A stretch of DNA of 64,000 nucleotides from Pyrrhoderma lamaoense. Its lineage: Eukaryota > Basidiomycota > Agaricomycetes > Hymenochaetales > Hymenochaetaceae. This document shows positions 1-64,000 of this stretch, in pieces; the stretch's first letter is position 1, and every line of letters starts with the position of its first letter. The translations under genes and the position numbers were made by a program. Under the pieces are notes generated by a model, which did no database searches, was not told the origin of the DNA, and saw nothing but the letters and a program-made list of their open reading frames with translations. The DNA lies in the NCBI GenBank assembly GCA_002794735.1, contig NBAZ01000001.1, forward strand, positions 3,630,993 through 3,694,992, in the 5' to 3' direction.

Positions 1-60
1 ATGTCTATCACCATATATTGGGATACAAGAATACATCTACATACACATTTAGTACATCAC

Positions 61-3000
61 TCACGACACATATGACGGTGGAGATATACTATGATATGCG
101 CCTTCTTCTCGCAATCTTTCGATTTCCATTCGTAAATTATCTACTTCTGCCCTTATACCTACATGCTCGTCGATACGATCGCTAGTGATTTGTTGAGTGT
201 CTAAGAATGGATTACTTCCTGGCGTTGATGCACCACTACTACTCGGGATATAATATGGTACGCCTTTACCAGTTCTCTGGGTCGGTGCAGAGCTCTCACT
301 AGGATATGTTTCTGAGTAAGGGTATGGTATAGGAATTGTCTGCAAATGATTAGTATTATAGACTTGGCCCATATTTGTGGTGTTCAAGTCTATGGAGCCA
401 TCGAATGGAGAGGCTTGAACAGACAGACTTGTGGAATTAGGGGTTTCGGCGTGTTTATCATGCATCCCTAGTGTCATATTCTGCCTCCGGCGGCGATATA
501 TAAGGAAGAAAATGAGGGCAGAGATGAGAACCATGCCACCAATCAGGGATCCTACGATCACTCCTGTCATTTTATGCTTTTTTTCATTGCTAGGAACAGT
601 GGATGATCCTGATATTGAGACATTCTTTACAGCACTAAAAAATTGAGACATTCTGACTTTAATGTAACAAGGACGGACATGACTCAAATTACTTACCTCA
701 ATGCCAACGGTGCAAAAATGGCACCTTGTGCTGGACTATTTGATCCATCAACTTGAGATCCATTGATGGGATTATAGATAATGGGGAATTGTCTGGTCCC
801 TAGATCTGCAGTTGCATAACTGTAAACTCGAGAGATCATCGCATTCTGTACAGCTAAATCTGTAGACGTGGAGGCTGCAAATAACATCCAATCTAACTCA
901 GAAAAATCAGATACAAATAAGTTTCTGGATGTCGCGATACTAGCAGGATACGTCTACCTGATCTAGAAACATCGGATATCGAATCATCAACGGGTATTCC
1001 ATATTTGTGCTCGCCTTGATGTGGAAGTGAGCTTAGTTATATACACATGTGATATTGATACTAACCGGTCTGAGAGTTATAATATGATGTTTGAAGATCG
1101 TATATCTATTGCATGGATATGAGATGATGATCAGATTAGTATGAAACCATATAAGGACGAGTGAGACGAACCTCTGTTGCAACCATATTGAAATTTAATA
1201 TCTTATCCGCATATAGATTATATATGAGACCAGATCCGGATTTTCCGCTCTCAAGAGCAAGACTACTGGATGTCTTTGCCAGTGTTTCCCAAACATCATA
1301 ATACTGATCAGCCTGGTCCTTCAAATTAGAGTATTAGAGATCGTCATTAGTCTTTCAATGAGACGCATACCTTGAACCTCGTACTATCATTACTATGACC
1401 AGTAATGGAGCTAATCTCAGACATCGCTCGTATGCCAATAATCCCTTTTAAGATTAGATTCGTCTGATTTGCACCCGTTATCCCATCCGAAGAAGATGTT
1501 ATCCTATTAGAAATACTCAGTATACAGCTGACTCGTACGAGACATACTTACTGATCGGTAGAAGTCAATGTATTACTTATCAGATAATCTCCCCAGCTAG
1601 CAAAGAGATCATACTATTCGTCGTGATCAGACTAGTTTTCAACAACAGGGATGGAACATCTCACATATTGGAATAAAAGACTGTTATCAGAAGATGTGAG
1701 CGCATGGACCAAGCTCAGAATAATCATATTTGCAGATTCTATGGGGTCACAGCTTCAGAACATGATAATATTTCGGAGACGGGCAATAAACCTCACGTTC
1801 GATTCCTTGATTATGAACATCATTGTTTCCGGTTGCATTTGGGAAAGGGCCTCCTGACATAGTTCTGGGATCAGAGCTAGTTATCTATGAGATCAATGGG
1901 AAAACTGACCAAGATCTTTTGCGGCATAGCTGTTTGTATATTGTGGATTCAGGTGGTATTCCAGAAGTGGATTCAACAGATATCCAAGAATATCTGGATT
2001 TAAATAGACGTAGATGGGCATTGCAGCGTAGATGACATCTACAGCATTCACCCTAGAATTACCTGCTGAGTCCCATATCATTCGTATAAGTTTGAACCGA
2101 ATAGTCTTACTGAAAATGATCATTATCAGATCCTACGCCTCCCATATTCTTCATGAATGCTTTCACATCCGATATATTGAGATCATCCCTTTTTATTGTA
2201 TACTCGATTGCACTCATTGCCTGACGAGTGGTGAGGGATATGAGACCAGCATATTCCTCAGAGATGCTATTCGCATCAGCAAGTAATTTGTTATCGAATT
2301 CTATCGAAGCTGACAATGCATCATCAAAATGATCGAGAACATCTTGAATCTTGCCCATGGATAATATATCAGAATATTGATTTGAAGACAAAGGATAGAA
2401 AGCATACGACGTCATGGATACTTGAGAAGTTTGCCCAATAGTATGCATTCCTCTCTTCCACTTGAGCATTCCCATTTGTGTATTGAATTACGGGATCGCG
2501 TACTACGCCTACAGCGAATACTACAGGTGGACTTTCGGTCCCAGGTTCGATGGACCCAATATCCACAGCGATACCGCTACTTTCGTACGGACTTAAGAAG
2601 CAGCAATTGAGCACCTAATAAACTCGACTCATACGGTGGAACTTACTTGTTTGCTGCATGGAAAGTAGCTTCTGAACGATTTTGCAATCCGGTTCCATTT
2701 ACAAACGCAGAGCGGATATCATCCGAGGGACCTATTTCCCAGGTTAAGCCTGAATGCTTCCAAGCTGTTGTAGTGATGCAAAAAAGACAAAAGTAAGTTA
2801 CAACTTACTTGCTTAATGCAATAATATGAAACGCCATCTTGGGGTCTATCGAGTACCTCTTGGTATTTCCCCTGGCTGGTTGGCTGCATTTGAAGATATA
2901 TGAAGTCGGAAGCATCTGTCATCGACCAGTTTGTCATGACACTGTCATCCCCCGTAATCCATTCTATATTACTTCATTGTAAGTAAAAATATTGGATCGG

Positions 3001-3671
3001 CAACTTCCAATATGATGTGCCATAAGGTAGTAGATACATTACTTCCAGTGATATCAGAATATATCTGAATTTCGTGTGCGCTATTATCATTAGGAGTGGC
3101 AGTGATGTATAGATATGAAAATGGCATCGACAACCTTGTAAGATCGTTCACCTAAACGTTTTACAGGAACTATTAGCTAGTTTAAACCAGCATACTATTC
3201 GACTTACTTCTATAGGACTAAGGAAGGTCAAATTGGCATCAATGGGCCCGGCTTTAAATAAGATGGATGTACGTGTAGGAGTAAATGTAGCTTTTGTTAC
3301 GTTTGCGTTCATTGGCAGAGACTTCTGACCAGCAGCAAGAGACCCAAGAAGGTGGTATGTCTGATTATTATCGACTTTAATTGTTGCATCCCACCCAACT
3401 GCCTACAGAGCAGATCATATTTGTTAGTTTATTAGAAATGAAAAGTGAGTTTAACACCGGTAAGCTGTAAACATATGAAGCTTACAATACCAGCATTCCA
3501 CGTCGTAGACAATATATAACCAGGTTGATTCCCTTGAGCTTCCCATAGGTTGACGTAGGGAGACTTAACAACTAATGGAAGAGCGGGAGGATTGAATGGG
3601 TCGTAGGACCATTGAGATGATTGCGAAAAGACCAATGATATACAGAAAGACAAGAAAACTAAAATATGCAT
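61..3671 (-). CDS. GtaA-family glutaminase-like membrane protein, copy 1
   Basis: Multi-exon gene. It starts at 3671 with a hydrophobic signal peptide (MHILVFLSFCISLVFSQ), then the family's N-terminal block (LPLVVKSPYVNLW). Further in are the conserved stretches SPFxYLYIxATPND-like (about 3100), GVVRDPVIQYTNGN (about 2500), NSISEEYAGLISLTTRQA (about 2260), VNAVDVIYAAMPIYVYLNP (about 2020), and GSGLIYNLYADKIL then NSPAQGAIFAPLAL near 1220 and 710. These correspond in order to DUF4964, DUF5127, DUF4965 and DUF1793 of Aspergillus glutaminase A, which hydrolyses L-glutamine outside the cell. After the enzyme part comes a membrane helix (TGVIVGSLIGGMVLISALIF) followed by RRRRQN, a coiled coil (EVDNLRMEIERLREE) and the end PPSYVS. 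I infer a type I plasma membrane protein with its enzyme domain outside. The activity is assigned from family only. This copy shows no frame break that I could find. Confidence 0.85.
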
Positions 3672-5218
3672 TCGATGCCCAAGGGGTGGTCAAAGAGGTA
3701 AATACTCTTAGGACGTTGTCGATAGCTAAGATAAAAATTTTGACGAAGAGACATATACAGGGTATTGGGTTATGATATTCCCATATGGGCGCTTTCTAAT
3801 GGCCAACGATCAATGGAAGTCTGATTGGACATTTCAACTTGATCAATGCAAAAAATAGGTCGTCATGAGTTTACTAGACATCATGGTTTGAGCTATATAT
3901 ACTTTCACTATGAGATATGAAACAATTACTCGAAATTATAATTCTCACTTAGACCGAAAAAAATGCTGGCGTAATTATAGAGGAAAAGTTATTGACAGTT
4001 GCAAATCGTCCCTGTACAACATTTTGTACACAACAAGCCTACTATCACCCGGGGCATATCGCTAACGGAGTATTGTTCCCGTGGTTATTATTGTGATGCA
4101 ATGCGCCAGTCAATTTTTTGATTTCTTTGTGCAAACTTTTTTTTGCCAAAATAGGAATTTTGACTAACGGACACACAGCCTTGGTATAGCTGAGGACGGA
4201 CTAACTGATAACTGGCTGTGCGAGTACACCAGATGCTGTGCGGTAGGCTTTACTATGCGCACACGTGACGCTTCGTAAATCTCTGGTCTTCTTGACTTTC
4301 TCCGCTACTTAAAATGAGGAATCATCTTAAAACTTATTTTCACACTCATCATACACCAGATAGCATGTAGAGTGACGCGGAACAGTTGCTTACCGAGAAT
4401 ATATATATAAAACAACTTAAAGGGTTTAAATAGACGAACTTTGCACAATTCTTAGGATCCGGAGAAAAGCAAGAAACTCGAAGAAAGGATGAGATATATG
4501 ACTAGTACTAATCATGTATAAATCCCACAATATTCACTTACTGATTTCTTTGTCGGCATTGCAGTCCAGTTTTCTGTCACTGTTATTATTTGCTTATCGG
4601 ACTGCTAGTACGCTTAACAGCCTCTCACTGTATGCTCCCTCTTGAAACTGCATGCAGGGCTTGATACAAAGGGGTATAGAATAAATATAAGTTGGTTTGA
4701 TGAATAGAATTTGCCATGTGTGCGTATTTCATCGAAGTAGTAACGGTAATATAACACTCAAATAAACCTTGGCCAACTTATCTTGTATTTATGCAATCAT
4801 TTACTGAAACTCCAAGGAGGCATAATTATCCCTTCCCCCCAGAGAGATGCAATTTTCGCACAGTGAGGCAAACATTGAATGAACGTAATAATCTAAAAGT
4901 AAGTGTATCTGAGACCGCAATAATCCCGCGCTCCGGATTCTGAAACGTTTGTTACTACGGCTCGTAACTAAACGGAGATATAGTGTGATATAGTGTAAAT
5001 ACCAGATTATATGAAGTACATGTACATGTACATCCTTCCTATACAGTGTAGCTGAATTATGTAGTAGATAACAAATAGACTAGATTACTTTTTTCATTCA
5101 TCGCATGTTAACTAGATTAATTAATAGCTATTTCCTGTATGCATGGATAGATACACGGAAGAGCGATCATATGGTAGGAAAAACATAGATATATCTACAA
5201 CCACATTTGGTAGATCAT
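3672..5218. other. Intergenic region between glutaminase copies 1 and 2
   Basis: About 1.5 kb with no supportable gene; it should contain the promoter of copy 1 on its left side. The one notable motif is the perfect palindrome GTACATGTACATGTAC at 5016-5031. A related ACATGTACATGT tract occurs at 56379-56390. I see no RNA gene or transposon terminus. Confidence 0.5.
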
Positions 5219-8200
5219 TTATGATACGTATGATGGTGGAGATGTACTCTGATATACATTCTCTTCTCGCAATCTTTCGACCTCCATTCGTAAATTATCT
5301 ACTTCCGCCCTTAAACTCCCTTGCTCATTGGTACGATCGCCGGAGACTTGTTGATTGTCTAGATATGGATTACTTCCCAATCTTGATGCACTACTATTAC
5401 TTGGGATATAGTATGGAGCACTTTTGCCGCTTCTCTGAGCAGGGGTATAGCTCTCGCCGGAGTATGGCTCTAAATAAGGGTATGGTACAGGAGTTGCCTG
5501 CACATGATTAGTAATATCAACTTGGCCCATATTCGTGGTGCTCGGATTAGAGGCAGGTATACCAAAAGTATGAGAGGAAAGACTGTTGGGCTCAGTGGAT
5601 TCTCTGTGCTTATTATGTACTCCAAATAGTCTATTCTGATGCCGACGACGATATATGAGGATGAAAATGAGAATTGAGACGAGAACCATGCCACCAATTA
5701 CGGCCCTACAATCACTCCTGTCCTGTTTCGTTTCTTTTCGTTGTTAGTTCCCGGAGAAGTGGAGGGATTTGTTGTAGAAAGATTTTTAACAACACTGATA
5801 AAAAGTAATCTCAGCTTAAGGGCTATAAAATGGGGTGTTAGAGTTAGTTACCTCAATGCCAATGGTGCAAAAATTGCTCCTTGTGCTGGACTATTAGTAC
5901 CGCCAATTTGAGATCCATCAATTGGGTTATAGATAGAAGAAAAAGGCTTATCCCTAGACTCGCATTTGCATAATTGTAAACTTGAGAAATCATGGCATTC
6001 TGTATTCCTAAGTTTGTTGAAGTAGAGGCTGCGAATAACATCCAGTCTAATATAACAAATATTGATCAAACTCCTGTTTGTCGCAATACTAGTAAGATAT
6101 GTTTACCTGATCTTGAGACATCGGAATTTGAATCATCAACAGGTACGCCATATTTGTGTTCGTCTGGATGGGGAAATGAGCTTAATTATGCCTGTATGTG
6201 AAATTTGTACTAACTTGTCTGAGAGTTATAATATGACGTTTGAAGGTCATATATCTATCCGGATTTAATAACCAGAATCGTATTTGTAAGGAAAATATAT
6301 AAAAACGAGTGTAGAGTAAATGAGTATACGAACCTCTGTTGCAACTATATTGAAACCTAATAACTTATCCGCATATAAATTATATATGAGACCAGATCCA
6401 GATTTTCCGCTTTCAAGAGCAATATTATCAGACGTCTTCGCTAGCGTCTCCCAGACATCATAGTATTGATCCGACTGTGCCTTCAAACTAGAGTATTAAA
6501 AATTGATAATATTCTTCCAAGGATATTCACACCTTGAACCTCGTACTATCATTACTATGACCAGTAATGGAGCTAATCTCAGACATCGCTCGTATGCCAA
6601 TAATCCCTTTTAGGATTAGATTCGTCTGATTTGCACCCGTTATCCCATCCGAAGAAGATGTTATCCTATTAGAAATACTCAGTATACAGCTGATTCGTAT
6701 GAGATATACTTACTGGTCGGTAGAAGCCAATGTATTGTTTATCAGATAACCTCCCCAGCTAGCAAAGAGATCATACTGCTCGTCGTGATCAGACTAGTTT
6801 TCAACAACAGGGATGAAACATCTTACATATTGGAATAAAAGACTGTCATCCGAAGATGTGAGCGCATGGACCAAGCTCAGAATAATCATATTTGCAGATT
6901 CTAGGATATCATAATTTGAGATTTTGATAATATTTCGAAGACGAGCAATAAACCTCACGTTCAATTCCTTGATTATGAACATCATTGTTTCCAGTTGCAT
7001 TTGGGAAAGGGCCTCCTGATATAGTTCGAAGGGATCAGAGCTAGTTATCAATGAGATCAATGGGAAAACTGACCAAGATCTTTTGCGGCATAGTTGTTTG
7101 TATATTGTGGATTCAAGTGGTATTCCAGAAGTGGATTCAACAGATATCCAATAATATTTGGATTTAAATAGACGTAGATGGGCATTGCAGCGTAAATGAC
7201 ATCTACAGCATTCACCCTAGAAGTATCTGCTGAGTCTCATATCACTTGCATTAGCATGAACCGAGTAGGCTCACTGGAATTGTTCATTATCAGATCCTAC
7301 GCCTCCCATATTCTTCATGAATGCTTTCACATCCGATATATTGAGATCATCCCTTTTTATTGTATACTCGATTGCACTCATTGCCTGACGAGTGGTGAGG
7401 GATATGAGACCAGCATATTCCTCAGAGATGCTATTCGCATCAGCAAGTAATTTGTTATCGAATTCTATCGAAGCTGACAATGCATCATCAAAGTGATCGA
7501 GAACATCTTGAATCTTGCCCATGGATAATATATCAGAATATTGATTTGAAGACAAAGGATAGAAAGCATACGACGTCATGGATACTTGAGAAGTTTGCCC
7601 AATAGTATGCATTCCTCTCTTCCACCTGTGCATTCCCATTTGTGTATTGAATTACGGGATCGCGTACTACGCCTACAGCGAATACTACAGGTGTACTCTC
7701 GCTCCCAGGTTCGATGGACCCAATATCTACAGCAATGCCGTTACCTTCATGCGGGCTTATAGATTGGTAAGTGATCTCTTGAGAATATAAGATTATGTTT
7801 CAAAACGTACCTGTTACTTACATGAAAAGTTGCTTCTGCACGATTTTGCAATCCGGTTCCATTTACAAACGCAGAGCGTATATCATCTTTAGGACCTATC
7901 TCCCAAGATAAACCTGAGTGCTTCCAAGTCATTGTAGTAGTCTAAAGAAGATTTTGTGAGACCATGGCTTACTTGTTTAATACAATAATAGGAAACGCCG
8001 TCTTGAGGTCGATCAAGAAACTCATGGAACTTCTGTTGAGTAATTGGCTGCATCTGAAGATATATGAAACTGGAAGAGTCCGTCATTGACCAGTTTGCTA
8101 CAAGATTGGTATTTCCTGTACTCCATTCTGAAAGTGCGTCACTTGTTAGATACCTTGATATAGCAGCTTACGATATAATAGGCCACGAAGTAAGCGCATT

Positions 8201-8858
8201 ACCTTCAGTGATGTCTGAGTATATCTGGACATCATGTGCACTGTTATCATTAGGAGTAAAGGAGAAGTATAGGTATGAAAACGGCATCGACAACCTTGTG
8301 AGATCGCCCGCCTATATGTTTTAGGAAAAATCAAATCAGCTTGCACTCAGTATCTTTCAATTTGCTTCAGCATTTCACTCACTTCTATGGGACTAAGGAA
8401 AGTCATATTGACGTCTACGGGACCGGCCTTTAAAAGAATGGATGTACGAGTAGGGGTAAATATGACTTTTGTTTGGTTTGCATTCGCCGCCCGCGAAATT
8501 TGACCAGGATCGGGAGCTCCAAGAAGATGATATGATTGATTATTATCGACTCTGATCTCTGCATCCCAACCAATTGGCTATAAAACAGATATTCAGAAAA
8601 TTTGGTCCGAGGCGAATCGAGACAATAATGAAGGATGGAAGGTCTCTTATAAGATAGGAAACATACAACACTGGCATTCCATGAAAAGGGCAATCTCTCA
8701 TTCACTGAGCTAGGCTGGCCTCCTTGAGCTTCCCAGACATTGATATAAGGGGATTTTACGGCTAATGGAAGAGAAGGTGGATTAAAAGGATCATTGGACC
8801 ATTCAAGTTGAGAAGAGACAAATGGGATACAGAAAGACAAGATGACTGAAAGACGCAT
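5219..8858 (-). CDS. GtaA-family glutaminase-like membrane protein, copy 2 (frame breaks)
   Basis: Same architecture and exon layout as copy 1. I chose the start at 8858 (MRLSVILSFCIPFVSSQ, a signal peptide) over an upstream in-frame ATG at 8927 because it matches copies 1 and 3. The central part from about 6530 to 7640 is almost identical in DNA to copy 1. Two single-base deletions relative to copies 1 and 3 break the frame. One is near 5955, inside the C-terminal enzyme block. The other is near 5703, at the start of the membrane helix, where a TAA stop results. The protein resumes perfectly after each, including the coiled coil (AEVDNLRMEVERLREE) and PPSYVS end. Either this copy is a recent pseudogene or the consensus has errors; I favour errors because essential genes in the window show the same kind of break. 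Confidence 0.8.
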
Positions 8859-10012
8859 CTGAGTAGCAAGTGGAAGTGAGGGCTGAAAGAAGATGTTGAA
8901 TACAGAAATATCTAGCCCGCTCATCATTTTGTTGTCATCTGTTGAATGTGCTGGCCTGTACCTGTGGGAAAGGCATTATTTTATGGTTACAGCTACCAAA
9001 AGCATATATATGTATTACATATTTGTCATAGATCCCTGACAAGATAATTGTTAGCTAGTGTGATGGTGCTAACTGGGAATCTTGACAAATGAACATACGC
9101 CAGATGCTGTGTATTGATATTTATGGTGTGGGCGCATGTTGACCTATCTAAGCGCTGCCATGAATGAGAAATCACCATATATTTCTACATTCATTGTATA
9201 TCGGAGCTTTGGAGTCTAGTACGTAGGCCGATGCAGAGTAGCTACTCATCAATGTTATTGTGCAAATGAGGGAGCTTAGACGATCGAACTTTGGGGGAAA
9301 GCGAGAAACTTGAAAATAAGATGACAAACCTAGTGTTAACTATAACCATTGATATTCCTTATTGATCTCTTTACGCACTTTATTAGTTTCAGTCACTATC
9401 ATACCGCTTGAATATGAGATAATCACCGGTGAGAAATCGCCAAAAAATACATAATTTATGTAGAAACTTAATGTGAAACGTGACTAAGTATATCGAAGGA
9501 TGCCAGGGATCCATACAATCGACAATAACAAAAGAAAAGAAATTCAATTGATAGGCATTTCCAAATCAGCTTCGTAGATCTTGTATCTGGTGTCTTTTGG
9601 TACCTGACATCAAACTTTTGACAAGTAATGCTTGCTCGTAAGAGGAAAACATACTCGACAGATAGTTTGTATGGGAATACTATCTAGTTAGGTGCTTTGA
9701 ATTATTATGATTTATTCACAGTCTTAATCTTATCTGTTCAAACAAGCAATTCCGTGAAGTCTTGTCAAGTTTGCTTCGATTTCAAATTTCCAGTAATTGA
9801 ATACCTTCGTTTTTGTGAGAAGGAATATAGGCAATGGTACCTATTAGTTATGTAACAAATGAACTAGATCACATTTCGTTCAATTCACAGACTTAATAGA
9901 CTCTTTAATAACGATTCCTTCTCTATATAGACACACAAACTGTTATGAAATTGTATTCATGACTTCTCCGCCATATAATTTTAAAAAAATATTCCATCTA
10001 CATATATAGCAC
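8859..10012. other. Intergenic region between glutaminase copies 2 and 3
   Basis: About 1.15 kb without a recognisable gene. It holds the upstream region of copy 2 and the 3' flank of copy 3. It is not obviously similar to the other spacers, in contrast to the near-identical coding blocks on either side. Confidence 0.5.
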
Positions 10013-13000
10013 TCATGATACATATGACGGTGGAGATGCACTATGATACACATTCTCTTCTCGCAGTCTCTCAATTTCCATTCGTAAGTTATCTATTTCT
10101 GCCTTAAATTCCCGTGTTCGTCGATACGATCGCTAGTGACTTGTTGACTGTCCAATAACGGACTACTCCCGGCCCTGACGCACGACCAGTACTCGGGATT
10201 TGATTCGAGACGCCTTTGCCGTCTCTCTGGACAGGAACATAGTTTTCTCCGGATGTCTCTCTGAATAACGGTATGGTATAGGAACTGTTTGCATACAGTT
10301 ATTAGCATTATAAATTTGTCCTATATTCGTGGTGCCCGAGCTAGTAAAGTCAGGTCCTCGTAAAGTCTGAGCGGAAATTCTTGGGAGATAAATAGATGCG
10401 GCTTGGTTATTATATACTCCTTGTGATTGATTCCGTCGCCGACGACGGTAAAGAAGGATGACGATGAGTGAAGAGAAAAGAGCAATGCCACCAGCTAGGG
10501 ACCCTACGATTACTCCAGTCATGCTCCGCTTCTTCTTCTTATTAGTTCCCGGAGCAATAGTGGGTTCGGGTGTTGATAAATTCTTAATAATGCTGCAAAG
10601 CAAGTTCTCTTAGTTAAAGTGCTAAATGAACGGGTATGTTTCAAGTTATCTACCTCAATGCCAATGGTGCAAAAATAGCCCCTTGTGCTGGACTATTAGT
10701 ACCGCTAATTTGAGACCCATTAATAGGGTTATAGATGATAGGAAATGTTCTACTATCTCTACCCGCACTTGCATAAGTGAGAACTCGAGAAATCATCGCA
10801 TTCCGAACTGTTAAATCCGTCGACGTGGAGGCTGCAAATAGCATCCAATCTAATTTAGAGAACACACGTATAAATCAATATTCTATGTATCTTTGTACTA
10901 ACAAATTATGTTACCTGATCTAGAAACCTCAGATATAGAATCATCAATGGGAACTCCGTATATGATTTCGGCTTCATGTGGAAATCAGCTCAAATATGTT
11001 GATATGTGAAATATATACAAACATATCTGATAATTATAATATGACGTTTGAAGGTCATAAATCTATTCGGTATTCATGACAGGTATCTCTTTAGCAAGAA
11101 AGTATATGGAAAAGATTGTACGGAGAAGGGGAAGGAAGGACGAACTTCAGCCGCAACCATATTGAAACCTAAAATCTTATCCGCATAAAGGTTGTAAATG
11201 AGTCCAGATCCGGATTTTCCGCTCTCAAGAGCAAGACTATTGGACGTTTTTGCCAGTGTCTCCCAAACATCATAATACTGATCAGCCTGGTCCTTCAAAT
11301 TAGAGTATTAGAGATCGTCATTAGTCTTTCAATGAGAACCATACCTTGAACCTCGTACTATCATTATTATGACCAGTAATGGAGCTAATCTCAGACATTG
11401 CTCGTATGCCGATAATTCCCTTTAAGATAAGATTCGTCTGATTTGCACCCGTTATCCCATCCGAAGAAGATGTTATCCTACGAGAAATACTCAGAATATA
11501 GCTGATTCGCATGAGATATACTTACTGATCGGTAGAAGTCAATGTATTGTTTATCAGATAATCTCCCCAGCCAGCAAAGAGATCATACTACTCATCGTGA
11601 TCAGACAGTTTTCAACAACAGGGATGAAACGTCTTACATATTGGAATAAAAGACTGTTATCCGAAGATGTGAGCGCATGGACCAAGCTCAGAATAATCAT
11701 ATTTGCAGATTCTATGGGGTCACAGCTTCAGAACATGATAATATCTCGGAGACGGGCAATAAACCTCACGTTCGATTCCTTGATTATGAACATCATTGTT
11801 TCCGGTTGCATTTGGATAAGGGCCTCCTGATATAGATCGAAGGATCAGAGCTAGTCATCCATGAGATCAACGTGAAAACTGACCAAGATCCTTTGCGGCA
11901 TAGCTGTTTATATATTGTGGATTCAAGTGGTATTCCAGAAGTGGATTCAACAGATATCCAAGAATATCTGGATTTAGATAGACGTAGATGGGCATTGCAG
12001 CGTAAATGACATCTACAGCATTCACCCTAGAAGTACCTGGTGAATCCTCTATCATTCGTGAAAGTATGAACCGAATAATTTTACTGAAGTTGTTCATTAT
12101 CAGATCCTACGCCTCCCATATTCTTCATGAATGCTTTCACATCCGATATATTGAGATCATCTCTTTTTATTGTATACTCGATTGCACTCATTGCCTGACG
12201 AGTGGTGAGGGATATGAGACCAGCATATTCCTCAGAGATGCTATTCGCATCAGCAAGTAATTTGTTATCGAATTCTATCGAAGCTGACAATGCATCATCA
12301 AAGTGATCGAGAACATCTTGAATCTTGCCCATGGATAATATATCAGAATATTGTTTTGAAGACAAAGGATAGAAAGCATACGACGTCATGGATACTTGAG
12401 AAGTTTGCCCAATAGTATGCATTCCTCTCTTCCACTTGAGCATTCCCGTTTGTGTATTGAATCACGGGATCGCGTACTACACCTACTGCGAATACTATAG
12501 GCGTACTCTCGATCCCAGGTTCGATGGTTCCAATATCCACAGAGATACTACTTACCTCAAATGGACTGATAAAATATCTACTGAGATCCTAGGAGTATCA
12601 ACTCATGAAGTGGAACTCACTTATCAGCCGGGTAGAAAGCAGCTTCTGATTGATTTTGCAATACGTAACCACTTCCGAACGCAGAGCGGACATTATCTGC
12701 GGCACCTATCTCCCAGGTTAAGCCTGAGTGCTTCCAAGCTGTTGTAGTAGTCTAAAGATGATATTGTACTATAACGAGTTACCTGCTTTATGCAGTGATA
12801 GGCAACACCATCTTGGGGTCTATCAAGTACCTCTTGATATTTCCTTCAGATCTCAGCTGCATTTGGAGATATATGAAGTCTGAAGCATCCGTCATCGACC
12901 AATCTGTCATGAGACTAGTATCTCCTGTGATCCATTCTGAAATGGTCGTTTGTAAGTATCAAATCGCTTTAGCAGTCTCCAAGGTATATCGCTAAAATGA

Positions 13001-13682
13001 AAATGCATTACCTCCAGTGATGTCTGAGTATATCTGGACATCATGTGCACTGTTATCATTAGGAGTAACGGAGAAGTATAAGTATGAAAACGGCATCGAC
13101 AACCTTGTGAGATCGCCCGCCTACATGTTTCAGGAACCATCAAGTCAGCTTGCACTCAGTATCTTTCAATTTACTTCAGCATTTCACTCACTTCTATGGG
13201 ACTAAGGAAAGTCATATTAACGTCGACGGGACCGGCCTTTAGAAGGATGGATGTACGAGTAGGGGTAAATATGACTTTTGTCTGGTTTGCATTCGGTGGT
13301 GGAGTAGCCTGACTGCTGCCGATGAGGCCGAGAAGGTGATATGTTTGATTGTTGTCAATTCTGATATCCGCATCCCAACCAACGGCCTAAGTATTGGTAT
13401 TTTTTAATATCGAAGATAGCAAGATACGCATTAATTCATAGAAATCCATGTACACGCCATCTGTTATAAGTTAGGGAGGGGACTTACAGCACCTGTATTC
13501 CATGACGAGGAAAGCATCTCATTCACCTGAGTGTTTCGACTTCCCTGAGGATCCCAGACATTAACATAGGGGGACTTTACAGCTAATGGAAGAGAAGGTG
13601 GATTGAACGGGTCATACGCCCACTGAGGTGATTGAGAAGCAACAAATGGAGTATGGAAAAATAGGAGGAGTAAGGGATGCAT
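10013..13682 (-). CDS. GtaA-family glutaminase-like membrane protein, copy 3 (tail frame breaks)
   Basis: Third tandem copy. It starts at 13682 (MHPLLLLFFHTPFVASQ, a signal peptide), followed by DPFNPPSLPLAVKSPYVNVW. The enzyme part is intact through NSPAQGAIFAPLALR at about 10650. The membrane helix (SMTGVIVGSLAGGIALFSSL, then RRRRRNQ) is also intact. The cytosolic tail carries three single-base deletions relative to copy 1, near 10245, 10172 and 10107. As read, the protein ends early at a TAG near 10163. After the third deletion the original frame returns and gives ERLREENVYHSASPPSYVS before the TGA at 10013. Conservation of the final coiled coil and PPSY beyond the breaks suggests sequencing error or very recent decay. 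Confidence 0.8.
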
Positions 13683-14787
13683 CTGAGGCTCTAGTGGTAG
13701 TTATAAGCTAAATAAATCCTGTCGTAGATGCTTTTTGTAGCAAAGATAGTAGCTTTGACAGCTGAACGTGCATCAGATGATGTGCAGTGATTCTATGTCA
13801 TAAGGACTCGTCTCATTCATCAACTGTGATTTTATTAGCCTACCCAAGCTGAGCATCATAAGAAATAAGGAGTCATCATATGCTCACTTGGCGTCAAGGT
13901 TTGAGTTGTATGTAATTCATCATGGAACAGACACTCATTTGGATTGATAATTCTCAGCCGTTGTATGCTCTGATATATTGATAGGGTTTAAGGGGCTTTA
14001 ATACAAGGCAACATCATTAATCAGCAATATTTGTAATCAGCAAGCTATCCGAGAGATTTACTTGCTACAAGAGGAGAGAATTACCAACTATGTACTAGCT
14101 TACCGTGGCCCATGACGTTCTTTAGTATACCCGGAAGAAAAAATATAAGAAAGGAAAGGAATAAATAGAAAAGTACTTGTATGATGCACAGGTCTCTGTG
14201 ATAACACTTGTGACCAATCAAAATCAGTTTCCACGAGTATAATTGCGTTTTGATGTGAAGATTAAGAATCTCGCTATTTCTTTAATGGACAGTGTAACCT
14301 ATGTCACTCACTAACCTAGAAGTAGGGCTGCTCTCTGGATGGATATACTCTTGAAGGCGCCTTCTTTATTGCTTGGATGGGTGACTTCAGGAGTTCGGTG
14401 AGTTGTTACGTGTAAGCAGTTTGTTAACGTACAATGTACTTCTCTCGATTGTCACTTAAGTCGATCAATTTCATGTTTCAACTACTTTACTACTTTCACG
14501 AGTTTCAGGACTCATTATAAACGAGCCCTTTCTGAGATAGACATGCGAAAAGCTAGTTCCTTAGCAAATACACCTGAGTATATAATAATCGTTGTTCTAG
14601 TCTTTGAACTATTAGTTACAACGGCTTGTGTCCAAGTGGGGATATGGAGGTCCAAAAAAGAGAATAAAAAATGCGAGTCGAACGTGATAGTATAAATAAA
14701 TACTAGATTGTATGAATTAAACTGATACTGCCCCAAAAAGATGACTAGAAAGAAAGTAAATGAAGGAAAGTGTATAAAGAACGAATG
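13683..14787. other. Intergenic region between glutaminase copies 3 and 4
   Basis: About 1.1 kb with no supportable gene. A short open frame on the minus strand near 14515-14736 has no family signature and I regard it as chance. Confidence 0.5.
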
Positions 14788-17700
14788 CTATCTTTGGATA
14801 GAGAAGATACCATCATCATATGAAGGTGGCGGTAGATTTGGTGCTACAGTCGCTTCTTTCATCTGCTCTATTTCCCTTCGCAGATTGTCCACTTCTAATC
14901 TTAGGTCCTCCTGGCTTTCTAGTTGTTTGTTTTGTGGCCCACCAACACTAGCCCACGCACGAGATCTCGATGCAGATGTGGTTTGTGATCCTGAGAAGGT
15001 ACTAGATCCTACATCACTCCCTACTGGTCCGGGATTCGATACGGATAAGGGTAGTCGGGGCACATGGTGAGGATACGGGACGGGCATTGTGTCGTAGCTC
15101 TCCCCCGTGAGTGCATTCTGACCATGACCGGTTTGCATAGTCTCGTACCTCAGATCATATGTGCTATGATCCATACTAAGGGGCTCAAGTACTGGGTCTC
15201 CTTGAGTGATCGAAGACTTTCCATTTCTAATGCGGTCGGCACTTTGATTATACATGCCTGATGGCTTGTTTCGTTGGCGCCGTCGGTAAAATATGATACA
15301 GGCTATAACGATAGCAATTAGTGCAATGCCGCCAACAACAGCGCCCACAATTGCTCCAGTCGATACGCTTTTTTGTCCACTGCCAGTAGTGGAGGGGAAT
15401 GTTACGTCACTCTTACTGACACTGGAAATCCGAAACAACCATGAGATTAACCTATTATGAAAAATAAAAGAAGACTTGCGTTAATGCTAGGGGTGCAAAA
15501 ATGGCTCCTTGTGCTGGACTATTGAAGCCAGATAATTGTGAGCCATTATTTGGACTATAGATGACCGGGAATGGCTTGTTTTCTAAGTTTGCGGTCACAT
15601 AATCGTATACCTGAGAGATCATGGCATTTCGGATAGCTATATCCGAGGTAGCTGAAGCAGAGAATAACATCCAGTCTAGTTCAAATATAGTTTCAGAATA
15701 AACGTGAATGGTACTTAAAGGGATTAGATACCTGATCTTGAAATGCTACTATTCGAGCTATCAACGGGAAGTCCATAGTTATTTCCGGCTATCAACTAGT
15801 CAGAGAGCATTACTTAGTAAAAGTAAAAGTACTTACATAATTCAGATTTGTAGAAACTAGTTTGAAGTTCGTACACCTATTCAATATGATTGAGAATATC
15901 CATAAATTCTAAAATAGTAGAAGACTGACTGATGTGTCAACTAAATTCAATCCTAAGAGTTTGTCTGCATATAGATTGTATATAAGCCCAGAAGCAGATG
16001 AACCAAAACTTAGAACAAGGCGATCTGACGCGATCGCATAGGTTTCCCAAGTTTTGTAGTATTGTGCTGCCGTATCCTTGAAACGAGAGACATCAGTTTA
16101 GCACCATAATTTGGTTTCAATACACTCACTTCGAATCTGGATACATCGTCAGTGTGCCCAGTAAGAGAACTGATTTCAGCCATCGCGCGGATACCAAGTA
16201 TCCCTTTCAAAATTAGATTTGTTTGATTCGAGCTCGTAATACCATCCGAAAATGATGTGGTTCTGTCATTTCGCGTGAGTTGTCAAAAACAACTTATCTA
16301 GATGATAACGTACTGTTGTCCCGCCGACATAGTGTTACTAATAAGATAATTTCCCCATCCTTGTAGTAGGCCATACTAACGAAAACAATCAGTTTAGATA
16401 GTGATCATGAGATGGACAAGAGAAGCCCCACATATTGAGTCAGTAGATTTCCATTTCCAGATACTTGCGCATGGATCAGGCTCAGAATAATCATGTTTGC
16501 AGATTCTGAGACAATAGTATATAAGTATTATATCGCTGTATATACTCATAAAACTTACGTTCTATCTCTTGATTATGTCCTAAACTGTTTCCAGTGGCAT
16601 TTGGGAACGGACCGCCTAGAATGACCATTATAAGTAAAAAGAGCAGGAGGAGAAATCGCATGAATTGGGAGTATCATACCTAGATCTATCGCGGCATAAG
16701 TACTCGTGTACTGCGAGCTTGACTGATATTCCAAAAGAGGGCTGAGTAAGTACTCTATGATATTGGGATTCAAGTAGACATAGATAGGCATTGCAGCATA
16801 GATCACATCTACAGCATTAACCCTGCAAATAATTAGAAACCCCTTTCTGGATGAATAACATAGGTGATATCTTACTGTCCAGATCCGACATTTCCCATGT
16901 TCTTCATGAACGCCTTCACATCCGTAATATTAAGATTATCTCTGTTTATTGTATATTCAATCGCACTCATTGCTTGACGAGTAACTAGTGATATAAGGCC
17001 GGCATAGTCCCCAGAGATACTGTTTGCGGCAGCGAGCAGTTTGTTATCAAACTCGATTGACGCGGAAAGTGCATCATCAAAATGATCAAGAACATCTTCA
17101 ATCTAGCTCATATAATAAATCAACAGTGTAAAATGGTGAACTGAGATAACAATAACATACAACATCATGAATACTCGAAAAGTTAACCCAGTAATATGCA
17201 CTTCGTTCTTCTACTTGAAGATCTTTATTCGTATACTGAATGACGGGGTCGCGAACTACCCCTATTGCGAATACTACGGGGTCATTCTGTGATCCAGGTT
17301 CTACAGTCCCTAGATCAACTGAGAATGCAAGAGTATTGTACGGACTATATTAAGAGTTTGTTCAATGTTTCAAGTTACTGTTTAATTGTAGTTAAGAAAC
17401 GCACTCATCAACAGCATGGAAAGTGCTTTCACTGGTATTCTTTAGACCTGTACCATTAGCAAATGCGGCACGCACGTCGTAGGATGAATCAATCTCCCAT
17501 GCAAGATTTGATTGCTGTTAAATGTATCAGTGTACCGCATCAGTGTGAAAAGTAAGTACTGATACCTTTTTTATGCAATGATACAGAGTCGCATCTTGAG
17601 GTCGGTTCGCAATCTCCTGAAACTTCCCCTCTGAGACCAGTTGCATTTGAAGATATATGAAATCAGTTGCATCGTTCATTGACCAATTACTTGTCATCGT

Positions 17701-18439
17701 AGTATCTCCGGTAATCCATTCTAAAATACATTTGGGTTAGCCATGAGCATGCATACAAGATTTATAAACATAATTACCTCCAGTAATATCCGTGTAGAAT
17801 TGTACTTCATGTGCATTTTCATCATTTGGTGTAGCTGTGAGATATAAGTATGAAAACGGCATTGACAGCCTTGCGAGATCGTTTGCCTAAGTATTGCTAC
17901 TATTTAGATTTATAAATCAAGTTGAAGGAAGAAAACATACTTCTATTGGACTGAGAAAGGTCATGTTTACATTTACAGGACCAACCGTTTGGAGATAAGA
18001 TGTACGAGTAGGTGTAAACAAGACATTTGTTTGGTTTACATCTGTGCTATTTGATACACCAGGGATTCCGAGAAGATTGTACGCCTGTCCATCTACTCTT
18101 GCTAACACATTCCAGCCCAAGATCTAGAAGCAGTTCGTGCAAGCAAGTATATTTTCACAAAATATACATGGATTATCACGGAACGGCCAGATGGTCAGCA
18201 CCTCTTGCCTTCTTCTATGAAATTGAATTGACACAGAACTTACATTTAAAGTTTCGTCCCATATACGAGGCCATGCTTTGCTTGCCTCTGCCGACCCAAG
18301 CCTTGAGGAGCCCACGCATTGACATAAGGGGACTTCACAGCTAGAGGGAGGGATGGGGGTTAAAAGGATCTGGAGTCCATCCTGAGGCCTGAGAGTAGAC
18401 CGTAGAGAACGAGGAGAATAATAAAAGGAGAAGAAACAT
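14788..18439 (-). CDS. GtaA-family glutaminase-like membrane protein, copy 4 (divergent)
   Basis: The oldest-looking member of the array: same domain order and mostly the same intron positions, but clearly divergent in DNA and protein from copies 1-3. It starts at 18439 with MFLLLLLFSSFSTVYSQ (signal peptide). The frame is lost in the run of five C (minus strand) at 18355-18359, inside the otherwise invariant DPFNPPSLPLAVKSPY block; one more C restores it. Conserved pieces include GSQNDPVVFAIGVVRDPVIQ (about 17250), a YAAMPIYVYLNPNI block (about 16790), KGILGIRAMAEISSLTGH (about 16190) and FNSPAQGAIFAPLAL (about 15500). The tail has a membrane helix (STGAIVGAVVGGIALIAIVI), RRRQRN, a coiled coil (LRLEVDNLRREIEQMKE) and PPPSYDDG, then a short extra end (IFSIQR) missing from copies 1-3. 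Confidence 0.82.
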
Positions 18440-19085
18440 TTTGGACAGTTTTATTTTTAACAGACGAAAAGCATAATAATTGGCTCTGAAAGAAGTAGGA
18501 AAGAATAGAAGTTGTTGGTGCTCTGTTTGTGTATAACATCCTCACTACAACGCTCTGTCCAGGGTCGAGCACAGCGCTCAGATTGCCGAGGCCTAGCGAA
18601 CTAATCAAAAGATGCCATTTATAGTATTTTCCCCCTGACTCAATACATGAGTACATGCACTATCAATTCTCAGTAACACATCTTTCCCTTTTTAATTTCA
18701 AACAGTCTTTTTATGCTGTCCTTTTCAGATCCCATCTTGGCAGGAAGTGAGTGCCTAAATTCGGGGAGAATCAACTGATAACGGCATTTTTCAAGTATCT
18801 TTACGGCGCGTCCCGTAACGTCACGGTAAAAATCAACGAAGTCAGTATGGATTATTTAAGTATTGCTTAAGTAATCAACACATTCCAAAGAAGCCGAGCC
18901 AACTTGGTAGTTGACGCTACAAAGCTCTTGTCTTGCAACCTATCTTGACCCTGCTGGATGACAACTTACAGCTACTAAACATTACTCACAACAAGATCAC
19001 TGACTTTCTGGTACATTCTAACACAAAACCCGGGCTTAACATCTCAAATAATAAATTGTCTGAAGTGTTAGTCTAATTGCTCCTT
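18440..19085. promoter_or_regulatory. Divergent promoter region, glutaminase copy 4 / FTS-like gene
   Basis: About 650 bp between the divergent starts of glutaminase copy 4 (18439, minus) and the FTS-like gene (19086, plus). It must carry both promoters. I see no distinctive operator or TATA element that I would assign with confidence. Confidence 0.4.
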
Positions 19086-19980
19086 ATGGACGCCGAGCGT
19101 TTATTAGCGACATCCGAAGTCGCGATGGAGTACGCAGCTCTCAAACACGATGATCACTGTCCGAAAGGAATGTACATCATCCCATCTGCCGATTCAATCT
19201 TGTCCTGGGATGCTGTCCTGTTTGTCCATAAAGGTGGGCCCATTGATTCTTCCTTGGAAATATCACATAAATTTCATTATGATATTTATATGAATCAATC
19301 TCAATGAACAGGATACTATGCAGATTCAATATTGAAATTTCGTATACGATTCCCATTCACTTATCCTAATCGTCCTCCGAATGTAACTTTTGTAACGGAT
19401 GTTTTTCACCCCCTGGTTTCAAATGACGACGGTACCCTGAATATTCTTCCGCGATTCTCTCCGTGGAGGTGGGTGCTCGTTTCCGGATAATAAGCCTTCT
19501 TGCATATTTAAAGCTTTTAGACCAAAGCAAGATCATGTATTTCACCTTCTGCACTGGATAAAAGTTATATTCAAGAAAGATGTTCTTGATAGTCTCAATG
19601 AGGGTGATTGTCTTAACAAAGAAGCGTTCAGGTAGACTCTTTGTTCCTAATCTAGTAGTATAACTCGAGACTCATTGATCATATCTCATTAGATTGTAAG
19701 AGAATTACTACTAACGGTGGAGATGAAGTACACATCTTGACTTCTTGATAGGTATCGTGATTCTACACAATCATTTGCCGCGCTTGCGGTTCAATCCGCT
19801 ATGCTTTCGCAAACCGCGCCGACATTGTTCGAAACATCCCTTGGTCACAAATTTCATGGAAGATCTCAGGGCCAGCATCGAGATTTCGACTTCCGCGATA
19901 CACAAGAGGCTGAGCTTGACCCACTGCGTACCAAGTTGGGGATGCAGTCTTGGTCCGGTAATACCACTGATTTGAATTGA
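19086..19980 (+). CDS. FTS/AKTIP-like inactive E2 (UEV) protein
   Basis: Exons are joined by short introns at about 19233-19314, 19469-19520 and 19633-19751. The protein starts MDAERLLATSEVAMEYAAL, continues CPKGMYIIPSADSILSWDAV and LFVHKGYYADSILKFRIRFP, then FVTDVFHPLVSNDDGTLNI and LHWIKVIFKKDVLDSL. This is the ubiquitin-conjugating fold, but where an active E2 has its cysteine shortly after HPN the sequence reads HPLVSNDDGTLNI with none, so it cannot carry ubiquitin. The HPLV signature and the following tryptophan pattern are those of AKTIP/FTS, which in animals and filamentous fungi joins Hook proteins to couple early endosomes to dynein. A tail of about 70 residues follows with no known domain. 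Family fit is good; the Hook partnership is inferred. Confidence 0.75.
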
Positions 19981-20555
19981 CGAATAATCTATACCCTAGA
20001 ATATTTGGATGACAAAGACAGTTACTTGGATTGATACCTGCTAATCATGTGTTCTTGGTTTTAAACTACTCTCTCTATCTTCCCAAAGGGAAATCACATT
20101 GCTGACAGTAGAATTTTGGTTGATACTCAGGTAGAATGTATTGTTTACTTTCCTTCATTTTGTGGCCTGAGAAGTTCATGATACCTACGTACTATTTCGC
20201 TACTAATCGTTATAACATTTAGCTAGTACCAATAACCATGAGTATGATAGTGATCTCCTTTGGAGATACAAATAGGCTTTGTGCTCTTCGGTTGGTAAGA
20301 CATTGAGCTGGGTTACGGACCTTCTTTCTTCATGTAAAAAAAGACATTACTGCACTTCATATAACTACGAGACAAACACTATGCATCACACACGTATCAA
20401 TTTCTTACACTTCAAGGCCAGAGAGTGGTGAAAGCATGTTTAGATTCAAGGTAACGTAAGACTATTATATTATAATGAGCTCCGTGGCCCTTTATACCCA
20501 AAGAGTAATGAGAGTTGGAACCACACTTATCTACTTCCAAGATTATTAGAGACGT
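19981..20555. other. Convergent 3' region, FTS-like gene / acyl-CoA ligase
   Basis: About 575 bp between two converging genes. It presumably holds both 3' untranslated regions; I see no gene here. Confidence 0.5.
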
Positions 20556-22486
20556 CTATAACTTGGACTTGACAGTTTGTTCTGTGCCCTTCATGTTTTC
20601 CTTTGCCTGTTCGCGTAACAATCGTCTCAGGATTTTACCACTTGGGTTCTTTGGGATGCTGTCAACGAAAACTACACCGCCCGTTAGGTGCTTATAGTAA
20701 GCAAGTTTAGATGCGATATAGTCAGCGATAGATTTGGGGTCCACACCCGGACGTGAAGGGACAATGTAAGCCCTTGGGAGTTCGGTACCTTCCCTAAGCA
20801 TTAGGAGTGAGATATGCAGCACGTATAAATGGGTACAACTCACATAGGGATACCAATTACGGCGGCATCCGCTACGTCGGGGTTCTTAAGAAGCAAGCCC
20901 TCAAGTTCCGCTGGGGCAACTTGAAACCCTGTGACCGTAGACAATAAGTAAAAACTGTGATGTAAAGAAAGATGTAAAGCGGGATGTATGACCTTTAACT
21001 TTGATTAGCTCCTTCTTCCGATCAACAATATGCATGATACCATCACGCTTCATGATCCCTATATCTCCTGTCTTGTACCATCCGTCTAAAAATGCGTTTC
21101 GTGTTTCTTCATCCTTCCCCCAGTACCCTTCAAATACGTTCGGCCCTTGACAAGAACTTCCCCAGGTTCGTTCCACCCAAGATCTTGACCATCGTCATTA
21201 ATTATTCGGGCTGACATGCTGGGGAGGAGGTAACCAACACCACTAACGTCGGGGTCACGTAAGTGAAAGGGGAAGCCTGTGACACCACAAACAGCCTCAC
21301 TCATACCCCACCCTTGGCGAAACGTTGGATGCCGCATAGCCTTTTCAGCTTGAAGTTGAGTTTCCTTGCCAAGAGGCGCTGCTCCACAGAGAGCGGAGTG
21401 AACACCAGAAAAGTCGGTTTCCAGGACGCGGGGTGCTTTGCGAGTAATACTGCTATCGGAGGGACGCATACGAATGACGAGATACGATATCGCGGGATGT
21501 AGTCCAGAAACTTCTCAAAATCGAATGATCTCATAACGTATGTTGTACTACCAAGGACCTGGGAGACGATACAGTACTTAACTTGTCCAACTGGACATGG
21601 TTTTAGTGCGAATTGCTGGAGGCTGAACTCTAAAAACTTACGTGCATGGTAGAAAGGGGCGAATGCGATTTCTGTCTCGGTCGTTGGAGCAGGCCTACCA
21701 GCATCTTGTAGTCCCTTGACACCTTCGTTGTAGAAAACTACTTCTTGACAGCAGTAGGAGATCATATTAAAAACGGATATTTTACACCCCTTTGGAGGGC
21801 CAGTTGTACCGCTACTGTAATTCAAGGCAAAAATTCTATTTCACATCATTATGGAAGCTTTGTCAGGCGCACGAAGAATCGATAAACTCACCGTTTTCGC
21901 ATCTGTTCCTCTGTGGTGAGACGTTCCCATTGTAGTTCACCCTGGTCGAGAAGTGCCCCAACAGTCATAATTCCAAGCTTTGATTTCTTCTCCATAGAAG
22001 CAAGAAGAACTATAGGAGGTGTCTTGAAAGATTTCACAGTCTGTAAAACGACACTAGCTGATTCTTCAGTCACGATAATAATTCGTGATCCAGTATCCTT
22101 CAACTGATAAGTTAATTCCGTAATAGTAGAATTAGGGTTAGCACCCGAGACGGTACCTCCCGCACATATAATTCCGAGTATGATAGCAGGAATATAGATA
22201 CTGTTCTGTAGAGTGGTACTCGTTAAAGATGCCAACAAAGTTATGGGCTAGCTTACCGTTGTACATAGCATGACAACATCGCCTATAGAAATATCAAAAG
22301 ACTTTTGCAGTCCCTTCCCCAAGCATCGTATGTATTTTAACAACTGAGAGGCCGAAATAGATAAGTCCGGATTCTCAGCATCAATAAACGAAGGCTTATT
22401 CCAGTCATGTTTCCAATTATCAAAAATAAAGAGAGAATATCTTTCTCTGGAATCTCGAGGGGAGGGTATTTGGACTCAAAGATCAT
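20556..22486 (-). CDS. 4-coumarate-CoA ligase-like acyl-CoA synthetase, peroxisomal
   Basis: Adenylate-forming enzyme of the ANL superfamily: it activates a carboxylic acid with ATP, then transfers it to CoA. Start chosen at 22486 (MIFESKYPPLEIPEKDILSL), which matches the family N-terminus. Visible motifs are the ATP/AMP loop NYSSGTTGPPKGCK (about 21815), GWGMSEAVCGVTG (about 21310), GWYKTGDIGIMKRDG (about 21080), VDRKKELIKVKG (about 21010) and the C-terminal lysine motif NPSGKILRRLLREQ (about 20620). The protein ends in SKL, a type 1 peroxisomal targeting signal. A fatty or aromatic acid fed into beta-oxidation is the likely substrate, but I cannot tell which. The frame breaks at the five-A run 22422-22426 (plus strand); one extra base restores FDNWKHDWNKPSFIDAENPD. 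Confidence 0.85.
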
Positions 22487-23006
22487 AGCAATAAAACACT
22501 TTAGACTTGAAGCCAGGCGAGTTCTAGGGGAAATGAAGGCTTCTTTTTCCAGAGTTAAATATATAGCGGGAAAGAGAAACCGGTTTTGTCGGTGATAAGA
22601 ATACATAATATGGACAAGATGAGAATGTTGGTCATATGAAATGAATAACGGTATCAATATATTTTTGTGATAATTAGGATACTTAAATACCGAACTGGAG
22701 CTCGGCACATCTTTTGCTGACTCCGCGAAGATGATGGGACTGATATAATCATGTATAGAAAGGTGGGAAAGTTTAGAGACAGAAAAGGACTAGCCATGTG
22801 GTCTGAGCGAATTTCATAGTGTGAGAATGAATCATGAGAACACCACAGACGCGTCTCACGTGCACGCGTCTTGTTGTTGTTTGTAACTGTGTCACACTAA
22901 TTGTCAGAACTGAGTTTAAAATGAACTGGATGCCCTTTTAAACCCATCTCTCCATACCTGTCCACCACACCCAATCTTTCTTTCTTTTACTTCCAAAGTC
23001 GATACT
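22487..23006. promoter_or_regulatory. Divergent promoter region, acyl-CoA ligase / HMG-box gene
   Basis: About 520 bp between divergent genes. Its right half contains the ACGCGT and 15-bp shared motif block described separately. The left half, upstream of the ligase, has open reading frames on both strands, but these only extend the ligase exon and look accidental. Confidence 0.4.
22844..22903 (+). promoter_or_regulatory. Candidate G1/S promoter block upstream of HMG-box gene
   Basis: Two perfect ACGCGT hexamers (22849-22854, within the palindrome AGACGCGTCT, and 22864-22869), the core of the MBF/MCB cell-cycle site known from yeasts. They flank a CACGTG E-box-like core at 22857-22862. Then comes GTGTCACACTAATTG at 22889-22903. 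The same 15 bases occur at 29951-29965 in the promoter of the cohesin loader gene. The block lies about 100-160 bp before the start codon of the HMG gene. The regulatory role is inferred from motifs only. Confidence 0.45.
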
Positions 23007-23570
23007 ATGGCTCGTGCAGCAACTGGTGAGTACTAAAAACTGGCGCAATTCTCTTGTCATCGTTTTGATCTGACTCGTTCGTGACATAAGATACATCTAC
23101 CAAGGCAGCAACTCGTGCCGCAAACAGAAAGACGAAGGGTGCTGATGGAGAATGTAATCCTCAATTCTCGATTCAATTAAATTACTCTGCTGACTTGTAC
23201 GCTTCAAGCCAAACCAAAGCGTGCTCCAAGTGCATATAATCTTTTCATGAAGGAGCAGCTAAAGAAATGGAGGAAGCGAATCCTGAGGCTCCCCACAAGG
23301 AGGGTATGGGTTATGTATGTTTTTTCTCGCATCACTCACCTTGAAACTCCGTAAGTGTGTGCTAAAGCTCTCATTGACATTGTCCAGGTCGCTAAGCTTT
23401 GGCGTGATGCCCCTGAAAATCCAAACCGAGGCAAAACCAATGAAAAGAGTAAACCCGTTGACAAGGAAAACGCTCCAAAGAAGCCACGGGGTAAAAAGTC
23501 TGCTCCTGTTGTAGAAGAGGAGGCCGATGCGAAAGAGGACAATGATGAGGAAGATACCGAGGAAAATTAA
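23007..23570 (+). CDS. Small HMG-box (YABBY-like) chromatin protein
   Basis: Starts MARAAT, with introns after the first exon, near 23153-23205, and one using GTATGT at about 23310 with acceptor CAG at about 23388. The core reads PKRAPSAYNLFMKEQLKKW, then ANPEAPHKEGMGYVAKLWRD and APENPNRGK, the pattern of the short fungal HMG-box/YABBY-like DNA-binding fold. The C-terminus has a lysine/proline stretch (KPRGKKSAP) and then an acidic tail rich in Glu and Asp, as in HMGB-type architectural proteins. A single missing A at 23271 breaks the frame inside the HMG box (KKWKEANPE expected). The likely role is DNA bending or chromatin binding in the nucleus; the specific process is unknown. The promoter contains candidate MCB sites. 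Confidence 0.75.
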
Positions 23571-24584
23571 TAGAGTATCAATGGTAAGTGAGGATGAACC
23601 CATGATGTGCTCAATGTGTTAACGTCATTTTAGTCCTCGCCTATTTTTACTGCATCATTATTTATCACTTATTTCGATTCTATTTCTTGGACTTCCCGTT
23701 CGGTGTTCTCAGTTGTGACCACAAATGTAACAATGCATATCCTATTAATTGTACTGCAGAATGCTCTTCTAATGAAAGGTCGCATTTCATCAATTACCCG
23801 CTTCTGTTGAACTGCCGACACGTTATGTTATCTCCTGTAATCTGCACCAATTCCAAGTTTGATACTCACAGTCTGCACAAACCTTGTTTGAATTTCTACC
23901 TGTACGGGACTCTGAATCACTGATCATACTGACCTGAAAATAATCGTTTCTTCTGTGACGCGAATAAATAAAAGGTTTGCTTCGAGCCACGCAGGAAGCA
24001 CGTAGTTTTGCACTAGTCAATAATGGTTGAGTATCGGTGTAGCCTATTCTTAAGCACTAATTGCAAAATTGTCTAGAACAGCCACCGTTTATCCATATGT
24101 TGGCTCTTCTGTGAATAGTACGAATAAGAAGAATGGGTATACGAGTGCATCCTATTTCATCGACCCTCAGGAATCAATGAGCCTTCCTGTTCTCTTGCTA
24201 TCATCTGCATCCGGTCAGTTTGGATAGACGGCGATCACTCCCCGTATTTGATGTATTCCCCTAGCAAAATTGAGCAAATCGAGTTAGCCAAAGTAGTTCA
24301 AAACGTTTCAGTCATATTCTAAGTTTATCATCTTTGCTATAAGCAAGATATAACGAGGAGGAAATTGGCTATGAACGCGAAAACTACATTCAGTTGACCT
24401 TAAGGCTCTTAAGGTAGGTAACTCATTTGCGGTTTAGACTCGTACATAGTAGTCGTATGCAAACCGGATAGATTTAAAGGGCTCATTCGGTGGTTCTTTT
24501 CCCTAACCCTTGTATCCCTCGTAAGGATTTTGTCGCTCGTTAATAGTTTAATTCGTCGCTCTTTATTCAAGGGACTACTTGATA
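23571..24584. other. Gene-poor interval before expansin-like gene
   Basis: About 1 kb with no supportable coding region. Short open frames on both strands near 23690-24020 lack splice context and family features. The promoter of the expansin-like gene should lie at its right end. Confidence 0.45.
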
Positions 24585-25532
24585 ATGTTTATTCTCTCAC
24601 CTATTGTTACTTCCTTACTTTCATTATCTCTCGTTCATGCTATACCTGCCAAGGAGTCTGATTTATCCTCTGTCTCATCAACAACATCCGCGGACCCTTC
24701 ATCCAGTTCATCCAGTTCAGGATCAGGTGGAGGTAGTGGAAGATTTACATACTATAACCCATCTGTAGGCTTGTACGTACCTTTACCTTGTATTTATCGT
24801 TGCTATATATTCATTGTACTAATATACATATGTTTATAACAGGGGTTCTTGTGGTAATCAGAATGATGACAATAGCTTTGTAAGTAGTCATATTTTATTG
24901 TTCTGGAAATCATAACTATGGTTCTTGGCTAACTTTCTGTTATGTACTAGACTGTTGCTATGAATCAGGCGGTGACTAACAGTTTCTGTTCACGAGATTA
25001 AAGTTTTTTATCTGATTCTTTTTTTCGGAAAATAGCAATACAAGAGTTCAATGTGTGGACAAACTATCACTATCACTGTTTCTGGTAAGTCAACGCAAGC
25101 GACTATCCAAGACATGGTAAATTACTCCACACTACCACGTTTTATTCATACTCATCCATTTTTCTTTCTCACCAAGTGCCCGGGATGTCCTGAAGGGGGG
25201 CTGGACCTCGCAGAAGGACTTTTCAAGTTCTTTGCAAATACCGACGTTGGAGTTCTCGAAGGATCTTGGACATTTGCAAGTGGAAGTAACACATCATCTG
25301 GCTCATCTACTACGCCTGCTAATGGATCTGAGACAACGAGTTCTGGGCGGGAGACCCAGCTAGCACATCAGATGTTGAGACATCGACGTCTGACAATAGT
25401 AGTTCTGGAGCTTCAGCTACGACAACTAGTGGTTCTGAGTCTACCGAATCTGCTCATGGCATGGACATGGACACGGTCACCATCACGATGACGAATGAGC
25501 TTGACGCTTACGTGTCTGACACCTCTGTATAG
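24585..25532 (+). CDS. Secreted double-psi beta-barrel (expansin/barwin-like) protein
   Basis: Signal peptide MFILSPIVTSLLSLSLVHA, then a Ser-rich linker, then the beta-barrel: RFTYYNPSVGLGSCGNQNDD, TVAMNQAQYKSSMCGQTITI, and after an intron CPGCPEGGLDLAEGLFKFF with GVLEGSWTF. This is the RlpA-like/barwin-like fold of fungal expansin-like proteins, which act on or bind cell wall polysaccharide without known hydrolysis. Four short introns interrupt it. After the domain comes a Ser/Thr-rich tail, probably O-glycosylated. The frame shifts near 25348 in the GGGCGGG tract. As read, the protein ends at 25491 with an unlikely Arg/Leu-rich tail. With one base restored, the Ser/Thr-rich composition continues to the TAG at 25530-25532, which I took as the true end. 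Confidence 0.8.
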
Positions 25533-25860
25533 TAGTTAAGACGGTATCTTGCGATATAGAATAATATCATAGGTAGTACTCAGATATCTGAATTTAATAT
25601 ATGATAATCACAAGTAATGGGGGAATATAACATGGAAATAACGTTAAACAGCCGTTTGATAAAAGTATCTATATAAGTGCGATATCCGCGACGTACTCAA
25701 GTATCCTCGAACCCAAGTAGTACTCTAACCTCTATAAGGTCCAAAGAGGCATAATACTGATGCTTCCAACGTTTGTTACAACCGGAACAATATGAGAGTG
25801 CAGTGATCTACTTGTCACTTAGGTCCTTTTAGACACTATGATTATTGGGCAACTTGTACA

Positions 25861-26758
25861 TCAGCCGACCTCTACATCTGCGATACGGACACTGATTCGG
25901 AACGGAAACGGAGAGATGCCACTTGAATTGGTAATGGGAGGGACGGCCGTACGACCTCGCTCAGAAGAAGTGTGCTTAAGGATTGTCATAAGGGCTTCCG
26001 AGAGAGATGCCGTGAGAGTTGAGTTGAAAATTTGACGATCTATAGCGTTAATGGTCGTGAATATGAGTAAAGATAAAGATCCATTTAACGGAAGGTGAGT
26101 CACCAGCTTCGTTTTTGGGCTGTCGAACCTCTGCGTTTATGATCCTAGACAATAAACTAAGTCGCTAATTTAAGAGACCTGCTTACTAGGTGGTTACAAA
26201 CCATTTCTCCCAGGGGATTTCTTCCTATAAGAAAATGCCGATTAAAAAGTTGAACATTAAGTCACTTGTTTAGACACACCTCTCCAGTAGAAAACCAGGT
26301 CTTCTTTGGCCGCTTCTCGGAAAATGTAACGGTAATCTGTTTGCATATATGCGTCATCTAGTGAATGTATCAGGTACAGCACAAAGACTCACTTGACCAC
26401 GTTTATTTGAATCACTTTCTATTCCTTTCCAGAATGCGTCCACTTTCTCGTCGATGAGAAGTTCTGTTTGAGCATCTTTCACACCGGGCTACCAACGTCA
26501 TATAGCCAGTTAAGATTATGAAAGATTTATAGCATCTTTTACTGAAGCATACCATGGTGATGTCGAGCACTTCCATGTTTTGTGGCTTTATGGTCCCGAA
26601 CAACCTGTGGAAAAGTATGGAATGAAGTAATGCTTTGAGAACATCTTTCGTTGTCAATCTATCTAACACCTGAAGCGAGTTTATTTAAGACAAGGCACAT
26701 GTATGAGTATCTGAGCACTTGCAAGTTCTGTTGTTATTATTGGGGTTGTGTTATCCAT
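25861..26758 (-). CDS. ATG101: Autophagy initiation protein ATG101
   Basis: HORMA-fold subunit of the Atg1/ULK1 kinase complex, where it stabilises Atg13 and starts autophagosome formation; it is present in animals and filamentous fungi but not budding yeast. Recognisable exons on the minus strand are TTKDVLKALLHSILFHRLFG (about 26640), PGVKDAQTELLIDEKVDAFW and KGIESDSNKRGQ (about 26450), ITVTFSEKRPKKTWFSTGE (about 26310), EEIPWEKW (about 26200, the conserved WE/WF loop region of the family), INAEVRQPKNEA (about 26130) and the C-terminal SLSEALMTILKHTSSERG then SPFPFRISVR, ending at the TGA at 25861. The start at 26758 (MDNTTPIITTELA) is plausible. Two intron junctions (after exon 1 and after EEIPWEKWF) do not keep phase exactly as read, probably from single missing bases. 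Confidence 0.8.
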
Positions 26759-27322
26759 GCTTGTCGTTTAGAGAGTAGGGCCGACATTAAGAAGGATTTA
26801 ATTCATCATTGAAATAGGTTTAAGTCTATCAGGCACCTTACGGATCACATGCATGTGAATAATTTGTATGATATCCATTACGTAATACATATTGTAGCTG
26901 AAATACATGTTAAGCAGTGTTCGTGTAAGTTTAGACATGAGGATCCTTAAACGGATCCATGTATTCGGCAGTTCCAAGCGTATTAAATAATTGATTGCTA
27001 CACATATACCGTAGTATAAATGTATGTTATGCGAAAATCTGAAATTAAAAGTACTCTGGGTGATAGGATCGAAAGGAGTTTACAATAGTACAAATAATAC
27101 TTTTTGGCTGAGTGCAAGTTACTAATAAAGTTCTTGAGAGTATCATCGTCCAACTATCTGGATATATAGTTTCAGAGCTGAAGGCAAAGATGGAAAGCGT
27201 AGAAGACCTATAATACAAATATGTAGAGCAGTGCAAAACGTAGTAAGTAGTCTGTAATGAAATGGCTTGTGTTACAAAATAGTCCAGGTAAGTTCCATCA
27301 CCGTCAATCTAACGGAGCATTG
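26759..27322. other. Intergenic region ATG101 / MAU2
   Basis: About 560 bp holding the ATG101 promoter and the MAU2 3' flank. A short minus-strand open frame at 27045-27236 has no supporting feature. Confidence 0.45.
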
Positions 27323-29808
27323 TTATGATCCGAGGAGAAGGTTTCGACGCGCTTCAAGCTGGCTAACAGCTGATTCTAATTGTTTATTTATCTCCTCTTG
27401 ACGTTTCACCTTCTCGTCGTTTCCTTCTCGAAGATATAGATCTTTTTTAAGAATAGTTTGAGTAGTGTTCTTTTACCAGAGGTTTTACTACTCACTAAGA
27501 AACTGACGGCCAACCCATAAACCTAATGGTGCATTTCCAGTCGGTGCAGCCTTCGAGTTCACGTGAGACTCAGTGTCATTCAAAACAGGCTTTTGAGTTG
27601 CTCCAAGGCCAGCTGCAAGCTGAGCACATGTTGTAGCATTGAACGAGCATGCTTCTCTGCTGTTCGATAATAAAGATCGGATAGAAGTGCTAAAATAAGA
27701 GCTCTCAAATGATTGTCTTGTGCTTCTGAAGCACGGTCAAGAGCAGCCTTGAGATGGAACCTAACGATTATTATTATTGTAGCGTAAGTGATCAGATTGA
27801 GGAAACGGCTGTATGTAGGTGGAACTTACTTTGCCGATAGTATCTCTTTGGCGGTACAGGCTTTTAAGACGTGAGCAATAGCTTCAAGTGTCCCACCCAT
27901 GCCTTGAGCGGCATCATAGATGGCAGATATTTCATCTTCTACCTCAACAATGTTCCACGTGCACTCTCCTTGAGCTACTCGCAATGCCATTTCGCCTGCG
28001 CGTGCTGATATGTTAACAAATGTGCCATCAGCTGAGAGACTTGCGGCAACTCGATAACAGTCGAATGCTCGTTCTTTATCACCTAGTGCATGAGCAAGAT
28101 GTGCATGATGGAGAGTTATACGAGCCGCATATGTATCGAAGAATCCATAAGTACGGGTATGAGAGATTAAGGTATCGAGATGCTGAAAAAACTGAATTGA
28201 GTCTAAGTTATATAATAGTACAAAGATTAGACCCTTACAGAGGACGCGTCTTCAAATTCACTCCTCATGATAAAAACCTAATCAAGTCAGTGATTGGAAG
28301 GCATCTTATGATGAAAACCTTACCGAAACCATTTCCGACAAGAGATCGGCCTTTATTTTTACTATTCTCTCTTCTACTTCATCTGCGTCCCACGGATCAG
28401 CCCAGCGATTTACTGTAGAACAAGTGTGAGATTTGACCGAGTTGAAGTACTATATTACTAACAATATATTTCTTTCTTTGATTCCTTTTCTATCATGAGT
28501 AAGCCTTCCTGAGCAAAAACTTTTCTCTTCGGCTTTCGGCCAACGGCGTCTCGTTTAGAAGTGCTACTAATCAGGTATGTAAGGTAGAATAAAATACGCG
28601 GATGTGTAATTTTGAGTAAAAGTGGGGGCCAGAATTCAGTTTCACCTTGAAGTAACTGGGTCAACTACCAAGAATCATGAAATGATGGTGAGCAACCTTA
28701 CTTCGACTGTTCCTGTAGTGAAGAGATTTAATGTATCTGAATCAAGTAAGGCATGGAGTTGGTGTAAACGTGGAGTGGCGGCCTTAGCTTTTCCGACATG
28801 CGTATAGTAGATGACACCAAGTTGTAAAGTATGAATCGCCATAGCAGCTTCAAAAGGATCATCAAAGTGGATAAAATCCTCGTCTGCTGGCTCCTTTCCC
28901 TTGGGCGAAGGAATCGTATCGTTGAATGAAAGTCCAAGAGCAGATTCTGCAAGGCAAAGAGAGTCCTCAACTGCATCCCACATCGCGGCATCGATTAATG
29001 TTCGAAGACGAAGAACGTGTGTGAGTAGCGTAATGGAATGGTCTTCGTTTGAATCAGATGATGATAGAAGATCTTGTATCGTTCCAAATGCCGTTTTCAA
29101 ATCAGGTGGAGAAAGAGACAGAGCTTGACTGAAACTAATTAGATGTGTAGCGTACATGATCCACGGTGGTATTCGGGAAGTTTCAAAGTTCTTAGAGGAC
29201 GTAAATGTAGATATAAGGCGCTTAAGAAGAGTCCTTGAGTACTTTTCATTTTGTTGCCAATGAGTAAGTTGTACATGGACTAGAGTAAGAGTTTGCTTGT
29301 AGACAGATAATGAAGGATTATCCTTCGCAATAAGTAGCCCTTTTCCTATTGCATTTTCAACCTGAAAGAGCATATTAGAAGATTAAGTATGCATGCCTGA
29401 TATTGGTACTCACTTCAGTTGGAAGAGACCTGGCCCATTGAAACTTCTCGTCCTCACTCCATCCGCTTTTATAGCTCTTATACCAAGTTCAGCGAAAGCA
29501 GTCCATGTCCGGCATTCGATATCCGGGGATAGTCCACCAAGAGAAAGACACTTTCGGAGTGAGGCTAATGATAATGCATAGCTTGCTATCGTAGACTTGT
29601 GGTTCGGTGGGACAGACAGAGCATTTGGCAGTGCCATAAGTACTGCGGAAGTGGGAAGCAGGTCATTTGCGCTTTTCTTTTTAGTAGGCGTTTCCGAGTC
29701 TTCTGAATGTGATGGTGCTCTCCTACGCTTTCGCGTGTTGGAACCATTTTGCGACCTTTGTGAGTTGGGTGTCGAAAGCATGCTCGAGACATTATAATTA
29801 TGGTTCAT
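27323..29808 (-). CDS. MAU2: Cohesin loading complex subunit MAU2/SCC4
   Basis: TPR-rich helical protein that, with Scc2/NIPBL, loads cohesin onto chromosomes. I chose the start at 29808 (MNHNYNVSSMLSTPNSQ). A basic, phosphorylatable N-terminal segment (NTRKRRRAPSHSEDSETPTKK) follows, then the helical repeats: YALSLASLRKCLSLGG, CRTWTAFAELGIRAIK, VENAIGKGLLIAKDNPSLSV, HWQQNEKYSRTLLKRLIST, AMWDAVEDSLCLAESALGLS and HTLQLGVIYYTHVGKAKAAT. The gene ends with a charged coil (KRQEEINKQLESAVSQLEAR) and a TAA at 27323. A missing base at the four-A run 29467-29470 breaks the frame just after GIRAIK; one extra base gives SGWSEDEKFQWARSLPTE. Several introns lie in the 3' half (27470-28680). The family call rests on overall pattern and is good but not certain. 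Confidence 0.75.
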
Positions 29809-29891
29809 TGATATTTCATAAGGTAGTTTCTGAATGAACCGGATAAAGAACACAACAATTGGCCGAGACTTGGCGTATAAGTGGATAGTAT

Positions 29892-29982
29892 ACGCGACAA
29901 GGCATCAAGTAGACACGCTCGAAACGCGACGTGACAGATGTGTACCACAAGTGTCACACTAATTGGCGCATGCATACGCGAC
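29892..29982 (-). promoter_or_regulatory. Candidate G1/S promoter block upstream of MAU2
   Basis: Three direct ACGCGAC heptamers at 29892-29898, 29924-29930 and 29976-29982, and the 15-mer GTGTCACACTAATTG at 29951-29965 that is also present upstream of the HMG-box gene (22889-22903). All lie within 85-175 bp of the MAU2 start codon, in the gap between MAU2 and the end of TEL2. ACGCG is the core of MBF-type sites that drive cohesion and replication genes at G1/S in yeasts. Function here is inferred. Confidence 0.45.
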
Positions 29983-30046
29983 GCTTACTTAGTCTCTTAT
30001 CCAGGTGAGAATCTGCACTCATATACAAAAAAGTATGAGAATGGTA

Positions 30047-33000
30047 TTATAATGATATCATTGACTGCCTCCATTTTGAGCTTAGTTCATCAACTTTAAG
30101 TACTACCCCTGCAGCTGAACGCCTCAACTTCACTTCCTGAACCCCTCCTCCTCCTTGAACACGAATGCCGCTTTCAAGAGCATTTAATATTTTTTCTGCC
30201 CATTCTCCCGCACTCAGCAGCAGTATCCCGTGCTCAAGGCAAAGTGATCTTCCTCCGTCAAGATCAAGACATGTATCTAACACTACTACGGCTAGCTCAA
30301 AGGCTGCCGACAACACTGCAGCTTCACGATCTTGATCTTCGGTGGAAGTTGACATCGGGCGGGTTCCTAGAGTTATAGCCAGTTCCAATGCGTCTGGAGC
30401 TATTACAAAGAGGAATGCCGGCGAGTTCCTTGCAGCATGTACTAAAACGGCTACTGTTCCAAGAAAATGTTCTAGTACCATTGGATTTAATATGAGACCG
30501 GTACCAGTTCCATGATATACAGTACTGCGGTATGCAGAGCGAGTTTCACGGGTTTGTTCGTCTCTAAGAAAAAGCCAGAATTTTCCTATCAAAGGCCCGA
30601 GAAAGTATTCTGCGGCGACTTCGGAGAAAGTACTTTCCTTTGGGGCATAAGAAATATTTTGAACCTCAGATATACGTGTAGGTTGCTTGAGGCGCAATTG
30701 TCGTTCCCTGACTAAGGGTGCTACCTTATTTTCTGCAGTATTTTTCCCGCTTTCTATGGCAGCACTGCTGATCTGATCTACCAGTGAACGAACCTGACTC
30801 CTACTTTCTGAAGAGATGTATCGATCATGTAAGGGCGCCGGAAGTTTTTTACTTGGAAAAGTGTATTGACTTTGTGAAAGGGTCCGGGAATGGACTGGTA
30901 ATGAGGCTAGCTCTCTCGCTCCAAGGGCAAGAGAGTTTAACATGACAAATCGCTGATTTGTGGAATATTGGTTTTTGAAGAATTCGTCAATGATTGCACT
31001 ATTTGCACTTGCATAAGTGACACAAATAAAAGATGTGCTGCATAAACTTACGGCGCGGCCTTACGAGGACAGCACGATACAAGAGCTATCAGTGCATTCT
31101 GCCGTTTTTCATCAAAGCCCTCAAGTTCATAGTTGTCTTGCAAACCGACGAGAGCATAAACGAGATTCACGGCGTTTTCCTCTATACAAGACTTGTTTAG
31201 GTAAATTACAATCCATAAAAGATGATAAATTACCCAGTTCAAATCCAAACAGTTTTTTCTTTCTTATCAATTCTTCTGCACATTCCAAAGCAACCCGAAT
31301 ACGATCGGCATTCTGAGGATCATCCGGTTTTGTCTTTCCATTGATCATTGTTGCTAATCTAGAAGATATACAGGGGGTGAATTTTTTTCTGAGTGATATT
31401 TATTGTCGGATCCTTTTCGTATTCTTCAAGCTCTGACGGTGTTGGGGATGACGGTCTTGTGAGTGAGTCAGAGGAGGCATAGCCTTCAAGGGAATCATCA
31501 GAGTCGTATGCAGTCTCGTTCATATGTATCTGTGTGATTCCGTGTCTCTTTCCTGAGGCTTGATCCTGCTTTGAAAAGTTGCCTTCGGCTTTGCTGGATA
31601 ATTCGGGAGATTCAGGTTGCGAGGCATGATTAATAGTTGCATCTGCATCAATATCACGCTTCTCTATTAAGCATCTCACACTGAAAGCCCATTCTCGTCC
31701 TTGACCCTCTCCAGCCCATTGTTGAAAGTCAAGCTCCTTCCCAGTCAGCCTCGCAACAACCTCCGCCGCTAACATTCCACATCTTCTCACGGCTGGGTCT
31801 AGATGTATTAGATACTGACCAATAGCCTCGATAAATTCTGACGAGAAAGCCAGCATTTGCGTTATATTCGAGTGAGATGGGGCCGAGGTCAACGTTAATA
31901 GAAGCAAAGCCGTAAGATCTAAGTATTGTTAAAGTAAGAATAGACAGGTAAGGATGAGGATTGCTACGCACATTGATGTTGCGAAAGTAAAGAATGTTTT
32001 ATGTGTTCGTTAGAAGACCAAATATTCATTATATACTTTGTCAGCGTCTGCAAAGCTTGGGTGGAAGGAGCTTAAGATTGGAATTAGTTGAAAGCTAGAA
32101 GAAAAAAAGCAAATTTTAAACACGCACAATTCTGGTCGCTGATAGACACCCAACAGACTAGAACCCTTGCCCTAGATATCTTCCAAGTTCGAGTTAACAA
32201 GCTGGAAGCTACAGCAGACCATTTCTCATCGTGCTCTTCCTCAAGTAGGCCAATAATATTTGATACAAGCTTGGCCTCCCCTTTGATGAGACCTCTGGTT
32301 TCTTTAGATGTATCCAGGTCATCTTAGGATCGGAGAGGTGGACGAAGAGTGATGTAAGCGATTTTGATAGGAGGCTCGTAGGGAGTGAGGTGAATATTTC
32401 CCTCCACAATTCAAAACAAGGATGATCTTGTCTGTGATTTCGCACACGCTTGAGGATGATGTCAAAGAAACTTGCCTGTGAAGTCCCAAGCCCTGGGAGT
32501 TCGTGAATAATCCAATATTTATTAGCTTCGTGATCAAGAACACAAGTGGCTGTATATGTTTTTCTTTCCTGTATAAAGGTAAAATATAATTTTGCCGATA
32601 TGCCACCTTACAATTTACTTACCGGTATCTGAATTACAAGAGAGAGAGGAGACGAGAAATTCTATTTTAATACAAATGTGAGAGAAAAAACTGTAGAAAT
32701 CCAGCCCTTCCGTGATCGAGGTATCTTTGGTAAAATTCGCTACTTTCGCAGGGATGGAGAAGATGCTGCGTACTACATCCTCCCATATGACTGGGCGTTT
32801 GTGTGTACAATACAAGAGAATTTTGAGTAGATAGCTGAGTATATGCAATCGATAGAGTATTGTTTGGTTAGCCTTTGGAGAGCTTCAATAGAGAAATCTT
32901 GAAGTGGGCATGACAATAGAGTTGTGTACGAGCACAGTACCACTTCATAGAGTTCTGAAAGGACAACGAAGAAGTATCGGGATCGGGGATAGGAATTGAA

Positions 33001-33295
33001 ACAGAAGGTGATCAAGGTTTTTTTCCTGAAGGACAGATCTCCATGCAGGAGCTATTTGTTCTATAATGGCAGCTTGAATAGCAGGAAGATGTTTGGATAT
33101 TTGAAAGTTTCTTTTGAAACTTGGTGTTATATTGTCACCAAGATAGTGTCGGAAGGCAGGCGGTAGGAGACCTATAGCCTCCAAGGGAGCTACTAAGAGA
33201 GGAAGCAAAACTGATAAATCAGAAATCGGCGCTTGGAGCTGAGATGTGATGTCTTTTATTTGATCAAGTGCGAGTTCGTCATGACTTTCAGACAT
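30047..33295 (-). CDS. TEL2: Telomere length regulation protein TEL2 (TTT complex)
   Basis: HEAT-repeat protein of the Tel2-Tti1-Tti2 complex, the Hsp90 adaptor that matures PI3K-like kinases (Tel1/ATM, Mec1/ATR, TOR). Starts at 33295 with MSESHDELALDQIKDITSQL. The middle has the family block RRCGMLAAEVVARLTGKELD then FQQWAGEGQGREWAF (about 31770). An acidic linker with DSDDSLEGYASSDSL follows, then LVYALVGLQDNYELEGFDEK, YFVEEFFKNQYSTNQRF and LNSLALGARELASLPVHSR, which is the conserved Tel2 C-terminal domain. The last large exon (30047-30943) ends VLKVDELSSKWRQSMISL. The 31900-32940 part is split into many small exons that I did not fully resolve. The gene is divergent from ISWI with only about 190 bp between the starts. 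Confidence 0.85.
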
Positions 33296-33484
33296 TGAGG
33301 CACCATGAATAACAAATAAAAATCATCGAAGGTTTGGGTGATGCAAGACGTCCATGTGACAGTGACAAAATTACTTGTTATGTAATTAACCATATTTAGA
33401 AATACCTGTTCTAAATTGCCAAAGTACAAGTCACGGTTTCTGTGGCCTTCAGCTCATTCAACCACCTTCACGATCCTAGACGGC
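33296..33484. promoter_or_regulatory. Short bidirectional promoter TEL2 / ISWI
   Basis: The two start codons (33295 minus, 33485 plus) are 189 bp apart, so both genes must share this promoter. An ACGCGT hexamer lies just inside ISWI intron 1 at about 33509. I see no TATA box that can be assigned. Confidence 0.5.
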
Positions 33485-37880
<4,396 letters not shown>

Positions 37881-38094
37881 AGTTTTTCATACTCCCTACG
37901 TTTTTTAGATATTATAAATTATTGTTTTCACCCTGTAGCGTTTTGTTCAATTCTAAGTAACGAATATATTCTTAAATTCTTTGCCATACGTATTGTCCAT
38001 GTCCTTGAACGAATTTTGTACAGAGACTATGTGCATCTAAGATACGATGTATATGGTCTAATATCCCATTTGTAAGAGTGACTCCAAACTCCTT
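37881..38094. other. Convergent 3' region ISWI / RRT8-like gene
   Basis: About 210 bp between two converging stop codons; no gene visible. Confidence 0.4.
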
Positions 38095-39337
38095 TCAATC
38101 GGACTTTCCATCTTTCCATGCCCCTACCATGGACCCGAGTTCGATCTCGGATGTTACTTCGGGTAGTATTTGTTGTCTTTCACCTTTCGCGAATGCGTTT
38201 TGCTGCTTTTGCAAATCTAATCGAAAGTTGAAATTACACAATACATGTATAAAGATGTAGGAAACTTACCGTGAGCCCACATTGCGGCACCTACACGATT
38301 CGATACGGAGAACATTATCCCAACTATGGGTAACCCTTCAAGGAGCGCAGCAGCAAATCCAAAGGCTATACCGTATCATGTTTAGTATCGTAGATCAGAG
38401 TTAAGAATTGTATTGATCATGGAGATTATACAGACCACGATAATCCCATTTACGTTCCTGTACGAACACATCGATCTGTTCCTTTGTCATCTTCTTTGCT
38501 TCGAAGTAGCGCCTGTGAAGGATACGACCGGTACCAAGTGCTCTAAAATAAGCTTTTACAAGGATACCTGCAAACGGGTATAAAGAGAGGGGGACAGAAC
38601 TATACGGGTAAGGAAGATACGTCCTATTGGATTGGTCGCCCATCGCTCCCAGCTTGATACTTGAGGCTTCGGAGGAAGGGCGTATTCCTCAACGTAAGGA
38701 CCCCAGAATGAAGCATCTTTCCCTCTCGAACAGACTGTATATTCCCAAGCACGGTCGCGGCTATTCGAATGTTTTTTGAAAGGAAGAAGCTGATGATAGC
38801 TGAGGTCTGGTTGAGTATGAGAATCACAGTAGCATCTAGTTACATGGATAGGATAGCTCAGACTAAGTGTCGCACAATAAGACCTGAATCTTGGAAGTGA
38901 AAGGGCCTACAGGTAGTCATGCTGAAAGGCATTTGATATCCAAATATGGTATCATGGGACAGACCAGTGACACGAGGAGAGCTAGTTATTCAAAGTAAAT
39001 ATTTGTTAACTCATTTATCAATTTATAGCTTGTTTTACGAGGACCCACTTTCTCAAAAGACTTCGACAAACCAGTGTTGTACCTTGAAGGTTACTGCTGC
39101 CTGCCCAGAAGTATTAAATCAAGACTTTTACAGTAACTAGCATTCTTGCATTTCACGAACCCAGCCTAAACCGAGTATTGCTCCTCTGACGAAACCGTGT
39201 TTACACTTCTGCCATGTTGGTACACGTAGATTTTTGTCCGAGAGAAGACGATATATGCCAACAACCACATAGACAGGTGGAAATGCGAGACGCTTATCCC
39301 GGACAGTTATCGTATGATCCTCTGCTGTATTATTCAT
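38095..39337 (-). CDS. EI24/RRT8 (Lds)-like multi-pass membrane protein
   Basis: Starts MNNTAEDHTITVRDKRLAFP, then KCKHGFVRGAILGLGWV. Other exons read SSVPLSLYPFAGILVKAYFR, ALGTGRILHRRYFEAKKMTK, VQERKWDYRGFGFAAALLEG, IVGIMFSVSNRVGAAMWAHD and LQKQQNAFAKGERQQ, ending at 38095. The hydrophobic segments alternate with charged loops. The late ...YFEAKKMT...WDYR...NRVGAAMWAHDLxK pattern fits a fungal family related to the EI24 domain and to yeast Rrt8/Lds proteins of lipid droplets and the spore wall. Exons between 38640 and 39130 are poorly resolved. Function in this organism is unknown. Confidence 0.6.
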
Positions 39338-39505
39338 AGTTGTAGAGATTGGTTCTATTTGAGATGTCTTAAGGGTTAACTGTGACGTAGTAAGTAGCAA
39401 TACAATGTAACAATCGTAATCACTGATTCATCATTGCAAGTCATTACATACTCCGTCACTTATCTTATAGTCACGCCACTTAGCAACTTGGACTAAACCC
39501 TTATC

Positions 39506-40542
39506 ATGACTAAGATCAAGGATGAACAAACACCCTCAGAGGATCCAAGCCCAAGCCCTGAAACAGTACTAGTAGCAGTCGCGTCTGAGGAAATTGTATA
39601 TGATAGCAAAGGAAATAAGGTTACATTCGGCGATCTTTTCAAGTCAACGAAAACTATTGTTGTATTTATTCGTAAGTGAAATAGTTTTAATAAAAATATC
39701 ACCATCTTCTCGTCAATTGAAAGCGGCACAATTGTATAAGGTCACTTCTTCTGTGGGGTAAGCTTGAATCAATGTTCCTTATCATAATTTGACATATATA
39801 GAACCATATAAATACATAGTCGTGCCAGGTGAATTCGATTGTCAAGCTAGATATTGCATGTCTGTTTTTATTGCTATTTGAACTAGGCATATGTCTCTCA
39901 ACTAGCACAGATACCCCTGAATGTGCTTATTGAAGGGAATGTGAAGCTAATCATCGTCGGATGTGGAGACTGGGAACTTATAGATAACTATAAGAGTACG
40001 AAAGAAACTTAATCAATGTTATCCTTCTGACAATCCCTACAGAAAATACCGGATTCCAAGGCGATATATTTGCTGACCCTGGTCGTGAACTCTACAGAAC
40101 ATTCGGACTCATCCAAAGCTTGAAGTTGAAGCCATCTGGAGAACAGAAGAAAAGTTATGTTCCTGGGTTTGCTGCAACTATTTTCAAGAGCATCTGGGCA
40201 AGCAGATTGATTACTATAGTCTATGATTTAATATTGATTTGGCATAAATCTAGAATGGTCCTCTCTCAAACCCGACTCATGTAGGAAAGCAAGGAAACAT
40301 CTCCCAGCTAGGTGGTGATTTCATCCTTGGACCAGGTGAGTTGATACTTATCATTGGAAGCTATACCATTGATTCGTCTTTGTAGGGAATGTTTGTGTCT
40401 TTGCCCATCGAATGAAGCATACAGAAGATCGTAAGTACTCACAAGGGTGTACAAATACCTTCCTACGTATAAGTGATTAAATTCAACAGATATGGAATTG
40501 GAGGACTTACTGAAAGAAGCTGGTGTTTCCTTCAGTCTTTGA
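39506..40542 (+). CDS. PRXL2/AhpC-TSA-like thioredoxin-fold antioxidant protein
   Basis: Starts MTKIKDEQTPSEDPSPSPET; after EIVYDSKGNKVTFGDLF the thioredoxin fold begins (KTIVVFIRHFFCG). Joining the exons gives HFFCGSCQAYVSQLA, the CxxC-type redox site of the AhpC-TSA_2 (FAM213/PRXL2) family. The second cysteine sits on a 9-base exon (39820-39828). Later parts are NVLIEGNVKLIIVGCGDWEL, ENTGFQGDIFADPGRELYRT, GLIQSLKLKPSGEQKKSYVP, QGNISQLGGDFILGPGNVCV and MELEDLLKEAGVSFSL. Proteins of this family reduce peroxides or act as redox regulators; the substrate here is unknown. Reading through the micro-exon would lose the resolving cysteine. Confidence 0.85.
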
Positions 40543-40918
40543 TAATCGACGTATGCACGGGACTGAGTAGATGCTCAAATGTGCACCTTCAGAACTATGT
40601 CATATTTTGAACAAGTTGTAAATTGGTCTGCGTTCTGATGTAAACTCGTAGTTTGTTCAATAATCCTTCATTGCAAGCACCTGACATCATAAATGTATCC
40701 ATTATTGGATAGTATGATGCTACGGCTTTTCACCGATTTTATTTTGTCTAATTTTGTACGATGTTATTTTATGTGTATATGGAATGTATAATGTATCACT
40801 CTTCAGCCAGCATATCATCAAGGCGTGACCATTCAAGCTTGTCACATATTACAGTCACATATCGCGCCGCGCATTCAGCCTGCTTTGCTTGAAAATACAA
40901 TCCTCGACATCTATAGCC
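40543..40918. other. Intergenic region, peroxiredoxin / CCT3
   Basis: About 375 bp holding the peroxiredoxin 3' end and the CCT3 promoter. A minus-strand open frame at 40796-41056 overlaps CCT3 exon 1 and is a shadow. Confidence 0.5.
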
Positions 40919-42878
40919 ATGGCGGGAATGGGTCAAACACCAGTGTTCGTTATGAGTGAGTACCTCCTTCAAACATGCTGTTATATACTTTCTGAAGTGT
41001 CGTAGATGCCGCCCAGAGCGGCAATCCGGTCGCAAGGCGCAAATTTCTAATATCACAGCTGCGAAAGTATGTCTACGTATACCATACCAACCCTGAGTAC
41101 TTCATGAATATATTTCAATCTTTCAGACAGTTGCAGATGTGATAAGGACGTGTCTGGGCCAAAAGCTATGCTTAAAATGATTCTCGATCCGATGGGCGGT
41201 ATTCTGTGAGTTTCATCTTGCTGAATAGTTACTACTAGATTCCTCATATGTCATCCAGATTGACAAACGATGGTAATGCGATACTCCGAGAGATAGAAGT
41301 TGCGCACCCAGCTGCAAAAAATATGATTGAACTAAGTAGAACGCAAGATGAAGAGTGTGGAGATGGGACGACAAGTGTCATTATCCTTGGTACGTCTAGC
41401 ACACATCCAGTGTTAAAGTCTTGAACTGATCATCTATCAGCTGGTGAAATCCTTGCACAGTCTCTTCAACCCCTAGAACGTAACATTCACCCTGTTGTCA
41501 TTATCTCTGCCTTCAACAAGGCACTTAAAGAAGCACTCGAGGTTATTGAGCGAATCTCCGTTCCTATAGACACATCGAATGACGAAGCTATGCTCGCACT
41601 CATCAAGACTTCCATTGGAACTAAATTCGTTGTACGATGGTCTGACCTTATGTGTCGCTCGCTCTCAATGCCGTTCGGACTGTTGCACAAAATGATGCAG
41701 GTATAACGACAGTAGACATCAAACGATATGCACGTGTCGAAAAGATCCCTGGAGGTGAAATAGAAGAGTCTCGTGTATTGAGTGGGGTAATGCTCAACAA
41801 AGATATCACGCATCCCAAAATGCGTCGAAGGATTGAACATCCGCGCATCATCCTTCTTGATTGCCCATTGGAATACAAGAAGGGAGAAAGTCAAACCAAC
41901 ATCGAAATTTCGAAGGAAGAGGACTGGAATCGCGTGCTTGAAATAGAGGAAGAACAAATCAAAGCATTATGCGATAAGCTTATTGAATTTAAGCCCGATT
42001 TAATTTTCACAGAGAAAGGCGTGTCTGACCTTGCTCAGCATTTCTTATTGAAAGCAAATATTACGCTATTCGGCGTGTGCGGAAATCAGATAACAACCGT
42101 ATCGCGCGGGCGGTTGGTGCTACTATCGTAAATCGTGTTGAAGACCTTCGTAGCTCGGACGTTGGGACTAAGTGTGGATTATTCCACGTCGAAAAGATTG
42201 GAGACGAATATTTCACGTTCTTAACGGAATGCGAAACGCCAAAAGCCTGCACTATTTTACTGCGAGGCCCATCTAAAGATGTCTTGAACGAAATTGATAG
42301 AAACTTAGCGGATGCTATGTCTGTTGCTCGCAACGTAGTCTTCAATCCTCGACTTGCCCTGGTGGAGGTGCTACAGAAATGGCAATAAGTGTCACCCTTC
42401 AGGCGAAAGCACGTAGTATCACAGGAGTTGAAGGTTTACCGTTCCGTGCAGTTGCAGACGCCATGGAAGTTATTCCAAGAACACTCGTGCAGAACGCCGG
42501 TGGTAATGCGATTCGTGTCCTAACTGAACTCAGGGTCTGTAACAACATAGTCTAATCGTTTACTATCTACTAATGACTTCTGCTCTGCAGGCTAAACATG
42601 CTTCTGGAGATAATTCTTGGGGTATCAATGGTGACACAGGAAAAATTGCTGATATGAAAACATATAATCTCTATGAATCTGCTAGTGTTAAGGTTAGTGA
42701 TCCGTTGTTTCGAAATGGTAATCTTGTTGTTAAACACGATATATATTCTTAGATCCAAATCTTGAAAACTGCCATTGAGGCTGCACGTATGCTTCTGCGT
42801 GTGGATGACGTAGTCCAAGCCGTCCGAAAAGAAAGGCAACAAGAACAAGGTCCACCTCCAGAAGAAATGGAAGGGTAA
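40919..42878 (+). CDS. CCT3: Chaperonin TCP-1/CCT subunit gamma
   Basis: One of eight subunits of the cytosolic CCT/TRiC ring that folds actin, tubulin and WD40 proteins with ATP. Starts [13 protein letters not shown]. Group II chaperonin signatures are all present: [59 protein letters not shown] (nucleotide loop GDGTT), [40 protein letters not shown] (typical of CCT3) and [20 protein letters not shown] with GGNAIR. It ends [17 protein letters not shown]. Four single-base deletions disturb the frame: at the C run 41012-41014, at about 41655, at 42065 (TACGCTATTCGG, one G missing) and at the C run 42357-42359 (one C missing, [14 protein letters not shown] expected). In an essential gene these are almost surely sequence errors. 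Confidence 0.95.
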
Positions 42879-43010
42879 ATAGTTACGATACGTGACATCG
42901 GGGTGTAGTATGTGCAGTACTCATAAAAACTTGTAATAATGAATCATCCATTTGCTTTCAAACTATGACAAGAAAAATACATGACTGTGTACGACCTTAG
43001 CCCGTGCTAA

Positions 43011-43743
43011 TCAATCTCTCTTTATAAAAGGCGTGAACCGTGCAATTATCTTCTCCCTCTCTTCAATGGTCTCGTCGGCGAAGAGCTCAGCCAGCCCTTG
43101 AAGTGACAGATATTGATGGTCCTCATACTGGAATCCTGGAACAACAACTTCTGTGATAAGACAGCCAACTTTATCAGCCTTCTCGGTATTGAATATCCCA
43201 TCCGATGTCGGGAGTTTTCGATCCTCTGGAAGAAGTCGAGACATCTTCCATACTCCTGATCCTACAAATAGCTGTCGTGTCTCTCCTGCTTCTGTGTTCA
43301 TTCCTAGTATTTTAGTTTCGATCTTCGCCGGTTTTCCGTTAACGCCTGGGGTGATTATCGTATATTCTGCTCTTCCTTGATGTAAGATATGATGAATCTT
43401 GTCATATATTGTGCTTTAAGTCAGCCCTCGGAATATGAGAATGGGATAATATGACAATGAAAGAGGTAGTTACTATTGATTTATTCATGTGGATAAACCC
43501 AAAGGGGCTATCATATGTTAGAAGATAGTATATCGTAGTTGCGAGATTTCGAGGAAACATATCTTGAAGGGAACGTTATTAGCTAGACTATAAGTATCGA
43601 AGAGCCTGTATATAATCACCGGCATAAGGGGATGGTATGAGTTTGGCTTGGCGATCAGTCTCTACGAAATATCCACCCTCCGGACATTTTTGCAGCGACA
43701 AAGAAGAGATCAAGTCTTTATTCCCTGTGGGATAATTCTCCAT
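43011..43743 (-). CDS. DUF985 cupin-fold protein
   Basis: Single-domain cupin of the DUF985 (Cupin_5) family. Starts at 43743 with MENYPTGNKDLISSLSLQKC, followed by PEGGYFVETDRQAKLIPSP, ATTIYYLLTYDSPFGFIHM, KIHHILHQGRAEYTIITPGV, KIETKILGMNTEAGETRQLF and FQYEDHQYLSLQGLAEL. This is the family's complete conserved order (EGGYF-ET, FHM-like strand, HQGRAEY, DHQYLxLxxLxEL), interrupted by two or three short introns. Metal binding and sugar or nucleotide-sugar chemistry have been suggested for cupins of this kind, but no reaction is established for the eukaryotic members. It converges on CCT3 with 132 bp between stop codons. Confidence 0.85.
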
Positions 43744-44185
43744 TTTAGTTGAGTATATAGTCCTGAGAGTCCGAAGATAGCGAAAGCTTTATATACAATT
43801 TTTCTTTATCAATTATCTGAGATAAAGCCAGCCGCACACGGTCAAACACGGATTACTGAAACATATTCATATATGGGTTGAGATCCATCTATGATTTGAA
43901 CAATTTAGAGTTGTAAGATTAATTCTGCATAAAAGCGATTCTACTTCAGTATTCAAACGTAATGTAAAACAGATTTGAATTATGAAGGGAGGAAAAGGGT
44001 AAGAAAGCGAGATAAAGTATTTGTATCTTAGGAGAACAGTGAGACGATACACAGTCACACCAAGAAGCATCACAATAATTGTAATAAGTAGTTATATACA
44101 CCAGCAGATAAGAATTGATTATGAATTGGTAAAATGATAACTTATTTTGATAGAAAGCAAGAAAATTATTTTATGACCCGATCTA
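43744..44185. other. Intergenic region, DUF985 gene / tRNA-Ile
   Basis: About 440 bp of AT-rich sequence upstream of the DUF985 gene and downstream of the tRNA. Short minus-strand open frames have no family features. Confidence 0.45.
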
Positions 44186-44259
44186 TGGCCCGTACGGGGG
44201 TCGAACCCGCGACCTTGGCGTTATTAGCACCACGCTCTAACCAACTGAGCTAACCGGCC
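44186..44259 (-). tRNA. trnI-AAU: tRNA-Ile (anticodon AAU)
   Basis: A 74-nt cloverleaf on the minus strand: acceptor arm GGCCGGT...ACGGGCC with discriminator A, D-arm GCTCAGTTGGTTAGAGC, anticodon loop CTAATAA (AAT, read as IAU after modification), and T-arm GCGGG-TTCGACC-CCCGT containing both internal promoter boxes. There is no intron and no encoded CCA. The acceptor pair 5-68 is a G-G mismatch, which is also found in other eukaryotic tRNA-Ile(AAU) genes and so does not suggest a pseudogene. Downstream on the minus strand (about 44150-44172) the sequence has T-rich stretches able to stop RNA polymerase III. Confidence 0.97.
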
Positions 44260-44649
44260 ATGAAAATTTTAAAATAATTTTACTACTGATACGTACCGCC
44301 TTATTCCAAACACTGTATCAGTTTATTCGTTTTCGCCATAAACTATAAAAATCACACACAGTATTTTTGAATATATTGTCATGAAAGAAAGTTCTAAGTA
44401 TTACATTTATGGTTTTGGAGCTGAAATTAGTAAATTAGATTATATGCAATGTATCGCTCTCACATCCGAACTATGAAAATCTATTTATACAAAAAGATAA
44501 GTCATCCAGTTTGTCTAAACTTAAAACGCCTAAGAGGACTTAATCATAGGAGTCCAATGAGGTCAGCCACAAACAAAGCATACTAGAGGAGGTTTTAGCA
44601 AGTACGCTAAGAAGGATGTTGTGAAATGAAACCAATTGGCTTATACAGG
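44260..44649. other. Intergenic region, tRNA-Ile / DUS1
   Basis: About 390 bp holding the tRNA 5' flank and DUS1 3' flank. I see nothing else. Confidence 0.45.
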
Positions 44650-46364
44650 TCATAACTCGTTACTCTTAGTATCTCCGAGTACCTGCACTTCTACCGCGTC
44701 AATTTGCTTGACTTTTTGAAGGGCGCACCCCTTTCTTGGAGCCGCGGGTCTAAAATAAGGTTGTGCCAACCAGTAAGGTAGTATTTTAAGCCCTGTTACT
44801 TCATCCTTTCGTACAAGATCGCTTAACGATATTTCCCCATTCTTCACTTTGGCCACATCGGGAGCTGACCGACGTTCCATCTCAACAACAATCTCCTCAT
44901 ACTCGCAAAGAACGTCATCCCAAGTCATTTTTTCTTTTTTCGAGTGTATCCCGACTTTGCCAAGTTGTTCTCGCAGATCTGTGTGTATCCCTAACGCTGG
45001 TCGAAGTAATTTGAAAAGATGACCTTTTACTGCGCTTCCAGACGTAGGAGTTTTCAGTTTTCGAACGATGTCAAGATATTCGAGTGCAAGGGATGAAGAA
45101 CTAAGATATACACCTTTGTCCGTATCCTGGGAAGAAACATCCTCATCTGTGTCTCGAGAACCAAAAACAAAGAATTCATCGATTGACCGTGAGTTTTGAA
45201 TTGGTAGAGTATCATTGGGGCTAACTCAGCCTGAGTTACTGCTCTTTTTTGGAGTTGAGCGGACAACATTCTAGAACCAAGTAGTACAGTCGGATTATAT
45301 AGATTTCCTTCAGCAGTCATTACTGCATCCGCTCCCGTGGCGCTAAGACATCTCCCAATGTCTTCGTAGTATAAGATATTACCATTCGCAAAAACCGGAA
45401 CAGAAACTGCCTCTTTGACCGCTTTGATTTTGTCCCAGTCTGCCAAGCCCTACATTAAAAATTAGATTTAAGAATAGGCAGCTGGGCACAGAGTTAATGA
45501 AATTGCTAACCGTATTATGTCCTCGCTGTTCTCGCGTTCTCCCATGACATGTAAGTATTTGAGCACCAGCACGTTCCATCATTTTAGCGTATTTAACGGT
45601 TTTCTCGATTGTTGGAAAAACCCGAAACTTGGCGGTAACAGGTATTGATAGATTCGTGTGTAGGATATTAACTTTTTTTGTTCCAGGTGTTAGATATAGA
45701 ATCAAAAACTCGAGATATAGAAAGATGAAGACTTACTGAGTTTGTAGACCAAGTCCCAATCGTCCTGAAGAAAACTTCCATAATGTCCTCGCCTAGCTAT
45801 GTCTTGAGGGCAGCCGAAGTTTATATCAACAGCATCGCAATGATCTTCTACGAGTTTTGCAGCTTTTAGTAAGGAATCGGGATCATTCGCAGCAAACTGG
45901 ACGATGAGTGGGCGGTCAATAGGGCCACCTTCTTCACCATGTATGAAATTGAAGGCCTGTTCTTTGTAGTTTTTGTGCTTATCTTCCGAGAACATCTAGA
46001 CAGGAGCCGTCAAGACGCAATCTCCTAAAGAGAAGGGAGATTCTCAACTCACTCGGGCACTAATCATTGGAGTATAAATAAGCTGTTATAAACAGGACCT
46101 TCAGACATTGTGTGACTGAGGTAGAGTTGAAATCTTGCGAGCTCACCTGAGCACCGTATCTCCGAGAAAGAATCCTCCAAGGCTAGTCAAAGGTGATGAA
46201 TGAGGATTAGTACCGAAAGCATAAGAAAGAAGACGAACAAGTTCACTTTGCTCAACCATGGGTGCTACCACAAGCTTTGGACTACCGAGGATGTCTTTAT
46301 AGAAGTCATTTCCACCAATTTTCCTTCGCTTCTTTCTATGTTCATCGCAGAGGACTTCCTGCAT
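44650..46364 (-). CDS. DUS1: tRNA-dihydrouridine synthase Dus1 (D16/D17)
   Basis: FMN enzyme that reduces uridines 16 and 17 in the D-loop of cytosolic tRNAs using NADPH. Start at 46364 ([20 protein letters not shown]). Domain landmarks: [18 protein letters not shown] (FMN-binding start of the barrel), [40 protein letters not shown] (with the catalytic cysteine in GCPQ), [57 protein letters not shown] and [15 protein letters not shown], then the Dus1-type C-terminal helical part ([41 protein letters not shown]). The frame slips at 45215-45216, where AAA of the coding strand has become AA after LAPND; the rest then reads [20 protein letters not shown]. Confidence 0.92.
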
Positions 46365-46761
46365 TGTCGAGTACCGCGACAAGTGCAGTCTAGATCCTGA
46401 TGTACGTGAGAACCGTAGAACTTGCAGGATAGACAGTTTGACTACTATACTTGGATCTGAGAGTAGAAATTAAGAAATTTACAGATATGATGTAATAAAA
46501 CTTTAAAAAGATGCTGACTAATATTCAGAGTTGAGAAGTTATGAGTACTCATCTTTCGTCTACTTTCTCACAACAAACGTATCAAAATCTTGTCTTAGAT
46601 CTCATGAAATAAAGATGCGTCCCCTACGTCTTTAATAATATATATATGTATCTATTAATATGTTATAGTAACTATTTGACGATTAACTGTTTGATTACCA
46701 CAATACATCTAGATTACGAGATGTAAGCATAATACCCTAAATCATAGCTTATTACTGTCAT
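46365..46761. other. Upstream region of DUS1
   Basis: About 400 bp of AT-rich sequence with a TATATATATGTAT tract near 46640, lying between the DUS1 start and the end of the second expansin-like gene. No gene seen. Confidence 0.45.
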
Positions 46762-47589
46762 TTAGACGAAATTCCAGGTTGCACTCAAAACACCTTGACT
46801 AAGGGAGCAAAGTGTTTAAAGAGACCTTCCGTAAGATCAAGTCCTCCATAGGGACATCCAGGACACTGCAAAAGTTCTCAGAAGGTACTATCAGAGTTAA
46901 CAATACTTTGGAACCAACCTTGTCAACAATCTGTGCGTTGGCAGTCTTGCCTTTATATTTAATTTGAATCTTCTTAAAGCAGTTGGGACCTGGGTAACCG
47001 TTTCCAAATTGCTGAAAAGAAACTATTGTTAAAGTAGTTAAGGTGCGTGATTAAACACAAAGAACGCACAGCACCGTTGAGGGCAACAACCTAAGGCAAT
47101 CATATGTGAATCAAGAAGAAAGTTATTGCTTGAAAATTACTCACAAAGTCGGATGGGCTATATCTTTTCCCACAGGCGGTACTAGAGTACGATACTCTCA
47201 ATATTATAGAACTAGACCAAGCGCCAATATACGACTTACACTCCCGTCCTGATGTCGTACCAAGTCATCCGAGCATTGTCAATTCGCTTCTCAAATTCTT
47301 TAAGTGGTACTGTCGAGTTGTCCGTGATCAGTGCACTATGTTGTTCAAGGGGATGAAGTGAATTAGGGCTCAATCGGAGAGACGTCAAGGTATCAACAAT
47401 AACCCACCTTGATGTCGGAATAGGAATCTCTGTAGAGAGAGATACTCCTATATCAGATGCACTCAATGTGATAGTCGATGTACTATTGGGGAGAGACAGA
47501 GAGCTATTGGATGATACTGGTGTCGCAGAGATCATTAAAGAGTTAAGCCCTGCTAAAGCAAGGAAACCAAGAAGCGAGAAGAACTTCAT
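46762..47589 (-). CDS. Second secreted double-psi beta-barrel (expansin/barwin-like) protein
   Basis: Starts MKFFSLLGFLALAGLNSLMI (signal peptide), then a Ser/Thr-rich linker of about 85 residues, then the barrel: RMTWYDIRTGV, and after introns FGNGYPGPNCFKKIQIKYKG, TANAQIVDK and CPGCPYGGLDLTEGLFKHFA. It belongs to the same fold as the protein at 24585-25532, but here the linker is N-terminal and the domain is last. One base appears missing in FAPL(S)QGV near 46797. As read, the protein ends at a TGA at 46785; with the base restored it runs through LSATWNFV to the TAA at 46762. Likely secreted to the wall; substrate unknown. Confidence 0.8.
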
Positions 47590-48339
47590 ATTATCTATCC
47601 TGTGTCGAGATCGGAGGCTTGAAAGTGCTTTGTGTGATAATGAAGTGATAACAACTTCCGGGCCCTTTTATACTGTGAAACCAGGAGCTAAGTCCAGCTC
47701 AGATGGAAGACCGGGCATTTGTAAGTAATGGACATTGCCATAATGTTTCATGGAGAATATGCAATAGCGACTCGTGCTAACAAGCCAGAACGAGCTAGAG
47801 AGTGAAAAAATAAAAATAAAAAACGCACTATTGAGAGAGAAATGCAGCGGTAAGGTGTTACAAACTTCAAATCATCTCTTGACTAGTAGTTAGAAAGACT
47901 AGTTGAAACAGCTTTTTCTCCCTTAAAGTGTTGTTTATTTTTGTTGAATTTTTGCAATGAAAGCTGCTGCCATATGTTCTCTTCTAATTTATAAGGTGGC
48001 CACACAAGTCTACGAAGAGTTTAAGGCTTTAGCATGAGAGAGATAGAATAATTAGTAATATACTTTCTTGGGGTCTTTTATATAGTGAAACGATGTCGAT
48101 TGTTTGTAACCAAGGGCTGAAACACAAACTCTCTAGTTAGACTAAGGCTATCTAACGTATTTGAAATCACAGATTTGTTAGTAAAGTTTTGAGTATTTGT
48201 GGACATGCTAAAGTTATAGTAATGCACGATGAAAAATGTTTTTTTTTTTGGCTTGCTACACAGAAAAATAAGCGTGACTAAAATTACATTGGCTTTGTAA
48301 TCGAAAACATCTGGAAATTATATCTCATCATCCATCGTA
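47590..48339. other. Intergenic region, expansin-like gene / Ppo oxygenase
   Basis: About 750 bp with the promoter of the expansin-like gene on the left and the oxygenase 3' end on the right. No coding signal was found apart from the possible alternative oxygenase C-terminus discussed in that entry. Confidence 0.45.
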
Positions 48340-51300
48340 CTAGCAAGAAGAGTAAGTATTACGAAGACAATTGTGATTCCAGACCAAAGTACATACCACA
48401 ACGTACAAGGACCCGGGCCAGGGGCTCACGTCACCAGTGCTCGTTAAGTACATCTTATTGTCGGTCTGAAAACGTGGAAAACGATATTTTAAATTACATG
48501 ATTGTATAGTGATACGTATCACTGAACGTACCTGGAATTGATTGAGATTCAAACTAGCACAGACGCCAGTGGGACCTGGAGCGCGCCTAAGGTTAGGAAG
48601 CGTGAAAATAACCTTAATAATTTCGGGAATTGTGTCGGCGGCAAAGTCAACCCCCGGGCAATTGTGGAAGCCGGCACCCTGTAGCTGATATGACTCCTTT
48701 TTGCGAGTCGGGTCTACAGTTGTTGGATTTGGGAAGTCTGCAGGCTGTTATAGGAGATTATCATTTCAATAACTTTGATAGATAGTAGGAAACTATTGCG
48801 ATCTCACGTTCAGATTAGCATTTTTGAAGCTGGCAAACAAGAGGTCCCCAGCCTGTACCTTCAAGGGCTCAAATCCGTCCCCTTGAGGCACTGTAGCATC
48901 CGCAACAGCTGCACGGAACAGCCCACCAAATTGTGGATTCAACCTCATGGCTTCACGGACGTAGCCCTTAAGTAGTTCTGCAGATTGTGCATCATTCTTT
49001 TGGCAGAGATCGATGAGTGCTTTGCGCTCTGCCGCACGATCTTCTGCAAGATAAAAGTCGACAACTTGGGCGACGGCTTGGGCATAGTTTACGGAGGAGC
49101 CTACTGCGAGCCCGATGACGCAAGCAACAAGGTCACGAGTGGAGCGTTTAGTCGCTGCAAGACGAGACAGGAAATCGTGGTAATCCTTTTTTACGTTTGT
49201 CTGTCCTAGTACGTCTTGAACGACACCCTTACCAACGGATAGTATTCCAGCAATAGGATTCTTTATTTACAATCATAATGTTTGTAAGTTATGTAGATCG
49301 TTGGTGAGAATTTCACTTACGGACGCAGCCAGGGGGGCAGCCTCTTGAAGGCCTTGTTGAATGAATCCGTTCACGATCTTTGATATTTGTAAAGCGCCCG
49401 ACCGCAAAGCCCAGCCATGTTCCGGCGCAATGTTCTCGAAAACGCACATGAACAGTACCGTAAGCATGTCATAAACTTCTTGCTCCGTAAAGATACCTTT
49501 GGGTAGTGAAGCCGTTTTCAAAGGAATACCACACTAACCCACATTAACACCACTAGAGGGGAGTAAAAAATATCAGAACTTACTAATTTGTCTGCAGCCC
49601 AGTGGACAGAAACTAAGTTAATGACGTTCTTTACTATATCGACCCGTTTTCCCGGAATGCCGTCGAATCCAATGCTCTTCTCTTTTATAAGATCGATAGT
49701 CGTCTGCTTGTACCAGCTCACGAAATCTTTGACCGTCTGTTGATCTGGGAATAGCGCATGCCAAACCATTGCAAGATCCGTATCGTGTTTCTTCTTATCA
49801 TCAAAGTTCAACAAAAAGCCGTACCCGTTGGTGAGCATCTCCATGTCGGCGGTATAGATTTGATGGAACCTTTGGAAATCATCAAAAACGTATCGAATAC
49901 CTGTCAAGGTGTTCAGAACTTTTGGAATAGGTGTTGCCTTGGGCGAGAATAATCGTATTTATCCGCGATTCCTAAGTTGGTGAGGTTCTTACGCGTGACC
50001 TCAGGTGTGAAGAATGGGAACAACCCGTACACGCTGCTCTAAAGCGGATCGATGAGTCTATGACGGAGAGAAGTACTTTAGTCAACTTACAGCAGGATAG
50101 TGTCTAGGCAAATGACGCATAAGAAGCTTCGGCAATGCTGCTCCAAAAGCACCGTTGTTCGGGTCTCGTACGCAGTCCTGGAAACCCCATGAAGTCAAGT
50201 TTCCAGGTGTGTAATCGTGGGTGAAGTATCTGTCTCCACGAACAAGAGCAATCGCATCTGCTAATATAGCTCGGGTCATTGTGTAACCACAACAGATACC
50301 ACTTCCAGGACCGAGAGCCATGCAATCTTCTGCCTGCAATCCTGGGTAAAGCTCGAGATTATCGATATGTCCATACAGTTTCTCGGCCTCTCTTGCGATA
50401 ACGGGATCAGAGCTCCATTCTTTAAATGACTCAAACTTCTTCAGTCCCAGGAACCCACGGAACTCGTTCATGGTACAAACACCCCAGGCTCGTGCCTGCT
50501 GCATACCAAGAATCTCGACAATACGCAATGCAGCTGGAATACCCCGAGCACGATACGCGCCCGCTACCTTCTCGGTCGCATCTTGAAGAATTTTTGCAAG
50601 GTCATCATCTGCGAACGTACCATCTTGTTGTCGCTTTATTCTAGTTGTTTAATTTGTATTAGATGATAGATTATGGAGACAGTTGTATTAACCACACACC
50701 CTCCAAATTCTCGCTTCTTAGGGTCGGGCTCAACATTCCTAAATGCCGCGACGGCCCCGGTTTTGAAGTCGTTCAAGTCAAGTTGATCAAGACTCTTCCC
50801 TGTAACAGCGAAGACACTACCAAGCTCCTCTTCAGTCCACTTAATGTCGCTCTCAGCGGTAGTCGCATGCCAGCGATACAAGACGTTAAATTCGGCTGAT
50901 ACATGATTTCCCTGACCTCTGCTAATCTTTTCTCCTGCTTGAGTCGTGATTGGGTCAAATGGATTCATACTCCAAGTACAACCGTCTCGACCGAGTCCAA
51001 GGAATCCACTGACATAGTCACCTGATGTCAAAGACTCGGATGAGCGGATTCACAGTTTAAGAGAGGATATAAGTGAACAGACCGAAAATTAGAGCCATAA
51101 AATGCCCGCAGTTGACTAAGCGAGCGGTTTGAAAGATCTCCTCATCTTGCTGAGCACGCTTAGCAGGGTCCTCTGGAGGAGGGTCGCTCCATCTACCTCG
51201 TTCATTAATCTTTAAAAGCATATTGGCTATATACTACAGGAGTAAAACGAATGTTAGAAGAGTACCGGTCCACAGTGCATTTGGACTCACGTTGTGATTG

Positions 51301-52281
51301 CGACTGAAAATTACGAGGAGAGCACTTGCAGCAGAGGGCACGAAGAAAAGCCGTTCTTCACTGAACGTATCAGGATAAAGAAGACCTCTTCCGAGTGCCT
51401 TGTTTCGGACTTGATCCTGAGTCTGCTGATTGTATCCATAGAGGGGAGAGAGATCAAGGTAAGAGGTTGTGTTATTTATGGTCGGATTAGCGAGGTCTGT
51501 CCTGAAGAGACTGTGCGTGACAAGCGAAGCAAATGCAAAGGTCAAGGAAGAGTTTCCACCTGGATGAGGTTTGAACTAATTAAGTGATTATCAAATTCAG
51601 TTGCTGACTAATATTTTTTGATATAAACGCTACTTACGTCGCGAGCTTTGAGTATAGTGTCGAAGACCAAACCCGGATCAGGAAGCATATTCGTCGGGAG
51701 CGGGTGCTTGCTCTGAACGGAACGAGCGTAAGGGAGACCTGCTTTTCCGAGCCAAGGCATCGCTGGGTTATTTCCACTTCCATCAGCACTCCTGAATACG
51801 TATTCCGGACCAATGTATGTCGGAGGAGGATGTGTGAGTGTGTTGTATAGTACAGCAATGGCTTCATCATTTAACGTGTCCTGAAGCTTTCCGGGAGGAA
51901 GCTTGGTGATTGTACTTAATGCAGTCGTGAAGAAGCCTTTGCGGTCATCAATAGCATCTTTGTTCTTCAAGAAATCAAGAATGCCTGCTGCAGCGCTTGG
52001 GTCGACAACTGGGCCACGGCCAATAGCTCCTTGAACACCAGAGACTAACGAGTAGATGCGGGAATGAGAGTCAGTTGATGCACTTTTCTCCCCGGCCGAC
52101 AGGGCCTCTATGTCATAGTGACCATCAGGAGCGGTGGGGAGTGGACGACTCGACAGATACGTAAGCTCAGCGTCCGACTATTTGATATCAATAATCAGAA
52201 TTGATATCAGTGAAAGAGAAGCGGATCAGTACTTACAACAAGCACTGTTTGTGTAAGATCAACTGGTAGCTTTACTCCCAT
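48340..52281 (-). CDS. Psi factor-producing oxygenase (linoleate dioxygenase-P450 fusion)
   Basis: Two-domain oxylipin enzyme. The N-terminal haem peroxidase-like dioxygenase has FASLVTHSLFRTD (distal His, about 51500), TTSYLDLSPLYGYNQQTQD, SRNHNYIANMLLKIN (about 51290) and FNVLYRWHATTAESDIKW (about 50850, with the catalytic Tyr and proximal His in YRWH). The C-terminal P450 domain has the ExxR-type motif VREAMRLNPQFGGLF (about 48950) and the haem-thiolate loop GAGFHNCPGVDFAAD (about 48680). Ppo enzymes oxidise linoleic acid to 8-hydroperoxide and then rearrange it to diols that control sporulation. The I-helix equivalent reads VGSSVNYAQAVAQVVDFYL, keeping Asn and Gln in the area used for rearrangement in linoleate diol synthases. 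Start at 52281 (MGVKLPVDLTQTVLV). The C-terminus is uncertain: as read it stops at 48340, while a one-base shift gives a hydrophobic end stopping at 48317. Confidence 0.9.
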
Positions 52282-53667
52282 CACTGAAGAGGGATAGTGA
52301 GTAAATGAGAATGAAAGTTTTGGAGAATGGATTCAAGAGGGCAATCATCTGGTAGTCTTTTATATGTTTTGGCGTTCTTGGACTCGTGGCAAGCAGCATC
52401 GCTCCATTGTCTATGGCGTTAACACACGGAGTAAGCTTACTCTTGCATCCAACTTACTCTTTACGGATCAGCAATTGTCGAATATGACATAACTTTATTT
52501 GACTAGATCCGCTATTGTACTTCACGGGAACCCTTCATAACCTGACAGGTTTGGGGTTGCGGTATACGTCAAGTCGTCGACAGTGGAAACTCCATCTTGG
52601 AAGCACTCTCCCCAACTGACTGAGTTCCTCGTGTATGTGGCACGAGGACTAGAGAAAAACCAATCAATGTCCTTCAATAACAGATCCAAGCTTCCAGGTA
52701 GTTGTGAGACGTATTCGAAATCCTGCGTCCATACTTTCGATGATCAAAATACAAGATCTCATCTATCTTGGACTAAAATCAGATATGATTTTGACTCCAT
52801 CATATTCCCCGAGCTTGCATCTAGGCCTGATGGCCCTTGTTCGGCCCAATAAACTTCCCAGTAGCTCTATATTTTAAACCCAGTAATTACTTCTAATCGG
52901 ACCTCATTGTACTTCGGTGCCTCACAGATAAGTGGCTCGTATTCAAACGTCAGTGAAGCTTTCACCTCGATTTTTTCCGGAGTGGCAAATCAACTGTTCA
53001 TCTCTAAACCGTTTTTAATGTATTTCTGCCTTCCATCAAGTTACATGTAAATACCGAAACTCTGAGCATCTTACGATGCAAGTATATACCACAGATATGA
53101 GCGTCTACTTTCTGACTGAAAAAAAAAACATCGATATATAGCGGATTTCATTTCAGACTAATCTAGCCCCCAAAGGCAGTGACCCCTGAACATGCTTATA
53201 TGTGACTCTCCTTCAAGCCTTCTTGTTTCGTAGACCCTCATGTTCGGAATATAACAATTGAAATAATAACGAAGCACTCCCATATAGCATGGAAGACTCA
53301 TGTTCATATGTATAAACATGCAAGGACATCGAAATATGTAAAGATGTTGCTTATATTCTTTATTGTCGGATTCTCGGAGCTCCTGGGCTATTTTCTTGTT
53401 TACCCGCCTCTTGATGATACACAAGGTTTATTCATAAACATGATATACATTTTTATCCGGTAATAGTACAAGAAAGTCATAGCGACATAGCAAAGATCGA
53501 GGAGAAAGTCTCTTTCAAGATATCATTTTTGAAAAGCGACGCTTTATATCCCAATTGAATATGTAATTGGTACAGAGCGGAAATACTCATGCCTTTGGAT
53601 CCTTAAAGGTGGGGAACTAATTGCGTAGTTATCAGTATTACGTAGGACTCGGGTTTGTAGTTAATGA
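52282..53667. other. Gene-poor interval between Ppo oxygenase and DUF6534 gene
   Basis: About 1.4 kb. Open frames at 52583-52852 (+) and 53158-53424 (-) lack any known family pattern and I do not call them. The oxygenase promoter lies at the left edge. Confidence 0.45.
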
Positions 53668-54930
53668 TCATCTACGAACCTCTCTTGCTTCTTCAAGCTC
53701 AACGTCGGATACTGTATTAGTCGTACCAGCTCCAGTCATGGCCGAAAAAGAAGTAAAAAGCTAAGAAAGTAGAGCTTAATAGATAGCAGTATCTTAATTC
53801 GTGTATATATTCTCACTGTTCTTGTTCGCCCTGAGGATCTCTGTTCGCTGCTGTCTGTCAGACTTGTACCAAAATCATCGCCTTGTGCATAATTACGAAG
53901 GCGGCTTCGAGAGTTTAAACTAGGAAGAAATAATGCAAAATTAGTGTTAAGAAGTTGGCAATGCTTGTTTTTGTTAACTAACAGGGCTAGCATAGAGTTC
54001 GTATATACTAAAAACCGCAGTATCAGTACCTGGAAAAGGAAGATCATAAAATTCCAATACTAACGTTTGGCTCCTATGTTTCCAAATACAGGATGAAAAA
54101 AGGTATGCGGCAATGCGAGTGCTATAGCCAAGCCAGCAATTGCATTCAGACTTGTAATGAGTCCGGTAGCCATCGTATATGTCATCAATTTACTAAGCAT
54201 TGTATTTGAACTTTTAAATCCAGTTCTGCTTCTCGCTAACAGGTATATAAGTGTGCAGCTGATAAAAAGCTCAGAGAAGGCGGACATAGAGAATGTGACA
54301 CGTTCGATAGTAAGAGAATCTGTTATGACCTGGGTATATGACGTGAAACGGAATGTATCCCTGGAGTAGAATGTCGTGACTAGGAACTGAGCGAGTATAA
54401 GGCCCCGGTAAACCCGGTAAGAAGATAGTTTTTGTTGCATACTGAACACAAACGTCAAGCGAAAACGTAAGAAAGTAAGACTGAAAACAATACTGACAAA
54501 CATAAATGCGGCGTGCATATAACACTTGAACAAACAGATGGATTACTGCAATGTGTGCAATAAGTAATGGTAACCCAAGTCTTATGTGATTTTGGTTAGT
54601 AACGCATTTTCGTTAGAGAGAAGGCAAGAATTTGGATATTCACTTATCATAGAAAGTAAGATATGCGAAATTTGCGAAGTTGTCGACAAAAAGAAGGTTC
54701 GACCAACGAAAAACAAATATTTGATGTGATGTATCAAGAGCATACACCAGGATCACATGTGCTTTTAGTAGCCAGGTGTCAGACTTTGCATATTCCTTGA
54801 GAGTAAATGAGATAAGTAAGCATTGCTACGATTTTAGTAAAATAGTGGTCTACTTACATCTAGGTATAAATAGAATTGTAATGTCGCTATGCTCCATAAC
54901 CTATGAAAACATTTGAACGATAAACGCGTG
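53668..54930 (-). CDS. DUF6534 multi-pass membrane protein (5' end not resolved)
   Basis: Basidiomycete membrane protein family with about seven helices and unknown function. Exons read LWSIATLQFYLYLD (about 54880), EYAKSDTWLLKAHVILVYAL with DTSHQIF (about 54770), RGLILAQFLVTTF (about 54400), then the domain's most conserved block, SAFSELFISCTLIYLLARSR then TGFKSSNTMLSKLMTYTMAT and GLITSLNAIAGLAIALALP (about 54290-54100). The cytosolic C-terminus includes LNSRSRLRNYAQGDDFGT (about 53890) and TVSDVELEEAREVRR with the stop at 53668. The first exon, expected near 55000, could not be identified. A few introns end in AAG rather than TAG or CAG. Confidence 0.65.
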
Positions 54931-55015
54931 CTCTTGGGTACCTAGTATAGCTTAGATACGTACGCAGTCGTGGATCTTAGAAAAGGGAGCTCGGTGAATG
55001 AGAGTCTAAAATAAG

Positions 55016-57381
55016 AATTTAATGGTACGTACAAGCAATTAAAGAACATGCTCCTGATCTACGAAGAATTCTTATGTAAATTGCGGGATGTACTCTCTCG
55101 ACGTTCTCCACATACCGCATTGTTTAAGTCGAAGACAACCATAATTTCTAAGGGTCAGGTATCGAGATGGCACAAGAAGAAGGAGATAAGGGCTCGAGGT
55201 TTGACAGCGGTTAGCGTTTTAGGAAGCAAAGATGGGTTTATAGCATTGTTCATGTGGGAAAGAAGTATATTGTAGCACTGAAGCGGACGATTGCAGTGAT
55301 CGGAATCCAGGAAAACCCGAAGTTTTCTAGCGGGGAAGACCTGAAGATACATGGAAGCTCACTAGTGTACACCGCTTTAGGTATGATGGACTCACCGACG
55401 GCCCAAGGCGACGGTTTTTATTTTCTGCAAGTCATTGATGGAATATATCTTCTCGTACATATATTTTTCGTAAAATGTTTCTAACTAGTGATTCGAGGTT
55501 TCCGAAGTGTTTGTGCATATCAGCATGCGCAAACTCTTTTAGAAAACATTCTAAATTCCTAAAGACCTGTGTTACTCAAAGTGATACAAAAGGTACCGAT
55601 TTCTCACAGCCCGCGACAAAGTTAACATATCACTAGCTACTTTAATACCCTCCAGACCTGTGCTCGGTGACGAAGAACCAATAAAACTCTCTTAATTGGC
55701 GTCTCAGGTATTGAGTGATGGTCTCTATTCTTCACTAGAATAACTATTATTAAACCTCAAGGCAAGTTTTTTTCGGGGTCTATTCTTTTGGACTGAAGCT
55801 AGATACGCGACGCTCATGTTTGGTTTCCAGGTGCAACATCATGGCATTGTTGGAAAATGACAATACGGAATGGCGCTTCGAGAGATGGATATCGTCTCTT
55901 CTAATCTTGTTGATCTTCTGAGCCAGGACCAGACCGATTATAGCGTTCTTATTTGATTTCATTGGGCATGAGGAGCAGATCACGGAAAGATTTTGTTTGC
56001 AAGAAAAAAAGGCTATTTGTATGATAGATAGTACGCTATTGGTCGTGCGGCTGATGTTTGGCATCGTTTTCTGTTTGGGATCTATGAAGCGTACAAGGCG
56101 CCGTAACTTTCATAGCATCATGGATATTTTCCAGCAGATCTACTCATCTGAGACTAGTCTATAATAGGTACTACCTTAATGACCTGATGTAATTTGATTG
56201 CGCGAGTTCCACAAATGCTAACTGCAGATAACGAAGAGAAAGACGAAACGTCTACTCGGCACGTGCAACTCTTGAAGCTCTTCGTTAAAGTCACGATCCC
56301 CAAACTCGACATACTTCTATTCCGTATCCCCTTCAACTTATGTGTTTCTCTTTATTACTTCTCGCCTATACGCATTGTACATGTACATGTAACATGCCTT
56401 GGCAATACTTATCTTTCAATTTGTTATGCATCTTTCAATTTTAAAATGAAACAGTTTCATCTATTCTTCGTTCCTTTTCGTATCTACGCAAGAAAGGAAG
56501 TTATCTAACTCGTGAAAATGTTCTTTCGTTTTCTTTTTTCATGCTGAAAGAAGACATCGCACACCTAATAGATCAGCGCGAAAAATACAAAACAGGATAA
56601 GCCACAGCCTTAAAGAACAAAAAAAGGGGGGGCGATGAAGAAAACCGACTGTTTCGGTTTTCGCTAAATGTATTATTCTGGTTGACTCCACCTACAAGTT
56701 TTCGTGCATGTACCCCCTCACAACAATCTTCCTGCTGAAGATACTACACATGTCGTTGTCGTTTCATGTTATTCTCTTAACCCTTCTTCCTCTTTTACCT
56801 TACTTTTCATCTCTTTATCGATTGATTCATTTCTCAGAGGACGTTTCAGAAACATTCAAACGCGACACTGGCTACTCTGCTCATATTCACTCTCTTTCGG
56901 ACGTGTTTCTGGACCCATTATATTCTTTCTTGAGGATGAGGCTCATCAAAATGGCCCCTCAATCCTGATAGCCTAAACGTTTCGTCGAGGGGAATATAAC
57001 CACCTGGAAACCATACTTTCTCTTATTATCTACCTTTATCTCGTGTATAGGCTTCCAGACTTGTGGGGTTGTATGGGCCCCCTATTACGCCTTAGATAGT
57101 CTGTTGTCTTCTATATCTATTGCTCTGCTTTTTACTAGGCTGCCCAGACAATTTTATCTCAAGTCATAGCTTCGGACAGGGGGGGGGGCAAAGGGTAGCA
57201 AGAAAAGCTCAGAAACAGGAGGGTTACGCAAGTATTACCAGAAAAACAACAACGCGTAAAAACCACCCTAAGCAACGGGGAAAAAAGGAAAAGACATCAT
57301 AAACATCAAATCGCCCGTCGACCGTCTCCCCATCGACAGATAAAAGTCATCTTTAAACTGGGTTTTGTTTCTCTCCTTCTC
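55016..57381. other. Subtelomere-proximal gene-poor region
   Basis: About 2.4 kb where I recognise no protein. Open frames on both strands (for example 55048-55275 and 56704-56976 on plus, 55780-56064 on minus) have compositions of non-coding DNA and no motif. A run of ten G lies around 57181-57190 and a run of seven G at about 56627-56633. Gene density falls from here to the chromosome end. Confidence 0.45.
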
Positions 57382-58446
57382 TTATTTTCTCACAAGCATA
57401 TCAGCGATACCGGCGGTCTGCAAAGTTGACAAGAAACCACAGATCATAGCAGAGATGGCTATCCTAGTGATAATCTTCGCTCAGGAAGGCGCGAGGACAC
57501 TAAGCACACCGATTTGAATACCTGGAAAGCCTAGGTTGGCGAATCCACAATGTACGTAAGTGGTGACTGTAAGTGCTCGGTCAGAGAGAGGGTTGTCAGA
57601 GGCCAAGTTCATTTGGAGATCTGTCATATACATAATTACGATTTTATCAGTAATCTAGTTGGACTGGAGGGAGGGGGGAGTAGAACACAAACCAAAGTAA
57701 GCCACAAACTCATTTAAAGTAAGTTTCGTAGCAAGTAACTGTGAACCCCTCAAGATCTCATCATGAGGATAAAACACGTATCCAATAAGCATTTGTAACG
57801 TCAACTCATGAATCCCATACGCTTTCCGTATCCAGTTGATAGCGACAACAGAGACACGATCGTCAACACGTTTATCAAGATCCATTCAGTGACTATTAGC
57901 CTGAACTAGTCTCTTTTGGAGAACGCGTGAACACAGGCTAATTCTTGTCTGCGTGTCCTCAGTCTACGACAATCGTGCCCCGTCACACGGATTTGCCGTC
58001 TACGGGTATACGCATCTTGCTGATGGGGAACAAAACTAGGATAGACATGACGAAGGCCGTAACAAGGTTTTTGGTGGTACTGCAAGGGCGATGTATGCAG
58101 ATAACACAGAACGTGCGATAGTTGAAGAAGCTAAAGTAAAGAATGGTAAGTATATCACAAATATACGCGAAAAGAATAGAAGGAAGTGCCTCTTTGGGAT
58201 GACCGGGGCGGGTGAAAGGGAACGGAGGGAGAGAAAGACAAATTATTTAAGGAAAAAAAGAGGCGTGTAACACATACTGGAAGCCATAGTTAAGTGTAGC
58301 TTAGATTGAGTCAAGAGGTCAATATAAGGTTCGACGAGACAAACACCTTCGCTCTGCGCAACCCAGGCAAGGATGCAGCCCGAGAGACGTTCATAATGTT
58401 GAAGAAGAAAAAACAAGCAAAGTTGATGATGAACACAGAGCGACAT
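57382..58446 (-). pseudogene. Concentrative nucleoside transporter (CNT) remnant
   Basis: Only the C-terminal half of a CNT-family transporter is visible, in pieces. They are a NVSxAAS...AQSEGVCLVEPYIDLLTQSK block (about 58320-58400), VLSAYIALAVP then KNLVTAFVMSILVLFPISK (about 58010-58110), ITLQMLIGYVFYP-like LTLQMLIGYVFYPHDEI then LATKLTLNEFVAYFGL (about 57690-57810), and LSDRALTVTTYVHCGFANLG with IQIGVLSVLAPS and RIAISAMICGFLSTLQTAGI (about 57430-57600). CNT proteins import nucleosides with H+ or Na+. Breaks: an in-frame TGA after LSVLAPS near 57522 where CGA is expected, a one-base slip near 58072, and no N-terminal half before AT-rich DNA begins at about 58740. At least the nonsense codon and the missing front suggest real decay; the slips may be sequence error. 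Confidence 0.65.
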
Positions 58447-58739
58447 AGTACATCATGTGAACAAATGCGATGAAGATAATGTCAGAGAGCTGTGATGATT
58501 GTTTGGTCAAGTCACGAAAAAACTAAAGACGATACAAAAGTCAATTGAAATTACAACTGACAGTATTAAGGGGACCCATTCTTGACCAAAGCGTCAAAAC
58601 TGTGTTCCAAGAGATAAGTAGCATGGATTGGAAGCGACTGGCTGGAAGATAGCACTCGATTGTTGTAAATAAAGACAGATAATCGCAGAGTGATTTACTT
58701 TATGATGACTAATCTGACATTGGATATCCAAAGTATGAT

Positions 58740-60540
58740 GTTGTACACAAAAGATTTAGTATAATTAATTAATGTTAGCAAAAATCATATAAGACCAATA
58801 ATAGTCAAAAATAATTAATTCAGCAAAAATAGTAAACACACAACAACATTGCATTAGAAAAACTCCCAAAAAGGGACCAAAATTGGCAAAAATCACATGA
58901 TAAAACCATAACACCAATAACAGTAAAAAAAATAGTATACAAAACCAATAAAAGTAAAAAAACAGTACATAATGTTAATAATAGCAATTATATCAAAACA
59001 TCAAAGATTAAAAACACACTAGAACACCATTAAAAACAAAAAAAATGAATATTAGAATAAATAAAAGATATTGAATAATACCAAATATGGATAAAAAAAT
59101 AACATTAATGTTAAGAAAAGTTTTGCATCAACAATAATAGTAAAAAATGTTAGATAACATTAACAATAGTAAAAAAAATAATATATTACACCAATAATAA
59201 TAAAAATAGATATTAAGCCATAAATAGTATAAATTATTATATATTATCAAAAATATAAAATTAGTAAAAATAATATAATGTGAAAAATTGAAAATACATG
59301 AAATAATAAAGTTATAAAAACAGATAATATTAATATAAACATTAATATTAGTTATGTAACACCGATAACAGTAAAAAAATATTAAATAACATGAATAATA
59401 GTAAAAAACCAAAGTATAATATTAATAAAAAAGTATTATGTAAAATTGATAATAATAGAAAACCATCATATAAAATAAAAAAGCAAAAAATAAAAAAAAA
59501 AATTTTAAAAAGTATTATATAATAAGTTAAAAAAAGTTGAAATATCAAAATTATATATTATTTTAAATAATAGGAAATTTTTAAAAAAAAATTATTTAAT
59601 AACCCAAAAAATAATATAATATCATAACAAAGATTATATAATATTATATCAAAATAAGTTATATAAAACATTAAAAAATTATATAATATAACATTAAAAT
59701 AAATTATATAATATTTTTAAATATAAATACTGCATAAAACCAATGATGGCAAAAAATCATGTAAAGTATATTACATAATATTAAAAAAGTTAAACACAAT
59801 ATAATATTAATAATAATAAAAGTGAAGTCATACCAGAAATTATAAGAAGATTAAAAAAAAATAATGTTAAATAATGATAAAGTTATAAAAATATTTAATA
59901 TTATTATTAAAAAAAGTTAAGTTTTACCGATAATAGTAAAGAAAAGTTAAGTAATACCCATAATAACAATGAAATAATAATAATATGAATAATAGTAAAA
60001 AAACAGAATAAAAAATAAATAATATGATAAAAACAAGAATAACAATAAAAAAAATTATGTAAAATTGATAATAGTTGAAATAGATGTTATAAGAGAAAAT
60101 TAGATTATTAAGAATTAGATATTATTGTAAATATTAAGAAAAATATTACATACATAATCAAGTATAAAAATTTAATAATCAGATAAAATTATTATATAAT
60201 CATTCAATATGTTATTATATAATTATATATCACACATTATATAATCAAATATTAATAATTGAAATAGATGTTATAAGATAGAGATTAAGTAAAAAATAAA
60301 GAAAAATAAAATTCAAAATATAATAAATAAATTGAGATTGAAAATTAAATATTATTGTAAACAATGAGAAAAATATTAGATATATAATCACACATTCAAC
60401 ATTATATAATCACACATTAATTATGTAATAGATTTCAAAATAAGCACAGTATGAGATTGATAATGACAAAAATGATGTGAAACATATTTTGTAGTATTAA
60501 AAAAGTTAAATGTAGTGTAACAATAATAGTAATAAAAAAG
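58740..60540. repeat. AT-rich, A-skewed degenerate subtelomeric repeat
   Basis: About 1.8 kb made almost wholly of A and T, with far more A than T on the plus strand. A loose unit recurs every 30-40 bp: CAATAATAGTAAAAAA or close variants, for example near 58798, 58914, 58947, 59131, 59163, 59360, 59392, 59930 and 59988. Open frames in it (Tyr/Phe/Leu-rich on minus) are products of composition. The region ends abruptly at 60540 where the sequence becomes GC-balanced. It looks like an old minisatellite or a heavily mutated subtelomeric block. Confidence 0.8.
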
Positions 60541-60565
60541 GGGTTACACCAAAAGGGTGTAACCC
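60541..60565. repeat. Perfect 10-bp inverted repeat at AT-rich/element junction
   Basis: GGGTTACACC at 60541-60550 pairs with GGTGTAACCC at 60556-60565 around a 5-base loop (AAAAG). It sits exactly at the sharp composition boundary between the AT-rich repeat and the telomeric retroelement region, 31 bp before the inner TTAGGTG array. As RNA or single-stranded DNA it would fold into a stable hairpin. It may mark an ancient chromosome end or an element boundary. Confidence 0.7.
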
Positions 60566-60596
60566 TGAGTTGGGACCGAAAATGGCAATCCCCGGG

Positions 60597-60645
60597 TTAG
60601 GTGTTAGGTGTTAGGTGTTAGGTGTTAGGTGTTAGGTGTTAGGTG
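60597..60645 (+). repeat. Inner telomeric array, 7 units of TTAGGTG
   Basis: Exactly seven perfect 7-bp units of TTAGGTG (49 bp), on the same strand and in the same orientation as the terminal array at 63810-63998. It abuts the 3' end (in RNA sense) of the Penelope-like element. I interpret it as the former chromosome end on which the element was added. Confidence 0.95.
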
Positions 60646-60648
60646 AAA

Positions 60649-60745
60649 ATTGTCGAACCGACGAGCGCAGCGAGGAGGCGACAATCAAAAAAACGATGAA
60701 AAACAAGGAAGCGACGGGTAGCTGATGCTACTCATATTCCCGTTT
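60649..60745 (-). ncRNA. Structured 3' end of the Penelope-like element (hairpins)
   Basis: In the last 100 bases before the inner telomeric array there are two inverted repeats. ATTGTCG (60649-60655) pairs with CGACAAT (60679-60685) around a 23-base loop. A compound stem near 60714-60745 is built of CGGGTAGC, TGAT and GCTA, then CCCG after an 8-base bulge. Located at the RNA 3' end, such structures could be the recognition site of the RT. This is a candidate RNA element seen only as complementarity. Confidence 0.4.
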
Positions 60746-60989
60746 CGCATAGTATTTATATGCTCTTCAGGCTATCCTAGTTTGGTAAGTGGTGCAACAA
60801 TCACGCAATATGTTGCAATATTTGCGTGATATGACATCATGTAGTGCGGGTAAAAACGTACCGAGATTAGGCGATAATCGGGTGGTCGCCTTAGTAACAT
60901 GGTCCGTGCACTTCTGTGATCCCGATTTTCTCCGGGGTCACGTGATATGGTGCGCGTATTACTAAGCCTTACCTTACTAAAGTGGTTAG

Positions 60990-61011
60990 GTAATCGGCTT
61001 TAGCCGATTAC
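60990..61011. repeat. Perfect 10-bp hairpin in element 3' region
   Basis: GTAATCGGCT (60990-60999) and AGCCGATTAC (61002-61011) form a perfect stem with a 2-base loop, directly before the interstitial telomere-like tract at 61036. It could be a transcription end signal or part of the element's RNA structure. Confidence 0.6.
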
Positions 61012-61035
61012 GTAACTACGGTCCAAGCATGTTAA

Positions 61036-61185
61036 CCGGTTAGGGTTAGGTGTTAGGGTTCCGTGTTAGGTGTTAGGGTTAGTAGTTAGCTAGAAGTGTT
61101 ACTAAGTTAATTACTCTTCTTAATTTCTTAAGCATTGTACTTACGGTTAGGTGTTAGGTTGTTAGGTGTTAGTGTTAGTATCCTA
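61036..61185 (+). repeat. Degenerate interstitial telomere-like tracts (TTAGGG mixed with TTAGGTG)
   Basis: Two tracts, 61036-61096 and 61144-61185, separated by about 50 bp. The first contains about three TTAGGG and two TTAGGTG units with breaks; the second contains TTAGGTG and shortened forms such as TTAGTG. They lie between the RT stop codon and the inner 7-unit array. They may be buried old telomere ends left by stepwise element additions, or part of the element's own 3' region. Confidence 0.75.
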
Positions 61186-61399
61186 AACACTCTCTGTTAA
61201 TACCGTCTGTTGCCAGTGATATATTCCGAAGTACCTACAAGATGTAGTTGCGCTAATGAACGATGTGATCCTTGTTTCCATATTAGTTTCGATTGCTTTC
61301 TCCTCCGGGTTACTACCCTCGGGGTACGACATATCTCAGTCAGTCAAAGGTTAGTCCCATGGCAGCTTACTGTCGGCCTACACCGAATAGCAGGGCTTT

Positions 61400-63685
61400 T
61401 CACCAATGGGCCTGAGTCCAACCTTTACTAACACGGTCCGGAGATGAACGAAGATGAATATTGTGAACTTCCGGTTCACTATCGACTTCCATTAATGATT
61501 CCTCCTCAGTAATCTGGGAAGACACCGGTGGAGTTTCATATTCTTCTTCTAGAACTTGTTCATCCATCATTTCTAAAACTGTCTTTTTCCAAAGACTAGA
61601 TAAATCGAATAAATTGCGAGTCCTTTTACGACTTACAATCATTCTTCTATTGAGGATATCTGTGTTCCGTAGATCCGGGATCCAGATCTCTTTTTGAGTG
61701 GGGCCTGTTGTTAATAACAGACCGTTGCCAGCTGTAAGCTCCACATCGCAATGATAATTGGCCGGAGGTGCGGGATATTCAATGGAGAATTGTTTAGTGT
61801 CAGCTTTGCTGAGCCACGACTTCCAGTATCCAAATATAGTTTTAGATAATTCATTAGCATTGAAATAGTTCCATACCGGGTTAAATTCTGTTTTAAGGAC
61901 AAGAACGTCTACATGCTCACTCGACTTATTTACTTTTAGTCGACTTTCCCATCGTTGTTGTCTGTTCTCCTTACACCAGTTTTTAACCAGGTTACTCGGG
62001 TACCCTCGCTTTGTGTACAGAGCTACTAAACTCTGCAAAGCTATATGGTAGACTTCCAGTGTACTACTGAGGGTGGCTAACCGAGACATTTCACCAATGA
62101 ACGTACCTCTTTTGACGTCATATGGGTGATGAGATATGAAAGGAACTCTTTCCTGATGATTGCCAGCTTTCCGGTAAGGCATGTGTTGCAATTTGTACAT
62201 GTCATCTTTGTACACTGCCATGTCTAAGAAGGGTTGCCATAAGGCGCTGACATTCCATTCAATCACACAATTATCGAATTGAATTTTTGATTGTATTTTA
62301 TTAAGTGCTTCTAATTCTGAAGAGGCGTATATAATAGCAATACAGTCATCGATATACCTGCCATAGAATGCTATTTGCGGGTCTTCCATTACTTTACTTT
62401 TTCTTTCGAAGTACCAACCATATAGATTTGCTAGGTCTGGTGAGTCAGCGACTCCCATAGCTAATCCGTTTAATTGGAGAAAGTATTTATCTTGGAATTG
62501 TGTGACTAATTTAGTATTACCGACTTCGAGGCATCGTTTGAAAACTTCTTGTCTCATCCGATTAAATTCTGAGTCATGATCCTTAACCCCGTACCAATAG
62601 TGTTCTTCATACAGTTCAAACACTATATCTAAACATTTATCAAGTGGAATGTTTGGGTAAAAGGCCACGACGTCACCAGTACAGATATACCAGTGTTTGC
62701 CAGGAAGTAGTTTTAGTTGAGAGAATTTTATCGCCAAGTCTTTGGATCCATGAATAATGGTAGGCGCCGATTGAATGATCGGTTTTAACAACTTAGAAAC
62801 GTACTTAGCAGCAGGGTTCATGATTGCCGAATGACATGGAATAATCGGTCTCATTTTGACCGGGTATTTATGGATTTTAGGAATTCCATAGAACTTTGGT
62901 ACATGATGCTCAGATCCTTTCGGAGTTATCTTATGCCGGAAAAATTCCGGAAGTTGATCCGAGTCTTCTAGTCTAAACATGCACTCTTCTGCTAATTTAG
63001 CGATATCTTCCATCGCAGTACATTTGTGTCTTAATATACTGTTCATTTCAAACTTTGATAATGGTTTGTAATCTTTAGGATTATTTAGAATATCAAGACA
63101 TTTCTCAATGATCCAGGTCTTCTCAGACACCGCAAGCCCTAAGTTCTTGTCTGTTGTAGTAATGATATAATTATTACTAACTAAGAACTCCTTGAGTTGT
63201 TTAACCGAAGGTTTGAGAATTTTATAGTAATCCTTCGGCGACTCATCAGGTATTTTGGATATCGTGTCATTAACGAAAATCCGACCCTTGACGAGACCAA
63301 GTTCAAGATACTGCGGTAGTATGGGTGGGCGTTTATTTGATAGAGGTCTCACATCATAATCAGGATCGTATGAGATATCAATTTTACCTTCAAGTGCGAA
63401 TTTAAGTCGCCACCTGAGTCTTCTTTGAAAGTCGGACCAGGCATCCTTAATTAACTGTTTCTTAAGGGGTTGGTAAAACATGAATCTTAAACCAACACTT
63501 AATTGAAGGGCATATTCATCTGGCATATTTACATTTGGCGAGCAATGAACATAATTTTTAAATTGGGCTGCAGTAATAATAGATACAGGAGTATTACATA
63601 AAATTACATTTACTGCCTTTGTAAATGATAATGTTAATATATTATCAGGGAGGGTAGAGGGTTCACCATACCGGAATGAGGTCAT
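61400..63685 (-). CDS. Penelope-like reverse transcriptase (no GIY-YIG domain)
   Basis: A single intronless frame of 761 residues. PLE-type signatures: DKNLGLAV (residues 179-186, the N-terminal block shared by PLE RTs), VPKFYGIPKIHK (262-273) with RPII, motif A TGDVVAFYPNIP (337-347, catalytic Asp 338), motif B NGLAMGVADSPDLANLY (406-422), motif C YGRYIDDC (441-448, the catalytic YIDD) and FLDMAV (486-491). After the thumb, about 190 residues follow with no recognisable GIY-YIG nuclease and an acidic Ser/Glu-rich end. This places it with endonuclease-deficient PLEs, the RT group closest to telomerase RT, which use exposed chromosome ends as primers. It is intact over 2.3 kb although many genes in this window have single-base breaks, so it may be recent. 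Confidence 0.93.
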   Translation of the reverse strand: MTSFRYGEPSTLPDNILTLSFTKAVNVILCNTPVSIITAAQFKNYVHCSPNVNMPDEYALQLSVGLRFMFYQPLKKQLIKDAWSDFQRRLRWRLKFALEGKIDISYDPDYDVRPLSNKRPPILPQYLELGLVKGRIFVNDTISKIPDESPKDYYKILKPSVKQLKEFLVSNNYIITTTDKNLGLAVSEKTWIIEKCLDILNNPKDYKPLSKFEMNSILRHKCTAMEDIAKLAEECMFRLEDSDQLPEFFRHKITPKGSEHHVPKFYGIPKIHKYPVKMRPIIPCHSAIMNPAAKYVSKLLKPIIQSAPTIIHGSKDLAIKFSQLKLLPGKHWYICTGDVVAFYPNIPLDKCLDIVFELYEEHYWYGVKDHDSEFNRMRQEVFKRCLEVGNTKLVTQFQDKYFLQLNGLAMGVADSPDLANLYGWYFERKSKVMEDPQIAFYGRYIDDCIAIIYASSELEALNKIQSKIQFDNCVIEWNVSALWQPFLDMAVYKDDMYKLQHMPYRKAGNHQERVPFISHHPYDVKRGTFIGEMSRLATLSSTLEVYHIALQSLVALYTKRGYPSNLVKNWCKENRQQRWESRLKVNKSSEHVDVLVLKTEFNPVWNYFNANELSKTIFGYWKSWLSKADTKQFSIEYPAPPANYHCDVELTAGNGLLLTTGPTQKEIWIPDLRNTDILNRRMIVSRKRTRNLFDLSSLWKKTVLEMMDEQVLEEEYETPPVSSQITEEESLMEVDSEPEVHNIHLRSSPDRVSKGWTQAHW

Positions 63686-63816
63686 GTTGACTTCTTCTTC
63701 CCTTTGCCCTTCCCTTTCTTGCCAGGGGCCGCTTGTTTCGACGGCTTCGGCATCTTCCCACCCTTGACGGCGCTTACGGCTTGTTTCTTCTTGCCAAGGG
63801 GCGGCGGTGTTAGGTG
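63682..63816 (-). CDS. Lys-rich 3' end of an upstream element ORF (5'-truncated by telomere)
   Basis: Reading upstream of the reverse transcriptase in another frame gives 44 open codons. They begin at the stop codon supplied by the telomeric repeat and end in a TGA that overlaps the RT start as ATGA (63682-63685). Fourteen of the 44 residues are Lys; pieces are PPPLGKKKQAVSAVKGGK and PGKKGKGKGKKKST. The rest of this frame is cut off by the telomere at 63806. It resembles the basic nucleic acid-binding end of an ORF1-type protein. The ATGA overlap suggests coupled translation of RT after it. Whether the remnant is ever expressed is unknown. Confidence 0.5.
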   Translation of the reverse strand, partial: HLTPPPLGKKKQAVSAVKGGKMPKPSKQAAPGKKGKGKGKKKST

Positions 63817-64000
63817 TTAGGTGTTAGGTGTTAGGTGTTAGGTGTTAGGTGTTAGGTGTTAGGTGTTAGGTGTTAGGTGTTAGGTGTTAGGTGTTAGGTG
63901 TTAGGTGTTAGGTGTTAGGTGTTAGGTGTTAGGTGTTAGGTGTTAGGTGTTAGGTGTTAGGTGTTAGGTGTTAGGTGTTAGGTGTTAGGTGTTAGGTGTG
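63806..64000 (+). repeat. Chromosome-terminal telomere, (TTAGGTG)n
   Basis: After a partial unit GGTG at 63806-63809 there are 27 uninterrupted, perfect TTAGGTG units (63810-63998), then TG at the very end of the sequence. The G-rich strand runs 5' to 3' toward the contig end, as expected for a right-hand telomere. The unit is 7 bp, not the 6-bp TTAGGG typical of most filamentous fungi. Confidence 0.95.

Follow-up and report, generated by a model that had tools for sequence, protein, structure and literature searches.

The right-hand end of contig C1 raises the question of how a putative reverse transcriptase (RT) gene came to lie between two telomeric arrays, and whether the chromosome end itself could have primed its synthesis. 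We analyzed the final 64 kb of this contig (3,694,992 bases, in an assembly of 72 contigs and 30.65 Mb in total), hereafter the window, the end of which is the contig end. Our reading is that the C1 end very probably carries a Penelope-like retroelement (PLE) of the endonuclease-deficient kind, truncated at its 5' end, which lives at chromosome ends and would be primed by the chromosome 3' end.

Results

Proceeding outward, C1 ends in seven TTAGGTG units, a 3.16-kb RT-encoding segment and 27 further TTAGGTG units. The preliminary description had reported an element bracketed by perfect arrays of these sizes, and both arrays were located; a two-unit TTAGGTG word had no match in 100 dinucleotide shuffles of the 64-kb window. 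The features of this end are listed below with their positions in the window and their strand.

58751..60539, no strand: very AT-rich subtelomeric block; up to 60500 its G+C is 10-23% in steps of 250 bases, and blastn aligns it with the ends of C6 and C18
60540..60596, no strand: short subtelomeric segment, also present on C18, that borders the inner telomeric array on its internal side, from a 32-base pattern and alignment
60597..60645, plus: inner telomeric array, 7 x TTAGGTG, perfect
60646..63809, minus: very probable Penelope-like element, 5'-truncated (3' end at 60646; 5' truncation at ~63806-63809; 3,161-bp segment to 63806)
60646..60690, minus: 3'-terminal hairpin adjoining the telomeric repeat, from a core pattern search; predicted fold -8.7 kcal/mol
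60707..60777, minus: candidate hammerhead-ribozyme-like motif (CUGAAGA / stem II / GAAA / stem III / C17), from a descriptor, structure and comparison with C18
61038..61180, plus: degenerate telomere-like tracts within the 3' UTR, TTAGGG-like units mixed with TTAGGTG-like ones
61400..63685, minus: RT reading frame, 761 codons, first ATG to stop
63686..63809, minus: N-terminal coding remnant, with no stop in the RT frame before the junction
63810..63998, plus: terminal telomeric array, 27 x TTAGGTG, perfect, to the contig end

The 761-codon frame contains no internal stop and encodes a YIDD motif. Pfam made no RT call on the window's own protein, for which the sole match was Rpb4, below cut-off; RVT_1 was matched in 13 of 39 aligned family members. 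The blocks TDKN-x-G, GDVVA-x-YP and IDD, which we take to be PLE blocks, are conserved across the 39 aligned sequences, and telomerases were the top structural matches of the RT model in both Foldseek and VIA-align, with low TM-scores. Relatives, motifs and modeled fold together support the assignment of the protein as an RT. Its earlier characterization as an RT with PLE blocks and YIDD agrees with these data, the PLE label coming from the motifs: no PLE structure was among the structural matches listed for the model, and kinship to PLEs in particular therefore rests on those motifs. RNA-virus polymerases were also present among the Foldseek and VIA matches, and we did not infer kinship from their presence there. 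A profile search against solved structures returned weak matches only (best E 0.023, to the Drt3a RT), and scans with the RT alignment yielded 15 pattern-matched stretches in viral contigs and 43 in bacterial and archaeal genomes, with no confirmed relative in either set.

With Pfam, the TERT RNA-binding domain PF12009 was not matched in the element protein, and no GIY-YIG domain was detected at E up to 1 in any of the 39 aligned proteins, the window RT and 38 relatives. This agrees with the preliminary description, the copies covered in this genome being truncated ones. A loose GIY-YIG regular expression run over the 120 relatives listed matched a single protein (P0002); this candidate was discarded, as the match falls inside the part that aligns with RT and thumb and adds no domain.

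Read in the RT frame, the sequence continues without a stop as far as the telomere junction, giving 807 codons. Among the 120 relatives listed, the N-terminal extension beyond the window's first Met measures at least 300 residues in 79, 100-299 in 23 and fewer than 100 in 18, and the shorter relatives may have been cut by their contigs. Because the frame is open to the junction and relatives extend further N-terminally, the C1 copy has lost its 5' part, and it is therefore probably not autonomous. A second frame is also open over 63686..63809 and reads as a K/G-rich tail, with a TGA overlapping the ATG. A termination-reinitiation start at this overlap was not adopted upon comparison of the proteins, since many relatives read on without a change of frame and the alignment to the relative P0097 extends ~36 codons to the 5' side of the ATG. 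The first 266 residues of P0097 had no match in the genome, an insensitive test if the N-terminal part is poorly conserved. The frame had been described as intact, which holds for the absence of internal stops but not for the copy, which is truncated inside the coding region.

Searches with the window RT and with P0097 (49% identity) place RT sequence at at least two loci in the 30.65 Mb, the ends of C1 and C6. A search with the 3' UTR further recovers a partial second copy on C6 and a ~120-bp C18 piece, 74% identical, its other matches being telomeric repeats. When the 3' hairpin core was searched in the whole genome with at most three mismatches, five forward and no reverse matches were obtained, with none for a reversed control. 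These five 3' ends (a single one on C1, a stack of three on C6 and a single one on C18) lie 3.3 kb, 2.1, 2.0 and 1.7 kb, and 5.7 kb, respectively, from the right-hand contig ends. In contrast, of 65 RVT_1 matches (TERT included), 31 are on contigs of known length, and two of these 31 come as close as 5.7 kb to a contig end. The inward-facing RNA 3' end, noted previously for C1, is shared by all five, and all five are near contig ends and beside TTAGGTG, as an assembly-wide search had been expected to reveal; the C18 remnant is now interstitial, being followed by subtelomeric DNA on a contig that has no terminal telomere. Internal copies were not found in the window RT, hairpin-core or P0097 searches, and the four genome sites matching the hammerhead core pattern are all inside element copies. 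The RT copy on C6 is split over two frames by a frameshift.

The 3' junctions are phase-locked, with five of five reading GTTAGGTG/AA (register TTAGGTG/AA, the stroke marking the junction), and they define two 3'-end subfamilies: AAAATTGTCG, found on C1 and twice on C6 (subfamily I), and AAGTTATAA, found on C6 and C18 (subfamily II). The 5' truncation points vary, and are followed by telomeric repeats in four of the five copies and by subtelomeric DNA in the fifth, on C18. Outward on C6, one TTAGGTG follows the shared AT-rich subtelomere. Next come a subfamily II stretch of ~76 bp and two units, then copy A (C6-A, subfamily I, ~346 bp) and about two units, and last copy B (C6-B, subfamily I, ~1,486 bp), whose RT is cut at about residue 518, with ~30 units to the contig end. 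The 5' ends enter TTAGGTG where the sequence already resembles it, at GGTTAGGT in C6-A and GGTGAT in C6-B, and the innermost C6 5' end does so at a GGTG-like site, as judged against C18. Healing by telomerase is expected at sites that already resemble the telomeric repeat, and the 5' junctions on C6 would fit such healing. The telomeric end of C21 carries no element, and its array is joined at GTTGTGT, within sequence that is also present on C18.

Inward of the element, the subtelomere is common to C1, C6 and C18, the last carrying a second block in tandem, and the AT-rich block also matches the left end of C10 in short pieces. A 32-base pattern from 60540-60596 has two genome matches, on C1 and C18; beyond this shared segment C1 continues with seven units and C18 with two, followed by different element subfamilies, while C6 departs from the shared subtelomere ~85-90 bp earlier (counted by eye), at AAAAAAGTTA. 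With its three stacked copies, C6 documents in a small space a series of additions at the end of one chromosome, and its sister ends display the sequence as it stood before insertion.

Pairwise identities are 99.3% for C1 and C6-B (10 mismatches and one gap in 1,486 columns), 96.8% for C1 and C6-A, and 97.4% for C6-B and C6-A. The element had been called young and possibly active: its youth is supported by the first of these values, while "possibly active" suits the family better than the N-terminally truncated C1 copy. The same high identity, the common subtelomeric DNA and its tandem block on C18 could also reflect a Y'-like spread among chromosome ends, with subtelomeres exchanging sequence through recombination or break-induced replication, instead of the element's own reverse transcription. 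We consider this improbable: recombination should carry flanks along, whereas the copies start exactly at the element 3' end beside a telomeric unit and their immediate flanks differ, as do their 5' end points; moreover, copies are stacked on C6, and the RT frame on C1 is open and conserved with relatives.

Telomeric repeats on both sides would equally be left by endonuclease-dependent internal insertion into an interstitial telomeric array with later breakage of the chromosome there, but this is very improbable given that no endonuclease domain was found, that inner tracts of one to seven units face outer arrays of 27 (C1) and ~30 (C6), that truncations coincide with the outer repeats, and that the three genome searches above returned no internal copy. 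An assembly or base-calling artefact with misjoined telomeric caps, which a stop in one telomerase exon match and the left-hand ends without arrays might suggest, is hardly credible when C1 and C6 are built alike, both with perfect repeats, yet are truncated at different points.

Toward its 3' end the element presents, in order, the hammerhead-like motif, the terminal hairpin and the telomeric repeat. The motif combines a CUGAAGA, GAAA and C17 core with a stem II of 5 bp, a stem III of 4-5 bp and a bulged stem I of 6 bp, and its predicted cleavage site lies between 60713 and 60712. A descriptor, composed after the motif had been seen, gave one match in the window and none in 100 first-order Markov random 64-kb sequences; among 21 other stretches it picked out the two C6 copies, with no match on C18, on C21 or at any of 18 left-hand contig ends. 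Rfam reported no hammerhead at the gathering threshold in the whole window, nor at E 10 over 60500-61500. C18 retains CUGAAGA and GAAA and has a U at position 17, a substitution that the hammerhead motif tolerates; an A-U pair of stem II is replaced by G-C and a C-G pair of stem III by A-U, and stem I loses pairs. Free folding favors other structures, at -16.4 versus -11.7 to -14.7 kcal/mol for C1 and -20.4 versus -11.6 kcal/mol for C18. Judging from sequence, a hammerhead in the element 3' UTR is possible. Passages of PMC11167929 and PMC6155905 describe hammerheads in other PLEs, and in those of PMC11167929 cleavage by a PLE hammerhead is dispensable for insertion in vitro.

Discussion

In the mechanism that we propose, the element RNA would end in the conserved hairpin and at least one (CACCUAA) repeat, with the hammerhead-like fold just upstream, and this tail would base-pair with a bare G-rich 3' end, at a telomere or on a broken chromosome. 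The telomerase-like RT would then lengthen the chromosome from that end, using the RNA as template from the RNA's own 3' end outward, and early stops of synthesis or erosion of the new end would create the variable 5' truncations, to which host telomerase would add TTAGGTG repeats. Repeated rounds would build head-to-tail stacks with short telomeric tracts between copies. The observed orientation, register, end location and capped truncations are those predicted by chromosome-3'-end priming combined with telomerase healing; the RNA tail, the priming, any ribozyme activity and the division of labor with telomerase are what we infer. More tentatively, and on balance unlikely, element RNA with its own 3' telomeric repeats may heal broken chromosomes via a few matching bases; on this reading the single unit and the element after AAAAAAGTTA on C6 could have been copied wholly from element RNA, without telomerase, and the TTAGGG-like units of the 3' UTR could be a relic of an earlier host telomere sequence.

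A separate telomerase (TERT) gene is indicated on C5, where PF12009 was matched above cut-off, with one exon match containing TAA, and a below-cut-off RVT_1 match lies nearby. In a TTAGGTG host with an apparent telomerase gene, the element provides a testable case of priming at chromosome ends by a telomerase-like RT that has no endonuclease.

Endonuclease-deficient PLEs at fungal telomeres have already been described, and the present element is a further, well-supported example in which the junctions are well documented and a hammerhead is possible; the name Coprina belongs to elements of this kind. According to passages of PMC3846280, endonuclease-deficient PLEs apparently prime on exposed chromosome termini, telomeric repeats follow their truncated 5' end, and theirs is the only kind of PLE in fungal genomes. 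The same passages portray Athena of rotifers and the fungal and protist kinds as sharing an RT without GIY-YIG, a location largely at chromosome ends and a truncated 5' end to which telomeric repeats are added (PMC3846280), in keeping with the behavior previously ascribed to known Athena and Coprina elements; the likeness is one of description, not sequence, and the telomeric unit here is TTAGGTG. Telomere-linked copies are reported in Agaricus bisporus (in parts of PMC7473861) and putative telomere-linked elements in Mycosphaerella graminicola (in parts of PMC4522978).

Terminons, the giant Athena-type elements of Adineta, are comparable, as sections of PMC6431247 present them, in having a 3' hammerhead motif (here a candidate, hammerhead-like one) with reverse-complement telomeric repeats after it, 5' ends truncated by short runs of telomeric sequence and head-to-tail arrays, but in our element a ~45-nt hairpin is interposed between hammerhead-like motif and repeats, 3.2 kb is visible and no accessory ORFs are seen in the truncated copies. 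Telomerase RT resembles the element protein in supplying the best structural matches of its model and in acting on chromosome 3' ends, as the element would; it differs in being encoded separately, by the TERT on C5, and the element would copy its own RNA. The Drosophila elements HeT-A, TART and TAHRE form head-to-tail 5'-truncated arrays. They too are retroelements added to chromosome ends (passages of PMC5537684), but are non-LTR elements of a host without telomerase, whereas here a telomerase gene appears present and telomeric repeats cap the copies.

A TTAGGTG telomere unit was absent from the titles and abstract openings surveyed, which does not imply absence in print; excerpts of PMC10100673 give for Candida auris a longer telomeric unit that begins with the letters TTAGGTG. 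Ten of the 42 window frames of at least 120 codons were scanned with Pfam; three had no match, and Telomere_reg-2 and Adeno_E3_CR2 fell below cut-off. Cohesin_load, SLIDE, SNF2, An_peroxidase and DUF6534 were matched in the same scan, and it is mainly such families that make a fungal host probable, DUF6534 being typical of basidiomycetes.

Telomeric arrays and element-associated sequences

In a pattern count across the whole genome, contig ends bearing at least three perfect units of the host telomeric repeat TTAGGTG were found only on C1 (NBAZ01000001.1), C6 and C21, with every one of these arrays located at the right-hand end and a genome-wide count of zero for arrays of at least three perfect units on the reverse strand. 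At the C21 end (separate stretch L054, own coordinates 2600-2910) the array is joined directly onto sequence whose continuation is seen on contig C18, and this terminus is possibly a break healed by telomeric repeats without the element. At the C18 end itself (L055:1400-7160), two telomeric units and a degraded 3' end of the element make up an interstitial scar, beyond which lies another block of subtelomeric sequence, oriented like the first.

Within the 3' UTR of the C1 element, telomere-like tracts at 61038-61180 intermix TTAGGG-like and TTAGGTG-like units. Upstream of the RT ATG, a second reading frame (63686-63809) would encode a K/G-rich tail, and its terminal TGA overlaps that ATG. Finally, in the telomerase gene region of C5 (L056), the match to the telomerase RNA-binding domain contains an in-frame TAA, perhaps reflecting a consensus error or an intron.
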